Assembly: GCA_001644045.1 (NCBI GenBank)
Contig: LUUF01000084.1
Coordinates: 1-64,000, forward strand
Length of the DNA: 64,000 nucleotides
Reading direction: 5' to 3'
DNA from: Methylomonas methanica
Lineage (GTDB): Bacteria > Pseudomonadota > Gammaproteobacteria > Methylococcales > Methylomonadaceae
The notes under the pieces were generated by a model. The model saw only the letters and a list, made by a program, of their open reading frames with translations, had not been told where the DNA came from and made no database searches. This document shows positions 1-64,000 of the stretch, piece by piece; within the stretch, counting starts at the first letter, position 1; each line of letters opens with the position of its first letter. The translations under genes and the position numbers were made by a program.

Positions 1-49
1 TTTGGTGGTGGGGATCATAGGCATGGTCTACGCTTTCCCCTGCAAGTAG
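1..49 (+). CDS. C-terminal end of an unidentified protein (partial)
   Basis: One frame is open from the window edge to a TAG at 47-49 and gives a short hydrophobic tail, LVVGIIGMVYAFPCK. That could be the end of a membrane protein whose body lies before the window. Only 15 residues are visible, so chance cannot be excluded, and a second frame is also open here up to 120. No function is assigned. Confidence 0.25.
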   Translation, partial: LVVGIIGMVYAFPCK

Positions 50-142
50 TTTTTCATGGAGGGCATGGATGCAAAAAAATTCGGATGATTTGTTACCAAC
101 GAGCCATCTGGTTTTTGTAGGCGCTATTTATCAGGGGGAAAG

Positions 143-553
143 ATGCTGAAATGGGATCGTAAATACGAGCTTGGCAACGACAGGATAGATGCGGAGCATC
201 GTATCTTTCTGAGTTTGATTGTGGATTTCCACGACGCAGCCGAGCAAAACGCGCCCAAGGATAAATTGCTCAGAATATTCAAAGAAATTTGCAAATATGC
301 CGAGTTCCATTTTCTCAGCGAAGAAAATATCATGATAGATCACAGCTATCCTGAGCAGGAGCACCACGCCAATTCGCACCGGAAATTACTCGCGGAAGCC
401 AACAACAAACTGTATCAACTGCAATCGGACAGCATCGGTGCCGATGACGCCTTTAACTTTCTATTCAATTGGTTTGCTTTTCATACCTCATCCGAAGACA
501 AAAAGCTGGTTGGCTATATTGAAAATGGCGCGAAAGCCAATCTGAATACTTAG
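143..553 (+). CDS. Bacteriohemerythrin (O2-binding di-iron protein)
   Basis: This 136-residue protein is a single-domain bacterial hemerythrin, a four-helix bundle that binds O2 reversibly at a non-haem di-iron site. All seven expected ligands are visible: H19, H56 and E60 (in the HFLSEE helix), H75 and H79, then H114 and D119 (HTSSED). The length matches stand-alone cytosolic forms. The start follows a purine-rich site (GGGGGAAAG). In methanotrophs such proteins are linked to oxygen delivery to membrane methane monooxygenase; applying that here is inference. It has no obvious operon partner and faces the TPR gene convergently. Confidence 0.93.
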   Translation: MLKWDRKYELGNDRIDAEHRIFLSLIVDFHDAAEQNAPKDKLLRIFKEICKYAEFHFLSEENIMIDHSYPEQEHHANSHRKLLAEANNKLYQLQSDSIGADDAFNFLFNWFAFHTSSEDKKLVGYIENGAKANLNT

Positions 554-562
554 AACATAAAA

Positions 563-588
563 CCCCGCTAAACCTTGATCCAGCGGGG
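563..588. terminator. Hairpin between convergent genes
   Basis: CCCCGCT and AGCGGGG (563-569 and 582-588) form a 7-bp GC-rich stem around a 12-base loop between the stop codons of two convergent genes. In the minus direction it is followed by TTTT, so it best serves the TPR gene and probably works both ways. Confidence 0.6.
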
Positions 589-610
589 CCTTAGCTTGAA
601 CGGCCCTGAC

Positions 611-1312
611 TTAAGAGTAGTAATCAAAGTCCTCTTTTTTCTCTATCTTGAAGCCCGGCTCCACATTGATTTCAATATCCTTGAGTTTGGTTTTTACTGG
701 TGCAGGCGTGGCACGAACCTCCTCCATAAATTCCTTGAACCACTGAGCATTTATAACACCAGCCATGTCTTCGTCTTGCAATATATTTTGCTCGTCGGGC
801 AAACTGCCAAAGTCCCTGGCTGTTTGTAACGCAGCCAAGCAGGCATCGTTATCACCGCGTAAAGCATAAACGCAGGCCAAATTGTAAGCCGCGCTGCCTT
901 TTTGAATACCACAGGCCTTTTCGAAAAAATCTTCCGCCAAATCGTAAAGATCGGGCTTCGCAGCCTCGGAACTGATGCGGGCCAATTCCATGAACGCCAC
1001 GCCACCATCTATTGCGGCTCCCAAATAATTAGGCGAAATCAGCAAACAAAAAGAAAATTTGGAAATGGCGTCTTCGTAAATTTCAATAGCGGCTTTCGGC
1101 TCTTGAGTCCGGGCTTCGTGCAATAAACCAAAGCCCCAATGATACAGCGCTTCGGAAACAATCAGATGATCCGCAATGACATTGGCAAAGCCTTGATACG
1201 CACCCTTGTATAGTTGCTCGGCTTTGCTGCCTTCGCTTTTACGGGCCTGGGCAACTTGCTTGATCGCCGCGTCCAGGGTGGAACGCTTTTTAAATGAACT
1301 CAATAGCGACAT
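611..1312 (-). CDS. TPR-repeat cytoplasmic protein
   Basis: This 233-residue helical protein has tetratricopeptide-like repeats. One is clear at about residues 128-160 (AEDFFEKACGIQ...AAYNLACVYAL...D), and degenerate repeats precede it. There is no signal peptide or membrane segment. The acidic and lysine-rich tail ends in DFDYYS. TPR arrays are protein-docking surfaces; the partner is unknown. The start follows GAGGAT with good spacing. It stands alone and diverges from the DUF2288 gene. Related proteins occur in other gammaproteobacteria without assigned function. Confidence 0.75.
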   Translation of the reverse strand: MSLLSSFKKRSTLDAAIKQVAQARKSEGSKAEQLYKGAYQGFANVIADHLIVSEALYHWGFGLLHEARTQEPKAAIEIYEDAISKFSFCLLISPNYLGAAIDGGVAFMELARISSEAAKPDLYDLAEDFFEKACGIQKGSAAYNLACVYALRGDNDACLAALQTARDFGSLPDEQNILQDEDMAGVINAQWFKEFMEEVRATPAPVKTKLKDIEINVEPGFKIEKKEDFDYYS

Positions 1313-1395
1313 CGATGAATCCTCACTTCTGTTTTATAAACCGGGTTACGATAAAATAGCTGGGCATACTACAACATCCCAACCGGAAAATGTTA

Positions 1396-1722
1396 ATGAA
1401 CGACTCACTCCCCGATCTGGAAAAAGCCAAGGTAAATTTAGAAACCTCGTCCATTCCCTGGGCCGAGTTGCAACGATTTTTCGCGGCCGGACTGGCAATC
1501 TCGGTAGCGGCGGACCTGGACCTGGTCGAAGTGGCTTACCAGTTTTCGCGCGACAATAAAACTCAAGTCGAACAATGGCTGGAAGCCGGCCAAATCGGTC
1601 ATGTTTCGGATCGACAGGCCGGCGAATGGATCGAAGCCAACAGTTCGGTCTGGGCTGTTGTGGTCAGGCCCTGGGTGCTAGTTCAGGCAAATATTTGCGA
1701 GCCAGCCAATAATCCACACTGA
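1396..1722 (+). CDS. DUF2288 family protein
   Basis: A 108-residue soluble protein matching the DUF2288 pattern: W near the N-terminus, RFFAAGLAISVAADLDLVEVA in the middle, then a QAGEW element and the conserved closing PWVLVQ. The family has no known function. The ATG at 1396 is preferred over one at 1390 because GGA lies about nine bases upstream of it. The last 59 bases overlap the 3' end of the convergent DoxX gene, and the roughly ten residues after PWVLVQ are encoded there. Confidence 0.8.
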   Translation: MNDSLPDLEKAKVNLETSSIPWAELQRFFAAGLAISVAADLDLVEVAYQFSRDNKTQVEQWLEAGQIGHVSDRQAGEWIEANSSVWAVVVRPWVLVQANICEPANNPH

Positions 1723-2323
1723 CGAACCTGCCGCCGCCCAGAAAAAACAGAGCCAGCAACATTATGAAATAGGTGGCGGCAAACTCTATCCCGTTATTCA
1801 GTATCACCAAGGCGCCGTTCTCGGCAAGCCATTGGTAGTCGCCTTGAACCTGTAAAATTTCCTTAGCGCGCTCCAAGCGTTCTATCGCGCCTATCGTGCG
1901 TTCGGTGGCGAAAATACCGCTACCGGCCGCAATGGCCAACCAGCCGTTTTTCAGATGCACGCTAACGGCCGCGACAGCCATGATCACCATCAAGGGCGCG
2001 GTAATCGGTCGGGTGGCAAAGCCGAACAATAAAAACAAGGCGCCGATAATTTCAAAAAGCGCCACCAGAAATACCAACACATACGGCGCCGGCAAGCCCA
2101 AGCCCCATTCGGCATTACCGAACCATTCGGCCGTGTCGGAAAAATTTGCGAATTTTTTGGTGCCCGCCATCCAAAACACCGGTGCCAAATACAGCCGCAG
2201 CAACAGCGGCGCCAAAAAATCCAAACATTTTGCGGTATCGCAAGTGCGTTTGGACAGTTGCATAATCCCCGGCAATTTATCGATGACCACCGCCATTAAC
2301 GAAGCAAAAGACGTATTATTCAT
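1664..2323 (-). CDS. DoxX family membrane protein
   Basis: A 219-residue inner-membrane protein of the DoxX/COG2259 family. Several hydrophobic helices are clear (APLLLRLYLAPVFWMAG, APYVLVFLVALFEIIGALFLLFG, PLMVIMAVAAVSV and a C-terminal AATYFIMLLALFFLGGG). The N-terminal RLYLAPVFWMAGTKKF and the FEIIGALFLLFGFATR segment are typical. Roles for this family range from quinone-linked electron transfer to redox stress, and none can be fixed here. An in-frame TTG lies at 2341, but the ATG at 2323 sits behind GGGAGGGG, so it is the likely start. It diverges from the cupin gene. Confidence 0.85.
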   Translation of the reverse strand: MNNTSFASLMAVVIDKLPGIMQLSKRTCDTAKCLDFLAPLLLRLYLAPVFWMAGTKKFANFSDTAEWFGNAEWGLGLPAPYVLVFLVALFEIIGALFLLFGFATRPITAPLMVIMAVAAVSVHLKNGWLAIAAGSGIFATERTIGAIERLERAKEILQVQGDYQWLAENGALVILNNGIEFAATYFIMLLALFFLGGGRFVSVDYWLARKYLPELAPRA

Positions 2324-2365
2324 TTCATTCCCCTCCCCCAATTTTTTTATTATGTGCCCGCTTTT

Positions 2366-2710
2366 ATGAATATCAGCAGTTCGTGCATTTTTACAGACAT
2401 TCCAGCTCAGTTGCCAATAGAATTATGCCAAACCTTGTTTAGCAAGCCTACTATTCGCATCGAGCGCATCGTTTCCAAGGGCCATTGCAGCGCCGAAAAT
2501 GAGTGGTACGATCAAAATCAGGACGAGTGGGTGATATTGTTACAAGGCGAAGCAAGGCTGGCATTTGCTCAATCCGCTCCTGTCGATCTGAAGCCGGGCG
2601 ACTATTTGCTGATTCCGGCGCATTGTCGACACCGGGTGGATTGGACCAATCCGGACATGGAATCGGTGTGGCTGGCCATTCATATGTTCGAGGCACCGGC
2701 TGCGGAATAA
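2366..2710 (+). CDS. Cupin-domain protein
   Basis: A 114-residue single-domain cupin. Cupin motif 1 is partly preserved (E...EWVILLQGEARLAF, then LKPGDYLLIPAHCRHRVDW), with H residues placed to bind a metal. The WYDQNQDEWV segment is characteristic of small cupins of unknown substrate found near metabolic genes. Start choice is uncertain: an in-frame GTG lies at 2354, and neither start has a clear ribosome site. It is divergent from DoxX with about 40 bases shared as promoter space. Enzymatic versus binding role is unknown. Confidence 0.8.
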   Translation: MNISSSCIFTDIPAQLPIELCQTLFSKPTIRIERIVSKGHCSAENEWYDQNQDEWVILLQGEARLAFAQSAPVDLKPGDYLLIPAHCRHRVDWTNPDMESVWLAIHMFEAPAAE

Positions 2711-2733
2711 ACCAGCATTCGGCAGAGGCAACC

Positions 2734-2757
2734 GTCGTGCCCATAGCCGGGCACGAC
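2734..2757. terminator. Perfect 9-bp hairpin between convergent genes
   Basis: GTCGTGCCC (2734-2742) pairs perfectly with GGGCACGAC (2749-2757) around a six-base loop, between the cupin and rhlE stop codons. No U-run follows on either strand, so it may be a weak bidirectional terminator or an RNA-stabilising 3' structure. Confidence 0.5.
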
Positions 2758-2769
2758 CAATGAAACTGA

Positions 2770-4053
2770 TTAGCGAGGCTTGGCCGCTTGCGGACGCGGT
2801 TTACGCGAATTGGGCGCCCTTTTAGCCGCCTCCCCTGGACGGCCATTCTGCGGCCGCCTGGCCGGCTTGTTCGGCTGTGCCGGCTTCGGTTGCGGTTTGC
2901 TATTGGTCACCGCCAATGACACGTTGGGATAGCCGGTATCGTCTACTCGCGGAATCTGCCTTTTCAACAGCTTCTCGATAGCGGCCAACAAATAGGCCTC
3001 TTCCGGATCGACCAGCGAAATGGCCTGACCTTCGGCGCCGGCACGGCCGGTACGCCCGATGCGGTGCACATAGTCTTCCGCTACTTGCGGCAAATCGAAA
3101 TTCACCACATGCGGTAATTGGTCGATGTCCAAGCCGCGCGCGGCGATGTCGGTGGCGATTAGTGCGGTGATCGAGCCGTTTTTAAATTCCTCCAAGGCCC
3201 GGACGCGAGCCCCCTGACTCTTGTCGCCATGCAAGGCCGCGCAGCGGATCCCATCCTTGATCAACTGCTTGGCCAAACGGTCCGCGCCGTGTTTGGTGCG
3301 GACGAACACCAATACCTGCTGCCAATGGCCGTTGCCGATCAGGTAGGACAGTAATTCGCGCTTGTATTCGCGGTTAATGCCATAAACCAATTGCGAGACG
3401 GTATCGGCGGCGGCATTGCGCTTCGCGACAGCGATTTCTACCGGATCATTGAGTATTTGTTCCGCCAGCGCACTAATTTCCGGGGCATAGGTCGCCGAGA
3501 ACAGCAGGTTCTGGCGTTTACTCGGCAACAAAGCGATGATTCGACGAATATCGCGGATAAAGCCCATATCCAGCATCCGGTCGGCTTCGTCGAGTACAAA
3601 ATGTTCAACCTTCGATAAATCCAGATGCTGTTGCTGAATCAAATCCAGCAATCGACCGGGTGTTGCAACGACAATATCGGTGCCGCGTTGGATCTTCTGA
3701 ATCTGCGGATTAATACTGACGCCGCCAAAAATCGCCTCGGCAAAAAACGGCAAATGCTTGCCATAGGTTCTGACGCTTTCATAAACCTGCATCGCCAATT
3801 CGCGGGTCGGCGTTAAAATCAATACCCGAACCGGACGCGGCTTTTGCGGAACCGGCTGTCCTTGCAGCAACTGCAGCAAAGGCAAGGTAAACCCGGCGGT
3901 TTTGCCGGTGCCGGTTTGCGCGCCGGCCAACACATCGCGGCCTTGCAAAATGACCGGGATAGCCTGCGCCTGAATCGGTGTGGGAGTTTCATAGCCTTGC
4001 TCGGCAACGGCTTTAAGAAGCTGCTCGGACAAACCCAATTCTGAAAATAACAT
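2770..4053 (-). CDS. rhlE: DEAD-box ATP-dependent RNA helicase RhlE
   Basis: A 427-residue DEAD-box helicase. The Q motif region (GYETPTPIQ, residues 20-28), Walker A (AQTGTGKT, about 45-52), PTRELA, the DEAD box (VLDEADRM), SAT, and the C-terminal [10 protein letters not shown] are all in order. The tail after about residue 370 is basic and rich in proline, alanine and arginine, as in RhlE proteins that work in ribosome assembly and RNA decay. The start has AAGGT eight bases upstream. It is monocistronic and divergent from the PilZ gene. RhlE is preferred over DbpA or SrmB because of N-terminal similarity and tail composition. Confidence 0.92.
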
Positions 4054-4204
4054 GCAAAAACCTTACGTTATGCCCGTAATTAACGGGTGTATGAATAGAA
4101 AAGATATGGCATGATGACCACGCCAACAGTAGTAAAAACTGACTTTGCACCTACACTAAGTCCTCGATAGCGTTACCGCGATTCTTCAGCAGAGGTCAAA
4201 TCAC

Positions 4205-4567
4205 ATGAGTTTCGAAAAACGAATTCACCGTAGAGTAAAACCTAGAGGCCTGCAAGCAGGCATTATTTTCAATAGCAGAACAGCCCGGGAAGTCTCGCTG
4301 AATGCGGAAATTCTGGACATTAGCTACAGCGGCATCCGGGTTAAGCTCCAAGATCCCATCGGCGCGGATGTGGCCGGCAAGATTAAGATCACCATGGTAC
4401 TGCCTGAATCCGGAACGCCGTTCAGTGTGCACGGCATTCTGAAGCATCAACATGTCGACTCCGAGTGCGGCTTGCACTATGTCGACCACGTCGAAGGCTC
4501 TATCGACGACCTGATGTTTGAATGCATCGAACTCGACGACACCACCGTGTTGATCAAAACCGTTTAA
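4205..4567 (+). CDS. PilZ-domain protein (possible c-di-GMP receptor)
   Basis: A 120-residue stand-alone PilZ domain. The c-di-GMP binding signature is present: an RR...R element (HRRVKPRG, residues 8-15) and DISYSGIRVKL (about 38-48, equivalent to D/NxSxxG). Such proteins change motility, polysaccharide secretion or pilus function on binding the messenger, but the output here is unknown. The start follows AGAGG with slightly long spacing. It is convergent with rapA and divergent from rhlE, and no flagellar or polysaccharide genes are adjacent. Confidence 0.88.
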   Translation: MSFEKRIHRRVKPRGLQAGIIFNSRTAREVSLNAEILDISYSGIRVKLQDPIGADVAGKIKITMVLPESGTPFSVHGILKHQHVDSECGLHYVDHVEGSIDDLMFECIELDDTTVLIKTV

Positions 4568-4599
4568 ACAACACCACGGCAGAAAACCCTATCGTCTAG

Positions 4600-7362
4600 C
4601 TAGCTGGTAATAACAAACCGCACCGCATCCAGTCGCAACTGCGTTTCCTGTATGCTTTCGTGCGAGAGCATGGTCATTTCCTTGAGCTGCTCGATTTCCT
4701 GCTCCTTGATGCCGGGATTGATCTTTTTCAACCGTACCAGACGTTTGATTTCGCCGGTTAGCGTGGCGATCATCAGATTACTGCTTTCCGCTATCAATTT
4801 CTGCATTTGCGCGCCCGCCAACTGTTCCGCAACCTTGATCATGTCCTGAATATGCTGGCGCTGACTGTTCAAAAACTGACTGATTTGCGCCTTATCGAAA
4901 CTATCGCCGGTCTCGACCAAGCTGTCGTGGCTAATGACAAGCGTTAGATCTTTTTTATGCTGATCGACTAAAACGCGCAGCGGCGTATGCGGTAAAAAAC
5001 GGCCGATTTGTAGCTCGGCGGGCGCACTGCATTCCGCGACGAACAACAGCTCCAGCAGGAATTGGCCGGCTTTGAGTTGCGGATGTTTGATGACGCTGAC
5101 CGCGGCATTACCGGTCTCGCTGGACAACACCAAATCCATGGCTGACAACACCATGGGATGTTCGGCGGTCAGAAATTGCATGTCTTCCCTGGCCAACGCA
5201 ATGTCGCGATTGATGGTTACCGTCAAACCGTCATCCTGCAGCATCGGGAAATGGGCGATGCGCAGATTTTCGCTGGGCCACAGGATATGGCAATCGCGCG
5301 AGTGATCTTCGACATCGACACCATAACAATCGAACATCGCTTCCATAAACGGCCACAAACTACCGTCGCGTTCGCCGGCGCTGATTTCGTCCACCAGCCG
5401 CGCGGCTTCTTGCGGCCGGCAGGAATTCAGTTCCAACAGCAAATCGCGGCCTTTATGCAACTCATCTTCAACCTGGCTGCTCAAGGTCTTGGTGGTGGCG
5501 ATCAAGGCCTCGACTGCCGCCGCATCGCGGCTAAGCAATGCGCTATCGCGGGCATCACCCAGTAATTTCAAAACTTGCGCGGCGCCCGAACAGTTATGCC
5601 GGAATGCTTCCAGGCCCTCGTCGTACCAGCGGAATAACACGTGCTGCGCACTATCGACTAGGTATGGAATATGGATTTGAATCACATGCTTCTGGCCGAT
5701 CCGATCCAGACGGCCGATGCGTTGCTGCAGTAAATCGGGATTTTCCGGCAGATCGAACAGAAATAGATGACGCACGAATTGAAAGTTGCGCCCTTCGCTG
5801 CCGATCTCGGAACAAATCAGCACTTGCGCCCGGCTCTCTTCGTCGGCGAAAAATGCCGCTGCTCGATCACTCTCGACGATGCTCATGCCTTCATGAAATA
5901 CGGCTGCCGTATGGCCAACGTGCTGCCGCAATAATTGCTCCAGCTGGATCGCGGTTTCCGCGCGTTTGCAGATTAACAGGGCTTTTTCGTCGCCCAAGGC
6001 TTTCAACTGCCCGACCAACCAATACAGATACGGGCTGTTAGCCAAATCCGCAGTATCATCGCCTTGCAGCGGATAAGCATGGCGCTGCCGATCCGGAAAA
6101 CCCTGTACGGTTTGCCGGGAGTTTCTGAATAAAATCCGTCCTGTGCCGTGATGATCGAGCAACAATTTGATCAATTCTTCCCGGGCATTGGCTTGGGTGT
6201 CGTTGACCTGTTGCAGCAATTTGTCGACATTATCCTGCTTTAATAAATTTTTTAGTTGGCCCTGCTGTTCGGCATCCAACACTTCGCCGGAAATCAGCAA
6301 ATTCGCCAGTCGGGCCACCGGCTCAAACTGGCTTTCTTCCCGTAGGAATTGTTCGAACCGATAAAAACGGTCGGGATCGAGCAAGCGCAAGCGCGCAAAA
6401 TGGCTTTCCTTGCCCAATTGCTCCGGCGTCGCGGTCAACAGAATCAAACCGGGAGACGCCAAGGCTAATTGCTCGACAAATAGATAATCGGCGCTGGGCG
6501 CGTCTTCGCTCCATTCCAGATGATGCGCCTCATCAACCACCACCAGATCCCAACCGGCATCCAGGGCTTGTTGCTGGCGATGCGCGGAATCGGCAAAGAA
6601 GCGCTGGCTGCACAGCACCAACTGCTCGCTGAGAAACGGATTCTCGTCCGGACTGGCAAAGCAACGGCTTTCGTCGAAAATGCTGAAACGCAGATTAAAG
6701 CGGCGCAGCATCTCCACCAGCCATTGATGCAGCAGGCTTTCCGGCACCAAAATCAACACCCGCTTGCTTAAGCCGTTGATCAGGCGATGCTGGATGATTA
6801 AACCCGCTTCTATGGTTTTACCCAAACCCACTTCGTCGGCCAGCATAATGCGCGGCAAAGCGCGGCTGGCGGCTTGATGGGCAATATATAATTGATGCGG
6901 AATCAGCGAAGCCCGCGCGCCCTGCAAACCTTTTGTCGCGGCTTGTTGATGCTGTTGCTGGCGCCGCCAGGTTTCGTGGCGCAATAAGAACCAGGCCGTC
7001 GGGTCGAATTGACCGGTAAATAAACGATCTTGCGGTTTGTTAAATTGAATATGATGGTTAAGTTCCATCTCGTCGATTTGCTGCAACTGACCGTCTTCAT
7101 CGATACCGATGTAGGTCAACAAACCATTGTGCTGCTGCACCTGCTGCACGCTAATCTTCGCGTAATCCGCCGATTCGATCACATCGCCTTCGTTGAACTG
7201 CACACGGGTCAACGGCGCGTTATCTCTGGCGTAAACCCGCCGGTCACCGGTCGCTAAAAACAGCACGGTGACACGATTAAATTCAGCATCCATCACCATA
7301 CCTAAACCGAGTTCGGATTCGGTATTACTAATCCAGCGTTGGCCGGGAATAAACTCATTCAT
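4600..7362 (-). CDS. rapA: RNA polymerase-associated ATPase RapA (SWI2/SNF2 family)
   Basis: A 920-residue protein, slightly shorter than the 968 of E. coli RapA/HepA. RapA rescues and recycles RNA polymerase during transcription. The N-terminal Tudor-like region (GQRWISNTESELGLGMV) is followed by helicase motif I (ADEVGLGKTIEAGLI, about residues 175-189), a DEAH-type box (VVDEAHHLEW), a TATPEQ motif III, and the C-terminal helicase lobe ending in QQRIGRLDRIGQ. The RapA-type C-terminal domain is complete. It is monocistronic and convergent with the PilZ gene. Confidence 0.93.
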   Translation of the reverse strand: MNEFIPGQRWISNTESELGLGMVMDAEFNRVTVLFLATGDRRVYARDNAPLTRVQFNEGDVIESADYAKISVQQVQQHNGLLTYIGIDEDGQLQQIDEMELNHHIQFNKPQDRLFTGQFDPTAWFLLRHETWRRQQQHQQAATKGLQGARASLIPHQLYIAHQAASRALPRIMLADEVGLGKTIEAGLIIQHRLINGLSKRVLILVPESLLHQWLVEMLRRFNLRFSIFDESRCFASPDENPFLSEQLVLCSQRFFADSAHRQQQALDAGWDLVVVDEAHHLEWSEDAPSADYLFVEQLALASPGLILLTATPEQLGKESHFARLRLLDPDRFYRFEQFLREESQFEPVARLANLLISGEVLDAEQQGQLKNLLKQDNVDKLLQQVNDTQANAREELIKLLLDHHGTGRILFRNSRQTVQGFPDRQRHAYPLQGDDTADLANSPYLYWLVGQLKALGDEKALLICKRAETAIQLEQLLRQHVGHTAAVFHEGMSIVESDRAAAFFADEESRAQVLICSEIGSEGRNFQFVRHLFLFDLPENPDLLQQRIGRLDRIGQKHVIQIHIPYLVDSAQHVLFRWYDEGLEAFRHNCSGAAQVLKLLGDARDSALLSRDAAAVEALIATTKTLSSQVEDELHKGRDLLLELNSCRPQEAARLVDEISAGERDGSLWPFMEAMFDCYGVDVEDHSRDCHILWPSENLRIAHFPMLQDDGLTVTINRDIALAREDMQFLTAEHPMVLSAMDLVLSSETGNAAVSVIKHPQLKAGQFLLELLFVAECSAPAELQIGRFLPHTPLRVLVDQHKKDLTLVISHDSLVETGDSFDKAQISQFLNSQRQHIQDMIKVAEQLAGAQMQKLIAESSNLMIATLTGEIKRLVRLKKINPGIKEQEIEQLKEMTMLSHESIQETQLRLDAVRFVITS

Positions 7363-7560
7363 GTTTTACTTCTTGGAAATTTAATTCGACTTTAAAAGCG
7401 CCGCGTAACGCAGCCGGGATGATACGAAAAGCGGATTAATTCATGATTAATTTGTCGAGGAAAAAGAATCGAGAATTTCAGCAACGCTTGAAAACATGGT
7501 TAAATTTAGCAGAATGCTCATATTTTCAATGCTCTAAAACCCATCATTATCAGGAATACC

Positions 7561-7998
7561 ATGGCAAAGCCGATCACACCGTTATTAGCCGCCGATATTT
7601 TGATCGAATTGATCGATCATCCGCAGCGCCCTTTCGTGTTGATAGAGCGGAAATATCCACCCTACGGTTGGGCGGTACCCGGCGGATTTGTCGATGTCGG
7701 CGAAACGCTTGAGCACGCGGCAATCCGCGAAGCCAAGGAAGAAACCAGCCTGGATGTGGAACTAACCGTACTGCTGGGCCTTTACTCCAATCCGCAACGC
7801 GACCCGCGCAATCACACCGTCACCGCCGTCTATCTGGCGCAAGCACACGGCATGCCGACGGCGGCGGACGATGCTAAAAACTACGGATTATTCAACTTCG
7901 ACAATCTGCCGAGCTTGCTGGCCTTCGATCACGCACAGGTTATTGCGGATTACTGGCATTATAAACTGACTGGCGAGGTAACGCCTCTACGAATATAA
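7561..7998 (+). CDS. Nudix hydrolase
   Basis: A 145-residue Nudix pyrophosphatase. The Nudix box runs about residues 42-64 ([20 protein letters not shown]) and keeps the G, the E pairs and the R needed for metal and diphosphate binding. The N-terminal part (DILIEL...[19 protein letters not shown]) resembles the ADP-ribose/ADP-glucose and NUDT-like group. The substrate cannot be told from sequence. The preceding 200 bases are an AT-rich divergent promoter gap shared with rapA. The gene is convergent with dapB. Confidence 0.88.
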
Positions 7999-8043
7999 GC
8001 CTTACCTGATTCAGGGATCCGTTCGCCCCGGTTTAAGCGCTGC

Positions 8044-8853
<810 letters not shown>

Positions 8854-9990
8854 TTACCCTGTTAATTTATCGAAGAAGTTTTTAACGCCATCCATCCAGC
8901 CATGCTCTTGCGGGCTGTGGTGTTTACCGCCGCCGGACAAAGATTCGCCCAACTTCTCGATCATGGCTTTCTGTTCCTTGGTCAGATGCACCGGCGTTTC
9001 CAGCTGTACCTTGCATAACAGATCGCCGACCGCGCCGCCTCTAACCGGTTTCACACCTTTGCCGCGCAAGCGGAACATCCGACCGGTCTGGGTTTCAGGC
9101 GGAATTTTCAGCATGACCTTACCGTCCAGAGTTGGCACTTCGAGTTCACCACCCAAACAGGCCATCGGGAAGCTGATCGGCACTTCGCAATACAAATTGG
9201 CGCCGTCGCGGGTAAAGATCGGGTGATCCTTGACCTGCACTTGTACATACAAATCTCCAGCCGGACCGCCGTTCGCACCGGCTTCACCCTCTCCGGCCAA
9301 GCGAATCCGATCGCCGGTATCGACACCGGCCGGTACTTTGACGTTAAGGGTTTTGGTTTCCTGGACTCGGCCTTGGCCGTAACATTTCGGACAAGGGTCC
9401 TTAATTTGCTTGCCGGTACCCCGACAAGTAGGACAGGTTTGCTGCACCGAGAAGAAGCCTTGTTGCATCCTGACTTGGCCATGACCATGACAGGTATTAC
9501 AAGTGACCGGGCTGCTGCCTTTTTTCGCACCGCTACCGTTACACTCACCGCAAGCCACCAATACCGGCACCTTGACGGTCGCTTCGGTGCCGCCAACCGC
9601 TTCTTCCAGGGTTAATTCCAGGTTGTAACGCAAATCGGCGCCGCGTTGCACGCTGCTGCGCTGCTGCCGACCGCCGCCGAAAATATCGCCGAACACGTCG
9701 CCGAAAATATCGCTAAAGTTCTCTGCCCCACTAAAGCCGCCACGACCGCCGCCCATGGACGAATCGACGCCGGCATGGCCGAATTGATCGTAGGCCGCGC
9801 GTTTTTTAGGATCGGACAGAATCTCGTAAGCTTCCTTGACCAGCTTGAACTTCTTCTCAGCTTCTTCCGGATTATCCTTGTTTCTGTCGGGATGAAATTT
9901 CATCGCCATCTTGCGATAGCTCTTCTTGATCTCGGCTTCGCTCGCGTTGCGATCCAGTTCCAGCAGTTTGTAAAAGTCTTCTTTTGCCAT
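8854..9990 (-). CDS. dnaJ: Chaperone DnaJ (Hsp40)
   Basis: A 378-residue type I J protein that stimulates the DnaK ATPase and delivers substrates. The J domain carries HPD ([11 protein letters not shown], about residues 32-42). A G/F-rich linker follows (GGGRGGFSG), then four CxxCxGxG zinc repeats ([32 protein letters not shown]), then the substrate-binding C-terminal domain. Length is canonical. It lies 132 bp downstream of dnaK, and the gap contains a strong hairpin that may reduce dnaJ relative to dnaK. Confidence 0.97.
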
Positions 9991-10085
9991 AACGAGAAAA
10001 ACCGCCGGCGCTAACCAGCGGTTATAGTAGGTATTGAATTAAAGGAATGAGGGATGATACCAGCATAGCATACACCTTCGCCTCA

Positions 10086-10108
10086 CCCCTCTCCTTAGCG
10101 GAGAGGGG
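10086..10108. other. Strong 9-bp hairpin in the dnaK-dnaJ gap
   Basis: CCCCTCTCC (10086-10094) pairs perfectly with GGAGAGGGG (10100-10108) around TTAGC. It lies just after the dnaK stop on the transcribed strand, with no U-run. Possible roles are partial termination or a processing/stability element that uncouples dnaK and dnaJ levels. It may also be a copy of a dispersed repeat, which one window cannot show. Confidence 0.55.
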
Positions 10109-10122
10109 AACGGGTATAGTCT

Positions 10123-12057
10123 TTACTTTTTATCGTCCTTAACTTCTTCAAATTCGGCATCGACCACGTTGTGATCGTGCTCTGCCGCAGCTTCTCCCGC
10201 ACCGGCCGCATGTCCGGCCTCAGCACCGCCTTCCGCGCCTTTCTGTGCGTAAACACGTTCCGCCAATTTACCGGACAACTCGGTCAAGGCATGGGTTTTT
10301 GCTTCAATCGCGTCTTTATCGTCGGATTTGAGCACCGCTTGCAGGTCTTTGATCGCCGATTCGATGGCCGATTTTTCGTCACCGGATACTTGGTCGCCCA
10401 ATTCCTTCAACGATTTTTCGGTGGCGTGGATCATGCCTTCAGCGGAGTTGCGCGCCGAAACCAGTTCCTTCAGTTTCCGGTCTTCGTCGGCGTGCGCTTC
10501 GGCGTCCTTGATCATGCGTTCGACTTCGTCGTCCGACAAACCGCTGGACGCTTTAATCACGATGGATTGTTTCTTGCCGGTGGCTTTGTCTTTCGCCGAC
10601 ACGTTCAAGATACCGTTGGCGTCGATGTCGAACGACACTTCGATTTGCGGGATGCCGCGCGGTGCCGGCGGAATGTCCTGCAAGTCGAAACGGCCCAAGG
10701 ATTTGTTACCGGCGGCTACTTCCCGCTCGCCTTGCAATACATGCACGGTCACTGCGGTTTGGTTGTCATCCGCAGTCGAGAAGGTTTGCGAGGCATTGGT
10801 CGGGATCGTGGTGTTTTTCTCGATCAACTTGGTCATTACGCCGCCCAGGGTTTCGATACCCAATGACAGCGGAGTGACGTCCAGCAGCAGCACGTCTTTA
10901 ACGTCGCCGCCCAATACGCCGGCCTGAATCGCCGCACCCAACGCAACCGCTTCGTCCGGGTTAACGTCTTTACGCGGCTCTTTGTCGAACAAGCTTTTTA
11001 CGAAAGCTTGTACTTTCGGCATCCGGGTTTGACCGCCAACCAAGATCACGTCGTTGATTTTAGACGTCGAAATACCAGCGTCTTTAATCGCTTGCAAGCA
11101 AGGGCCTTTGGTTCTTTCGATCAATTCGTCGACCAGCGATTCCAGTTTGGCGCGAGTCAATTTCACGTTCAAATGTTTTGGGCCTGAAGCATCGGCGGTG
11201 ATGTACGGCAAGTTGATGTCGGTTTGCTCGGCTGACGACAATTCGATTTTGGCTTTTTCTGCCGCTTCTTTCAGACGTTGCAAGGCCAACGGGTCGTTGT
11301 GCAAATCAATGCCAGTATCGCGTTTAAACTCACCTGCCAAAAATTCGATAATGCGCAAGTCAAAGTCTTCACCACCCAGGAAAGTATCGCCGTTGGTGGC
11401 CAATACTTCGAATTGGTGTTCACCTTCGATTTCGGCGATTTCGATGATGGAAATATCGAAAGTACCGCCGCCCAGGTCATAGACCGCGATGGTAGTGTCG
11501 CCTTTAGGCTTGTCCATACCGAACGCCAACGCCGCAGCAGTCGGCTCATTGATGATACGTTTGACGTCCAAACCTGCGATGCGGCCAGCGTCTTTAGTGG
11601 CTTGACGTTGCGAGTCGTTGAAATAAGCTGGTACCGTGATAACCGCTTCGGTCACTTCTTCACCCAGAAACGCTTCGGCATCTTTTTTCAGCTTCATCAA
11701 CACCCGCGATGATACTTCGGGTGGCGCCATTTTCTTGCCGTGGCATTCCACCCAGGCGTCGCCGTTGTTGGCTTCCATAATTTTGTAAGGCACCATTTTG
11801 ATGTCTTTTTGCACCGCATCTTCCTTAAAGCGGCGGCCGATCAAACGCTTGATCGCAAACAAGGTGTTTTCAGGGTTGGTCACCGCCTGACGTTTAGCCG
11901 ATTGACCGACCAACACTTCGTTGTCGCCGGTGAAGGCAATGATGGAAGGCGTGGTGCGCGCGCCTTCGCTGTTTTCGATAACCCGCGCGGTGCCGTTTTC
12001 CAGTACTGCGACGCAGGAGTTGGTGGTTCCTAAATCGATGCCGATCATTTTGCCCAT
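10123..12057 (-). CDS. dnaK: Chaperone DnaK (Hsp70)
   Basis: A 644-residue Hsp70. The nucleotide-binding domain opens with [14 protein letters not shown] and contains [10 protein letters not shown] and VGGQTRMP. The linker [15 protein letters not shown] leads into the substrate domain. The C-terminus ends in the typical [14 protein letters not shown]. The start has GGAGA seven bases upstream. It is third in the hrcA-grpE-dnaK-dnaJ order, so it is under HrcA/CIRCE control from upstream. Its intergenic gap to grpE is only 71 bp and shows no second CIRCE. Confidence 0.98.
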
Positions 12058-12128
12058 TGATATTCTCCAGACTTGAATTGGTAATAAATTAAAAAGTTGT
12101 TAGCGATATGCGGTTGATCGTATTAATT

Positions 12129-12770
12129 TCAAGCCTGCTCATCAATTTTTGCGCTATCGGCCGGTTTATCTTCGGCTTTGGCGACTACCACCATGGCCGG
12201 ACGCAGCAAACGGCCGTTCAACACATAGCCTTTTTGAAACACATTCAGTACTGAATTGGGCTGCGCGGTGGCACTGGGTTGCATCACCATGGCTTGATGC
12301 AATTCGGGATTGAAAGGTTGACCAAGCGGATCGATGGTTTCGATATTGAATTTGGCGAATACGGATTCGAATTGTTTGATAGTCAATTCGCTGCCTTCGC
12401 GCAGTTTCACGATTTCAGGGCTATCGCCGGTTGCGGCTTGCAGGCCCAATTCCAGACTATCCAATACACTCAGCAATTCCTTGGCAAATTTAGCCAAGCC
12501 GTATTTGCGCTCGTCGTCCAAATCTTTTTGCACGCGTTTTTTCAAGTTTTCCATCTCAGCCATGGTGCGGATGGCTTTATCCAGGTTGGCGGCGGCTTGT
12601 TGCTGAGCTTGTTCCAATTGTTCCTGCAAAGCTTCCACAGTGACCGCCGCGCCAGCGCCAGACGCTTCGCTAGGCTGTTCTTCGGCGTCGATAGGCTTGG
12701 TTTGCTCCAGGACTTCGGCGATCAATTCGCTGTCCGGTTGCTGTTCGTGACTCGATTGCTGATGACTCAT
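12129..12770 (-). CDS. grpE: Nucleotide exchange factor GrpE
   Basis: A 213-residue GrpE, the ADP/ATP exchange factor of DnaK. The long N-terminal helix with heptad pattern (VEALQEQLEQAQQQAAANLDKAIRTMAEMENLKKR) forms the dimer coiled coil. The C-terminal beta domain has the signature FNPELHQAMV...NSVLNVFQKGYVLNGRLLRPAMVVVA. The acidic N-terminal 40 residues are disordered and of average length. The start has GGAG. It is 50 bp downstream of hrcA and 71 bp upstream of dnaK. Confidence 0.96.
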   Translation of the reverse strand: MSHQQSSHEQQPDSELIAEVLEQTKPIDAEEQPSEASGAGAAVTVEALQEQLEQAQQQAAANLDKAIRTMAEMENLKKRVQKDLDDERKYGLAKFAKELLSVLDSLELGLQAATGDSPEIVKLREGSELTIKQFESVFAKFNIETIDPLGQPFNPELHQAMVMQPSATAQPNSVLNVFQKGYVLNGRLLRPAMVVVAKAEDKPADSAKIDEQA

Positions 12771-12820
12771 TACTTACTCCAGGGTTCTAAATTTTTAGGT
12801 TGGCCTAACGATAGGGCCAT

Positions 12821-13861
12821 TTATTTGGGATTCAAGGCCGCGCCCAATAATTTTGCCGTCACGTCCACGAACGGAATCACCTTTTCGTAGGCCATGCGGG
12901 TCGGCCCAATCACGCCCAACACCCCCACCACTTCGTCGTTGACCGAATATGGCGCTGTCACTAGGCTGCAATGATCGAATGCGCTATAGCCGGATTCTTC
13001 GCCGATAAAGATCTGCACGCCCTCGGCCTGTAAGCATTGGTCCAATAAGTGAATCACGCCGCGCTTTTGGCTGAAAGCTTCGAACAACTGTTTCAGACGC
13101 TCCATGTCCGACAGTTCCGAAAAACCCATTAAATTGGTCTCTCCGCTCAACACATAATCGTCGTTGGGTTGTTCGGTGAAGGTGAGTTGCGCCATGTTGA
13201 CGGCATCTATCATGCCTTGATTGACCTGACGCTGATCCTGCTCCATTTCCTTAATAATCAGATCGCGAATTTTCGCCAAGCTGCGGCCGGAATAGACCGA
13301 ATTCAAATAGTTGGCGGCCTGCTGTAATTCGGCGGGGCTAAACTGCTTATGGGTGTGGATAATTTTGTTATGTACTTCTTGATCGTCGGTGACGAAAATC
13401 ACCAAAACCCGAGTATTGGACATAGGCAGGAATTCGATATGCCGCAATGTGACGCTTTCCCGACGCGGCAAGGTCACCACGCCGGCCATCCGCGTCACAT
13501 CCGACAATAACTTAGAGGCCTTGCTCAACACTTCGCTGGCTTTATCAGCCTCTCCTGTCAAGCCGTGTTGCAGTTGATCCAATTCGCTGGAAGCCAAAGG
13601 CTTAACCGTTAACAAGCTGTCGACGAACAAACGGTAGCCGCTCACCGTCGGTACACGGCCAGCCGAGGTGTGGGGGGAATGTATCAAGCCCATCTCCTCC
13701 AGATCCGCCATTACGTTGCGGATACTGGCCGGGCTAAGTTTCAGTTGCGGGTCTTTGGACAATAGGCGCGAACCAACAGGCTGGCCGTCCTGAATATAAC
13801 GTTCAACCAAGGTTTTCAATAAATACAGCGATCTTTCATTTAAATCTTGTCCGCCAGCCAC
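12821..13861 (-). CDS. hrcA: Heat-inducible transcription repressor HrcA
   Basis: A 346-residue HrcA, which represses the heat-shock operon by binding CIRCE and needs chaperonin to fold. The N-terminal winged helix (LNERSLYLLKTLVERYI...PVGSRLLSK...LSPASIRNVMADLEEMGLI) and the inserted dimer and GAF-like domains are complete. An in-frame TTG lies at 13873, but the GTG at 13861 follows GGGGGA at good distance and is preferred. It is the first gene of the operon, so it regulates itself. Confidence 0.94.
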   Translation of the reverse strand: MAGGQDLNERSLYLLKTLVERYIQDGQPVGSRLLSKDPQLKLSPASIRNVMADLEEMGLIHSPHTSAGRVPTVSGYRLFVDSLLTVKPLASSELDQLQHGLTGEADKASEVLSKASKLLSDVTRMAGVVTLPRRESVTLRHIEFLPMSNTRVLVIFVTDDQEVHNKIIHTHKQFSPAELQQAANYLNSVYSGRSLAKIRDLIIKEMEQDQRQVNQGMIDAVNMAQLTFTEQPNDDYVLSGETNLMGFSELSDMERLKQLFEAFSQKRGVIHLLDQCLQAEGVQIFIGEESGYSAFDHCSLVTAPYSVNDEVVGVLGVIGPTRMAYEKVIPFVDVTAKLLGAALNPK

Positions 13862-13879
13862 GTCATCCCCCAAATTTCG

Positions 13880-13906
13880 TTAGCACTCGATATTGGTGAG
13901 TGCCAG
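13880..13906 (-). promoter_or_regulatory. CIRCE operator
   Basis: The plus strand reads TTAGCACTC (13880-13888), a nine-base spacer, then GAGTGCCAG (13898-13906). Consensus is TTAGCACTC-N9-GAGTGCTAA, so one arm is perfect and the other matches 7 of 9. It sits about 20 bases before the hrcA GTG and covers the predicted transcript start. Confidence 0.93.
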
Positions 13907-13912
13907 ACAGCA

Positions 13913-13941
13913 AAGCTATCAGCTGGGTCCAGCGTTGTCAA
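13913..13941 (-). promoter_or_regulatory. Sigma-70-type promoter of hrcA-grpE-dnaK-dnaJ-dapB
   Basis: On the minus strand a perfect TTGACA (13941-13936) is followed after exactly 17 bases by TAGCTT (13918-13913). The predicted start then falls at the edge of the CIRCE element, the classic arrangement for HrcA repression. The -10 is weak, matching 3 of 6. Confidence 0.65.
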
Positions 13942-14131
13942 CGGCACTAGCAGGCAATCGCGCAACGGGACTGGAACCGAATCCCCGAAAAAACCTGCGT
14001 CTATCAAGCAACCGTTTTTTCAAAAGCAAAAAGAAGAGCAGCCGGTCCAAAATCATCCATGGAAAACCGCACACCTAACATTTGCACGCCTGCATTTTTT
14101 CGATGGCGCCAAACGGCAAGCGGCGGGCAAT
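13942..14131. other. Gene-free gap before the hrcA promoter
   Basis: No convincing coding frame, tRNA or repeat is visible here. It separates the heat-shock promoter from the terminator of the small membrane protein gene, so most of it is likely untranscribed or a 3' tail. Confidence 0.5.
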
Positions 14132-14165
14132 AAAAAACCCCGCAAATCTTGGGACTTGCGGGGTT
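14132..14165 (-). terminator. Rho-independent terminator of the small membrane protein gene
   Basis: AACCCCGCAA (14136-14145) pairs with TTGCGGGGTT (14156-14165) in a 10-bp stem. Read on the minus strand it is followed by a six-base U-run (plus-strand A-run 14132-14137). This marks the end of a minus-strand transcript carrying the 44-residue gene. Confidence 0.85.
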
Positions 14166-14254
14166 CTATTCCATCTCGCGTTTAGTTATCAGAACTTTAT
14201 GACAAAAACCGATTCGGAGCGCAAAGTGGCAATCAATATCTACCGCTGGTTAAC

Positions 14255-14389
14255 TCAAGCCCCCATTTGGGAGAAAGACAACACATAGTAGCTATAGTAG
14301 ACAACGACAAAAAACAACAATACATTCAAAAGCTTTTCCACTCTACTGTATTGTTCTTGTTGATATTTTTTACCATTTTTTATTCTCAT
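14255..14389 (-). CDS. 44-residue single-pass membrane protein (small ORF)
   Basis: This short gene is below usual calling limits. It starts with ATG behind a perfect AGGAGG five bases upstream, reads 44 codons to TGA, and is followed by a canonical terminator about 90 bp on. The protein has a basic, hydrophilic N-terminus (MRIKNGKKYQQEQYSR) and a hydrophobic segment LLNVLLFFVVVYYSYYVL at residues 20-37, so it should insert with the N-terminus inside. No family is recognised. It lies downstream of the glycine-zipper gene in the same orientation and may share its transcript. Confidence 0.72.
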   Translation of the reverse strand: MRIKNGKKYQQEQYSRVEKLLNVLLFFVVVYYSYYVLSFSQMGA

Positions 14390-14466
14390 TTTGTCCTCCT
14401 GTCGCATGAGACATCCAAAATCAGAGCGGGTTAACTAATTGGTTTTAACAGTTGACCAGTAATTGT

Positions 14467-14796
14467 TTAACGGCTCATGCCATTGCCAATCAAAGCGCCC
14501 GCAGCGGCGCCAATACCTGCCCCTAACGGATCACCCCTGCTTATTTCGTATCCTGCCGCACTGCCTAGCGCGCCACCGACCAAACCCGACGTAGAGCGCT
14601 GATCGTAGTTGTTGTAACGCGGCGCGGGTTGCGGTGCTGGCACGTATTGCACAACCCGCTCGGGGACATAAACCCGCTCAACCTCGACATAATGATCGTG
14701 ATGGTGATGTTTGTGATGACCGTGCCCGTGACCATCAGCCAAGGCTAATGGCGAAACCAGCAGACTAATTGCAACGATACTTGTCACTCTGAACAT
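14467..14796 (-). CDS. His-rich glycine-zipper envelope protein
   Basis: A 109-residue exported protein. After a signal peptide (MFRVTSIVAISLLVSPLALA) comes a histidine run (HGHGHHKHHHHDHY), a VERVYVPERVVQYVPAP segment and a C-terminal glycine zipper (GLVGGALGSAAGYEI...GAGIGAAAGALIG). Glycine-zipper 2TM-type domains sit in the outer or inner membrane; the His cluster could bind metal. The ATG at 14796 has GAAGG upstream; an in-frame ATG at 14823 lacks a ribosome site. Three tandem 11-bp repeats lie upstream. Specific function is unknown. Confidence 0.72.
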   Translation of the reverse strand: MFRVTSIVAISLLVSPLALADGHGHGHHKHHHHDHYVEVERVYVPERVVQYVPAPQPAPRYNNYDQRSTSGLVGGALGSAAGYEISRGDPLGAGIGAAAGALIGNGMSR

Positions 14797-14850
14797 AAAA
14801 ACGCCTTCTATGGAGAAATTCATTTACGAATTGATTCTAGAAGGCATTGT

Positions 14851-14883
14851 TTAAGTCTTGATTAGGAACAGATTAAGAACAGA
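14851..14883 (-). repeat. Three tandem 11-bp direct repeats, probable response-regulator site
   Basis: Consecutive 11-mers TTAAGTCTTGA, TTAGGAACAGA and TTAAGAACAGA (14851-14861, 14862-14872, 14873-14883) begin with TTA and have one helical-turn period, as do sites for OmpR/PhoB-class regulators. They lie 55-87 bp before the glycine-zipper start. The regulator is unknown. The remainder of the gap, 14884-15141, shows only a GC-rich hairpin at 15109-15129. Confidence 0.55.
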
Positions 14884-15141
14884 TGAAGATGGCGAAATCA
14901 GATCATTTACAGCCTATTTTTGTGAACTGTGCACGAAATTGCCACTGATACCCCATGAATTGCGGGCTCCGGATTTTCGAAAAACGCTGTCGACTTACAA
15001 AGCGACAGTCTAATAACTTAAATTTTCCACCAATCAAACATACAAAAAACCATACGATATTTCACCGTAAACGGTGCGGCCAACTCCGGCCGACCTTGCG
15101 AGTTTTTCGGCGGGCTAGCAAAGCCCGCCATTCGGCACTAT

Positions 15142-16248
15142 TTAAAACATGGTTCGCTCCACCAACCAGAACGCCCCCATCAAACTGACCGCGACAGAAC
15201 CGCCTCTCAAAAATTTATCGGAAGTCTCGACTTGTTTGTTCAACCACCAGATCAATGGCAACACGATAGCGGCGACGGCGATTTGTCCGGTCTCAATACC
15301 CAGGTTGAACGACAACAAAGGCAGCAAGATGCCGGTGTCGCCGGAGCTAATATCCATTTCCTGCAATACTCCGGCAAAACCGAAGCCGTGGATCAAGCCA
15401 AACCCGAAGGTCAGCCAATGCCGGCCCTTGGGATGATCGCCACGTATGATGTTTTCCACACCGACATAAATAATCGTCGCGGCAATGAAGGGTTCGACGA
15501 AACTACTGGGTAGCTCGATCAGATTAAGCCCGGCGCAAGCCAGCGTGATGGAATGGGCGATCGTGAAAAACGTGATGATCTTTAGGGCCGGCCAAAAGCT
15601 GTGGGTAACCGCCAGCAACGCAAACAGGAACAGCAAATGATCGTAACCGGTGAGGATATGCTCGATACCCAGCTTAAAAAAATCGCCAAACGCCGCAAAC
15701 GGAGCTTGGGGGGACTCCGCAGCAGCGGCGTTGGCGATTGGTAAACTGATTTGATCGTCGTGTTTGTCCAGCATTTTCTCGGTAAGCGCTTTGCCGTTGG
15801 CATCCCTGACAGTCAAATATTGCTGATGCCCATCCGGCAGCAAGGCCAAAAACTTCGATTGCACCAATAACGCTTGTTTTGGCAAGTCCGAATAGTGCAG
15901 CTCGACATGGGCATTATTCTGGTCGTCAAAATTGACTTGTCCGGGTTCGCGAGGTAGAACATCCTGACCGTCGATATTCACGCGCAGTTGCTCGGCCAAC
16001 AATTTGGCGATGCTGGGTTTGGCCGCGTCGCGCTCGGCGTCAGTCACTTCGGCATCCAGATCGCTGTCCATCAGCGCAAACGCCTCGATGTCCTGCAAGG
16101 CAAAGGTGATTTTGGCATCGATTTGCGGGGGTTTAACCACTAGATCCAGCGAGCTGAGGCCCGGCGGATGCGCGTAAACCCACACCGATTGCAACATCAA
16201 CAACGCCGCAATCAACCATCTTCCATAGTTAAAGTTAGGAGATCTCAT
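15142..16248 (-). CDS. HupE/UreJ-2 family membrane protein
   Basis: A 368-residue protein with a signal peptide (cleavage near VYAHPPG), a periplasmic N-terminal domain of about 180 residues, and a C-terminal membrane domain of the HupE/UreJ_2 type. The domain begins FKLGIEHILTGYDHLLFLFALLAV and includes HxxxxxxG-type helices with conserved H and D (AHSITL, GLIHGFGFAGVL). Related proteins are linked to nickel, cobalt or other metal transport. It starts 10 bp after the TonB-receptor stop behind AAGGAT, so the two are co-transcribed. The metal cannot be named from sequence. Confidence 0.82.
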   Translation of the reverse strand: MRSPNFNYGRWLIAALLMLQSVWVYAHPPGLSSLDLVVKPPQIDAKITFALQDIEAFALMDSDLDAEVTDAERDAAKPSIAKLLAEQLRVNIDGQDVLPREPGQVNFDDQNNAHVELHYSDLPKQALLVQSKFLALLPDGHQQYLTVRDANGKALTEKMLDKHDDQISLPIANAAAAESPQAPFAAFGDFFKLGIEHILTGYDHLLFLFALLAVTHSFWPALKIITFFTIAHSITLACAGLNLIELPSSFVEPFIAATIIYVGVENIIRGDHPKGRHWLTFGFGLIHGFGFAGVLQEMDISSGDTGILLPLLSFNLGIETGQIAVAAIVLPLIWWLNKQVETSDKFLRGGSVAVSLMGAFWLVERTMF

Positions 16249-16258
16249 CAGGCGATCC

Positions 16259-18481
16259 TTAAAAATTGACCGTGATGGTGCCGCGCACCATGCGAGGTTC
16301 GACCGGATGTTTCATCAAGCCGTAACTACTGCTTGTTTCACCCGCCAGTTGGGAATCGTAGGCATACGAGATGTCGTTGCTTTGCGAACCCAGAATATTG
16401 AAGATGTCGATTTCGAACTTGTATTGTTTATGTTTGTAACCGGCACCCAAATTGACGATATTGGTATCGCCCGCCCAAACCGTGCCGGACTCATCCAGCG
16501 GGATCGCGCCAAAATGTCTAAAACGTATCGTGCCGAACAAACCGTTGGGGGCCACCGCAGTCGCGCCAACACTGACCACCCGTCCCACGGAATTGGGCAC
16601 GAAATTATCGGTGGCGCCATTCGGAATTTCCGCGAACCGCACGGTGGTCAAGGCATAGTCGGCGTCCAGCGTCAGCCAGTCGTTGGGTTTGTAGTAGTTG
16701 GTTAACTCAATCCCGTAGCGATGGGATTTACCATTGACTTCGTTGGTACCGGCATCGCCGACGAATACCAGTTCCTGGCTGGATTCCAGCCACCAAAGGG
16801 CAAAAGTACTATTCAAGCCGGGAATGAAACTGCTGCGTATCCCGGCCTCGCCGCCGCGCGACCAGGCGGCGGGGTTGACCCGCTGAATCAGATTGCCATC
16901 GCCGTCCAGATTACTGCCGCTGACCGGATCGAGGCTCAAGGTAGTGCCGCGCGCATCGTTGGAGTGATAGCCGTAACCGATGTTGAAGAAATACTCGGTG
17001 TCGTACCAAGGACCGATGACCAGGCTCAACTTGGGGCTGACCATGGCTTTGCCGCGATTACCGGAGTTGGCTGCGGCAACGGCGGGATCGGTGTTGCCGG
17101 TAGCCCGCACTCTGACATCGTTATTGATGAAATCGCCGCGTAAACCGGCAATGGTCCTGACTTTTTCATGCCAGTGCGTGGTGTTTTTGAAATAGGTGCC
17201 AATCGTGGTTTGCGCGGCATCGCTGAGTGCTACGGTATCGGTGATTTGCCGGGCGTTGGTGTGGTGCAAGCCCAGGCCCATGATTTCGTCATGCCGGAAT
17301 TGCAGGCCTATGCTGTTATCCATTTCAAAGCCGAACAGCTTGTTATAGCGCGTATGTTCGATATTGCCGCCGGTTTGCACGCGGCGTTCGGTTTGCAGAA
17401 TCTGGGTGCTTTGCGCGGGATCGCCGTCCCTATAGCCCTCGAAGTTGGAGAACAAATCCAGGTCGGTGTACAAGGCATACACATTGGCTTCGTTTTTCCA
17501 GTTGCCGCCCTGGTTCCAGAGATTGCTGGACAGGCTGTAACGATTGGTGGTGCCGCCGTCGGTCGGATCCATAGTGCCGTAAGGGCTGAGCAAGCCGCTG
17601 TCGATGGCCCGCTGCGGAATCTGATTGGTAGCGGTCCAGCTATTGCTGTAGGCCTTGCCGTTAATCGAAACGCCCCAATCGTCGCCGCCCATCGTGTAGC
17701 GGAGCATGCCGTTGAACTTTTTGGAGTCTTCCGGCACCAGCCAAGGACCTTGGTATAGGTTGAATTCGCCCGCGTACAATAAATCGCCGTCACCCACTTT
17801 GCTGGAATTGGCAAGCAGGGTGCGGTAGTAATCGAACTCGCCGGCGGTAAATTTGGCGATACCTTCTGGCAATTTATCGAAAGTGGTCATCTTCGCGTAA
17901 CCGGCGGCCGAGAAATCGCCTACCTCCGCATAATACGGGCCTTTGCCGTATTCAACGTTTTTCACCAGCTCGGGAATAATGCTGTTGATGTCCATATAAC
18001 CCTGCCCATGCGCATGAGTGGTCATATTCATCGGGATGCCGTCCACATAGGTCGTGAAATCAGTACCATGATCCAGGTTAAAGCCGCGCAGGAAATATTG
18101 ATTGGCCTTACCGGAGCCGCTGTGCTGGGTAGCAATCGCGCCGGGTATCACTTCGACCAATTCGCCGTTGCGGGACAACGGCCGATATTCAAACTGCTTC
18201 TGGCTGACCTCGCCTTGCGACGCCGAACCGGCAATCCCGATCAGGTTTTTGCCGCGCCCCTCTTCTTCTACTTCCACCGCGCCCAATTCTTCGGCTTGCT
18301 CGGCTTTTGCTGCGGCCTTGGCTTTGGCCGGCTTTTTGGCGACAACGGCGCTTTCTGCCTGAGCCTCTTCCACCTGCTCCGCACCGGGTGCGGCCTGGAG
18401 CGTCGCACAGCTTAAGCCCAAAATAATTTCCAGGGCGACAATCAAAGGTTTCTTTTTCATCATGGCGTTATACGGATTCAT
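16259..18481 (-). CDS. TonB-dependent outer-membrane receptor, probably for a metal
   Basis: A 740-residue receptor: signal peptide, an Ala/Lys/Glu-rich linker (residues 35-70), plug domain (ELVEVIPGAIATQHSGSG, FLRGFNLDHGTDFTTYVDGIP), and a 22-strand barrel ending in aromatic-F (GTITVNF). The plug carries a histidine-rich loop THAHGQGY near residue 160. The start has AAGGAG. It is sandwiched between two HupE/UreJ-type genes in the same direction, which points to uptake of a transition metal or metal complex (nickel, cobalt, or in methanotrophs copper or lanthanide are possible). No cobalamin riboswitch B12 box is seen upstream. Confidence 0.85.
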   Translation of the reverse strand: MNPYNAMMKKKPLIVALEIILGLSCATLQAAPGAEQVEEAQAESAVVAKKPAKAKAAAKAEQAEELGAVEVEEEGRGKNLIGIAGSASQGEVSQKQFEYRPLSRNGELVEVIPGAIATQHSGSGKANQYFLRGFNLDHGTDFTTYVDGIPMNMTTHAHGQGYMDINSIIPELVKNVEYGKGPYYAEVGDFSAAGYAKMTTFDKLPEGIAKFTAGEFDYYRTLLANSSKVGDGDLLYAGEFNLYQGPWLVPEDSKKFNGMLRYTMGGDDWGVSINGKAYSNSWTATNQIPQRAIDSGLLSPYGTMDPTDGGTTNRYSLSSNLWNQGGNWKNEANVYALYTDLDLFSNFEGYRDGDPAQSTQILQTERRVQTGGNIEHTRYNKLFGFEMDNSIGLQFRHDEIMGLGLHHTNARQITDTVALSDAAQTTIGTYFKNTTHWHEKVRTIAGLRGDFINNDVRVRATGNTDPAVAAANSGNRGKAMVSPKLSLVIGPWYDTEYFFNIGYGYHSNDARGTTLSLDPVSGSNLDGDGNLIQRVNPAAWSRGGEAGIRSSFIPGLNSTFALWWLESSQELVFVGDAGTNEVNGKSHRYGIELTNYYKPNDWLTLDADYALTTVRFAEIPNGATDNFVPNSVGRVVSVGATAVAPNGLFGTIRFRHFGAIPLDESGTVWAGDTNIVNLGAGYKHKQYKFEIDIFNILGSQSNDISYAYDSQLAGETSSSYGLMKHPVEPRMVRGTITVNF

Positions 18482-18547
18482 TTCAGCTCCTTTACTGACC
18501 GTTGCCTGGTTTCAGCGCATAAAAAGTCGGGGTGTGCATGGTTTTCC

Positions 18548-19972
18548 TCATAAGTTGAATACTGGGTTGATTTTTATAGTTATGTTTGGAACGGGAATGG
18601 CTCGATAGAGCGATATTTCTGACACTGCTAACGGCAAGCTAAATCGGCTTGCCGGAAGTAAATGATTTCTGGAAATGGCGCTGCGGAACTGAGCGCCGGA
18701 CGTTAGATAATCTGAAAAATTAGCTTGGCAACAAAGGCCGCTGCGAGCGGATTGCCGGGTAAGGCTTTGATTACGAACGGCGCAATCCTGCCTGAGGCAT
18801 TTGATCGTTTGGGTATGCAGATTGCCGCTATGAAGTTGGGCAAAGATCGATTGAAGATGAGACTCTTCAATTGATGAAATCGGGGTGGTGCGGAAAGTTT
18901 GAAATGCTTGCGGAGCTAAAACGGTGGAAACGGGCGGCGAAGTGAGGCCGACGCCGTTGCTGAGCAGGTGCTTGCCGGGCGTGTGGTTGACATCCCGATA
19001 GTAGTGCTTGAAATCCAATCCAGCGTTGACCAGATGATCCCCATCGAATATCGCCCTGTCCCGGCAAATAGACAGCCCTTGAGCAGGCTCCGTTTTGGCT
19101 AGCAGCCGATGGCTGTGGGGCTTATCGCCGCCATGCGAGACTCCGATTAGTAACTTTAATTGGCCGGAAGACCGGTCCGCTCGGACAATGCCTGGATTGT
19201 CGCGACAACATTCCGAATCCGCAGCGAGTGTTCGCTGCCGGGAGAGCGAGGCGTCATCATCCGCCCCTCCCGCTATCCGCATGGTCATCCAGAACGGCGT
19301 TGTTTGCTGCAACCCTGCGTGGTGAACCAGTTTGGCAACCGGGTTCAATTGATCATCATGGATGGACTCGGCGGATTTAGCCAGTGCCGCGTTGGCAAAC
19401 ATCGCGGTCAACAGGCATGTGACGCAGAACACCACCAACTTGGCGACCAATATCCCCGCGCCATGCAGCAGCAAGGTCGCCAACATGAAACCCAAGGTAT
19501 AAGAAATCAGACTGGCCGACGTGGATATTTCCTGACCGTGCGCATAGCCGTGGAAAAACGCAAAAAACGCCACGATCAACACGTTGACTTTGGCGCTGAA
19601 ACGCACCTTGCGGGTAATCAACACGCTGAATACCGCGCAGGACAATAGAATGATGCCCTCGACGCTGGGCAGCGCGATACCCGCCGCGCCGGCCAATCCG
19701 CCAAGACTCATCACGCCGACGAAGGCCAGCGGCAACATCCAGATAGCCTGCCCGCGTAATTGCGCTGCCCAGATACCCACGGCCAACATCGTGACCAAGT
19801 GGTCCCATCCATTCAAGGGATGGCTAAAGCCGTTGCTCCAGCCGATACTGTCGAAACCGACGATTTGCTTACCTAAAAACGCCAACAACAAGACCAACGG
19901 CAATCCAAAAGACAGCAACTTGCTTAACTTACGTCTGACAGCGGATTGTTTGTTGAGGAGGTTGGCTGGCAT
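18548..19972 (-). CDS. HupE/UreJ family membrane protein with anomalous C-terminal extension
   Basis: The frame encodes 474 residues, but only the first about 200 match HupE/UreJ: GFSHPLNGWDHLVTMLAVG and the conserved FFAFFHGYAHG helix. Family members are usually near 190-210 residues. The remaining 270 have no membrane helices, are rich in S, R, L and C, and look unlike the neighbours in composition, so they may be read-through of non-coding sequence after loss of a stop or a frameshift. Alternatively they are a new periplasmic domain. It precedes the TonB receptor by 66 bp. Confidence 0.6.
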   Translation of the reverse strand: MPANLLNKQSAVRRKLSKLLSFGLPLVLLLAFLGKQIVGFDSIGWSNGFSHPLNGWDHLVTMLAVGIWAAQLRGQAIWMLPLAFVGVMSLGGLAGAAGIALPSVEGIILLSCAVFSVLITRKVRFSAKVNVLIVAFFAFFHGYAHGQEISTSASLISYTLGFMLATLLLHGAGILVAKLVVFCVTCLLTAMFANAALAKSAESIHDDQLNPVAKLVHHAGLQQTTPFWMTMRIAGGADDDASLSRQRTLAADSECCRDNPGIVRADRSSGQLKLLIGVSHGGDKPHSHRLLAKTEPAQGLSICRDRAIFDGDHLVNAGLDFKHYYRDVNHTPGKHLLSNGVGLTSPPVSTVLAPQAFQTFRTTPISSIEESHLQSIFAQLHSGNLHTQTIKCLRQDCAVRNQSLTRQSARSGLCCQANFSDYLTSGAQFRSAISRNHLLPASRFSLPLAVSEISLYRAIPVPNITIKINPVFNL

Positions 19973-20179
19973 GGTGCGGTGATGGATTAGGTATTCAGTC
20001 TTTTAAATGTCGGTCAGAATAAATAGCGAATATATTTTACAGAATTATGATACTGGTTTTTATGTGATGAACCTAAAACTTTCTTGCAAGGTCGCCGGCA
20101 GACATAGCTGTTAAACGTGAGCGCGCAAACCGCTTACGTCGAAGCCACTTTTCGCGCGACCTCCGCTGAAGCCTAAAGC

Positions 20180-21184
20180 CTACTTATACCGTTTCGCCAT
20201 TTCGCTTAATGCCACGGCTTTAATTTTACCGGCATGCCCGGCGGAACCGAATGCTTCGTAACGCGCCTGGCAAAGCGTCTGCATGGCGTCCCTGGCGGCC
20301 TGGTAAATCTTGCGCGCGTCCAACTCCGCGGCATTTTCCGGCTTGGCGATAAAGCGGCGAATCGCGCCGGTGGAAGCCATGCGCAAGTCGGTATCGATAT
20401 TGACCTTGCGCACCCCGTATTTAATTCCTTCCACAATTTCCGCGACCGGCACACCATAGGTTTCCGCAATATCGCCACCGTATTCGTTGATGACTTGCAG
20501 CCAGTCTTGCGGCACCGAACTGGAGCCATGCATCACAAAATGCATATTCGGCAGACGCTGTTGCAAGGTTTTTAAGCGGCTGATCACCAACACTTCACCC
20601 GTGGGCGGTTTGCTGAATTTATACGCGCCATGACTGGTGCCTATGGCCACCGCCAACGCATCGATTTGAGTTTGTTCGACAAAGGCCACCGCCTCGTCCG
20701 GATCGGTCAACAACTGACTATGATCGTCCTGATTTTCCAGTGAGCCCAGACAGCCGATTTCGCCTTCCACCGACACGCCACAGGCATGCGCCATGTTCAC
20801 AACGCGGCGGGTCACCTCGACGTTGTAGTCAAACAAAGCCGGGGTTTTCATGTCCTCCAGCAAAGAGCCATCCATCATCACCGAACTAAAGCCGGATTGA
20901 ATGGCCTGGGCGCAGATGTCGGGCGATGGCGCATGATCTCTGTGCATCACCACCGGAATATGCGGATATTGTTCGACAGCGGCTAATATCAAATGCCGCA
21001 GAAACACCTCGCCGGCATAGCGGTTCGCGCCAGCCGAGCCTTGCATGATCACCGGGCTATCACAGGCATCGGCCGCCTGCATGATGGCCTGCACTTGCTC
21101 CATGTTGCTGATATTGAAAGCCGGCACGGCAAAACCGTGTTCCGCCGCATAATCCAAAAGTTGTCGCAATGATATTAAAGCCAT
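20180..21184 (-). CDS. fba: Fructose-bisphosphate aldolase, class II
   Basis: A 334-residue zinc aldolase interconverting fructose-1,6-bisphosphate with DHAP and G3P. Visible features are [11 protein letters not shown] (zinc ligand H), [19 protein letters not shown], the [10 protein letters not shown] phosphate/zinc loop, and [13 protein letters not shown]. It resembles the Calvin-cycle/RuMP-associated subtype. In a methanotroph it would act in the ribulose monophosphate and glycolytic route. The start has AAGGAGA. It stands alone between the metal cluster and the two-component operon. Confidence 0.94.
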
Positions 21185-21270
21185 GATCGGCTCTCCTTAG
21201 CTTGGTTTTATTAGATTCTATCTAGCGTCCGGCAGTCTCTATCACCACTCCGGACACAAAGGTTATTGAT

Positions 21271-22695
21271 TCAGAAGTTTTCCGCGTCGCGGCGAATAAG
21301 GCGCTTGTTTAAAGCTTGCCGGCTAATACCTAGCAAACCGGCGGCGACGCCCTGATTGCCTTGCGCACGCTGTAAGGCTTCGGCAATCAGCGACTCTTCG
21401 GCTTCCTTCAAAGTCGGCAAACACTCCGGAAAGTTGCCGGACAAAGCGGTCATTCCGTCCATTACATCGCCATCCGCATTTATGGGCGCTTGGTCGGCAA
21501 TGGCCTCCTTGAAGCTCTGCAAGGACAGCACCGCGCCCTGACTGCGGGCCACCGCATCGAACGCCATGCCTTCCAGCTCGCGGATATTGCCGGGGAACGC
21601 ATAGTTATGCAACCACTGAAACAGCGCCGGCGGCACGCTGGGCGCGGGCTTTCCCAGGCTATCGGCGGCCTTTTCCACGAAATGCAGCGTCAGTTGCGGC
21701 AAGTCTTCGCGGCGTTCGCGTAGCGGCGGCAGCTGAATATGATGGGTCCGCAAGCGAAAATATAAATCCTTGCGAAAGGTGCCGAGTTCGACCTGGCGTC
21801 TGACATCGCAATGGGTGGCGACGACGATCCGCGCCCGGCTTTGCCGAGGCCGGTCCGCGCCTATCGGGTAAAACGAGCCGTCCTGCAATAAGCGCAACAG
21901 TTTGACTTGCGAAGCGATACTGAGGTCGCCGATTTCATCCAGAAACAACGTGCCCTCGCCGGTACTGGCGAGCAAGCCGTCGCGGGCCCGCTCGGCGCCG
22001 GTGAACGAACCCTTGGCGTGGCCGAACAGCGTATCGGAAAATAAGGTATCGTCCAGGCCGGCGACGTTGACCGCCACCAAGTCGCCCGGCCGTCCGGACG
22101 CACGGTGCAAGGCGCGGGCGATCAACTCTTTGCCGGCCCCGGTTTCGCCGGTAATCAACACCGGCTGCGGGGACGCGGCAATGGCTTCGATGTAGCGAAA
22201 AATCGCAAACATGGCCGGGCTTTGGGTAACGATGTCGGCAAATCCGCCGGGCTCGTGCGGACTGTTGGTTAACAGCCGGTCTTTCAGCGACAAGAACTCC
22301 GCGCGCAGCACCCTGCCCTCCACCGCCCGCCGCACCGCGGCCACCAGACAGCTTTGTTCCACCGGCTTTAGTAAATAATCGCTCGCGCCGCTGCGCATGC
22401 ACAGCACCGCTGTCTGCAAATCGTTGGTGGCGGTCATCATAATCACCGGGATTTCCGGGTACTCTGCCGTTATCTGCTCCAATAACGCCTTGCCGGACAG
22501 ATGCGGCATGGTTAAATCCAGCACTATCACACCGACTGGCCGGTTAGCCAATAACGTCAGCACCGCCCGGCTGTCGTCCAGCGTCAGCACCTGGGCAAAA
22601 CCGGCGCTACGCAATACCAGACTGGCGCTGTGCAACAATTGCGCTTCGTCGTCTACCAACAAGATAGGCAGGTTGCCAAGGTCTTTACATGGCAT
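21271..22695 (-). CDS. Sigma-54-dependent response regulator (NtrC family)
   Basis: A 474-residue activator: receiver domain (residues 10-125; VDDE, phospho-acceptor D in VIVLDLTMP, K in LLKP), AAA+ domain (Walker A GETGAGKE, GSFTGA loop, LFLDEIGDLS Walker B, R-finger region FRKDLYFRL), and a Fis-type HTH (GVAAGLLGISRQALNKRL). GSFTGA replaces the usual GAFTGA contact loop; this variant is tolerated in other activators. It overlaps the kinase gene by 11 bp, so the pair is translationally coupled. A near-consensus sigma-54 promoter lies 3.4 kb away before the PEP-CTERM gene. Confidence 0.93.
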   Translation of the reverse strand: MPCKDLGNLPILLVDDEAQLLHSASLVLRSAGFAQVLTLDDSRAVLTLLANRPVGVIVLDLTMPHLSGKALLEQITAEYPEIPVIMMTATNDLQTAVLCMRSGASDYLLKPVEQSCLVAAVRRAVEGRVLRAEFLSLKDRLLTNSPHEPGGFADIVTQSPAMFAIFRYIEAIAASPQPVLITGETGAGKELIARALHRASGRPGDLVAVNVAGLDDTLFSDTLFGHAKGSFTGAERARDGLLASTGEGTLFLDEIGDLSIASQVKLLRLLQDGSFYPIGADRPRQSRARIVVATHCDVRRQVELGTFRKDLYFRLRTHHIQLPPLRERREDLPQLTLHFVEKAADSLGKPAPSVPPALFQWLHNYAFPGNIRELEGMAFDAVARSQGAVLSLQSFKEAIADQAPINADGDVMDGMTALSGNFPECLPTLKEAEESLIAEALQRAQGNQGVAAGLLGISRQALNKRLIRRDAENF

Positions 22696-24754
22696 GATTA
22701 ACTTCCGTCGCAGGTATCGGATTTAGCGGAAAAATAACGCGGGCGCAGGTACCTTGCCCAGGCTCGGATGAAAAACTCAAGCGGCCCCCCTGGGCGCGCA
22801 GCAATGAGGCGCTGATCGCCAAACCCAGCCCGGTGCCGCCCTTGGCCTGCTTCGTGGTAAAGAACGGGTCGCACAATTGTTCGATATGTTCGGCGGCTAT
22901 GCCGATGCCTTCGTCACGGACTTCCACGCAGACCTGCCGGCCATCGTGCAGCAGTTTGGTGGCAACGCTGACAGACTTTTGCGGCTCGGGAAGTGCTTCC
23001 AAGGCATTGATCAGCAAATTAACCAGCACCTGCTCCACCTGCTGCGGATCGCCGCGCAACAAGGGCAAGGCTTCGGACAACTCGGTTTTGAAATGCAGGG
23101 TTTTCTGGTCTATCAAATGTTTCAATAAGCGCACCGCCCGATCCACCACCTCATTGATGGCAAAAGACACCTGGGCCTCCGCGCCTGGCGGGCGGGCATA
23201 ATTTTTCAGTTCGGCGACGATGCGTTCGATACGTTTGGCACCATCCTTCACATCACGGATCAGCACCGCCGCGCTACTCCGCATTTCGGTGTAAGGCAAA
23301 CCGCCCAGCGAGAATTCACCGCTCGCTTGATAGCGATCTTCCAGAATCTCCAACGCATCGCTCCAAATATCGGCAAGTAAGCCGGAATTAAACAAAATCA
23401 GTTGATTGGGGTTATTGATTTCATGGGCGACGCCGGATACCAAGGTACCCAAGGCCGTCATCTTGTTGGCCTGTATCAGTTGCAGTTCTTGCTGCCGGGC
23501 TACTTCTTCCAGATGTTTGCGGGCGCTGATGTCGCGGATGATGGCGGTCAGATAGCGCTCGGTCCCGCGCGTCCAGCTGGATAGCGACAATTCGACCGGA
23601 AACGCGCTCCTGTCCTGGCTTAAAGCTATCGAATCCAGCGTCGGACCATTAAGTCGATTTATCGCCCCCTCGTCCCTGATTTGTTCGAAAAAGTCTGGCG
23701 ACGGGTTTGCCAGCAATTGCTGAAATGGCTGCCCTAGCATCCGGTTTGCGGTAAACCCGAACATCAATTGCGCACCCTGGTTCCAGGACACGATCTTGCC
23801 TTGTAAGTCCGTGGAAATAATCGCTTCGTGCGCCGAGTCGGTGATGGCGCGCAGCCGGGCTTCGCTTTCCCGCAACCAAGATTCGGCCTGCAGGCGTTCG
23901 CCGGTTTCTTGCTGCAAATTGGCGTGCGCCCGGCGCAACGCCAGCGTGCTGGCCCTGAGCAGCACGAACTGATACAGCAAATACGCCAGCAAAACCAAGG
24001 CCACCAGATACAAGGACAGACGATAGGCTTCGGCTTGTTGTTCCACGCTGTCGCTGTACTGACGCAAGGCTTGTTGCAAATCATCGACCCGGCTGACGAT
24101 GGGCTGAGCGATGATCTGCCGCAATAGCGTATCCACTTTGGGCGATACGTCGATGATCAGCCGGCCATGGGCGATCAGGACGCGATAGTCGTCAGGTAAT
24201 GGAAGTCCGGCCAAGCGATCAAGCTCCTGCCGGATTTCCGCAGCCAATTCCGGCCTCGGGCTGTCCATGAAACTGAACATCAAGCGCCATAAATTGCCCA
24301 GCTTGGCGGTATCGCCGGGCCTTGCCGCAGTGCGCAAGGTTTTGCCGATTTCGTCGAAGGACATCACCGAATTGCGCAGCAGCGCATTGTCCGACTTTAG
24401 ATACTCTATTTGTACCAAGCCATCCTGGACAGTCGCGGTGAGCTGGTCCGCCAATTTACCCATCAGTTTTTCGGCGTCGGCATTTGCCGGTTGCAAATCG
24501 GTTTGCAAACTCTGCGATAAACGCAGTAGCTCCTGGCCGGCTTTGGTTAGCGCATCGTAGTTAGCTAGCAAACCGGCACGAGCCAGCAAAATATCGCGCA
24601 TCAATTCCGCATCGCGTAATTCGATGATACGCAGCGTGCTTTGCAGGCGGTTACGCCGCTCCAACTCCGGACTGGCGCTTTGTATCCATAAATAGGTTAA
24701 GGCCAGTAATAGACCGGCGACGATCAGCCTGGGCTGCCAGGAAATAACGGTCAT
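22685..24754 (-). CDS. Membrane histidine kinase with DAHL-like sensor and PAS domain
   Basis: A 689-residue kinase. TM1 lies at about residues 9-25 and TM2 at 247-268, enclosing a helical periplasmic sensor of the DAHL type (RDAELMRDILLARAGLLANYDAL). Then come a coiled coil, a PAS domain (about 300-415), HisKA (LVSGVAHEINNPNQLI, with the phospho-accepting H), and HATPase (NLLINALEALPE, DEGIGI, GGTGLGLAIS). It shares 4 bp with the upstream peroxidase gene (ATGA) and 11 bp with its partner regulator. The periplasmic signal is unknown but may relate to the co-encoded haem protein. Confidence 0.9.
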   Translation of the reverse strand: MTVISWQPRLIVAGLLLALTYLWIQSASPELERRNRLQSTLRIIELRDAELMRDILLARAGLLANYDALTKAGQELLRLSQSLQTDLQPANADAEKLMGKLADQLTATVQDGLVQIEYLKSDNALLRNSVMSFDEIGKTLRTAARPGDTAKLGNLWRLMFSFMDSPRPELAAEIRQELDRLAGLPLPDDYRVLIAHGRLIIDVSPKVDTLLRQIIAQPIVSRVDDLQQALRQYSDSVEQQAEAYRLSLYLVALVLLAYLLYQFVLLRASTLALRRAHANLQQETGERLQAESWLRESEARLRAITDSAHEAIISTDLQGKIVSWNQGAQLMFGFTANRMLGQPFQQLLANPSPDFFEQIRDEGAINRLNGPTLDSIALSQDRSAFPVELSLSSWTRGTERYLTAIIRDISARKHLEEVARQQELQLIQANKMTALGTLVSGVAHEINNPNQLILFNSGLLADIWSDALEILEDRYQASGEFSLGGLPYTEMRSSAAVLIRDVKDGAKRIERIVAELKNYARPPGAEAQVSFAINEVVDRAVRLLKHLIDQKTLHFKTELSEALPLLRGDPQQVEQVLVNLLINALEALPEPQKSVSVATKLLHDGRQVCVEVRDEGIGIAAEHIEQLCDPFFTTKQAKGGTGLGLAISASLLRAQGGRLSFSSEPGQGTCARVIFPLNPIPATEVNHAM

Positions 24755-25773
24755 GGATTGGTTTTTTTGTTGACGGCCAAGGCCCTGCCGGCATACTCCC
24801 CGGTCAAGGTATTTAAAAATTTAACGATAGCATCGCGCTGTTTTGTCGCCAGCCGCTTGCCCAATTGATGCTCGGCCATTGTGTCCACCGCCGCTTCCAG
24901 ATTGGCGGCGCGGCCGTCATGAAAATAAGGTGCGGTGACGGCGACATTACGCAAACTCGGCACCCGAAACACGCCTCGGTCTCTGTCGTTGCCGGTCACG
25001 TTATAACGCCCCTCGTCCACCGGGTCCTGCTCGCCTTTCGGAGTGCCGAATATGCCGAACTTCTGAAACAGATTGCCGCCCAAATTGACGCCCTGATGGC
25101 AGGCCACGCAACCCAGAGCATTGAACAGGCGATAGCCTTGCTGTTCCTCGGCGTCAAGCGCAGCAGTGTCGCCGCGCAGAAAACGGTCGAAGCGCGCATT
25201 GGGCGTGACCAAACTGCGCTCGAAATTGCTCAAGGCATCGACCACGTTGGCTTTCGTCAATCCATCCGGATAGATCCGACTAAACGCATCGACATAGTCA
25301 GGCACCGCACGCAGACGCTCGATCAACTCCGGCCATTTGGCGTTCATGATGTTGGGATTGAGCATGACTTTTTCGGTATGTGCTTCCAGCGTGGTCACGA
25401 CCCCGTCCCAATTGAAAAAGTAGTTGAAGGACACATTGAACAAGCTGGGGGTATTGCGCAGCAGCGAAACGCCGTCCGCCGATTCGGCGCGAACCTTGCC
25501 GTCCATGCCGCCACTGTCTAGCGGATGACAACTGGCGCAAGAGCGCTGGCCCTGATCGGAAAGTTGGGGATCGTGAAATAAGCGCTGTCCCAACACCACG
25601 CGCGGGGCATTTAAGTCCACCTTGAGCGGCAACGATGCCAGCGGTTCCGGCGTTTGAGCCTGCACTGCAACAGACAGGGCCAGGCCTATACACTCCGCTA
25701 AAAAAAGCCGCGGATTTCTTTTCTGCGTCATGTTTGCTTGTGTCGAAGCGTGGTTTACGAATCCGGTCTTCAT
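24751..25773 (-). CDS. Dihaem cytochrome c peroxidase / MauG family protein
   Basis: A 340-residue periplasmic protein with two c-haem sites, CASCH (79-83) and CVACH (222-226), and the family context RLFHDPQLS, NTPSLFNV, FRVPSLRNVAVTAPYFHDGR. It resembles bacterial dihaem peroxidases and MauG, which reduce H2O2 or oxidise protein residues. The frame is open up to 26085, but ATG 25773 has AGAGGA upstream and leads into a signal peptide, so it is the start. It is first in a three-gene overlapping operon with a kinase and a sigma-54 regulator, suggesting a redox-sensing unit. Confidence 0.9.
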   Translation of the reverse strand: MKTGFVNHASTQANMTQKRNPRLFLAECIGLALSVAVQAQTPEPLASLPLKVDLNAPRVVLGQRLFHDPQLSDQGQRSCASCHPLDSGGMDGKVRAESADGVSLLRNTPSLFNVSFNYFFNWDGVVTTLEAHTEKVMLNPNIMNAKWPELIERLRAVPDYVDAFSRIYPDGLTKANVVDALSNFERSLVTPNARFDRFLRGDTAALDAEEQQGYRLFNALGCVACHQGVNLGGNLFQKFGIFGTPKGEQDPVDEGRYNVTGNDRDRGVFRVPSLRNVAVTAPYFHDGRAANLEAAVDTMAEHQLGKRLATKQRDAIVKFLNTLTGEYAGRALAVNKKTNP

Positions 25774-26050
25774 TCTATCCTCTGAAATAGTGGTAAGCCT
25801 AAATTTCGCGCCGGATCCACGAGTTTCTGCACGGCCATAACAACATTTAAATAAAGACAGGATAATTGTTTCAATCCATGCCTGCGTTTGGAAAAACGCA
25901 GATCGCTGGCTTATCCCGTCAAACCCGCCGCAACGTCCCTGAGACAAAAGTTGCTGGATGTGTGGCTCTGACAAACGCCTTCTGTCGCCTTCAGCCTGGC
26001 ATCGCACCGACTTCATGCATTTCTTTCTGCAACTTTCGTCGCAGCCATAC

Positions 26051-26090
26051 GTCATGACAAACATGTTAAAAACAGAGCTAATCATATGAT
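26051..26090. promoter_or_regulatory. Cluster of three perfect palindromes (candidate activator sites)
   Basis: GTCATGAC (26051-26058), AACATGTT (26060-26067) and ATCATATGAT (26081-26090) are perfect palindromes within 40 bases. They lie 30-70 bp before the -24 element of the PEP-CTERM promoter, the usual zone for enhancer sites of NtrC-type activators. They may also act on the divergent peroxidase operon. Binding is inferred, not shown. The rest of the 25774-26214 gap has no gene. Confidence 0.4.
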
Positions 26091-26119
26091 TTTTAATATG
26101 AATCCACAGAACGCACCTT

Positions 26120-26135
26120 TGGCACGGTACTCGCT
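26120..26135 (+). promoter_or_regulatory. Sigma-54 (-24/-12) promoter
   Basis: TGGCACGGTACTCGCT matches TGGCACG-N4-TTGCT at every informative base except one (C for T before the -12 GC). The GG and GC doublets have the required ten-base spacing. The predicted start is near 26146, leaving a leader of about 70 bases to the PEP-CTERM ATG. Confidence 0.85.
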
Positions 26136-26214
26136 TTGTTAGAGGCAGAAGCTGCCAGCAGTTTCTTTATCCGAGACGAGTTCTCAGCACTTAAATCATT
26201 TTAGGAGTATCCCC

Positions 26215-27057
26215 ATGCAAACCAAATTTATCTCTATCCTGGCGATTTCGACACTGTTCGCCGCGAATGCCCATGCCGACGCCTTTTCATTCAGTACCGG
26301 CGATCCGGACTTCAGAATCGCCACCGGTTCGCGTCCCGGCAGCACTGGCAAAATCGAAATAGAATCGGCGGACGATTTCGTGCTAACGCAAAATACCCAG
26401 TTAAACCATGCCACCTTCACCGGCTTATTGGCCGGTGCCACACTGAGCGACATCGCCAATGTCAATGTGGAAATCTACCGGGTATTCGGTAAGGATTCGG
26501 TCAATCCACCATCCGGCCGCGTTCCTACTCGTGTCAACTCGCCTTCCGACATCGCCTTCGAATCCCGCGAATCGGCCAATAACTCGCTGAGCTACAGCGT
26601 CACCTTGCTGAGTGCCAACGCCACGGCCGCCAATTCGGTACTGAACGGCATACACCCGATTCCAAATCAAACCACCGGCGGCGAAGGCGCGGTTTCCGGG
26701 CAGGAAGTAAAATTTGATGTGGACTTTAGCAACGCGATTTCGCTGGCGGCCGACCATTACTTTTTCATCCCACAGGTAGAATTGAACAACGGCAATTTCC
26801 TCTGGTTGTCGGCCGCCAAACCGATTGTCGGCGGCAGCGGCCCGTTTACCCCTGACCTGCAATCCTGGATACGCGACGAAAATCTGGACCCCGACTGGCT
26901 GAGAATCGGTACCGACATCGTCGGCGGCACCGCCTTCAACCAAGCTTTTTCGGTATCCGGCGTTTCCGCCGTGCCGTTGCCTGCCGCCACTTGGCTGTTC
27001 CTCAGCGGCATGCTGGGCGTAATGGGTTTGGGTAAACGCAGAAAAGCCGCAGCATAA
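26215..27057 (+). CDS. PEP-CTERM exosortase-sorted surface protein
   Basis: A 280-residue exported protein: signal peptide ending ANAHA, a beta-rich body without recognised catalytic motifs, and a C-terminal PEP-CTERM anchor made of VPLPAATWLFLSG, a hydrophobic helix (MLGVMGLG) and a basic tail (KRRKAAA). Such proteins are cleaved by exosortase and linked to exopolysaccharide; no exosortase is in the window, so it must be elsewhere. The start has AGGAG. Sigma-54 control fits the known PrsK/PrsR-RpoN control of PEP-CTERM proteins in floc-forming bacteria. Confidence 0.88.
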   Translation: MQTKFISILAISTLFAANAHADAFSFSTGDPDFRIATGSRPGSTGKIEIESADDFVLTQNTQLNHATFTGLLAGATLSDIANVNVEIYRVFGKDSVNPPSGRVPTRVNSPSDIAFESRESANNSLSYSVTLLSANATAANSVLNGIHPIPNQTTGGEGAVSGQEVKFDVDFSNAISLAADHYFFIPQVELNNGNFLWLSAAKPIVGGSGPFTPDLQSWIRDENLDPDWLRIGTDIVGGTAFNQAFSVSGVSAVPLPAATWLFLSGMLGVMGLGKRRKAAA

Positions 27058-27081
27058 ATCATCTTCCAGCGCTTCCTACCT

Positions 27082-27124
27082 GCCATGTCGTTGGCGATCA
27101 TCGCGTTGGCGGCATGGCTTTTTT
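27082..27124 (+). terminator. Rho-independent terminator of the PEP-CTERM gene
   Basis: GCCATGTCG (27082-27090) pairs with CGGCATGGC (27110-27118), including one wobble pair, and six T residues follow at 27119-27124. It lies 25 bp after the stop, so the PEP-CTERM gene is a single-gene unit. Confidence 0.85.
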
Positions 27125-27231
27125 CTGAATAACAAGCTGCTGCCGCTTAAAGGATTGAGTTCGAATGAAGAATGATAAATTAAAGTTCGGTTATGTTTTC
27201 AAAGAGGTTTATTTGTTTACCTAGACGAAAA

Positions 27232-27252
27232 AAGCCGGCACTGGGCCGGCTT
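27232..27252 (-). terminator. Rho-independent terminator of the double-glycine peptide gene
   Basis: AAGCCGGC (27232-27239) and GCCGGCTT (27245-27252) form an 8-bp stem with a five-base loop. On the minus strand it is followed by a U-run. It lies just past the stop codon of the 70-residue peptide, showing that gene is a discrete transcript end. Confidence 0.85.
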
Positions 27253-27279
27253 CTGTTTTCCGTTCAGAGCATCTTACTT

Positions 27280-27492
27280 TCAGAATAATCTGATTTCAGC
27301 AGGCGGCAATGGTTGGGGATTCAGGCTTACCGTGGATAGCTTGCTGACCGCACTGGTGAACAGATCAGGCAAAGGACCGGGCTTTGGTCCGAGCCAAGAA
27401 CCGGGATAAGGCGTTCCGCACCAACCGCCGGATACATTTTGCAGTTCTTCAGCATGCAGAACTCTGAAACTTTGATCTAATTGAGCGTTCAT
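27280..27492 (-). CDS. Orphan peptide precursor with double-glycine leader
   Basis: A 70-residue peptide. Residues 1-23 form a classic bacteriocin/RiPP-type leader with F9, L12, EEL at 15-17, V20 and a GG at 22-23 (LHAEELQNVSGG). The 47-residue core begins WCG, is rich in proline and glycine (PYPGSWLGPKPGPLP), has a single cysteine, and ends with LNPQPLPPAEIRLF. The start is set by AAGGAG eight bases upstream; the longer open frame to 27750 is ignored. A terminator follows the stop. No modifying enzyme or C39-peptidase exporter is in the window. Confidence 0.75.
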   Translation of the reverse strand: MNAQLDQSFRVLHAEELQNVSGGWCGTPYPGSWLGPKPGPLPDLFTSAVSKLSTVSLNPQPLPPAEIRLF

Positions 27493-27912
27493 TTGACTGG
27501 CTCCTTGTAAATATCGAAAAATTCCCACCCATAAACAGGTGGCTCCAAACCGCGAGTCGAACCGATCAGTCTTGAAACCAATCTTTAAAGCAGAACGATT
27601 CAACTTGCCATTGCTCGAGACCAGAAAGGTCCATTTTCTGTTCAGAGCCAGAAAGCAACGCATATTTCTCTCTGACCGGCGACGAACGACTAGCGATCTT
27701 GTAGCAAATCCCTGCGATCCGCCGGCATAATCACTGTACGGCTGCCGCACCGTTAAATCTGTGGAAAAATACCTACTGCCGCAGGCAATAGTCCCTAGCG
27801 CCTCAATTTCCCTGCTCTAACCACAATTTCGAAAGCTTTCGGTTCACCGAATAACATTGATACGATTACCCTGAAGCTGTGCGAGCGCCTAAAAACAAAC
27901 AGGAGAAAAATT
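27493..27912. other. Gap between two divergent small genes
   Basis: The 420 bases between the double-glycine peptide and the 90-residue secreted protein must hold both promoters. I see no clear -35/-10 pair, no sigma-54 element and no convincing coding frame. The frame open on the minus strand to 27750 lacks a ribosome site and protein-like composition. Confidence 0.45.
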
Positions 27913-28185
27913 ATGCAGAAGTTTATGTTCGGCCTACTGATAACGATTGCATCAGCCACCGCCAATGCCCTGCCGCCGCCGGAGGCGAGATCGTTACCGC
28001 TTGAAGAGATAAGCCTGGAGCACATCAATATTCAAGGTCAGATACAAACCTGGCGCTTACACAAGGTTTGTATCGATGGGCAAGCCTATTTGCTCATCAC
28101 CGGCACCACTGGCCCGGGCGGCATTTCCGCGGCGTATAAGGACGGCAAGCCGGAGCAATGTCAGATACGGCCCGCTGAAAAATGA
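27913..28185 (+). CDS. Small exported protein of unknown function
   Basis: A 90-residue protein with a signal peptide (MQKFMFGLLITIASATANA) and a mature part of about 70 residues with two cysteines that could pair. The start follows CAGGAG seven bases upstream, which supports a real gene. No family is recognised. It is divergent from the double-glycine peptide and lies next to a truncated integrase, so it may be a cargo remnant of a mobile element; that is speculation. Confidence 0.7.
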   Translation: MQKFMFGLLITIASATANALPPPEARSLPLEEISLEHINIQGQIQTWRLHKVCIDGQAYLLITGTTGPGGISAAYKDGKPEQCQIRPAEK

Positions 28186-28238
28186 CATGCCAATCCAAAC
28201 CACATCAATGTGTCCGGTTTAGCGTTGACACATCAATA

Positions 28239-28682
28239 CTACTGGTTTTCTTGGTGTAGGTGGGGGTTGGTTGAGCTGGTTAGGTGAGAAATCGAGTGTA
28301 ACCATTGGCGGGTTACGTCGGCGAAGCTGTCTATTATCGGAAGCCCGGCATTTACCCGGTCTTCGTTGATTTCGGCTAGCTGTCGAGCTGCTTTGATTTC
28401 TTTTCGTCCCAAGCTGGGGTCTAAACCATCCGCAATTTGCTGCCTGGCTTCTTCGGCCTTGCGTCTGGCGCTTTCTAGGGTCGTATCCGGATAGACGCCG
28501 AATGAAAGTTTTTTACGCTTCCCCTCGAAGGTAAAAATGAACCTCCATATCTTGGTACCGTTTTTACCGACTACGAGATTGAGGCCGCCGCCATCGTTTA
28601 TGAAGTAGTCTTTATCTTTCGGCTTTGCAGCCCTGTAGACCGTGTCTTTATTGATGTTTAGGGGCATAGTGTGTCCCTGCAT
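28239..28682 (-). pseudogene. Truncated tyrosine-type integrase (P4-like), N-terminal part only
   Basis: The 147-residue product has the arm-type DNA-binding domain of P4-family integrases (DYFINDGGGLNLVVGKNGTKIWRF, FEGKRKKLSFGVYPDTTLESARRKAEEARQQIADGLDPS). It ends in an unrelated tail after the SFADVTRQWL element. The core-binding and catalytic domains, with the R...HxxR...Y residues, are missing; intact enzymes are near 400 residues. It lies 110 bp past the tRNA-Leu gene, the usual integration target, so it is the remnant of an excised or decayed element. Confidence 0.85.
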
Positions 28683-28705
28683 TTCATTGCACTTCCCTGC
28701 ACAAT

Positions 28706-28741
28706 AAAAAACCCGCTAAGCCAGATAACTTGCGGGTTTTT
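28706..28741. terminator. Bidirectional terminator after tRNA-Leu
   Basis: AAAAACCCGC (28706-28715) pairs with GCGGGTTTTT (28732-28741) in a 10-bp stem. U-runs occur in both directions, so it ends the secG-tRNA-Leu transcript and shields it from the integrase remnant. Confidence 0.85.
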
Positions 28742-28780
28742 GCACTTCTTTGCACTTCTTTGCACTTCTTTGCACTTCCG
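28741..28780. repeat. Tandem 10-bp repeat TGCACTTCTT
   Basis: Three exact copies (28741-28750, 28751-28760, 28761-28770) and one imperfect copy (TGCACTTCCG, 28771-28780) lie between the terminator and the 3' end of tRNA-Leu. Related TGCACTTCC sequence recurs at 28689-28697 beside the integrase start. This could be a replication-slippage tract or part of an old attachment region. Confidence 0.75.
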
Positions 28781-28792
28781 TGCATCTTCAAA

Positions 28793-28877
28793 TGGTACCG
28801 ACGGGCGGACTTGAACCGCCACGACTTGCGTCACCACCCCCTCAAGATGGCGTGTCTACCAATTTCACCACGTCGGC
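28793..28877 (-). tRNA. leuU: tRNA-Leu (GAG)
   Basis: The 85-base gene folds as a class II leucine tRNA. It has a GCCGACG/CGTCGGT acceptor stem, a D arm (GTGGTGAAATTGGTAGACAC), an anticodon stem CCATC/GGTGG around TTGAGGG with anticodon GAG, a long variable arm, a GGTTCAAGTCC T arm, and encoded CCA. It follows secG on the same strand, as leuU follows secG in E. coli. A terminator follows at 28706-28741. Confidence 0.95.
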
Positions 28878-28893
28878 TTAATTTGCTGCTGGA

Positions 28894-29295
28894 TTACTTG
28901 GCAGCCGGTTTTTCGACTTCTTTGATAGCCGGCGCTTCAGGTAGTTTAGCGTCCTGAATCGGCAAACTGCCGTCTGCCGGCATACCTTGCGTTAACGGTA
29001 CATCAGATTTCACAGGTTCAGCAACAGGCGTCGAATCTAATATGACGTCCGTTTTTTTGCCTTGATAGCCGCTCAATACTGCCAAGCCTAAGCTGGTGAT
29101 AAAAAACAAGGTCGCAAAAATAGCAGTGGTTCTGGATAAAAATGACGCAGAGCCTTGAGCGCCGAATACCGAACCGGATGCGCCACCGCCGAAAGTCGCG
29201 CCGGCATCGGCGCCTTTTCCTTGTTGCATCAGGACCAAGCCAACGATGCCTATACCCAGGAAGATATGAATAATTATTATAATTTGGTACAACAT
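28894..29295 (-). CDS. secG: Preprotein translocase subunit SecG
   Basis: A 133-residue SecG, the two-helix auxiliary subunit of SecYEG. TM1 (IIIIIHIFLGIGIVGLVLMQ), the GKGADAGATFGGGASGSVFGAQG cytoplasmic loop and TM2 (TTAIFATLFFITSLGLAVLSG) are typical. The C-terminal 55 residues form a charged, proline-rich tail ending EKPAAK, longer than the 110-residue E. coli protein. It is co-directional with tpiA 21 bp upstream and tRNA-Leu downstream. Confidence 0.95.
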   Translation of the reverse strand: MLYQIIIIIHIFLGIGIVGLVLMQQGKGADAGATFGGGASGSVFGAQGSASFLSRTTAIFATLFFITSLGLAVLSGYQGKKTDVILDSTPVAEPVKSDVPLTQGMPADGSLPIQDAKLPEAPAIKEVEKPAAK

Positions 29296-29316
29296 AAAGA
29301 CCTTAATCGGATGAAA

Positions 29317-30063
29317 CTAAACCGAATGGCAAATTTGCAGGAAGCCTTTTGCATCCAGCGATGCGCCACCCACCAAACCGCCATCAATGTCCGGCATCGC
29401 AAACAAGCCTTTTGCATTATCTGGCTTGACGCTACCGCCGTATAAAATTTGTACTTTTTCCGCGATTACCGGATTTCTATCGGCAATCCGTTGGCGAATG
29501 TACTTGTGCACTTCTTGCGCTTGTTCATCGGTCGCCACTTTACCGGTACCGATAGCCCAAACAGGTTCGTAGGCAATCACAGCGGTTTCGAACGCTTCTA
29601 TGCCTGCGGCGGCAATCACTGCGTCCAATTGCTCGTCAACGACTTGGAAAGTTCTGTCTTGTTCGCGCTCTTCCAGCGTTTCGCCGACACACAGCACAGG
29701 CACTACACCTTTGCTCAAGGCTTGGCAAAAACGTTTGGCAACCGACTCGTTGGTATCGCCGTAATAGCTGCGACGCTCGGAATGGCCGACCAACGCATAT
29801 TTGCAGCCGACTTCGCTCAGCATTGCCGCCGACACTTCACCGGTATAAGCACCGGAAGCTTGGTCAGCAACGTTTTGCGCGCCAAGCGCGATGGGGGATG
29901 CAGCCAACACGCCACGAATATCTGACAAATAGACGAATGGAACGCAAACCGCGACTTCCTGCTGAACGTCACCAAGACCGTCAGCCAAAGCCTGAGCAAG
30001 TTTTTGCCCATCTTCCCGAGAGCCGTTCATTTTCCAGTTACCCATAATCAAAGACCGACGCAT
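29317..30063 (-). CDS. tpiA: Triosephosphate isomerase
   Basis: A 248-residue TIM-barrel enzyme interconverting DHAP and G3P. Catalytic motifs are K12 (GNWKMNGS), H in VGHSERRS, and E in AYEPVWAIGTGK; the phosphate loop YGGSVKPDN is present. The start has GGAGG. It lies between glmM and secG, an order shared with several gammaproteobacteria. Confidence 0.97.
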   Translation of the reverse strand: MRRSLIMGNWKMNGSREDGQKLAQALADGLGDVQQEVAVCVPFVYLSDIRGVLAASPIALGAQNVADQASGAYTGEVSAAMLSEVGCKYALVGHSERRSYYGDTNESVAKRFCQALSKGVVPVLCVGETLEEREQDRTFQVVDEQLDAVIAAAGIEAFETAVIAYEPVWAIGTGKVATDEQAQEVHKYIRQRIADRNPVIAEKVQILYGGSVKPDNAKGLFAMPDIDGGLVGGASLDAKGFLQICHSV

Positions 30064-30117
30064 TACATCCTCCGAGCTAAATAAGACCGCATATAATATC
30101 GATTTAAACCTTTCAGT

Positions 30118-31458
30118 TCAAGCCGGAATCGCTTTCTTGACATCGGCAGCCAGTTGGTTTGCAAACCTCACCACCTCGTCTTCGTCAACGCCCTCCACCA
30201 TCACTCTGATTAAAGGCTCGGTGCCGGAGGATCTCAGCAACACCCGGCCCCGGTCTCCTAGTTTTTTCTCTACTCCTTCCACGGCTTTTTTGATGCTATC
30301 GATCTCTTCGACTTTGACTTTTTTATCGGTTCTGACGTTAATCAGCACTTGCGGGTATTTGCTCATGCCGGATTTAAGCTCGTTCAGGCTTTTGCCGGTA
30401 CGTTGCATTTCCGCCAACACTTGCAAGGCGGAAACGATACCGTCGCCCGTGGTGGTTTTATCCAGACAGATAATATGTCCAGAGCCTTCGCCACCGAGCA
30501 TGCCTTTATGTTCGGACAACATTTCCATTACGTAACGGTCGCCCACTTTGGCGCGTAACAGTGGCACACCGACGGCCTTCAACGCATGCTCCATGCCCAG
30601 ATTCGACATCAGGGTGCCGATCACGGGCCCGAACAGTTTGCCTTCATCCAAGCGGGATTTCGCGATGATGTAAATCAACTCGTCACCATCGACGATTTCG
30701 CCTTTGTGATCGACCATAATAATCCGGTCGCCGTCGCCGTCCAGCGCTATGCCCAGATCGGCGCGAAACTCCAGCACTTTAGCGGCCAGATTTTCCGGTT
30801 TGGTCGCCCCGCATTCGTCGTTGATATTCAAACCATCGGGTTCAGCACCAATCGTAACCACCTCGGCACCGACTTCGCTGAATACATGTGGCGCAATATG
30901 GTAAGTCGCGCCGTTGGCGCAATCGATGACGATCCGCATACCTCTGAAGTCCAGTTGCGGCGGTACGGTTGCCTTGCAAAATTCGATGTAGCGGCCTGCG
31001 GCATCGCTTACCCGTTTGGCTTTACCCAGTTTTGCCGATTCGACAGTGGTCATCGGCGTATCCAGATACTGTTCGATCTGATGTTCTACGTCATCCGGCA
31101 ATTTGGCGCCGTCCACTGAAAAAAACTTGATGCCGTTGTCATAGTACGGATTGTGGGAAGCACTGATCACGATACCGGCTTTAGCTCTTAAGGTTCGAGT
31201 CAAATAAGCGATGCCAGGAGTGGGCATAGGCCCCAATAGCCGCGTATCCACACCAGCCGCCGATAGCCCCGCCTCAAGCGCCGATTCGAACATATAGCCG
31301 GAAATACGGGTGTCTTTGCCCACCAACACAAAGCCACTACCTTCTTTTGCAAAGACTCTGCCCGTGGCCCAGCCCAGCTTTAGCATGAAGTCAGCAGTGA
31401 TAGGATATTCTCCGACCTTGCCGCGAATACCGTCAGTGCCAAAATATTTTTTTGCCAT
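30118..31458 (-). CDS. glmM: Phosphoglucosamine mutase
   Basis: A 446-residue enzyme converting glucosamine-6-P to glucosamine-1-P for UDP-GlcNAc synthesis. The phospho-serine loop [16 protein letters not shown], the metal loop DGDGDR and the C-terminal phosphate-binding [14 protein letters not shown] are complete, and the N-terminus [10 protein letters not shown] is canonical. A TTG lies at 31464, but the ATG at 31458 gives the conserved start. In E. coli folP separates ftsH and glmM; here folP is absent and a terminator occupies the gap. Confidence 0.96.
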
Positions 31459-31483
31459 ACTCAAAACTCTCTTAACTAAATCC

Positions 31484-31511
31484 CAAAAAAAAGAGAGGCC
31501 GGAGCCTCTCT
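31484..31511 (-). terminator. Rho-independent terminator after ftsH
   Basis: AGAGAGGC (31492-31499) and GCCTCTCT (31504-31511) form an 8-bp stem with a CGGA loop. On the minus strand an eight-base U-run follows (plus A-run 31485-31492). It separates ftsH from glmM, so glmM needs read-through or its own promoter. Confidence 0.88.
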
Positions 31512-31530
31512 CGCTTTTGCCGCTACAGCA

Positions 31531-33447
31531 TCAGCCTTGTTCGGCCGCGCCTCCGATCGATGGGTCGGTATCTTTCTGATCCCAATGATCGCTTTTTATG
31601 CCGCCGCTGGAAGACGGGGTGTCGTCCCAACCTTTTGGCTCTCTGACCGGCTTTCTTTCCATCAAATCATCGATCTGATATTTATCGATGGTTTCGTACT
31701 TCATCAAGGCATCTGCCATTGCATGTAGAATGTCTTCGTTTTCTTTTAGAATCGTTTCCGCTCTTTCATAATTTCTATCAATGATAGACCTGATTTCTTC
31801 GTCGATGGTGTGCGAAGTCTCTTCCGCAACCGATTTATGTTGAGTAACGGAACGGCCCAAGAAAATCTCGCCTTCTTCTTCGCTGTATGCCAATGGTCCA
31901 AGACGTTGCGACAAGCCCCATTTGGTGACCATGTTTCTGGCCAACTCGGTAGCACGCTCGATGTCATTGGAAGCACCGGTAGACACCTGTTCCCAGCCGA
32001 AAATCAATTCCTCTGCAATCCGGCCGCCGTACAAACTGGAAATCATGCTATCCAGCTTACGTTTGCTGGCGCTGTATTGATCGCGTTCAGGCAAGAACAT
32101 CGTCACACCCAGCGCACGGCCGCGCGGCATGATGCTGACTTTATAGACAGGATCGTGCTCGGGCACCAAGCGACCGACTATGGCATGACCAGCTTCGTGA
32201 TAGGCAGTCATTTTCTTTTCTTTTTCATCCATCACCATGGAGCGTCTTTCCGCGCCCATGATCAGTTTGTCCTTGGCTTTTTCCAAATCGACCATGCTGA
32301 CCAAACGCTTGTTATAGCGCGCTGCGAACAAAGCCGCTTCATTAACCAAGTTGGCTAAATCGGCACCGGAGAATCCTGGCGTACCTTGCGCGATATATTT
32401 AATTTTGACATCGTCCGCTGCGGGCACTTTTTTCAGATGCACGTTAAGAATCTGCTCACGGCCTCTGACATCAGGCAATCCAACTACAACTTGACGGTCG
32501 AAACGACCTGGACGCAACAAAGCCTTATCCAGCACGTCGGAACGGTTAGTCGCAGCGATGACGATAATGCCCTCGTGGCCTTCGAAGCCGTCCATCTCAA
32601 CCAGTAATTGGTTCAAGGTTTGTTCGCGCTCGTCGTTACCGCCGCCTAAACCGGCGCCACGTGAACGACCCACCGCATCGATCTCGTCGATGAAGATTAT
32701 GCAAGGTGCGTGTTTTTTGGCTTGTTCGAACATGTCGCGCACTCGTGAGGCACCGACACCGACGAACATCTCCACGAAGTCCGAACCGGAAATAGTGAAG
32801 AACGGCACTTTCGCTTCGCCGGCAATAGCTCTGGCCAACAATGTTTTACCAGTACCCGGAGGACCGACCATCAAGGCGCCGCGCGGCACTTTGCCACCCA
32901 GCTTTTGGTATTTCGCCGGATCTTTAAGAAAGTCGACCATTTCTTCGACTTCTTCCTTGGCCTCATCGCAACCCGCCACGTCGGCGAAAGTCACCTTGTT
33001 TTGATCCTGATCCAACATCCGCGCCTTGCTTTTACCAAAGCCCATCGCGCCGCCACGACCACCCACGCCGCCGCCCTGCATCTGCCGCATGAAGAATACC
33101 CAAACGGCGATCAGCAAAAGAATCGGTCCGAAAGACACGAATATTTGCATCAACATCGAAGGCTCTTCCGGAGGCTGAACGGATATTTCCACGCCGTTAG
33201 CCAACAGATCGTCGATCAAATGCGGATCGTTAGGCATATAAGTCTTAAACTTATCGCCTGAGACCATTTTGCCTTTCACAGTATTATCGGAGATCGCAAC
33301 CTGCTGAACTTGTCCAGCTTTCACCGCGTCGATCAATTGCGAATACGAAAAAGTCGCGTCGCTACGAACTGCCCGCGACCCGAAACTGTTGAATACAGCC
33401 ATCAACACTACGGCGATGACCACCCACAAAATTAAATTTTTAATCAT
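31531..33447 (-). CDS. ftsH: ATP-dependent zinc metalloprotease FtsH
   Basis: A 638-residue membrane AAA+ protease that degrades misfolded membrane proteins and regulators such as sigma-32 and LpxC. TM1 ([19 protein letters not shown]) and TM2 ([21 protein letters not shown]) flank a periplasmic domain. The AAA+ domain has [22 protein letters not shown] and RPGRFDRQ; the zinc site is HEAGH. A TTG lies at 33486, but the ATG at 33447 gives the conserved N-terminus. It is downstream of rlmE on the same strand. Confidence 0.96.
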
Positions 33448-33567
33448 ATCGCTCAAGTTACGCGCTCCGGCCTGGATTGGCCTCAAAATTTAAAAACCGA
33501 GTAATTGTATCAGGACTACTCGCATCCCACCGCCATCATAGCCCTATGAACGGCGCCTTTCGCATAT

Positions 33568-34185
33568 TTATTTAAAACCTTTCGCCAAAATATACACTTC
33601 GTTACTTCTGGGCCGCGAAGCTTTCGGCTTTCTAATTACCACACTACTGAACTGTTGACGCACTTGACTATAGTATTCATCAAATCCGGCGCCCTGAAAC
33701 ATCTTGATCAAAAACGTACCACCCTTAGCCAAAATATGTTGCGCTGCATCCAGGGCCAATTCGCCCAGGTAAATAGCCCGCGGCTGATCCATTTCCCGGC
33801 TACCACTCATATTGGGGGCCATATCCGACAATAACAAGTGAACCGGTTCGCCATCAAGCACTTTATATAATTGCTCCAGCACTTCGTCTTCCCGGAAATC
33901 GCCTTGAATAAAATCCACGCCTTCAATAGGATCGATAGCCAGCAAATCCAACGCGATCACCTTATTTTTTTTGCCGACGATTTTACTGACATATTCAGAC
34001 CAACCGCCTGGCGCCGCGCCTAGGTCAACTATATTAATACCAGGTTTTATGATTTTGTCTTTTTCTTGGATTTCTATCAGCTTGAACACCGCCCTGGAGC
34101 GATAACCTAGCGCCTGTGCTTTCTTGACATACTCGTCTTGGAAATGTTCCTGCATCCATTGCTGGCTACTTTTGCTGCGTGCCAT
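33568..34185 (-). CDS. rlmE: 23S rRNA 2'-O-methyltransferase RlmE
   Basis: A 205-residue enzyme (RrmJ/FtsJ) methylating U2552 of 23S rRNA. The SAM motif VDLGAAPGGWSEY, the acidic VDFIQGDFRE and LLLSDMAPNMSG, and GGTFLIKMFQGAGFDEY carry the K-D-K-E catalytic tetrad. The length matches the family. The rlmE-ftsH linkage is conserved; it diverges from yhbY. Confidence 0.96.
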   Translation of the reverse strand: MARSKSSQQWMQEHFQDEYVKKAQALGYRSRAVFKLIEIQEKDKIIKPGINIVDLGAAPGGWSEYVSKIVGKKNKVIALDLLAIDPIEGVDFIQGDFREDEVLEQLYKVLDGEPVHLLLSDMAPNMSGSREMDQPRAIYLGELALDAAQHILAKGGTFLIKMFQGAGFDEYYSQVRQQFSSVVIRKPKASRPRSNEVYILAKGFK

Positions 34186-34235
34186 AATATCTATTCGTGT
34201 AAAATTGCTGGGTTTTTAAAGTTTAAGGAAACAGA

Positions 34236-34502
34236 GTGAATCCTATTCAAAAGAAAAAGCTGAAAGCTCAGGCTCACCCGCTAAATCCCGTGGTGATTAT
34301 CGGCCAGGCCGGCTTGACCGACGCGGTTATCAAGGAAATTAATGTGGCGTTGGACGCTCACGAGCTGATCAAAGTCAAAATTCGCGCGGAAAGAGACGAG
34401 CGCGCCGCTATTAGAGAACAAATCTGTGCACAAACCAAGGCCGAATTAGTGCAATCCATTGGCCAAATAGCAGTTATTTATCGCTTGAATCCCAAAAAAT
34501 AA
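34236..34502 (+). CDS. yhbY: CRS1/YhbY RNA-binding protein
   Basis: An 88-residue protein that binds pre-50S ribosomal subunits. It shows the CRM fold signature: KKKLKAQAHPLNPVVIIGQAGLTDAVIKEI with the GxxG-like loop, then ELIKVKIRAERDERAAI. The start is GTG behind AAGGAA. It sits between divergent rlmE and convergent greA, as in E. coli. Confidence 0.95.
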   Translation: MNPIQKKKLKAQAHPLNPVVIIGQAGLTDAVIKEINVALDAHELIKVKIRAERDERAAIREQICAQTKAELVQSIGQIAVIYRLNPKK

Positions 34503-34506
34503 AGCA

Positions 34507-34531
34507 AATGGGGAGGAAGCGCCTCCCCATT
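34507..34531. terminator. Bidirectional terminator between yhbY and greA
   Basis: AATGGGGAGG (34507-34516) pairs perfectly with CCTCCCCATT (34522-34531) around AAGCG, a 10-bp stem between convergent stop codons. The flanks are AT-rich but U-runs are short. Confidence 0.75.
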
Positions 34532-34541
34532 AATAAACAGT

Positions 34542-35018
34542 CTAGATATATTTAACCGAAAGAATCTCGTATTCGATATTGCCACCCGGCGCTTTTACCG
34601 TCACTACATCTTCCACTTCCTTGCCGATTAATGCCCTGGCAATCGGCGATCCTACGGAAATACGGCCTTCCTTGATATTGGCTTCGTCCTCGCCGACGAT
34701 CTGATACGTCACCGTCTTACCGGAATCGAGATCTTCGATTTCCACTGTCGCTCCGAACACTACCTTGCCGTTAGCTTCGGTTTTGGTAACATCGATAATA
34801 TTGGCATTGGACAACTTGCCTTCAATCTCGGCGATCCGGCCCTCGGCAAAACTTTGCTGTTCCCGCGCCGCATGGTATTCGGCATTTTCTTTTAAATCGC
34901 CGTGCGCGCGCGCTTCAGAGATGGCCTGAATGATGCGCGGTCTGACCACGGTTTTAAGCTCTTCCAGTTCGGCGCGCAATTTGTTGGCCCCGACCACTGT
35001 CAGTGGAAATTTTTGCAT
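34542..35018 (-). CDS. greA: Transcription elongation factor GreA
   Basis: A 158-residue factor that triggers RNA cleavage by backtracked polymerase. The N-terminal coiled coil ([42 protein letters not shown]) carries the tip D and E residues, and the C-terminal FKBP-like domain contains [19 protein letters not shown]. The start has GAGGGGAG. It is 33 bp downstream of carB, a common linkage. Confidence 0.97.
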
Positions 35019-35051
35019 TTACTGCTCCCCTCTTGAATTCAAATTCATCCG

Positions 35052-38000
35052 TTAAAATGTTTTATGCAAGTCCTGCAGGCAATTAACATCGCCCGCATCG
35101 AGTTCACCCAAGGCGTAGCAAGCCGCGCGCGCGCCCGCCATCGTCGTGTAATAGGTAACTTTGCGCTGCAAAGCTTCTCGACGCATCGTAAACGAATCGG
35201 CTACGGCCTTAACACCCTCGGTGGTATTGACGATCAACTGTACTTCGCCGTTTTTAATCATATCCACGGTATTGGGCCTGCCTTCGTTGACCTTGAAGAT
35301 TTCCTTGCAAGGAATACCGGCTTCTTTCAATACCTTAGCGGTACCGCGGGTAGCGACGATTTCATAGTTTTTCGCAATCAGCATTTTGGCCAATTCCGGC
35401 AACTTGGGTTTGTCGGCATCGCGGATACTGATCAACACCTTGCCGCTGTGGCTCAAATCCACACCCGACGCGCGCTGCGACTTGGCGAACGCTTCACCAA
35501 AGGTCTTACCAACCCCCATCACCTCACCGGTCGATTTCATTTCCGGCCCCAGCAGCGGATCGACGCCCGGGAACTTGATGAACGGGAACACCGCTTCTTT
35601 CACCGAAAAATATTCTGGAATACGCTCTTCGGTAATACCCTGCTCTTTCAGGGATTTACCGACCATCACCCGCGCGGCAATCTTCGCCAGTGGATAACCG
35701 GTGGCTTTGGATACAAACGGCGCGGTACGCGAGGCGCGCGGATTCACTTCCAGCACGTAAATGGTTTCGCCTTGAATCGCGAACTGGGTGTTCATCAAAC
35801 CGCGCACACCCAGCGCTTCGGCCATTTTCGCAACTTGCGCGCGCAGTTGATCCTGCATATGCCCCGGCAAGTCGTAAGGCGGCAAGGAACAAGCCGAGTC
35901 ACCGGAATGTACACCGGCTTGCTCGATGTGTTCCATCAAGCCGCCGATCAGCACAGTCTCGCCGTCGTAAATCGCATCGACATCCATCTCCACCGCATCA
36001 TCCAAAAAGCGATCCAACAGCACAGGCGAATCGTTGGAGACGCTGACCGCTTCTTTCATATAGCGGCGCAAACCTTCTTCGTTGAACACGATTTCCATCG
36101 CTCTGCCGCCCAACACATAGGATGGCCGCACCACTAATGGATAACCGAGTTCACGGGCGGAATTGACGGCTTGATCGACCGAACGCGCGGTGGCATTGGG
36201 CGGCTGCAACAAATTCAGACGCTCCAGCAATTTCTGAAAACGCTCACGGTCTTCAGCTAAATCGATTGAGTCAGGAGAAGTACCGATGATAGGCGCACCA
36301 GCCGCTTCCAAAGCGCGAGCCAGTTTCAACGGCGTTTGCCCGCCGTATTGCACAATCACGCCCAGGGGCTTTTCCAGCTCTATGATTTCCAGCACGTCTT
36401 CCAGGGTCAAGGGCTCAAAATACAAGCGGTCGGACGTATCGAAGTCAGTGGAAACGGTTTCCGGGTTACAGTTGACCATGATGGTTTCGTAACCGTCTTC
36501 GCGCAGAGCCAAGGCGGCATGTACGCAGCAATAATCGAATTCGATACCCTGGCCGATCCGATTGGGGCCACCGCCCAGAATAATGATTTTTTCTTTATCG
36601 GACGGATTGGCCTCGCATTCCTGCTCGTAAGTCGAATACAGATAGGCGGTATCGGAGGCAAACTCCGCCGCGCAAGAATCGATACGCTTGTAAACGGGAC
36701 GCACGCCTTTCTTGTGGCGCACGCTACGCACTTCGGATTCCTTGGTTTCCAGTAATTTCGCCAGGCGCCTATCGGAAAAACCTTTACGTTTCAGGCGCAA
36801 TAATTCACCCGGCTCCAACGTTGCCAAGGTTTTGGTAGCCAAGGTTTTTTCGGTGTTAATCAAATCCTCGACCTGCGCCAGGAACCAGGGATCGATTTTC
36901 GAGGCCTGATGAATGTCTGCAAAGCTCAAGCCGCTACGAAAGGCATCAGCCAGATACCATAAACGTTCAGGACCTGGATAACGCAACTCCCTGAGAATAA
37001 TGTCCTCGCTGTTGGCATCACTTAGATCGGCAATTTCATCCAGACCATCGACCCCCACTTCCAGGCCGCGCAGGGCTTTTTGCAAAGACTCCTGAAAAGT
37101 ACGGCCAATCGCCATCACTTCGCCGACCGACTTCATTTGCGTGGTCAGCCTATCGTTGGCTTGCGGGAATTTTTCGAAGGCAAAACGCGGCACTTTGGTG
37201 ACCACATAATCGATGGACGGCTCGAACGAAGCCGGTGTGGCACCGCCGGTGATTTCGTTGCGTAACTCATCCAGCGTATAGCCCACCGCCAATTTGGCCG
37301 CGACCTTGGCAATCGGAAAACCGGTGGCTTTGGACGCCAATGCCGACGAACGCGACACCCTGGGGTTCATTTCGATAACGATCAGCCGGCCGGTGTCGGG
37401 ATTGATAGCAAACTGCACGTTGGAACCGCCGGTATCGACGCCAATCTCGCGTAGCACAGCCAGCGAGGCGTTACGCAGGATTTGATATTCCTTGTCGGTC
37501 AAGGTTTGCGCCGGCGCGACGGTGATCGAGTCGCCGGTATGTACACCCATCGGGTCGAAATTTTCGATCGAGCAGATAATGATGCAGTTGTCTTTCGAGT
37601 CGCGCACCACTTCCATTTCAAACTCTTTCCAGCCCAAAATCGATTCTTCGATCAATAGCTCGCTGGTTGGCGACAAATACAGGCCCCGCTCGCAAATCTC
37701 GATGAATTCTTCGCGGTTGTAGGCAATACCGCCGCCGCTACCGCCCATCGTGAACGACGGACGGACTACCGTGGGGTAACCGACTTCTTCTTGTGCCGCA
37801 AATGCTTCTTCCATGTTATGAGCGATTTTGGCTCGGGACACTTCCAGGCCGATGCGCGCCATCGCTTCATTAAACAGCGCGCGATCCTCGGCCATGTTGA
37901 TGGCTTCCTTGGTCGCGCCTATCATTTCCACGCCGTATTTTTCCAATACGCCGTGCTTGTCCAGCGCCAGTGCGCAGTTCAGCGCGGTCTGACCGCCCAT

Positions 38001-38267
38001 GGTCGGCAGCACCGCATCGGGACGTTCTTTTTCGATGATTTTTTCGACGGTTTGCCAGTCGATGGGCTCGATGTAAATCGCATCGGCCATGTCCGGGTCG
38101 GTCATGATCGTTGCCGGATTGGAGTTGACCAGGATCACCCGGTAACCCTCTTCGCGCAGCGCCTTACAAGCTTGGGTGCCGGAATAATCAAACTCGCAAG
38201 CCTGACCAATTACAATCGGTCCGGCGCCCAGTAATAAAATCGATTTTATGTCGGTTCTTTTTGGCAT
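35052..38267 (-). CDS. carB: Carbamoyl phosphate synthetase, large subunit
   Basis: A 1071-residue synthetase making carbamoyl phosphate from bicarbonate, ammonia and two ATP for pyrimidine and arginine synthesis. Two homologous ATP-grasp halves are clear ([20 protein letters not shown] near 15-34; [20 protein letters not shown]-like repeat near 570). [20 protein letters not shown] and its copy [20 protein letters not shown] are metal-binding loops. The C-terminal MGS-like allosteric domain ends the protein. It is 17 bp after carA. Confidence 0.97.
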
Positions 38268-38284
38268 ATCACTCTGTATAAAAC

Positions 38285-39418
38285 TTAAGCGGAACGAGGC
38301 TGGTTCATCAAATCGATGAAATCGTCGAACAAGGACTCGACATCGTGCGGACCGGGGCTGGCTTCCGGGTGCCCCTGAAAGCTGAAGGCCGGCACGTCGG
38401 TGCGGGCGATGCCCTGCAAACTACCGTCGAACAGCGACACATAGGTTGCCTTTAAATTGGCAGGCAATGAGTCAGGACTGGCCGCAAAACCGTGGTTTTG
38501 ACTACTGATCATCACCCGCCCGGTCGCCAGCTCTTGCACCGGATGGTTGGCGCCGTGGTGGCCGAATTTCATTTTTTCGGTTTTCGCACCGCTAGCAAGG
38601 GCCAGCAATTGATGCCCCAGACAAATGCCGAACACCGGAATTTTTCGTTCCAGGATGGTTTTGATCGCCTCGATGGCATAAGTGCAAGGCTCCGGATCGC
38701 CGGGACCGTTGGAGAGAAATACGCCATCGGGATTCATCACCAACACCGTTTCGGCGGGCGTGGTAGCCGGCACGACCGTGACCCGGCAACCGCGATTAGC
38801 CAGCAAACGCAGGATATTGCGCTTGATGCCAAAATCATAAGCAACAACATGCTTGGTCAGATTTGGCGCTGGCGCATGACCTTCGCCCAGTTTCCAGACG
38901 TTTTCGGTCCATTCGTAGCTTGCGACCGTCGTCACTTCTTTAGCCAGATCCATACCTTGCAGACCGGGAAAACCTTCGATGGCCTGTGTCGCGGCATCCA
39001 AATCCACCGTCTCGCCGGCCATGATGCAACCGCGTTGCGCGCCTTTGTCGCGCAGCAAACGCGTCAGTTTGCGGGTATCGATGTCGGCTATCGCCACCAC
39101 CTTGTGCTCGCGCAGATATTCCGGCAAGGTTTTCTCGATACGCCAACTGCTGGCCAGCAAAGGCAAGTCGCGTATCACCAGACCGCTGGCAAAAACTTTT
39201 GCGGATTCGTCGTCTTCAGCGTTGGTACCGACATTGCCTATGTGCGGATAGGTCAATGTGACGATTTGCCGTGCGTATGACGGGTCGCTGAGAATTTCCT
39301 GATAGCCGGTCAGTGCCGTATTAAAAACCACTTCGCCCACGGAACAGCCGTCGGCACCGATCGAAATGCCGTGAAACACCGTCCCGTCTTCTAGTACCAG
39401 TAATGCAGGTTTGTTCAA
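38285..39418 (-). CDS. carA: Carbamoyl phosphate synthetase, small (glutaminase) subunit, UUG start
   Basis: A 377-residue class I glutamine amidotransferase feeding ammonia to CarB. The catalytic Cys lies in [11 protein letters not shown] and the His/Glu pair in [11 protein letters not shown]. The N-terminus ([17 protein letters not shown]) matches the family only if translation begins at TTG 39418, which has AAGGTGG six bases upstream. No ATG is available; E. coli carA also starts with UUG. A hairpin with a short U-run lies about 24 bases before the start. Confidence 0.95.
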
Positions 39419-39441
39419 GATTGGCCACCTTAGATGTAGAA

Positions 39442-39471
39442 AACGGGATAAATCTTGCGACTCATCCCGTT
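39442..39471 (-). promoter_or_regulatory. Hairpin in the carA leader (possible attenuator)
   Basis: On the minus strand AACGGGAT and ATCCCGTT form an 8-bp stem with a 14-base loop, followed directly by TTT. It sits 24 bases before the carA UUG. It looks like a short intrinsic terminator in the leader and could attenuate carAB, or it could close an upstream transcript. No leader peptide was identified. Confidence 0.45.
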
Positions 39472-39662
39472 CCTGATAGATAAAAACTTAAGTGATTTTA
39501 CGAAATTATGGCTGTTTGGTCATTAACAATTTTCTAAGTTGGTGCGTCACCGAGACTCTGCTCGTTCACAAAGACGCTGAATTTATTGCCAATTTCGCCT
39601 TATCCAGGCAGCCCTGATGCCAGCAGCCACTGCACCGGGCTGTGCAAGGACAACAGGTTCAT

Positions 39663-40103
39663 TCAATGTTCGAATTTGCCGATTTCGGCTTTCAGTTTTT
39701 CTTGTTGTTCAGCCGTTAACAACGTAAATATTTCATGATCGAGCTTTGATTTTTCCAAGGCCATCTGCTGATGTATCGCTGTAGATTTCTCAAGCAAGGC
39801 TTTAGTCTTTTCCTCATCGTAGTCGGCAGAAAAACTCAAGGCACGCAATTCGGCTCTTAATGCATGCTCTTCTTTGAAACGGGAATGCCCGTCGCCGAAT
39901 CGGGTTTTGATTAAATTCTTGATGTCAGCTTCCTGCTTTTCACTGAGATCAAGTTTTTTCAAAAACGGCGGCAAGTGGTGTTCACCGCCCGCTTCGCCGA
40001 ACATATGCATCGGCGGTTTTCCGCCGCCGTGGTGCCTCCCGTGCGGTGGCTCAGCCATCGCGGTTAAGGGCAACAAACCGATTAACAACACTAATTTTTT
40101 CAT
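39663..40103 (-). CDS. Spy/CpxP-family periplasmic protein
   Basis: A 146-residue exported protein. A signal peptide (MKKLVLLIGLLPLTAMA) is followed by a His/Gly/Pro-rich stretch (PPHGRHHGGGKPPMHMF). Then comes a helical LTxxQ-type domain (LDLSEKQEADIKNLI; later LLTAEQQEKLKAEI). Family members are periplasmic chaperones or Cpx sensors. ATG 40103 has GAGGAA upstream. It is divergent from a CpxR/CpxA-like pair, which supports a CpxP-like role. Confidence 0.85.
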   Translation of the reverse strand: MKKLVLLIGLLPLTAMAEPPHGRHHGGGKPPMHMFGEAGGEHHLPPFLKKLDLSEKQEADIKNLIKTRFGDGHSRFKEEHALRAELRALSFSADYDEEKTKALLEKSTAIHQQMALEKSKLDHEIFTLLTAEQQEKLKAEIGKFEH

Positions 40104-40203
40104 AAAAAATTCCTCAAAAATGATGATAAACATAAGGACAAAACCTGTTCGATTTCGTCGTAATCAGTATTTCAAATCAGAGGTTAAGTGCTGTTAGCAC
40201 CGT

Positions 40204-40218
40204 GTAAAATCAGGTAAA
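40204..40218 (+). promoter_or_regulatory. CpxR-type binding box
   Basis: GTAAAATCAGGTAAA is an exact GTAAA-N5-GTAAA direct repeat, the consensus site of E. coli CpxR. It lies between the divergent Spy/CpxP-like gene and the response-regulator gene, so it could control both. Confidence 0.75.
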
Positions 40219-40282
40219 CCCGGCTGGTTGCCGGCGGAAGCCGGCGCTATGATGATTGCCACACAGCCAACGAGCGACAACC

Positions 40283-40966
40283 ATGCACAACGTTTTAATT
40301 ATCGATGACGACATCGAGCTGGCCGGATTATTCCAGGAGTATCTGACACTGGAAGGTTTTACGGTGGACGTAAGCCATACCGGTACATCCGGCCTGCAAA
40401 ACGCCCTGTCCGGCGAATATCAACTGGTCATTTTGGACATCATGCTGCCGGATATAAAAGGCACCGAGATATTGGCACACATTCGCCAGGAAAGCCGCAT
40501 ACCTGTACTGATGTTTACCGCCAAGGGCGACGATGTGGACCGGATCATAGGTCTGGAATCCGGCGCCGACGACTATGTCCCCAAACCCTGCACACCCAGG
40601 GAACTGGTCGCAAGAATCCGCGCGATTTTGCGCCGGACCCAACCCGTCGCCGAGCTCTCGCAAGGACCGATTGTGGCCGGCCCGTTGAAACTATGGCCGG
40701 AAAAACGCAAAGCCGCCTGGCTTGAACAAGACCTGGAGCTGACCAGCACCGAGTTCAATTTGCTGGAAGCCTTGGCCAACCACGTTGGCCGGGTCGTCAG
40801 TAAAAACGAACTCTCCGAAAAAGCCCTGGGCCGGCCTCTGGCGCGTTTCGACCGCAGCATTGACGTGCATATGAGCAGCATCCGCCAAAAGCTAGGCAAC
40901 CAGCAAGACGGCAGCTCGTATATCCAGACCGTGCGCGGCCAAGGCTACCAGCTGATCAAGGAATAA
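40283..40966 (+). CDS. cpxR: CpxR-like OmpR-family response regulator
   Basis: A 227-residue regulator. The receiver domain has IIDDD, phospho-acceptor D in VILDIMLPD, T in MFTAKG and K in YVPKP. The C-terminal winged helix (LTSTEFNLLEALANHVGRVVSKNELSEKALGR...RSIDVHMSSIRQKLG) closely resembles CpxR. The ATG at 40283 is preferred to an upstream non-ATG start. It is 1 bp from the kinase gene and has a CpxR-type box upstream, implying autoregulation. Confidence 0.9.
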   Translation: MHNVLIIDDDIELAGLFQEYLTLEGFTVDVSHTGTSGLQNALSGEYQLVILDIMLPDIKGTEILAHIRQESRIPVLMFTAKGDDVDRIIGLESGADDYVPKPCTPRELVARIRAILRRTQPVAELSQGPIVAGPLKLWPEKRKAAWLEQDLELTSTEFNLLEALANHVGRVVSKNELSEKALGRPLARFDRSIDVHMSSIRQKLGNQQDGSSYIQTVRGQGYQLIKE

Positions 40967-40967
40967 G

Positions 40968-42440
40968 ATGGGCAGATTGTTCTGGAAGTTTTTCTTTGCG
41001 TTTTGGCTGGCATTGTTAACGGCGGGCATTGGGGTGGGTACCGCCGTCTGGCTCAGACACTCCGCGCAGCAAAACCAAACGGCCAATCAAGCCGATGTCG
41101 TTGATGTCAGACGCGCCTCGCTGGTCAAGCTGGCCGCCAGCACCTTGCCGCATGGCGGAATTAAGGGCTTGCACGACTTTATGCAGACCTTGCAAAACAC
41201 CCGTTTCCCGCCCATTTATGCCGTAGACGATATGGATCGGGAATTGTTGGGTAGGCCTTTAGCAGCGGAAGTATTGCAACAGGCCAGAGCGTTATATCTA
41301 AAAAACGCCTACCCGGACGCAATCCAAATGGTGGCGGCGGACGACGGCCACCGTTATTTGCTGTTTGTACCCCTGCCCGAGCACGGTTTTGGCGGCCTGT
41401 TCAGGCAGTCATTTCCCGGTAACCCGGGACTGCCACCAATGGGCTTCGACGGCTCCATGCCCGGAGATCGGCCGCCACCGCCTCCCGGCGCGCCGGAAGA
41501 CCGGGGACGCTCTCCACGCCGCGAACCACCGTCGCCGATTTTACCGATAGTCTCCGGGGGCTTGGCCAGTCTGTTGTTCAGTGGGCTCCTGGCCTGGTAT
41601 TTCGCCAAACCGATCCGCAGCCTGCGCGATGCTTTTAGTGCCGTGGCTCAAGGCCGGCTGAATACCCGGATCGGTAAGGCAATGGGCAGGCGCGGCGACG
41701 AATTGGCCGATCTAGGCCGCGACTTCGATCATATGGCCCAGCAAATCTGCTCGCTTATCAATGCCCAGCAGCATCTGCTGCACGACGTATCCCACGAACT
41801 TCGCTCACCTTTGGCGCGCATCCAGGCGGCTATCGGCCTGGCCCAACAACAACCGGAAAAATTGCCGGCCACGCTGGAACGTATAGAACGCGAATCGCAA
41901 CGGATCAGCGATTTGGTGGGCGAATTGTTAATGCTATCGAAGCTGGAAGCGGGCGTTGCGACGGGAAAACTCGACCTAATCAATCTCGATGATTTACTGG
42001 CAGACATTGTCGCCGACGCGCGCTTCGAAGCGGAACCGAAGCGTATCGAACTAATCTATCAAGGCACTATCGATGCGTCAGTAGAATGCCAAAGCGAATT
42101 ATTGCATCGCGCTATCGAGAACGTGCTGCGTAACGCCGTGCAACACTGTAAAGCCGACGGCACGGTGTTGATTACCGCAGATTTTGATAGCGATAATCGT
42201 CGCTTAAGAATTCGGGTGGACGATGAGGGCCCTGGGGTAGCCGATCAGGATTTGACGGCAATTTTTCAGCCGTTTTTCCGCAGCGGCCAACCGCAAAAAA
42301 CCCAAAGTACCGGACTGGGGCTCACCATCGCGCATCGAGCCATTGAGGCGCATGGCGGCAGTATCAGCGCCAGCAACCGGCCGCAAGGCGGCTTAAGCGT
42401 GGCGATCGAGATCCCGTTTCCAACGCGACAAGCAATTTAG
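40968..42440 (+). CDS. cpxA: CpxA-like sensor histidine kinase
   Basis: A 490-residue kinase with TM1 (FFFAFWLALLTAGIGVGTAVWL), a periplasmic domain, TM2 (ILPIVSGGLASLLFSGLLAWYF), HAMP (PIRSLRDAFSAVAQG), HisKA (HDVSHELRSPLARI) and HATPase (NVLRNAVQHC, DEGPGV, STGLGLTIA). The periplasmic part ends in a proline-rich linker (PPPPPGAPEDRG). It is translationally coupled to the regulator. The arrangement and neighbours suggest envelope-stress sensing. Confidence 0.88.
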   Translation: MGRLFWKFFFAFWLALLTAGIGVGTAVWLRHSAQQNQTANQADVVDVRRASLVKLAASTLPHGGIKGLHDFMQTLQNTRFPPIYAVDDMDRELLGRPLAAEVLQQARALYLKNAYPDAIQMVAADDGHRYLLFVPLPEHGFGGLFRQSFPGNPGLPPMGFDGSMPGDRPPPPPGAPEDRGRSPRREPPSPILPIVSGGLASLLFSGLLAWYFAKPIRSLRDAFSAVAQGRLNTRIGKAMGRRGDELADLGRDFDHMAQQICSLINAQQHLLHDVSHELRSPLARIQAAIGLAQQQPEKLPATLERIERESQRISDLVGELLMLSKLEAGVATGKLDLINLDDLLADIVADARFEAEPKRIELIYQGTIDASVECQSELLHRAIENVLRNAVQHCKADGTVLITADFDSDNRRLRIRVDDEGPGVADQDLTAIFQPFFRSGQPQKTQSTGLGLTIAHRAIEAHGGSISASNRPQGGLSVAIEIPFPTRQAI

Positions 42441-42448
42441 AGGTGCAT

Positions 42449-42841
42449 ATGCTGAAATTAAAACACCGGATTACCGTCCCGCTGGCGGTTTTATTGTCGG
42501 CAGCGACTTTTAACGCGGACGCCGGCCCACACCATCACAGCGGCGGGCACTTTGGCGGCCATTTTCATCCGGGCTTCGGCTTCTACTTCGGAGCGCCACT
42601 GTTTCCCAGACCGTTTTACCCGGCTTATCCGTACTACCCGGCGTATCCATATTATCCGCGGGAAATTATCACCGTACCGGTGCAACCCCCGGTCTATATA
42701 GAACGCGAGCGCAGTCAGCCTCAAAATAGTCCGCTGCCCGAAGGCTATTGGTATTACTGTAACGATCCGGCCGGCTACTATCCTTACGTTAAAGATTGTG
42801 CGAATGGCTGGCAACAAGTCGAGCCGACGCCGCAAAATTAG
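42449..42841 (+). CDS. Exported Pro/Tyr-rich protein
   Basis: A 130-residue protein with a signal peptide (cleavage near FNADAGP), a His/Gly/Phe-rich part (HHHSGGHFGGHFH), a repeated YPxYPxYP tract, and a C-terminal motif G-Y-W-Y-Y-C-x4-G-Y-Y-P-Y-V-x2-C that recurs in exported proteins of proteobacteria. Function is unknown. ATG 42449 follows GAGG; a GTG lies at 42443. It starts 8 bp after cpxA and so is probably part of the Cpx operon. Confidence 0.8.
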   Translation: MLKLKHRITVPLAVLLSAATFNADAGPHHHSGGHFGGHFHPGFGFYFGAPLFPRPFYPAYPYYPAYPYYPREIITVPVQPPVYIERERSQPQNSPLPEGYWYYCNDPAGYYPYVKDCANGWQQVEPTPQN

Positions 42842-42856
42842 CAGGAGACCGCAAAC

Positions 42857-43372
42857 ATGAATACTAAAAGCCAAATGGCAGGAATCTGCGCGGCGCTGGC
42901 CTTGAGCGGCTGCGCCCATATGCCTTCCGGCCCCAGCGTAATGGCGCTGCCGGGCACCGGCCTATCGTTCGAGCAATTCCGCCAGGACGACTACCAATGT
43001 CAGCAATACGCGGCCGGACAAGTCGGCGCTACGCCAAATCAAGCCAGCGCCGATAGCCAAATCGGCAGCGCGGCGGTCGGCACCGCAGTCGGTGCAGCCG
43101 CCGGCGCAGCGCTTGGCGGGGGCGGGGGAGCGGCAATCGGCGCGGGCACGGGTTTGGTTGCCGGCACTATCGTCGGCAGCGGCGAATCAAGACGTTCCGG
43201 CTACGCTACTCAACAAGGTTACGACAATGCCTATGTGCAATGTATGTACGGCAAGGGCCACCGGGTACCGGTATCGGGGCAGTTCTCTTACCAATCGCCG
43301 CCGCCAAAAACATCACAACCCAGCATTCCACCGCCACCGCCCGGATTGCCGCCACCGCCACCGTATCAGTAA
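42857..43372 (+). CDS. Glycine-zipper lipoprotein
   Basis: A 171-residue envelope protein with a lipoprotein signal (AALALSGC, Cys 19), a domain with paired cysteines (DDYQCQQYAAGQ ... YVQCMYGKGHRVP), a central glycine zipper (GTAVGAAAGAALGGGGGAAIGAGTG), and a proline-rich tail. It resembles YMGG-like glycine-zipper proteins. The start has GGAG. It is 15 bp after the preceding exported protein in the same operon. Role unknown, possibly outer-membrane integrity. Confidence 0.8.
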   Translation: MNTKSQMAGICAALALSGCAHMPSGPSVMALPGTGLSFEQFRQDDYQCQQYAAGQVGATPNQASADSQIGSAAVGTAVGAAAGAALGGGGGAAIGAGTGLVAGTIVGSGESRRSGYATQQGYDNAYVQCMYGKGHRVPVSGQFSYQSPPPKTSQPSIPPPPPGLPPPPPYQ

Positions 43373-43382
43373 CGATCACGAA

Positions 43383-43416
43383 GGGCTTGCGGAGCTAGAA
43401 AGTCATCCGCAAGCCC
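43383..43416. terminator. 11-bp hairpin overlapping the autotransporter 3' end
   Basis: GGGCTTGCGGA (43383-43393) pairs perfectly with TCCGCAAGCCC (43406-43416). It ends the plus-strand Cpx-linked operon and lies over the stop and last codons of the convergent autotransporter. There is no U-run. Confidence 0.6.
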
Positions 43417-46145
43417 GCTTCCAGGATGTGATCGGCAATATTGGCTTGGCCCAAGCGAGTTTCGTAACGCACAAACCCGGAGCCGCCATTGGCTAAAGTC
43501 GCGCTGACCGAACCACCGAGGTTGACGTAATCGCGGTCGGGCTCGCCGGTCTGAATCGTAAAATTACCCAGCCCCGGCTCGGCCTGGGCTAAGCGCATAT
43601 GGATCAACCGGTTGTCGTTAAGGTATTGATGCTCCCATTCCACTCGCGCCGCCGGCGTGAACACGCCCCACGGCGTACTCACCGCATAACTGATTTGGGC
43701 GCCGAGATTGCTGACAAAGGAATGATTGATCTGCTCGCCGGTGATGATGTCGAAGCCATTGCCGCTTTGCTCCTGATATTGGGCGATGTTCATGCCTAAA
43801 TACTCCAGGCGCAGATAAGGCGCAACCGCCCATTCCTGCCAATTGAAGTCTTTGCCGCCGCTCAAGGCGAAACCGTATTGATTGCCGGTGGTTGTGGATG
43901 TCGATTGGCCGGCAAATCCGGAATAGGCATATTGGCGATTGAAGGCATACTCATTAGCGCCGTAATTACCTACCCAGTCCAGATAAATATCCTCGGGCAG
44001 ATAATAGCTACCGTAAAATGCGCCCAGATAGGTATCGCTACTCATATTGCCGGCTGAATCGGCGTACTGCGTGGAAGAGTGCGTGTAGTTAAACGCCGCG
44101 CCGACCACCAACTTATCGCTAAGCCGATAATCGGCGCCGCCCGTCACGGTCCGCGCTTGCGAATCGAAGCCGCGATCCCACGCATCACCTTGCATATTCG
44201 CAAAATTAAAACGGGTTTGCAAAAACAGGCCCAACGGCGAGTCACGGAACATCTCGTCGTCGCCGGCGGCTCCGCCCACCCCCTGAGAACCCGATGGATT
44301 GGCGGATAATTGGATACCGTTAAAATTAACCGATAAAGGCGCACTGCCGCCGCCACCGCGTAAGCTGGCCAATCTGGTGAGCGGGCCATCCATCCGCGTC
44401 GCGCCCAATTTCACCGGCCCGGCCATCTGGCTCGGCACCTGATCGGGAGTCAATGCCGCAACGGCACTGGTTTGCTGCTCGGGACTGAGCGCCTGTAGTT
44501 GCAGGCAACGAGTGGCCAAAATGCCGCTTGGGGTAGCGCAAGCCTCGTTTAATGCGGGTGCAAAGGTCTGTTGATTAAACGTTAATTCCGGCGCGGTGCT
44601 GGTCTCTGCCGTAAAAGGTTGCAAGCTCCAAGGTGCCAATTGACCTCGACCGCTGCCGAAACTGCGTATCGCCCCCAATAAATACTGATTTTCGGGCAAA
44701 GTCGGATCTATGTAGATGTTGTAATCGCTGCTGATACTGCTTAATTGGCTCACACCATCCGTCAACACCAGTCGACTGGCATATAGCGCGGCGCCGGGCG
44801 TGTTATTACCATCGACCAACTGCAAACCGTTGCCGCTCGCCACCGTCACCGAACCCCAGGCAAAATTATTGACCGAACCGGCCGTAGTCTGCCCTTGGTC
44901 GCTGCCCGTCAAGCTCATCATGTGTTGCGTAGCGTTCGGACCGCTAAAAACCAGATCCGCATTCGCGGTATTCCAAAGCGTAGCTTGCGTGCTGGCGTTA
45001 TTGAAATCGCCGGTCACGATGAAAACATCGCCGGCACCGCCCACCAAATAGCCGCTGGACCCTATGGAAAGATTATTGAACTGATTAATCGACGGATCGC
45101 TCTCGTAACGGCCGTTATTCGTGAAGTTGCCGGTAAACGCCACCGACGTATTTACCGTTCTGAAAACACCGTCGTTACTGACATTGCCGTCAAACCGATG
45201 CATAGTGTTACCGGAAATATCGACGCGTCCTTGCGCGCTATTGTAGAAATCGCCGGTCCCGGTAATAAGGCCGGTTTGCGCCAGATTGAATTGGCCGGTA
45301 TTGCTTATGGTGCCGGTATTGTTCAGCACGCCGTGATTGCTGAAAGTACCTTGGTTATTCAGTTGTCCGGCGTTGCCGAAACTGCCCTGGTTAACCAGTT
45401 CGCCAACATTTGTCAGGGTATTGCCCGTTACGTTATCGATGCTGCCGCTGTTGACCATCTGCGCCGCATTATCGAAGACCCCCTGGTTGTTGATAGCCCC
45501 CTGATTGGAAAAGACTCCGGCACTATGCCTGAGCGTGGCGCTATTGTTGATCAATGTACCGTTATTGGTGAAATCGCCGCCGGTATCATAGTAGTAACCC
45601 GGCAGGGTGCTAAAGCTGTCTCTGGAAGCAATAGAGCTGAGCGCTATAGAGGTGACGGTCACCTGAAAAGGCGCAAAACCGGATACGTCATTCTGGTCTT
45701 TCCCAAACCCACCTGGGACATTAGGCTGGTAAACAAAATCCAGCGTTGCACCAAGACCTACGAAGTAAGTGCCGGGAGTTTTTGGTGCAGTTAATTGTGT
45801 CGCGAACGACCCGCTTTGGCTGCCAAAACCGGGATAGATTCCTCCCGAAAAAAAGCCGCTCGAGCCAGCCTGAGCCGGGGCAATCCAGGCAGTATAGAGC
45901 TGGATGATACAGCCAGGGCAATAACTGGTATCGCCTTCCTGGATACTATAATTACCAGCCAGATTGACACTGGAACCGGAGCTTACCGTTACCGCATTGC
46001 CTGCACCGGCAATGGACGGCTGGTTAATGGTGATGTTGCGGCCGATAACCGACCAGGACACATCGGATGACAACGTATCGGCTAGCGAAAATTCCGAGGC
46101 GCAAGCCAGCAAAAGACCAATCCGCACTGGGTCGTTTAATTTCAT
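43395..46145 (-). CDS. Autotransporter (type Va) with repeat-rich passenger
   Basis: A 916-residue outer-membrane protein. The N-terminal passenger has Asn/Gly repeats of the form (F/L)xNxGxLNNxG (about residues 190-310), giving a beta-helical or beta-solenoid surface. The C-terminal 260 residues form the autotransporter barrel (RTVTGGADYRLSDKLVVGAAFNYTH ... DHILEAGLRMTF, terminal F). No protease or adhesin active site is recognised in the passenger. The start ATG leads into a weak signal sequence. It is monocistronic and convergent with the lipoprotein gene. Confidence 0.85.
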   Translation of the reverse strand: MKLNDPVRIGLLLACASEFSLADTLSSDVSWSVIGRNITINQPSIAGAGNAVTVSSGSSVNLAGNYSIQEGDTSYCPGCIIQLYTAWIAPAQAGSSGFFSGGIYPGFGSQSGSFATQLTAPKTPGTYFVGLGATLDFVYQPNVPGGFGKDQNDVSGFAPFQVTVTSIALSSIASRDSFSTLPGYYYDTGGDFTNNGTLINNSATLRHSAGVFSNQGAINNQGVFDNAAQMVNSGSIDNVTGNTLTNVGELVNQGSFGNAGQLNNQGTFSNHGVLNNTGTISNTGQFNLAQTGLITGTGDFYNSAQGRVDISGNTMHRFDGNVSNDGVFRTVNTSVAFTGNFTNNGRYESDPSINQFNNLSIGSSGYLVGGAGDVFIVTGDFNNASTQATLWNTANADLVFSGPNATQHMMSLTGSDQGQTTAGSVNNFAWGSVTVASGNGLQLVDGNNTPGAALYASRLVLTDGVSQLSSISSDYNIYIDPTLPENQYLLGAIRSFGSGRGQLAPWSLQPFTAETSTAPELTFNQQTFAPALNEACATPSGILATRCLQLQALSPEQQTSAVAALTPDQVPSQMAGPVKLGATRMDGPLTRLASLRGGGGSAPLSVNFNGIQLSANPSGSQGVGGAAGDDEMFRDSPLGLFLQTRFNFANMQGDAWDRGFDSQARTVTGGADYRLSDKLVVGAAFNYTHSSTQYADSAGNMSSDTYLGAFYGSYYLPEDIYLDWVGNYGANEYAFNRQYAYSGFAGQSTSTTTGNQYGFALSGGKDFNWQEWAVAPYLRLEYLGMNIAQYQEQSGNGFDIITGEQINHSFVSNLGAQISYAVSTPWGVFTPAARVEWEHQYLNDNRLIHMRLAQAEPGLGNFTIQTGEPDRDYVNLGGSVSATLANGGSGFVRYETRLGQANIADHILEAGLRMTF

Positions 46146-46228
46146 TACACTATTGTATTGCTATGCTCTTGAATTTTGGTTCGGGACGAGTCTGCTGATT
46201 AGCCTAGTCGAAACTTTCAGCAAAGCAA

Positions 46229-46259
46229 CCGCATCGCGTCGATACTCGAAACGATGCGG
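46229..46259. terminator. Hairpin after the cytochrome c4 gene
   Basis: CCGCATCG (46229-46236) and CGATGCGG (46252-46259) form an 8-bp stem with a 15-base loop, just past the cytochrome stop in the minus direction. No clear U-run follows, so confidence is moderate. Confidence 0.5.
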
Positions 46260-46273
46260 AACATCACAGCGAC

Positions 46274-46840
46274 TTACAAAGAACCTAAATACGCCGCCAA
46301 AGCCTTGATGTCGTCTTCGCTGAGCGATTGCGCCAGGGCGTTCATTTGCGGGGCCTTGCGCGCGCCTTTTTTGAAATCGGTTAACTGTTTGGCTAAATAT
46401 TGCGGATGCTGGCCGGCCAGCTTCGGCACCATGCCCATGCCTTGCGCATTGTTACCGTGGCACCCCAGGCACATAGCCGCCTTGTCTTTGCCCAGTTTGA
46501 CCAAACTGGCATCGCTGCTGCCGGCCGATTTGCCGTGCAAGCTGGCGTAATACGCAGAAATATTTTGAATGTCGGTGTCGCTCAAGCCTGACGCCAGCGG
46601 TTTCATCACCTCGTTATCACGCTGACCGTTGCGGAATTTATTCAGCTGGCTCTCGATATATACGGCGCTCTGCCCCGCCAGACTGGGCCATAACGGGCTG
46701 CTGCTGACGCCGGCCGCACCGTGGCAACCTTGGCAGGCGGCGGCTTTAGCCTTGCCCGCCTCGATATCTGCCGCATTGACGCCGGCGGCAAACAGCCCCA
46801 GCATGACGATATACTTGATTTTATGAAATTTATTATTCAT
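46274..46840 (-). CDS. Dihaem cytochrome c4
   Basis: A 188-residue periplasmic cytochrome with two similar class I domains: CQGCH (36-40) and CLGCH (124-128), with downstream methionine ligands. It carries the c4 signatures WPSLAGQSAVYIESQLNKFRNGQR and PKLAGQHPQYLAKQLTDFKKG. Signal peptide ends GVNAA. ATG 46840 follows AAGGG; the longer frame to 46933 is spurious. It likely carries electrons to a terminal oxidase. It is divergent from the AspT-type transporter. Confidence 0.92.
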   Translation of the reverse strand: MNNKFHKIKYIVMLGLFAAGVNAADIEAGKAKAAACQGCHGAAGVSSSPLWPSLAGQSAVYIESQLNKFRNGQRDNEVMKPLASGLSDTDIQNISAYYASLHGKSAGSSDASLVKLGKDKAAMCLGCHGNNAQGMGMVPKLAGQHPQYLAKQLTDFKKGARKAPQMNALAQSLSEDDIKALAAYLGSL

Positions 46841-46975
46841 CGAGATCACCCTTGGTTGGCTTGTTGTACAATCCTGACAACATAATGCGCTATCAGGCCT
46901 CTGCATCATAGTCAGGCAACATTGACTAAGCAAACCGAAAATCTCCTCAACCCACTCAAACCAAAGGAATAGGCC

Positions 46976-48637
46976 ATGTCGTGGTTGCTATCGCTTTTTA
47001 ATCAAGATTCCGTACCGCACACGTTGCTGATTATCAGCCTGGTGGTGGCCAGCGGCCTGGTTTTGGGCAGAGTATCGCTGGCCGGCATTCAACTGGGCAT
47101 CGCCGGTGTGCTGTTTTCCGGACTGTTGTTCGGACATTTCCAGCTCAGTATCAATCCGGAAGTGATGCATTTTCTGCGAGAATTCGGTTTAGTGCTGTTC
47201 GTGTACGCGATCGGCCTGCAGGTCGGTCCCAGCTTCGTCAGTTCGTTTTTTCGTTACGGCCTGCGCCTGAACGGTATGGCGGCCGCGATTGTGATTTTGG
47301 GCGCATTGATCACGGTATTGATCAGCATTTTCGGTGCTATCCCCATGCCTGTAGCGGTGGGCCTGTTTTCCGGCGCCACCACCAATACTCCATCGCTGGC
47401 CGCCGCCCAGCAAGTACTGAGCGGGCTTGCGGGCATCGACAGCGAAACCTTGAAAATGCCGGGCCTGGGTTATGCTGTGGCCTACCCATTCGGTATCGCC
47501 GGCATCATTCTGGCCATGCTGCTGAACAAACGCTTGTTTAAAATCGATATAGCCAACGAAGCCAAAAACTTTGCCGACCAACAACAGCAAGATACCCATG
47601 TGCCAATATGGAAGGATTTGCGGGTGGAAAACCCTAACCTTAACGGATTGACGCTAAGGCAAATTCCGTTTTTCGAAGGCATGAACGTAGTGATGACACG
47701 CATCCTGCACAATGGCGCGGTCGATGTCGCCGGCCAGGAAAGCCATCTGGCAATCGGCGACACCATCCGCTTGGTCGGTGAACGCGAACCCTTAGAACAA
47801 CTGAAAATTCTGATCGGCCCGGAATCGGATATCGATCTGAAACAAATTGCCACCAATTTGCAAAGCAGACGGCTGGTAGTCACCAACAAATCCGCGATCA
47901 ATCAAACCGTCGGCAATCTGTGCATGCTTTACGGCGTCACCATTTCCCGGATTCATCGTCCCGATGTCGAGTTCTCGCCCACCAGCAATGTGCATGTGCA
48001 TTTCGGCGATGAATTGAATGTCGTCGGCAACCAGGAAGCGCTGAACAGCATCGAGAAAGCCTTGGGTAACTCGCTGGAAGAACTGGATCACCCGCAAATC
48101 ATGCCGATCTTTATCGGCATTTCGCTGGGGGTGTTATTGGGCAGTGTGCCTATGTATTTACCCGGCATTCCGTCGGCTGTAAAACTGGGCATGGCCGGCG
48201 GGCCGTTGCTGGTGGCGATTATGCTGAGCCGGGTGGGCAACTGGGGCACGATGACCTGGCATTTGCCGAAAAGCTCCAACATCATTTTAAAAGACATAGG
48301 CATCGTGTTATTCCTGGCCTGCGTCGGCTTGCATTCCGGCGATCAATTCGTCGAAACGCTGGTGAAAGGCGACGGTTTTTACTGGATGGCCTGCGCGGCA
48401 TTAATCACTTTGCTGCCCCTACTGATCGTCGCGGCCGTTGGCCGGATAGTCTATAAACTCAACTTCCTGACGCTGTGCGGCTTGCTGGCCGGCAGCATGA
48501 CCGATCCGCCCGCGTTGGCGTTTGCCAATAATCTCAGTCCGGCGGCGGCAGTGTCGATGGCCTATGCGACCGTATACCCCTTGGTCATGATTCTGCGAAT
48601 CATTGCCGCACAGTTGATTATTTTGTTGGTAAATTAA
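46976..48637 (+). CDS. AspT/YidE-family membrane transporter with two RCK-C domains
   Basis: A 553-residue inner-membrane protein. Two membrane halves of 5-6 helices, each with a conserved G-L-x-x-G-x-x-F pattern (VYAIGLQVGPSF, ACVGLHSGDQF), flank two TrkA-C/RCK-C regulatory domains (about residues 205-290 and 295-375). The repeat GLFSGATTNTPSLAAAQ and GLLAGSMTDPPALAFA is typical of the AspT/YidE/YbjL group of putative anion exchangers. The start has AAGGAA. Substrate unknown. Confidence 0.88.
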   Translation: MSWLLSLFNQDSVPHTLLIISLVVASGLVLGRVSLAGIQLGIAGVLFSGLLFGHFQLSINPEVMHFLREFGLVLFVYAIGLQVGPSFVSSFFRYGLRLNGMAAAIVILGALITVLISIFGAIPMPVAVGLFSGATTNTPSLAAAQQVLSGLAGIDSETLKMPGLGYAVAYPFGIAGIILAMLLNKRLFKIDIANEAKNFADQQQQDTHVPIWKDLRVENPNLNGLTLRQIPFFEGMNVVMTRILHNGAVDVAGQESHLAIGDTIRLVGEREPLEQLKILIGPESDIDLKQIATNLQSRRLVVTNKSAINQTVGNLCMLYGVTISRIHRPDVEFSPTSNVHVHFGDELNVVGNQEALNSIEKALGNSLEELDHPQIMPIFIGISLGVLLGSVPMYLPGIPSAVKLGMAGGPLLVAIMLSRVGNWGTMTWHLPKSSNIILKDIGIVLFLACVGLHSGDQFVETLVKGDGFYWMACAALITLLPLLIVAAVGRIVYKLNFLTLCGLLAGSMTDPPALAFANNLSPAAAVSMAYATVYPLVMILRIIAAQLIILLVN

Positions 48638-48706
48638 CACCCATTCATTTGTTTGATGGGCTGGTTAGGCCGTTAAAATCGCCGAACCAGCCCAAACTAC
48701 CCGACG

Positions 48707-49348
48707 ATGTCATCCGCAAACGCCTTACTCGCCAACCACCAAAATCTGGCACCCAGCGATGGCGAATTGTATCTGCTGCAAGCTTTTTACCCAGCAAGCA
48801 TCGCGGACAATTACTTGCAAAGTCTGCTGCATAGCCTAGCCTGGCAAACCGAACAAATCCATATCTACGGGCGTTGGGTGCCGGTACCGCGCTTGATGGC
48901 CTGGTATGGCGACCCAGACGCAGACTACCGCTATTCCGGCGTCGATCACCAACCGCTGCCCTGGACCACCGAACTACAAACCTTAAGAACCGACGTCGAA
49001 ACCGTTTGCCGACAAGCGTTCAATAGTGTTTTAGCCAATTTATATCGCGACGGCCGCGATTCGATGGGTTGCCATGCCGATAACGAAAAAGAGCTGGGCC
49101 CGAATCCGCAGATTGCTTCGCTGAGTTTCGGCGAAACGCGTTTACTGCGCTTTCGTCATGCCCGCATCCGCACCACGCTGAATATCGAGCTAAGTCACGG
49201 CGATTTGCTGATCATGGCCGGCGAGTTGCAACACCATTGGCGCCACGAACTGCCCAAAACTCGCCAAGCCAAGCAAGCACGTATCAATCTGACGTTTCGG
49301 CGGATTGTGTCAACGCCCAATTCGCCCGCGCGATCCGCAGCGCGTTAA
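48707..49348 (+). CDS. alkB: AlkB-type 2-oxoglutarate dioxygenase (DNA repair)
   Basis: A 213-residue Fe(II)/2-oxoglutarate dioxygenase like ALKBH2/3-type bacterial AlkB. The iron site H-x-D is in GCHADNEKELGPNP, with a distal His in the QHHWRHELPK element and the 2-oxoglutarate-binding Arg in RINLTFRRI. It would reverse alkylation damage such as 1-methyladenine. Its last 65 bases overlap the 3' end of the convergent sulfatase gene. Confidence 0.9.
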   Translation: MSSANALLANHQNLAPSDGELYLLQAFYPASIADNYLQSLLHSLAWQTEQIHIYGRWVPVPRLMAWYGDPDADYRYSGVDHQPLPWTTELQTLRTDVETVCRQAFNSVLANLYRDGRDSMGCHADNEKELGPNPQIASLSFGETRLLRFRHARIRTTLNIELSHGDLLIMAGELQHHWRHELPKTRQAKQARINLTFRRIVSTPNSPARSAAR

Positions 49349-51041
49349 TCTTATCGACCAGCAGCTGCCTGACACTCTGCTCCGCCGGTAGCTTGCTGAT
49401 TACCCGGGTATTGTCGCCATCCAGTTTCACCAGAAAATCATCGTTTTCGCCAAACACGCTGACCATATCCCGGTTGTCGCCGCGCCGATGAATGATGTAT
49501 TTGGGCGAGGTTTTCGTTTCGCCGAACAATACCCCGCTCCAATCCGAATAACATTGCTTGCCGAAGGCCAAACCCTGCAAACTGTTAAACACATCAATCT
49601 GTTGATATTGGTTGTTTTCCACGCTTGCCGGCCGGTCGCTGTCGACAATTACCAAAGGGACTTTTGCCGAGGCTTTGTACTGGCCGTATAACTCGACTTC
49701 GGCTTTTCTTAACGGCGTCATCGAATGATGATCGCCGACGATAATCAAGATACCCTTATTAAAAAAACCATTATTTTGTAGTTCTCGGTAAAACAGGCCC
49801 AGTTGTTTATCGGTATATGTAATTGCCGCCGATTCGGATTTTTCCTTACTCTCCGGATTAATATAGGGGTGATGGCTGCTAACGGTTTTGATAAACAGCA
49901 AAAACTTATTTTTTTTATGTTTCGCGACCCTGGTCATGGCTCTCAGATACAAAGCCTCATCCGGCGCTGCCTGAAAATGAAACCGCTCCCATTTATCGTA
50001 TTCCGGCTGGTCGTGGCCTTCTATATAATCAAAACCCACGCTTTTTGCCCAGATACCGGTGTTACCGAATTCCAAATCGGCGGTAGTTAAAAAATCGGTT
50101 TTATATCCGTATTTTTTTAGAATATTGGGCAGAGAATTTTTTATATTATAAAAACTATAAAACGACGTACCTCCGTCGTCGGTATAACTGGAGGGCGGAT
50201 AGAGCGGCTGCAAGCCAGTCAGCAGCGCCAGTTCGCCGTCTTCGGTGATGAAACCATTGGCGTAAAAATTCTTGAATGCCTGATTTTGGCTGGCAATTAC
50301 GTCCAGATTGGGCGTCCAATCCTGAATACCCGAGAAATACCGGCTTTGATAAGCGGAAAGCGACTCCACCATCAAAATAATAATATTCTTGGTTTGGACC
50401 GGCTGAGTTTGGCAGTTTATATTTTCTTGAAACGTAAACGCATCGACATACGCGGGACTATACGGGGAAGCCTCCGACAATATGGTTAAATTATAATCGA
50501 TGACGTTTTTATAAATCCAGGCATGCGCATATTTCTCGTTATCGGCAAACGCGGCTGCCAGCGGCAGGCCGAAAATCAAGAAAATAGGCCACTTTTTGAT
50601 ATAAGGATTTATGGATTTAAACCTTACCCATGAAAAATATAAAGGCAAAGCCAAGATTAATACGGTAAGCGCAAGCACGCCAAAATCGCTTAAACCGTAA
50701 ATTTGCTGTATATATTTATAGGAATAATCGGCGTATTTTATCGCATCGCCCAAGGCCAAATGGGTATTGAAATTAACGATAATTGCGTAATCGATAATAT
50801 AAACTGCAAACAACAGCAAAGCCGCTAGGCGTAATAATGCTGCCAGCCAACGTATAATAGTCGGCAGAAACGATAAATACAGCAATATGAAAATACCGCC
50901 ATAAATCACGGCATCGTTGCATAATACCTGAGTAAATCCCAGTAATCGGGTGCCGGTGTAGTGATAAATAAAATTATCGACATACCAGCCTTTCAGCAGT
51001 AGAGGCGTCACTAAAACAAGCAACAGAACAGCTTTGCTCAT
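49284..51041 (-). CDS. LTA-synthase-like sulfatase/phosphotransferase
   Basis: A 585-residue protein with five N-terminal membrane helices (about residues 3-170) and a large periplasmic sulfatase-fold domain. Family features are IIILMVESLSAYQS with the nucleophile-like residue at the E-S position, NFYANG, and IIVGDHHSM with metal ligands. Relatives transfer phosphoglycerol or phosphoethanolamine to envelope glycans or lipids; the substrate here is unknown. The DNA is clearly more AT-rich than its neighbours, a possible sign of transfer. It lies 31 bp after another membrane-protein gene. Confidence 0.85.
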   Translation of the reverse strand: MSKAVLLLVLVTPLLLKGWYVDNFIYHYTGTRLLGFTQVLCNDAVIYGGIFILLYLSFLPTIIRWLAALLRLAALLLFAVYIIDYAIIVNFNTHLALGDAIKYADYSYKYIQQIYGLSDFGVLALTVLILALPLYFSWVRFKSINPYIKKWPIFLIFGLPLAAAFADNEKYAHAWIYKNVIDYNLTILSEASPYSPAYVDAFTFQENINCQTQPVQTKNIIILMVESLSAYQSRYFSGIQDWTPNLDVIASQNQAFKNFYANGFITEDGELALLTGLQPLYPPSSYTDDGGTSFYSFYNIKNSLPNILKKYGYKTDFLTTADLEFGNTGIWAKSVGFDYIEGHDQPEYDKWERFHFQAAPDEALYLRAMTRVAKHKKNKFLLFIKTVSSHHPYINPESKEKSESAAITYTDKQLGLFYRELQNNGFFNKGILIIVGDHHSMTPLRKAEVELYGQYKASAKVPLVIVDSDRPASVENNQYQQIDVFNSLQGLAFGKQCYSDWSGVLFGETKTSPKYIIHRRGDNRDMVSVFGENDDFLVKLDGDNTRVISKLPAEQSVRQLLVDKINALRIARANWALTQSAETSD

Positions 51042-51072
51042 GCTTGAGAAACGGCTGGAAATGGGGTTGCGA

Positions 51073-51600
51073 TCAATCGCGCGTCAACTTCAGGAAATGA
51101 AATATATCGACTTCGATCACGCCGAATGCGGCGATCCACAGCAGCGCATCGTAAGCATCCAGCCAAGCCGACTGCATAAGCCAAGCCACGACCATACCGA
51201 TTAAACCCACAAACACGGCCACGGTCATCAACCAAAACACCTGCCGATGCCGTTCTACCAAAGACCGCCAGCGCACTTCCAATTCGAGTAACACAATCAA
51301 CGCAAACCAGAGCAGGGAATTGACCACATCCAGCCATTCGTTATCGCGGACGTAGCTACCGAACACCAAGGCAATCACCACAATCAAACCATTCCGTATC
51401 GCATGCAAGGTCGTCTCGGTAAACGGCGCGGCCTTGACGGTTTCCAGCTCGAACATCACCAACAAGATCACCCAAACCAGCGCATCGACCGCGGTCGTCA
51501 TCGTATCGACCGCCGCGTAAATGCCGATATTCAGCGTCAACAAGGCCAATATCGCCAGTTTGAATTTGGGGTAGGAAAGGAAGAACTCAGCGGTGGCCAT
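51073..51600 (-). CDS. Integral membrane protein, unknown function
   Basis: A 175-residue protein with five predicted helices: KLAILALLTLNIGIYAAV, ALVWVILLVMF, NGLIVVIALVFGSYV, SLLWFALIVLLEL and VFWLMTVAVFVGLIGMVVAWL, followed by a final hydrophobic stretch ALLWIAAFGVIEV. No family is recognised. An in-frame ATG lies at 51708, but residues from there to 51600 look non-native, and ATG 51600 is chosen. No clear ribosome site for either. It is upstream of the sulfatase in the same direction. Confidence 0.65.
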   Translation of the reverse strand: MATAEFFLSYPKFKLAILALLTLNIGIYAAVDTMTTAVDALVWVILLVMFELETVKAAPFTETTLHAIRNGLIVVIALVFGSYVRDNEWLDVVNSLLWFALIVLLELEVRWRSLVERHRQVFWLMTVAVFVGLIGMVVAWLMQSAWLDAYDALLWIAAFGVIEVDIFHFLKLTRD

Positions 51601-51720
51601 AACAGTAAGATTAAGTTGAATGCGACGGCGAACGCCAAACTGCTCGTATCGCGATGGTTTGACGAGAACGACTTTAAACCATGATGACAGCCAAACCGGC
51701 GTCATCATGATTAGTCGGGA

Positions 51721-52116
51721 TTACTTAACGAAACACGCTTTTTCCGCTTCGGCGTCAGCGTCTTTCAACTTGGTACGCAAATCCTTGGATTGTTTAGGGT
51801 CGCGAAACGCGGCACCGGCTTCGCCTGGGGTTTTTTGCATCTGGGTAAAGGTTTTGGCCGATTCGTACTCTTCGAAACTGAGTTTTTCGGCGATTTTGTC
51901 GATTTTGCAGCCGCAGGCATACTGGCTGATGTAGGTCAGGCCACCGTGCTTGGCGACGCATTCCAGCACATATTCGACACGGTCGCGGGTGGGATAATCA
52001 TTGACCAATACCGCCGGCTCGCCTGTGGCGGCTTCGGGTTTAGAGTTTTCCTGGGTAGTGGCGCAGCCGCTTAGCAGCGTTAAAACAGCGAGAGTAGCAA
52101 AGAATGATTTTTTCAT
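51721..52116 (-). CDS. Lipoprotein, unknown function
   Basis: A 131-residue protein with a clear lipobox (LTLLSGCA, Cys 18). The mature part has a three-cysteine cluster (YACGC plus ECVAKH) and a charged C-terminal half (KTPGEAGAAFRDPKQSKDLRTKLKDADAE). No family is recognised. It follows the DUF302 gene by 29 bp, so the two are likely co-transcribed. Confidence 0.78.
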   Translation of the reverse strand: MKKSFFATLAVLTLLSGCATTQENSKPEAATGEPAVLVNDYPTRDRVEYVLECVAKHGGLTYISQYACGCKIDKIAEKLSFEEYESAKTFTQMQKTPGEAGAAFRDPKQSKDLRTKLKDADAEAEKACFVK

Positions 52117-52145
52117 GGTGCTCGTTTTTATCGTTTTAGGGATTT

Positions 52146-52604
52146 TTATTGTTCGGCGGCGAAATCGACAATCTGTTGTAACTGCGGGTTCATTTCCTTG
52201 GCGAATTTATTCAAGGCCGGGTTATCGGTATCTTCCGGCAGCAGATGCGTTCTGACGATGGTTTTACCGTCGAATTGATAGGTCACCACATTGCAGGGCA
52301 TATAGCCTATCGCGTGCGGGGTGATTTCCAGCACGACCTTTGCCAGCGTCAGGTTACAAAACTGTACCGTATCGTATTCCGGAAAATTCGTGGCCCCTCT
52401 ATCGCGGATCACCTTCCCCACCCGGCTATGGCCGGTGATGCGAAAGTTGTGTTCGGCAATCGCCACTTCCAGCTCGGCCAATACTTCGTCGTACGGTTTG
52501 CTGGTTTCCACCTGGTAATACGTCACTTCTTCGGTATGCAGAGACTGCGCGGCACAACTTGCAATCAACGGCAGGCTTGCGAAAATGACGACTCTTTTAA
52601 ACAT
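52146..52604 (-). CDS. DUF302 lipoprotein
   Basis: A 152-residue envelope protein with a lipobox-like signal (LPLIASCA) and a DUF302 domain. The fold is marked by an N-terminal helix (YDEVLAELEVAIAEHNFRI), the VIRDRG segment, and FCNLTLAKVVLEITPHAIGYMPCNVVTYQ. DUF302 proteins are widespread in sulfur- and metal-handling organisms, but no biochemical function is established. ATG 52604 is used; a TTG lies at 52610. It is divergent from mobA. Confidence 0.85.
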   Translation of the reverse strand: MFKRVVIFASLPLIASCAAQSLHTEEVTYYQVETSKPYDEVLAELEVAIAEHNFRITGHSRVGKVIRDRGATNFPEYDTVQFCNLTLAKVVLEITPHAIGYMPCNVVTYQFDGKTIVRTHLLPEDTDNPALNKFAKEMNPQLQQIVDFAAEQ

Positions 52605-52621
52605 CGGCAAAGCTTATCATC

Positions 52622-53230
52622 ATGAGCGGGCAAAACAAAGTAAGCGGCGTCGTGCTGGCGGGCGGCATGGCCCGGCGCATGCAGGAGCAAGACAAGGGCT
52701 TGTTGTTGTGCAATAACCGGCCCTTGGTTAGCTATGCGCTGGCCGCCATGACGCCATTGGTCGATGAATTATTAATCAGCGCCAATCGTAATCAAGACCT
52801 TTACCAACAATTCAATTACCGGGTCATCAGCGATGCCGAACCAAGCTTTGACGGCCCACTGGCCGGGATTTTGGCGGCGATGCAAGCAGCGCAGCATCCG
52901 ACGCTACTGATAGCGCCGTGCGATTCGCCGCTGGTTGCAACCATTCATTTGCAACGCTTGCTCGATACGTTATTAGCCCAGGATGCGGAAATCGCCGTGG
53001 CGTTTGACGGCGAGCGCTTGCATCCGGTATTTGCCGCACTCAGAACCGAACTGCAACTTGATTTACAGAATTATCTGTGTAGCGGCGAACGTAAGCTGCA
53101 GAGCTGGTTTCACCGGCATTTGCTGGTCGAGGTGGATTTCAGCGACACGCCGCACATATTCGCCAATATCAATACACCGGCAGAATTGGCTGATCTGGAA
53201 CACAGCCTGACAGATCCGCCGCAGGGCTAA
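52622..53230 (+). CDS. mobA: Molybdenum cofactor guanylyltransferase
   Basis: A 202-residue enzyme that transfers GMP to molybdopterin to make the bis-MGD cofactor. The nucleotide loop LAGGMARRMQEQDKGLL, the DGPLAGILAAM segment and the metal-site DSPL (IAPCDSPL) are intact. The length is usual. It implies molybdenum enzymes such as nitrate reductase or formate dehydrogenase elsewhere in the genome. It is not obviously in an operon. Confidence 0.93.
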   Translation: MSGQNKVSGVVLAGGMARRMQEQDKGLLLCNNRPLVSYALAAMTPLVDELLISANRNQDLYQQFNYRVISDAEPSFDGPLAGILAAMQAAQHPTLLIAPCDSPLVATIHLQRLLDTLLAQDAEIAVAFDGERLHPVFAALRTELQLDLQNYLCSGERKLQSWFHRHLLVEVDFSDTPHIFANINTPAELADLEHSLTDPPQG

Positions 53231-53309
53231 CCCCAACTCGGAGAATCGAGGTAGCCTATCCTATCGCCGCGCGATTATGCTAACGTGGCGCTTTTGCCCC
53301 GGAATTGCA

Positions 53310-54254
53310 ATGAAGCCTATTACTCACCAGCTCGCACTCGCGTTGTCCTTAGTTTCGTCTGCCCTACTCTGTCAAACGGCCTATGCGGTAACGACACCGG
53401 CGGATCAGGACAAATTGCGCATTCATACCAGCATGCCCAGAAGAACCAGCGACTCGCTATTTTCATACACGGCGGAATGGCGCATCGACGACGGCGAGCT
53501 CTACCGTTCAACCGGCTTGAGCTTTTTAAACGCGCATAAATTCGATGAAGCAACGCCGCCTTACGCGGTCACGAAAAAGCTGCTTACCTCGATGAAAGAC
53601 GGCATGATTCAGCTCGATCCGAATTGGCGCGGCATCACCATTACCCAGCCGCCGGAGCAAGCGGAATTGATCATAGCCAACAAAACCGGCTATTCGTTAA
53701 CGACGGTAACGGTCAGGGATTACAGTAACCAAGGCCTGCGTTTCGATCTTGCCGATAAAAATTTCAATACCGACGGCGTGCAAATAGCTCTTGATCTGGT
53801 GTTTAGCGCGGATGTGGAATATCTTGACGGCTTTACGTCGAAAAAAGCCTTAACTGCCTCGCAAGGTGAAATCGAGATCAAGATAGACGATCAAAAACCG
53901 ATTCATATCAAAACCGACGGTAAAACCACCCGCGAACTGGAACAAGAAATCGCCAAGCAGTTAAGCATCTCTCAACTTGCTGAAACACCGCTGTATCCGG
54001 GCATGGTCAGCAACGATACCCGCAATAACAAACCGTTCGATGGCAGCGAGGTGCAATTTCTAAATCTTGCCGCCAAATCGATCGCAATTGATATTACCGA
54101 TCCAGCCTTGGGCGTACTGGCCAAATTCAAGTTCAAGGACGAGAATCACTCGGTGAAGGTTGTCGAGCCGCGTTTCATGCTTGGCGCGCTGGCATTGACT
54201 GTGGTTTTAGCCATCGTGTATTTCCGACGTAAAAACGCGAAGAAGCCGTCATAA
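53310..54254 (+). CDS. Exported protein with C-terminal membrane anchor
   Basis: A 314-residue protein: signal peptide ending TAYA, a mixed beta domain of about 240 residues with no recognised motif, and a C-terminal helix (FMLGALALTVVLAIVYF) followed by a basic end (RRKNAKKPS). It therefore spans the inner membrane once with the bulk outside. ATG 53310 has GGAA upstream. No function is assigned. It is convergent with the NlpE-like gene. Confidence 0.72.
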   Translation: MKPITHQLALALSLVSSALLCQTAYAVTTPADQDKLRIHTSMPRRTSDSLFSYTAEWRIDDGELYRSTGLSFLNAHKFDEATPPYAVTKKLLTSMKDGMIQLDPNWRGITITQPPEQAELIIANKTGYSLTTVTVRDYSNQGLRFDLADKNFNTDGVQIALDLVFSADVEYLDGFTSKKALTASQGEIEIKIDDQKPIHIKTDGKTTRELEQEIAKQLSISQLAETPLYPGMVSNDTRNNKPFDGSEVQFLNLAAKSIAIDITDPALGVLAKFKFKDENHSVKVVEPRFMLGALALTVVLAIVYFRRKNAKKPS

Positions 54255-54266
54255 CGGTGCGAGCTT

Positions 54267-54302
54267 CCGGGTGTCCGCTTTTGGGGAGCAGCGGCCACCC
54301 GG
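54267..54302. terminator. Bidirectional hairpin between convergent genes
   Basis: CCGGGTGTCCGCT (54267-54279) pairs with AGCGGCCACCCGG (54290-54302), 12 pairs with one mismatch and a ten-base loop. It lies between the anchored exported protein and the NlpE-like gene. No U-run follows either way. Confidence 0.6.
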
Positions 54303-54314
54303 ATAATACCTAGA

Positions 54315-54797
54315 TTAATGCCCTGAATGTTCAGGCTGCTTATCGGTGACGCTGGTTCTACGCAAAATATAGCGATCGGCGAGCTTGCCGGAAAATCGAT
54401 TGCCGTTGCTATCCAACTGAATCAACGCATCCTTTTCAACCAGATATTGCTGCGAAGTTGAGCCGTTCTTTGGGGTCAAAACCAGAGTATTGGCTTTGTC
54501 GCCCGGAGCAAACTTGCCCTTTTCAGTAAACTCCCGTTCCGATTTGCCCAGAAATTGGGTCATTAGCAGATAACTGCCATTTTTGTTCAAAGCCAGCGTG
54601 GTTTTCACGCCGATGCAGTCGGCACAAGGTGTCAGTCCATTATAAATCCCCGGCCAGTCCTGGCTTTTGTGTTCGTGATGAGCATCCTTATCGTCCGCTC
54701 CGGCCGTTTCGGCGAGCGCTGGATTACAAGCCGAAAACGCGGCTATGACGAGAAAAAAGACCAGATTCTTTTTGAATTTTAAGTTAACTGTCCGCAT
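54315..54797 (-). CDS. NlpE-like copper-resistance / envelope-stress lipoprotein
   Basis: A 160-residue protein with a lipobox-like site (AAFSACNP) and an NlpE N-terminal domain: DWPGIYNGLTPCADCIGVKTTLALNKNGSY, with the family CxxC (PCADC). Its His-rich segment (DAHHEHKS) follows the signal. E. coli NlpE senses surface contact and copper and activates Cpx. A Cpx-like pair lies 14 kb away in this window, so a functional link is plausible. ATG 54797 follows AGGAG. Confidence 0.82.
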   Translation of the reverse strand: MRTVNLKFKKNLVFFLVIAAFSACNPALAETAGADDKDAHHEHKSQDWPGIYNGLTPCADCIGVKTTLALNKNGSYLLMTQFLGKSEREFTEKGKFAPGDKANTLVLTPKNGSTSQQYLVEKDALIQLDSNGNRFSGKLADRYILRRTSVTDKQPEHSGH

Positions 54798-55469
54798 ATT
54801 TGCTCCTGGGCAAACCATCGATAATAATAATTATTGGGTAGATACCGCGCTGGAAATCCATTATTCGCTAAAGTTCTTTCGCGTGAAATGGCCTGGGAAA
54901 ATTAGCACGTCAACAATAACGATCACCAATCAGTGCCCTTTTACCGATTACCATCTAACCGATCGAAAGCACACTCCATTGATTTATAAAGCCTCCCTTA
55001 CAAACCACGCGTGATTCCAACGGTGTATTGTGGCATAGCTGCGGATGATTGACTGCTTTCATATCGCTAAGCTTTACGGACAACTCGGTTAAGCGATCAG
55101 CCAACTGAGTTCCAGCACTAATCTTCTGAGCAGAGACCGTTCTGCGAAGGCTTGAACACGGTGTAACCTTGTCTGCTGAGGCTAGCCTTGAACTTATTAG
55201 TGCGCTTACCAGGATCGGCAGGGACATTTTTGTGTGCTAAACCAGCTTTTTCATAGCCGTTTTTTGACGCAACACTTAAAAATCCGACTGTCGCTCATCG
55301 AAGTGTTTTTTGAATGTTACATTGCCGCCCGATTAGAAAATTTGATCGATTATTGCCGGTACCGAAACGGTACCGATATTTCTACCCCGAGATGCCGCTA
55401 GGTGATCTCGCTTCAGTAAGTTGGCTCGGTTGGTGTGCTTGCTGAAGTTAAACTCCAAAGGTGACCGAT
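54798..55469. other. Gene-poor gap
   Basis: These 670 bases have no confident gene. A 90-residue minus frame at 54955-55227 has a signal-like start but no ribosome site and is doubtful. The remainder is AT-rich near 54820-54960 and otherwise featureless, presumably holding the promoters of the NlpE-like and protease genes. Confidence 0.5.
54955..55227 (-). CDS. Doubtful small exported protein
   Basis: The frame would encode 90 residues with a hydrophobic N-terminus (MSLPILVSALISSRLASA) and a helical region (LADRLTELSVKLSDMK). There is no ribosome binding site upstream, no family resemblance and no supporting neighbour. It may be chance sequence in a gap. Confidence 0.25.
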   Translation of the reverse strand: MSLPILVSALISSRLASADKVTPCSSLRRTVSAQKISAGTQLADRLTELSVKLSDMKAVNHPQLCHNTPLESRVVCKGGFINQWSVLSIG

Positions 55470-57701
55470 ATGAATACTCATATCCCAAGAAAACCCAAAA
55501 CTCTGGCATCCGCTATTTCCGCCGGACTACTTTTTTCCACGATGGCGTTTGCCGCGGACACTTCACAGTTAATCGGCAAAGATCTCGACCAAAATCGCGA
55601 TCTGGTTGCCACTGTGATGCAAGGCCGTAATTACACGATACAAATCGACGAGCAAGGAAAAATTAAACAAGTCATCGACACCGGCGCCAACGGCGACGGC
55701 ACCGATCCGCTTGCCATCGCCGGCACCTCATCCGCTACGCCGTCAAGCGCAGGCGCGATGGCGGAATTACCGGTTAATTATCAAGGCCAGCACGCTATCG
55801 ATATACTGGGCGCCGATTTGCCCAAAGTCGCGTCCAACCATGGCTTGACTCCGGAAAAATTCAAGGAAATGCTGACGCAGGACGAGACGATGCGGGTCGA
55901 CGGTAACGGCCGAGTCTTGTATGTGGACAATACCACCGATCAGCAAAATCAAACGCAAGCTGGCAATGTCGTATCACCCGATAATGTTACCGGTACAACG
56001 ACTACAACCAATCCACCGGTGCCAATCGCCTCGAAAGCCGCATTGGCAAACGCGTTTTTATTGCACAGCAAACCGGGCGCAAGCAAAACCATTTACCTGG
56101 ATTTCGACGGTCATATTGCTCAGGGCACGGCTTGGTCAGCTTCCACCATTAACGCGCCTGCATACGATTTAACCGGCAACCCTGGCGTTTTTGACGATAC
56201 TGAGCGCAGTAATATCATTAGTATGTGGAATCGGGTAGCGGAAGATTACATCGCCTTCGATGTGGACGTTACCACCCAACTGCCGACTAACGATGCCTTA
56301 TTCCGCACCAGCGCGGCAGATACCAATTATGGAATACGCGTGGTGGTCACCAAAACCGTGTTTAACTGCGGTTGCGGCGGTGTTGCCTATGTGGGTGTAG
56401 TCAATTTCGTTAACAACGCTTATTACCAACCGGCCTGGGTGTTCCAAGACGGTTTGGCAAATAACGAAAAATACATTGCCGAAGCGGTTTCTCACGAAGC
56501 CGGCCATAATCTGGGCCTGCAACACGATGGACAATACCCTAGCACCGGCTATTACGCGGGTCATGGTACAGGCGTCACGGGTTGGGCGCCGATTATGGGT
56601 GTGGGCTATTACAAAAATCTGACGCAATGGAATCCAGGCAGCTATCCAAATGCCAACAATCAACAGGATGATATTGCGACGTTCGCCAGTTACGGTATTC
56701 TGGTCAGAAGCGACGATTACGGTAATACCTTAGGCACCGCCAGTTCCTTAATCAATATAGGCACTGCAACTGCGCTGAATATTCAAACGTTCGGTGTGAT
56801 AGAAAAATCTACCGATACTGACATGTTCGTGATCAGCACCGGTGGCGGACTTATCAACTTGACAGCCAGTCCTGCAGCGGTAGGTCCAAACCTGGATATT
56901 AAGTTGACCTTATATAACGCTAGCGGTGCCGTGGTGGCTAGCAACGCGCCGGAAACCACTTTAACAGCTGCCATCAACCAATCCGTACCGGCAGGCACAT
57001 ATTATTTGGCGGTAACAGGCTCAGGTCGTGCGGCAGTAAGCGGCGATGCGGGCTACTCTGTTTACGGCAGCTTGGGGCAATACCAGATCACCGGTAGTTA
57101 CGTGCCGGCTGGCACTGTGTTGACAAAACCTCCAGTTGGCAGCATCTCCGCCTCTACTTTGTCAGGCCCAGCACCGTTAACGGTTAATTTCTCGGCCAAT
57201 AACACAGTCGGCAACGGCAATATCACCAGTTATCAGTGGTCATTTGGGGATAACACCAGTGCGACCGGTGCAAACCCCGCTCATACTTTTACGACAGTAG
57301 GCACCTATAACGTTAAGTTGCTGGTTACCAATCAATATCAGTTAACCGACACCAAAACGGTTCAAGTCACAGTAACGGCGCCGCCTTTGCCAACCATGTG
57401 GGTATCCACGATAGGCATGTCTATCGTTAAGAGCACCAATGTGCAGGCAAAAATATCGGTTAAATTGATCGATTCCAACGGCAAACCGGTAGCGAATGCC
57501 ACCGTAGTAGGTACTTTTAGCGGTTCGGTTGCCGGTACGATTACCAGTAAAACGGATGCGACCGGTACCGTTATCCAAGCTGCTACTACCACAAAACTGA
57601 TCGGCGGTTCCGCCACCTATACGCTAAACAGCGTGACTGCGGCGGGTTACACCTACAATCCGACCAAGAATGTGAGGTCGGTTGTTACGATGACCTGGTA
57701 A
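55470..57701 (+). CDS. Secreted metzincin-type metalloprotease with PKD domain
   Basis: A 743-residue exported protein. Signal peptide ends AFAAD; a pro-like region follows to about 185. The catalytic domain holds the zinc site HEAGHNLGLQHD (342-353), with a downstream M in PIMGVG acting as the Met-turn. A PPC-like domain (about 440-535), a PKD domain (SISAS...QWSFGDN...HTFTTVGTYNVKLLVTN, about 552-635) and a C-terminal Ig-like domain follow. It probably digests extracellular proteins. ATG 55470 has AAGGTG. It is followed by two terminators. Confidence 0.88.
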   Translation: MNTHIPRKPKTLASAISAGLLFSTMAFAADTSQLIGKDLDQNRDLVATVMQGRNYTIQIDEQGKIKQVIDTGANGDGTDPLAIAGTSSATPSSAGAMAELPVNYQGQHAIDILGADLPKVASNHGLTPEKFKEMLTQDETMRVDGNGRVLYVDNTTDQQNQTQAGNVVSPDNVTGTTTTTNPPVPIASKAALANAFLLHSKPGASKTIYLDFDGHIAQGTAWSASTINAPAYDLTGNPGVFDDTERSNIISMWNRVAEDYIAFDVDVTTQLPTNDALFRTSAADTNYGIRVVVTKTVFNCGCGGVAYVGVVNFVNNAYYQPAWVFQDGLANNEKYIAEAVSHEAGHNLGLQHDGQYPSTGYYAGHGTGVTGWAPIMGVGYYKNLTQWNPGSYPNANNQQDDIATFASYGILVRSDDYGNTLGTASSLINIGTATALNIQTFGVIEKSTDTDMFVISTGGGLINLTASPAAVGPNLDIKLTLYNASGAVVASNAPETTLTAAINQSVPAGTYYLAVTGSGRAAVSGDAGYSVYGSLGQYQITGSYVPAGTVLTKPPVGSISASTLSGPAPLTVNFSANNTVGNGNITSYQWSFGDNTSATGANPAHTFTTVGTYNVKLLVTNQYQLTDTKTVQVTVTAPPLPTMWVSTIGMSIVKSTNVQAKISVKLIDSNGKPVANATVVGTFSGSVAGTITSKTDATGTVIQAATTTKLIGGSATYTLNSVTAAGYTYNPTKNVRSVVTMTW

Positions 57702-57716
57702 GGAACTAGACCAAAA

Positions 57717-57741
57717 AAAAGGGGGACGATTCACCCCTTTT
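57717..57741 (+). terminator. Terminator of the metalloprotease gene
   Basis: AAAAGGGG (57717-57724) pairs with CCCCTTTT (57734-57741), giving an 8-bp stem with T residues at the 3' end, 16 bp after the stop codon. Confidence 0.75.
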
Positions 57742-57775
57742 AATCGGAACCTAAAGGCCGGCTCGCTGGCTGAAT

Positions 57776-57809
57776 AAAAAGCCTGTAGCGTTTAGCTACA
57801 GGCTTTTTT
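57776..57809. terminator. Strong bidirectional terminator
   Basis: GCCTGTAGC (57781-57789) pairs with GCTACAGGC (57795-57803), flanked by AAAAA and TTTTTT that extend the stem and serve as U-runs in both directions. It separates the protease from the convergent three-helix membrane protein. Confidence 0.9.
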
Positions 57810-57829
57810 ACGTTGAGATTGCCACTTTT

Positions 57830-58171
57830 TTAAAACGGAAACACCGATAGATTTAAACCTATCATCGCGATATTTAGAACGAATCCATAGCTAGCCATCG
57901 TTTTTCGCAGTTTTGACTTGAACATCGCAACCGAGGCCAAGCCTAAACCAACGAGATCCATCAGAATAAAAGCCGTAATCAAAAAGCGTAAGCCATCGCT
58001 GTTCGATACACCATCCGTAGCGGCGTAGATGGGAAATAAAAGAAATATCCAAATAACCAGATTACAAGCCGCCAGCAATAACGCAGTATTCGAATACCCA
58101 AGCAGTCGATGCTTCATGCGCCGGGGCGGGGTTTGTTGAAGTTCATCTATCGGCTGATTCATCGTGGTCAT
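57830..58171 (-). CDS. Three-helix membrane protein, unknown function
   Basis: A 113-residue protein with a hydrophilic N-terminus and three hydrophobic segments: TALLLAACNLVIWIFLLFPIY, FLITAFILMDLVGLGLASVAMF and SYGFVLNIAMIGLNLSVFPF. The arrangement resembles small DUF-type membrane proteins, but no family is recognised. ATG 58171 or 58162 are both possible and neither has a good ribosome site. It ends at a strong terminator. Confidence 0.7.
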   Translation of the reverse strand: MTTMNQPIDELQQTPPRRMKHRLLGYSNTALLLAACNLVIWIFLLFPIYAATDGVSNSDGLRFLITAFILMDLVGLGLASVAMFKSKLRKTMASYGFVLNIAMIGLNLSVFPF

Positions 58172-58608
58172 CGCTAGTTATTGATTAAGTACAGACTCTT
58201 GCAGGCGCATTTTGGAGTTTTACGCATACAGGTCCTTATAATTTTTATATGGTCGAGCTATCTATTTGTCCCAAATAGTGACATGCCGACACTATCAGTT
58301 CCAGCTTTTTTGTTCTACAACACCCGCAAAATAAATTTCCGGAGATACCAGCTTTCAGCAGAAATCGGCGTTGTCGAGAAAATGCCCCAACCCGTTGAAG
58401 CCAACAGCGTTCTTGGCAAGTCTTCGCACAATCTTCTTACAAACAATTAATAACATTGATTTATCGCTTTCGATTAGCCGGGCGCTAAGGGTATGATTAC
58501 CCCAGCAATCGGATGGTAAAGTCATCAGCAAGAATGACGGAGCCTGTGCTGTTCATGCCGTTGGTTGCCAACATAATTCCTATCAAAACACTTATAAGAA
58601 GGAAGGAT
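58172..58608. other. Upstream region of the oxidase operon
   Basis: This 437-bp gap has no convincing gene; an 89-residue frame at 58181-58450 lacks a ribosome site and family features. A short GGGTA/TACCC inverted repeat lies near 58488-58501. The oxidase promoter must be here, but no clear -35/-10 or sigma-54 element is seen. Confidence 0.45.
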
Positions 58609-58761
58609 ATGAACAATCTCTCTGAAGAAGAACGTCAAAAAATTCTACACGGCTCCCCGGTCGGCACCTGGGCGCTGATGTTGATCGTCGGCGGCGGCAT
58701 GGTCGTGGCTTGGCTGTTAATGTACTACGGCATATTTTTGCCTCGCGGCCATATCGGCTAA
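58609..58761 (+). CDS. Small single-helix subunit of the ba3-type oxidase
   Basis: A 50-residue protein: charged N-terminus (MNNLSEEERQKILHGSP) and one helix (WALMLIVGGGMVVAWLLMYYGIFL). Many B-family oxidase operons begin with such a small subunit (subunit IIa type). The start has a strong GGAAGG site. It is 9 bp before the subunit II gene, so it belongs to the operon. It is too short for many gene finders. Confidence 0.8.
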   Translation: MNNLSEEERQKILHGSPVGTWALMLIVGGGMVVAWLLMYYGIFLPRGHIG

Positions 58762-58770
58762 GGGGGCTGC

Positions 58771-59295
58771 ATGCATATCGATAAACTGGAAAAAAACTGG
58801 GCGGGTATCTCTCTGGGGATAGCCGGATTGTTCGTCGCCGTGATTCTGGGGTCTGCGTTTTTTCACGGCATTCACGCGCCGAGCAACGTGGAAACCATAG
58901 ACTCCGCCAAACTGCATCTATCCGCCGAATTCGCCGAAGATAAACTTGGCGTGCAACGCAATCCCAATGGTAGCGTCACCGTGCGCATGGTAGCCGGCCG
59001 TTACGGCTTTTATCCCAAAGACCTGACCTTGCCGGCGGAAACCGCTATTACTTTCCGCTGGGTGAGTCTGGATGTAATTCACGGCGTACATATGCCAATG
59101 ACCAATATGAGCACGATGATCGTACCGGGCTACGTCGCGCAAGTAACCACCGAGCTGCATCATGCCGGCGATTATCCACTGCTGTGTAACGAATATTGCG
59201 GCATGGGCCATGCGCATATGTGGAGCAACATCAAGGTGGTCAGCAAAGCGCAATGGGATGCGCTCAATACTCAAGGGGGAGCGAATCATGGATAA
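58771..59295 (+). CDS. Cytochrome c oxidase subunit II (CuA, ba3 type)
   Basis: A 174-residue subunit with one N-terminal helix (ISLGIAGLFVAVILGSAFF) and a periplasmic cupredoxin domain. The dinuclear CuA site is complete: H104, then C139-x3-C143-x3-H147-x2-M150 (CNEYCGMGHAHM). Short length with one helix is typical of ba3-type enzymes. It accepts electrons from a cytochrome c. It overlaps the start of subunit I by 8 bp. Confidence 0.92.
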   Translation: MHIDKLEKNWAGISLGIAGLFVAVILGSAFFHGIHAPSNVETIDSAKLHLSAEFAEDKLGVQRNPNGSVTVRMVAGRYGFYPKDLTLPAETAITFRWVSLDVIHGVHMPMTNMSTMIVPGYVAQVTTELHHAGDYPLLCNEYCGMGHAHMWSNIKVVSKAQWDALNTQGGANHG

Positions 59296-60907
59296 CGCAG
59301 TGGAAAAAAAATTGGCGCTAACCCACTTCTGGGTGGCGTTCGGCGCGTTCGGGCTGGCGGCGGTGATGGGCTTATATCAGGTCATCGAGCGTAGCGGCTT
59401 TTTCGGCTTTTTAGAATCACGGGAAGTGTATTACGCTTCGGTCAGTACCCACGGCGTGTTAATGGGTTTTGTGTTGACGACATTTTTCATCATGGGCTTT
59501 GGCTATTACGTGGCCAACACCACATTGAAATTGCCGGTTTGGAATAAGACCTTTGCCTGGACCGGCTTCGGCGTGGCGCTGACCGGTGTAGTTCTAGCGG
59601 CATTACCTCTGCTGTTGGGCCAGGCTTCAGTACTATTCACCTTTTATCCGCCGCTGATGGCTCATCCGATATTTTATATCGGCGCGACCTTGTTGGTCGT
59701 GGGTTCCTGGTTCTGGTGCGTGTCGATGATTGTGATGTACATGCAATGGAAAAAGGCTAATCCGGGTCAACCTGTACCGCTGGCAATGTTTGCCACCACC
59801 GCCAATGCCATCCTATGGTTATGGACCAGTGCCGGCGTCGCTACCGAAGTGCTGTTCCAGCTGATTCCCTGGGCATTGGGCTGGATAGATACTATCGATG
59901 CCGGTCTGGCGCGCACCTTGTTTGCCTGGACTTTGCATCCCATCGTCTACTTCTGGTTGATTCCAACCTACACAGCCTTTTATACGCTGGTGCCCAAGCA
60001 AGCCGGCGGCTTCTTGTTTAGCGACGAGATGGCCCGGGCAGCGTTTATTTTGTTGGTAGTATTCAGTTTGCCCATTGGTTTCCATCACTTATATATGGAC
60101 CCTGAACAAGCTCACGGCTGGAAAATTTTGCATGCGGTCGGCACTTTTGTGGTCACCCTGCCAACCTTTATCACCGGTTTTACCGTAATAGCCTCGCTGG
60201 AAATCGCCGGCCGACTCAACGGCGGCAAAGGCTTGTTCGGCTGGATTGCCACCCTTCCCTGGAATAATCCGATGGTGTTGGCGATTATTCTGGGTTTGTT
60301 GATGCTGATCTTCGGCGGTTTCGGCGGCCTGGTCAACGCCAGCTACGCGATGAACGCGATGGTGCATAACACCGCCTGGATTTCCGGACACTTCCATCTG
60401 ATCTTCGGCGGCACCACCATCATCATGTACTTTGGGATTGCCTATTATTTTTGGCCGATTTTGACCGGTAAATCGTTGTATTGCCCATCAATGGCAATTG
60501 CCCAACTGTGGAGCTGGTTTATCGGTATGGTCATCATGACCACCCCATGGCATATATTGGGCTTGCTGGGTCAACCGCGCCGCATAGACAGCGTCAACTA
60601 CAACAATCTATTAACCATTTCCTGGGAACCTTACGAAGTGACCATGATTTTCGGCGGCTTGATTCTGGTGATTTCCGCCGGCATGCTGGTGTACAACCTG
60701 TATAAAACCCAGCTCGGCAGCGAAAGCTATCAGGGCGAAGTGGAATATGCGGAACCGATACATGCGGTCAAGGACTTGCCCGGCTATCTGAACAGCTTCA
60801 CGTTATGGAACGTTATCATAGGCGTATTCATGCTGATTGCTTTCGGTTATCCGATCCTGCAATTCTTCTTGATGGAAACCTTTGGTTCAGGCAGATGGGG
60901 GGTCTGA
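59288..60907 (+). CDS. Cytochrome c oxidase subunit I (B-family, ba3 type)
   Basis: A 539-residue haem-copper oxidase catalytic subunit. Conserved features are STHGVLMGFVLTTFF (low-spin haem His), WTLHPIVYFWLIP (CuB His and cross-linked Tyr), GFHHLYMDP (CuB His pair) and SGHFHLIFGGT (haem ligands). About 13 helices are visible. It reduces O2 to water and pumps protons. ATG 59288 follows AGGGGGAG; the longer frame to 59162 is spurious. The next gene begins 3 bases after its stop. Confidence 0.93.
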   Translation: MDNAVEKKLALTHFWVAFGAFGLAAVMGLYQVIERSGFFGFLESREVYYASVSTHGVLMGFVLTTFFIMGFGYYVANTTLKLPVWNKTFAWTGFGVALTGVVLAALPLLLGQASVLFTFYPPLMAHPIFYIGATLLVVGSWFWCVSMIVMYMQWKKANPGQPVPLAMFATTANAILWLWTSAGVATEVLFQLIPWALGWIDTIDAGLARTLFAWTLHPIVYFWLIPTYTAFYTLVPKQAGGFLFSDEMARAAFILLVVFSLPIGFHHLYMDPEQAHGWKILHAVGTFVVTLPTFITGFTVIASLEIAGRLNGGKGLFGWIATLPWNNPMVLAIILGLLMLIFGGFGGLVNASYAMNAMVHNTAWISGHFHLIFGGTTIIMYFGIAYYFWPILTGKSLYCPSMAIAQLWSWFIGMVIMTTPWHILGLLGQPRRIDSVNYNNLLTISWEPYEVTMIFGGLILVISAGMLVYNLYKTQLGSESYQGEVEYAEPIHAVKDLPGYLNSFTLWNVIIGVFMLIAFGYPILQFFLMETFGSGRWGV

Positions 60908-60909
60908 TC

Positions 60910-61557
60910 ATGAAAAAACTCATTCTAAGTGCAGCATTATTGTTGCCAAGCGCCGCGTTTGCGCAGCCTTCCTCACACGTCGCCTGGACCGCCGATCAGT
61001 TAAATTTCGTGAAAGCCGGCAACCCGCAAAAAGGCGAAGAGTTGGCCAAAACTTGCAGCGCCTGTCACGGCGAAAAAGGTATCAGCGCCTCGGCGGCTTT
61101 CCCGTCGCTGGCCGGGCAATTGCCTACTTATTTGTATAAGCAATTGCAGGATTACGCCGACGGTAGCCGGGATAACGCGATGATGTCCGGTTTGGCCAAA
61201 ACCCTGAGTAAACAGGACGCCGCCGATCTGGCGGTATGGTTCGGCTCGCAAGCGCCAGCGTTCCAGTCGAGAACGGTTATGGTCTATGAAAAAGCCGAAA
61301 AACTGGTTAAATCCGGCAGTAGCGAGCGGGTGTTGCCACCTTGCGAAGTGTGCCACGGCGGCGACGGTAAGGGTCAAGCGGTCGACATTCCGGCCCTATC
61401 CGGCCAGAATGCCGATTACATCTCGGCCACACTGAAAGCGTTTAAGGACGGTACGCGTCGCAACGACATCTACAGCCGGATGCGCATCATCGCGCAAACC
61501 TTGACTGACGAAGAAATCAGCGAACTGGGTTATTACTACCAAAACATCAAAAAATAG
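60910..61557 (+). CDS. Dihaem cytochrome c of the oxidase operon
   Basis: A 215-residue exported protein with two c-type sites, CSACH and CEVCH, each in a class I domain with c4-like signatures (FPSLAGQLPTYLYKQLQDYADGSRDN; IPALSGQNADYISATLKAFKDGTRRND). Signal peptide ends AFAQ. It starts 2 bases after the subunit I stop and is likely the electron donor to the CuA centre. Similar to, but distinct from, the cytochrome c4 at 46 kb. Confidence 0.92.
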   Translation: MKKLILSAALLLPSAAFAQPSSHVAWTADQLNFVKAGNPQKGEELAKTCSACHGEKGISASAAFPSLAGQLPTYLYKQLQDYADGSRDNAMMSGLAKTLSKQDAADLAVWFGSQAPAFQSRTVMVYEKAEKLVKSGSSERVLPPCEVCHGGDGKGQAVDIPALSGQNADYISATLKAFKDGTRRNDIYSRMRIIAQTLTDEEISELGYYYQNIKK

Positions 61558-61571
61558 TAATATGCTTGGCA

Positions 61572-61596
61572 CGGGAGGCAGGACTTTTGCCTCCCG
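61572..61596. other. Hairpin after the oxidase cytochrome gene
   Basis: CGGGAGGCA (61572-61580) pairs with TGCCTCCCG (61588-61596) in a 9-bp stem with a 7-base loop. No U-run follows. It may stabilise the operon mRNA or cause partial termination before the membrane haem protein. Confidence 0.55.
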
Positions 61597-61648
61597 CTTA
61601 AAGTCTTGTGCTAAGCGATACCATCCTCAATAACCCGGAATAGCATCT

Positions 61649-62440
61649 ATGTCTGATCGCAACGAAACACCCGTTAAATATGCCTATAAAGGCGCTAATC
61701 TGATCAGTTTCGGCCTCTCGATCAAACTACTGTTCACCGGTTATTTGACCACGATAGCCGCCGGTTATCTGATGGCGCTAATCCAGATCCTGTTTACCCA
61801 CGGCATGGCCGACGGCAAATTCGGTTTGTCGATGGACGATATTGTTTACAGCTACTATGGCGACCGCTCCGGTTCGGTGTTGGAATCCAAGCTGAACGGT
61901 TCGATGAAATACAACGCACCGGAACAGGAGCGTTTCAAAATCATTCAATGGGTCAGGGATGGGGGCGACGAGGTCGCTTACAACAAGGATATCAAACCCA
62001 TCGTCGAACAATTTTGCACCGGCTGTCATGGCGCTAATGCCGGTTCGCTACCCGATTTCACTAAATTCGAAACGCTAAAAAAGCTAACCGAATCGAATGA
62101 AGGCGCAACGTTTCAATCGCTGACGCGACTGTCGCACATCCATTTGTTCGGCATCAGTTTTATTTTCATGTTTGTCGGCATCATCTTCAGTTTCAGCACC
62201 GGCGTGCCGTGCAAATATAAATATCCGGCTATCGTGATGCCATATTTGTTTCTATTGATCGACATAGCTTCGTGGTGGTTGACCAAACTCAATCCACACT
62301 TTGCCTTGTTGGTATTCTTTGCCGGCGCCGGATTAGGCGTTTCCTTTGCGTTTATGTGGACCGTATCCATGTATCAGATGTGGATACTGGGCGGTATTCT
62401 GAAACAATCGGACCGACGCAATGCCATAATGCGCGATTAG
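61649..62440 (+). CDS. Membrane protein with one c-haem site
   Basis: A 263-residue protein with an N-terminal helix (LLFTGYLTTIAAGYLMALIQILF), a periplasmic loop carrying one CTGCH haem-attachment motif (123-127), and three further helices (LFGISFIFMFVGIIFSF, IVMPYLFLLIDIASWWL, FALLVFFAGAGLGVSFAF). Close relatives are often found next to terminal oxidases and are of uncertain function. It is 91 bp downstream of the oxidase operon in the same direction and may assist assembly or donate electrons. Confidence 0.75.
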   Translation: MSDRNETPVKYAYKGANLISFGLSIKLLFTGYLTTIAAGYLMALIQILFTHGMADGKFGLSMDDIVYSYYGDRSGSVLESKLNGSMKYNAPEQERFKIIQWVRDGGDEVAYNKDIKPIVEQFCTGCHGANAGSLPDFTKFETLKKLTESNEGATFQSLTRLSHIHLFGISFIFMFVGIIFSFSTGVPCKYKYPAIVMPYLFLLIDIASWWLTKLNPHFALLVFFAGAGLGVSFAFMWTVSMYQMWILGGILKQSDRRNAIMRD

Positions 62441-62508
62441 GTGCTGAGTTGACTTGAGGGGCGCCGGAGAATTTCTAAGCGCCCATTCTACGATAACAGG
62501 CGGCGAAT

Positions 62509-63438
62509 TTAATCGGTAAGTTGTTCCGCTGTAGCCAGAATTTTCACTAAATCGTCATTCTGGCTGTCGAGTATTTCCAGACAGGCAACCTCATCCAAAC
62601 CCAGCAATTCCGGCACTTCTTCCGGACAAATCTGGTTCGCCGCATCGCCTATCCCTAAGCGCCCCAACAGACAGTCGCTATAAAACGTCAACAGGTTGAG
62701 TTGATGGTTTTCACCGCGATAGAACGGATTGTGGTGGTGATAGACAATATCGGTAATCATGCGCGGCATGGACCATACATTCATTAGCCAAGCGCCAATT
62801 TCGGCATGATTGAGACCGAAGGCGAAGGTTTCCAGATTAAAAATCGCCAGACTGGGGTTAGCATTGATCAAGCCGCTCAAATAGTTAAATTCGTCAGGGA
62901 ACCGATGCCCTAATAACGGGAAGCCGATATTGTGCATCAAGCCGGCTAAAAACAAGGCTTGCGGCTCCGGTCGCAAGGCGGCGGGCATGGCGGCGGCCAA
63001 CTGCGCCATCAAACGGGTGCTGGCCAGGGCGTGGGTCCAAAACATCCGCGTGCCTATCAGACCTTCCTTGGGCGATTTTAGCGGTGCCAACACCGCCAAA
63101 CCCAAAGCCAAGTCCAATACAAAATCAAACCCCAAGACGCGGTTAATCGCATCATGCACGGTCGTGATCTGGCCGCGATAACCATAGAGCGCGGAGCTGG
63201 CCCAACGGGTAATTTGCGCGGTCAATAAGGGGTCGAGCTCAATGATGTCCGCCAATTTCCGGGCATCGGCGTTAGGATCGGCAATCAAATTTAATATGCG
63301 CAACGCGCTGCCCGGCAATGGCGGCAAGGCCTTAATCTGGGCGATTGTTTCGCGCATATCGCGCGGCGGGGTTAAACCATTCCGCTGCCGGCTGCCAATG
63401 TTATCGAGCGTCCAGTTTATCAGGTTGGATTCCATCAT
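62509..63438 (-). CDS. HDOD-domain protein
   Basis: A 309-residue cytosolic protein with an HDOD domain (about residues 30-230): PPLPGSALRILNLIADPNAD, IELDPLLTAQITRWASSALYG, a degenerate metal-site region FLAGLMHNIGFPLLGHRFP and a second HxxxG element. HDOD proteins act in signalling, often with c-di-GMP or two-component systems, and most lack phosphohydrolase activity. It begins 11 bp after the stop of the sigma-54 activator and so is likely co-transcribed with it. Confidence 0.85.
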   Translation of the reverse strand: MMESNLINWTLDNIGSRQRNGLTPPRDMRETIAQIKALPPLPGSALRILNLIADPNADARKLADIIELDPLLTAQITRWASSALYGYRGQITTVHDAINRVLGFDFVLDLALGLAVLAPLKSPKEGLIGTRMFWTHALASTRLMAQLAAAMPAALRPEPQALFLAGLMHNIGFPLLGHRFPDEFNYLSGLINANPSLAIFNLETFAFGLNHAEIGAWLMNVWSMPRMITDIVYHHHNPFYRGENHQLNLLTFYSDCLLGRLGIGDAANQICPEEVPELLGLDEVACLEILDSQNDDLVKILATAEQLTD

Positions 63439-63449
63439 TGCTCCGCCGC

Positions 63450-64000
63450 CTAAGTCAGATTGAGTCGGTTAAGTTTACGATACAGCGTTCGTTCGCTGAT
63501 ATTCATTTCCGCCGCAATCAATTTGCGATTCCCCTGATACTTGCTAATCAAGCTATTGATAAATTCCGCCTCGAACTGCGCCATGCTGTTAACTGGCAAG
63601 GGGTGCGCGTCGCTACTTGGCTCGCCAGCATCGACAGGCTCGACACTGCCCTGGCGCTGCATGAAATGAATGTCGGCCTCTTGAATGCTCTTATCCTTGC
63701 ACAATCCCGCCGCCAGTTGCAGACAGTTTCTTAGTTCGCGAATATTACCGGGCCAGGCATATTGCATAAGCTTGATCAAAGCCGATTGTGTAATCGCATA
63801 GCCGCTATCGACGTTAACGCTCAACTGCTCTAAAAAATGATCTATCAACAGCGGTAAATCCTGTCTACGCTGGCGCAATGGCGGCACTTCTACCGGAAAC
63901 ACCGACAGCCGGTAAAACAAATCTTCGCGAAACCGGCCGGTTTTAACCATGTCCGCCAAATTTCTATGCGTAGCGCATACCACTCTGACATTGGCCTTTT
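63450..64000 (-). CDS. Sigma-54-dependent activator, C-terminal part (partial)
   Basis: The visible 183 residues are the C-terminal portion of an NtrC-family activator. They include the end of the AAA+ domain (VVCATHRNL, GRFREDLFYRLSVFPVEVPPLRQRRQDLP sensor and R-finger region, WPGNIRELRN) and a Fis-type HTH (NRKLIAAEMNISERTLYRKLNRL). The frame stays open to the window edge, so the receiver domain and Walker motifs lie beyond it. It is separate from the regulator at 21-22 kb. Confidence 0.92.
   Translation of the reverse strand, partial: KANVRVVCATHRNLADMVKTGRFREDLFYRLSVFPVEVPPLRQRRQDLPLLIDHFLEQLSVNVDSGYAITQSALIKLMQYAWPGNIRELRNCLQLAAGLCKDKSIQEADIHFMQRQGSVEPVDAGEPSSDAHPLPVNSMAQFEAEFINSLISKYQGNRKLIAAEMNISERTLYRKLNRLNLT

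Follow-up and report, generated by a model that had tools for sequence, protein, structure and literature searches.

The window, that is, the whole stretch of 64,000 nucleotides of Methylomonas methanica DNA analysed here (on contig C85 of the assembly), carries on its minus strand a small, solitary gene for a predicted precursor peptide with a double-glycine (GG) leader. The reading frame translates to MNAQLDQSFRVLHAEELQNVSGGWCGTPYPGSWLGPKPGPLPDLFTSAVSKLSTVSLNPQPLPPAEIRLF, 70 amino acids plus stop. The features of the locus are summarized in Table 1. A preliminary description of this DNA had reported a GG leader, a 47-residue Pro/Gly-rich core with one Cys, and a ribosome-binding site and terminator belonging to the gene itself; the translation and the comparison of orthologues bear this out. 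It had also called the LNPQPLPP motif C-terminal; the motif is present, but six residues, AEIRLF, come after it, which places it near the C-terminus and not at it.

Table 1. Features of the peptide locus (positions in the window)
Feature	Coordinates	Strand	Evidence
GG-leader precursor gene	27280..27492	-	Translation; nine orthologues, pN/pS 0.20 (all pairs, pooled)
Leader, residues 1-23, ending VSGG	27424..27492	-	Sequence; TIGR01847 15.6 bits, cut-off 15.7
Predicted mature core, 47 residues, one Cys, Pro/Gly-rich	27283..27423	-	Sequence; pN/pS 0.16 for residues 24-56
LNPQPLPP motif, residues 57-64	27301..27324	-	Invariant in nine orthologues while pS is 0.56
Shine-Dalgarno AAGGAG, 8 nt before ATG	27501..27506	-	Intact in 8 of 9 orthologues
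Intrinsic terminator-like stem GCCGGC/GCCGGC plus T-run	27225..27252	-	Kept in 9 of 9 orthologues
Small secreted-looking ORF, 90 aa	27913..28185		Adjoins the peptide gene in 5 of 9 genomes
Apparently truncated ORF	28239..28682	-	
tRNA-Leu(gag)	28793..28877	-	

The leader, MNAQLDQSFRVLHAEELQNVSGG, has its GG site after residue 23. GG leaders carry hydrophobic residues at positions -4, -7, -12 and -15, here V, L, L and F. The NCBIfam GG-leader model TIGR01847 narrowly misses the window copy and recognizes the G011/G031 orthologue at 16.9 bits. With Pfam Bacteriocin_IIc (PF10439) the peptide scores 12.4 bits, below the gathering cut-off of 27.1. No NHLP or Nif11 leader domain was found in it (NCBIfam up to E 10; Pfam), and no NCBIfam or Pfam family, RiPP models included, exceeded its cut-off. 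The Shine-Dalgarno sequence is altered to AGGGG in the orthologue of genome G013. The GCCGGC stem and the T's following it lie 3' of the stop codon in every orthologue; since the terminator scan of the window listed this stem for the plus strand only, it may serve both convergent genes.

Downstream, a convergent gene of 280 codons and four further genes are common to all nine orthologous loci. None of these co-conserved genes looks like an immunity gene, a class described in PMC9746304 as difficult to recognise. The upstream side varies among most of the loci and has, apart from the peptide, no gene common to all nine; a small gene conserved alongside the peptide at every locus was not found. 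Three congeners (G005, G030, G034) have the 280-aa neighbour but nothing resembling the peptide in the 1.5 kb inspected. The 90-aa ORF of Table 1 lies next to the peptide gene in about half of its carriers. The tRNA-Leu gene and the truncated ORF, which we take to be integrase-like, occupy the region 28239-28877 on the side that varies between genomes, and this region is a likely integration site.

The 70-residue frame is a real, conserved gene. A search of 200 relatives gave strong matches in nine genomes of the genus, the window's own included, out of 37; the eight other orthologues are 77-91% identical to the window copy. A chance ORF is ruled out by these orthologues and their pooled pN/pS. 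By part, the ratio is 0.46 for the leader, 0.16 for the core (residues 24-56) and 0.03 for LNPQPLPP, whose eight residues are identical throughout despite differing codons. The residues at the cleavage site are GG in eight orthologues and GA in G013, a replacement listed among the accepted leader variants in PMC9746304. The reading as a GG-leader precursor is thus genuine, with GG (or GA) and LNPQPLPP both kept in all nine orthologues. A weak but real relative occurs in G175, a genome of another family. In G006 (contig C15, 17505-17696; L038) lies a decayed second copy, whose leader is interrupted by a stop codon and whose tail is altered. Apart from these, the weak matches that were read had no GG leader combined with LNPQPLPP and were dismissed as chance, the exceptions being G031:C1 and G006:C18, which are pep1 genes of the operon described below. 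A plasmid search with the peptide returned one record, at E 8, with an unrelated gene.

The preliminary description had found no GG-peptidase or RiPP enzyme in the window and had named the peptide an orphan. The window indeed contains no C39 peptidase in a genome-wide search, but that search gave two matches elsewhere, on contigs C59 and C63, so the peptide is an orphan by position only and its likely exporter lies on another contig. On C59 an operon has the order pep1, pep2, Cys-rich protein, HlyD, C39 ABC transporter; pep1 (61 aa) and pep2 (91 aa), directly upstream in the operon, are both GG peptides. The C39 domain contains ECGLAC and a C41-H114-D130 triad with the 73/16 spacing of the CvaB triad, given as C32-H105-D121 in PMC9746304. 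The membrane fusion protein matches HlyD_3 at 60.7 bits (cut-off 22.2), and TolC is encoded in the genome (of 21 matches, two exceed the TIGR01844 cut-off). The genome therefore does encode a GG-peptidase, one that has kept the Cys/His/Asp spacing and is accompanied by HlyD. In the C39-like ABC protein of C63 a T replaces the catalytic Cys, and its gene lies beside one that we read as RTX-like.

The Cys-rich gene (C59, 10440-10931; L036), which encodes the pattern CPSAQP...CxCxxC...C...C..CRWW...C..CPQ, had no Pfam or NCBIfam match over cut-off and served as the operon marker. Within the genus, 17 of the 37 genomes have it; it is also present in G175, and G135 gave one more match, a weak one. 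An order-wide search (310 genomes) added two weaker relatives in the genus g15, where inspection by eye of the upstream frames listed showed no GG peptide; a class-wide search found the own genome only, of 369. HlyD comes next after the marker in all 18 strong loci, that of G175 included, one being cut by a contig end, and a full C39-ABC gene is present in the four of the 18 that were read for it (L036, L047, L165, L166). At L036, L165 and L166, in three congeners, a small ORF resembling a membrane protein lies downstream of the C39-ABC gene and is a possible immunity or accessory gene.

Leader and tail both connect the window peptide with this operon. Its leader scored 25-59 against seven pep1 leaders (54 against the pep1 of its own genome, with 10 of 23 residues identical) and 2-31 against ten other GG leaders, a set chosen by hand within whose range two of the pep1 scores (25 and 31) fall. 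All nine peptide carriers have the operon marker (hypergeometric 2e-4); in the tree built from the marker gene they fall into a single clade (support 0.79), so the co-occurrence amounts to one event and 2e-4 is no valid probability of linkage. Eight of the 17 operon genomes are without the window peptide gene. The strongest link of peptide to exporter is found in G175, where the first operon gene encodes a GG peptide, MSKQIRMSGDLAPIAASDLEKVAGG..., ending in an LNPQPLPP region. The first residues of its core resemble those of pep1 (LIGPDQDLS.FPR), and the end, SKLDAVALNPQPLPPQAAIFGQ, resembles the SKLSTVSLNPQPLPPAEIRLF of the window peptide. Within the genus, the pep1 peptides of the operon are without LNPQPLPP. 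A Bradyrhizobium genome encodes two more GG peptides, ending FTS.L..VALNPQPLPP, so that GG and LNPQPLPP stand together in these two as well as in the divergent operon peptide of G175. The same genome has C39 genes, none of them seen next to an LNPQPLPP peptide, and no LNPQPLPP was found near the C39 operons of G938 (Bradyrhizobium) and G939 at L247 and L248.

The preliminary description had suggested that LNPQPLPP recurs in small bacterial proteins; it does recur, and the proteins concerned are of widely differing size, not small ones alone. A search of 398 phylum genomes with the octamer written as a DNA pattern gave ten sites, and with the reversed pattern none; this is the support for the motif that bears a control. 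At nine of the ten the octamer lies in an open frame, in about six kinds of protein; the tenth codes LNPQPFPP or falls in a frame without LNPQPLPP. A looser search of the 200 relatives gave 33 sites against 10 for the control, and ten of the 33 are GG peptides (31 of 33 read). When the genomes of about 85,000 species were scanned, at least 116 stretches carried the pattern, and the octamer was in an open frame in 105 of the loci listed (107 frames in all). The pattern matches L001 and L002 were discarded as out of frame. The matches listed include 94 candidate proteins of at least 55 aa. Once the motif is masked these sort into at least 50 families, of which 39 have a single member. The claim for the motif is weakened in that the loci were selected by the motif, families were joined by single BLASTP links and some of the 94 frames are possibly not genes.

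Among these 94 the motif lies no more than 30 residues from the C-terminus in 36 and no more than 40 from the N-terminus in 21. It directly follows a GG site (L059, L164), a lipobox-like Cys (L055, L070) or a signal peptide-like start (L054, L066), signal peptides and lipoboxes having been judged by eye, and is repeated in tandem in L052 and L114. It is also found in the tails of apparently cytosolic or membrane proteins, so a role in export would not be general. V[AS] precedes it in 26 of 120 occurrences among the matches listed. There are large LNPQPLPP families of about 147, 200 and 700 aa (L071, L085, L119, L216, L219 and others), some with FNPQPEPP-like repeats; for ten proteins of the large families, Pfam gave no match for eight, and Peptidase_M74 and DUF2189 for the other two. 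The pattern [ILV]I[IV]V[GS]G, picked after examples had been seen (L091, L098, L134, L136 and others), occurs in 4 of the 107 listed LNPQPLPP frames; the remaining frames of these loci, 1.07 million residues together, do not contain it. The strings LNPQPLPP, NPQPLPP and NPQPEPP had no match in the running text of the papers searched.

The window peptide is probably trimmed and exported by proteins whose genes lie elsewhere in the genome. In this reading the CvaB-like ABC transporter of C59 would recognise the 23-residue leader with its C39 domain and cleave it behind GG; the 47-residue core would then pass out of the cell by way of the transporter, the associated HlyD protein and a channel of the TolC type. 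Export would take place in trans to the operon, which makes two further GG peptides. We regard both steps, cleavage by the C39 domain and TolC-dependent export in trans through the C59 proteins, as rather likely. Once outside, the peptide may work by means of a C-terminal module that is conserved, namely [F/L]xSxLxxV[AS]LNPQPLPP and the few residues behind it. We infer that it is most likely a signal, or a ligand for a conserved partner, in preference to a fast-diversifying bacteriocin, because its core is conserved, its LNPQPLPP tail is invariant, and neither a gene co-conserved on its upstream side nor an immunity gene was recognised.

A bacteriocin of the class II microcin type would be cleaved and exported in the same way and would kill related bacteria. 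A GG leader, a C39-ABC, HlyD and TolC are encoded in the genome, and the operon peptide pep2 has some likeness to Bacteriocin_IIc of Pfam (E 0.001), although its 19.4 bits fall short of the cut-off of 27.1. However, the peptide alone is co-conserved upstream in the nine loci, none of the conserved downstream genes resembles an immunity gene, and the secreted-looking ORF adjoins the peptide at five of the nine loci. Conservation is higher in the core than in the leader; the microcins described in PMC9746304 show the opposite, with variable cores and conserved signal sequences. The order of conservation and the want of a co-conserved immunity gene weaken this reading, and it is considered unlikely.

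Modification of the core before export, perhaps helped by the Cys-rich operon protein, would make the peptide a RiPP. Relatives of the Cys-rich protein were found on nine plasmid records, from Nostoc to Streptomyces. Among the six examined, they adjoin Nif11/NHLP precursors in Nostoc and NHLP exporters in Spirosoma, the two cases beside NHLP/Nif11 RiPP genes, and one lies near a radical SAM gene in Polymorphobacter; those of Agrobacterium and Streptomyces, however, do not adjoin RiPP genes. The operon showed no recognisable modifying enzyme, the core has a single Cys, and RiPP models gave no match over cut-off, which leaves modification quite improbable. Least credence is given to a conserved small protein that is never exported and whose VSGG is coincidental. 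The distance of the gene from the exporter and the marginally missed TIGR01847 cut-off would fit, but GG or GA is kept at all nine loci, the leader resembles that of pep1, and LNPQPLPP stands on a GG peptide of the exporter operon in G175.

The preferred reading, a GG peptide exported in trans, has a close parallel in the class II microcins and CvaAB (colicin V), which share the GG/GA leader, the triad spacing of the C39-ABC, the HlyD-type partner and a TolC in the genome; the components found here (GG/GA precursor, C39 ABC with triad, membrane fusion protein, TolC) are among those given for class II microcins in PMC9746304. In contrast to that system, the window precursor does not adjoin its exporter, no immunity gene was found in the loci compared, and the peptide has a conserved Pro-rich core and the LNPQPLPP tail. 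GG signal peptides exported by peptidase-containing ABC transporters offer a second parallel, likewise with a C39 exporter in a Gram-negative and a presumably non-toxic peptide cargo; HetC of Nostoc is discussed as a signal exporter in PMC10986499. GG peptides with C39 exporters are thus already known (PMC9746304, PMC10986499). NHLP/Nif11 RiPP precursors have the same GG-ending leader, and relatives of the Cys-rich operon protein adjoin such genes in Nostoc and Spirosoma, but the window leader is short and without an NHLP or Nif11 domain, and no modifying enzyme was recognised.

To our knowledge, GG peptides of Gram-negative bacteria outside the enterobacteria have been little described. Orphan precursors escape cluster-based mining; here the leader and the tail allowed a conserved orphan precursor to be linked to an exporter operon that lies on a different contig. 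LNPQPLPP itself may tentatively be seen as a linear motif that bacteria reuse widely and that has gone unrecognised, an address for docking, anchoring or processing. It would have been attached on separate occasions to lipoproteins, to proteins exported by Sec or Tat, to GG peptides and to the tails of further proteins; the window peptide would then be a free, exported carrier of it, a ligand for its reader. The motif recurs in at least 50 protein families among the matches listed and in no searched paper text, and the tail of the window peptide offers a testable handle on it.
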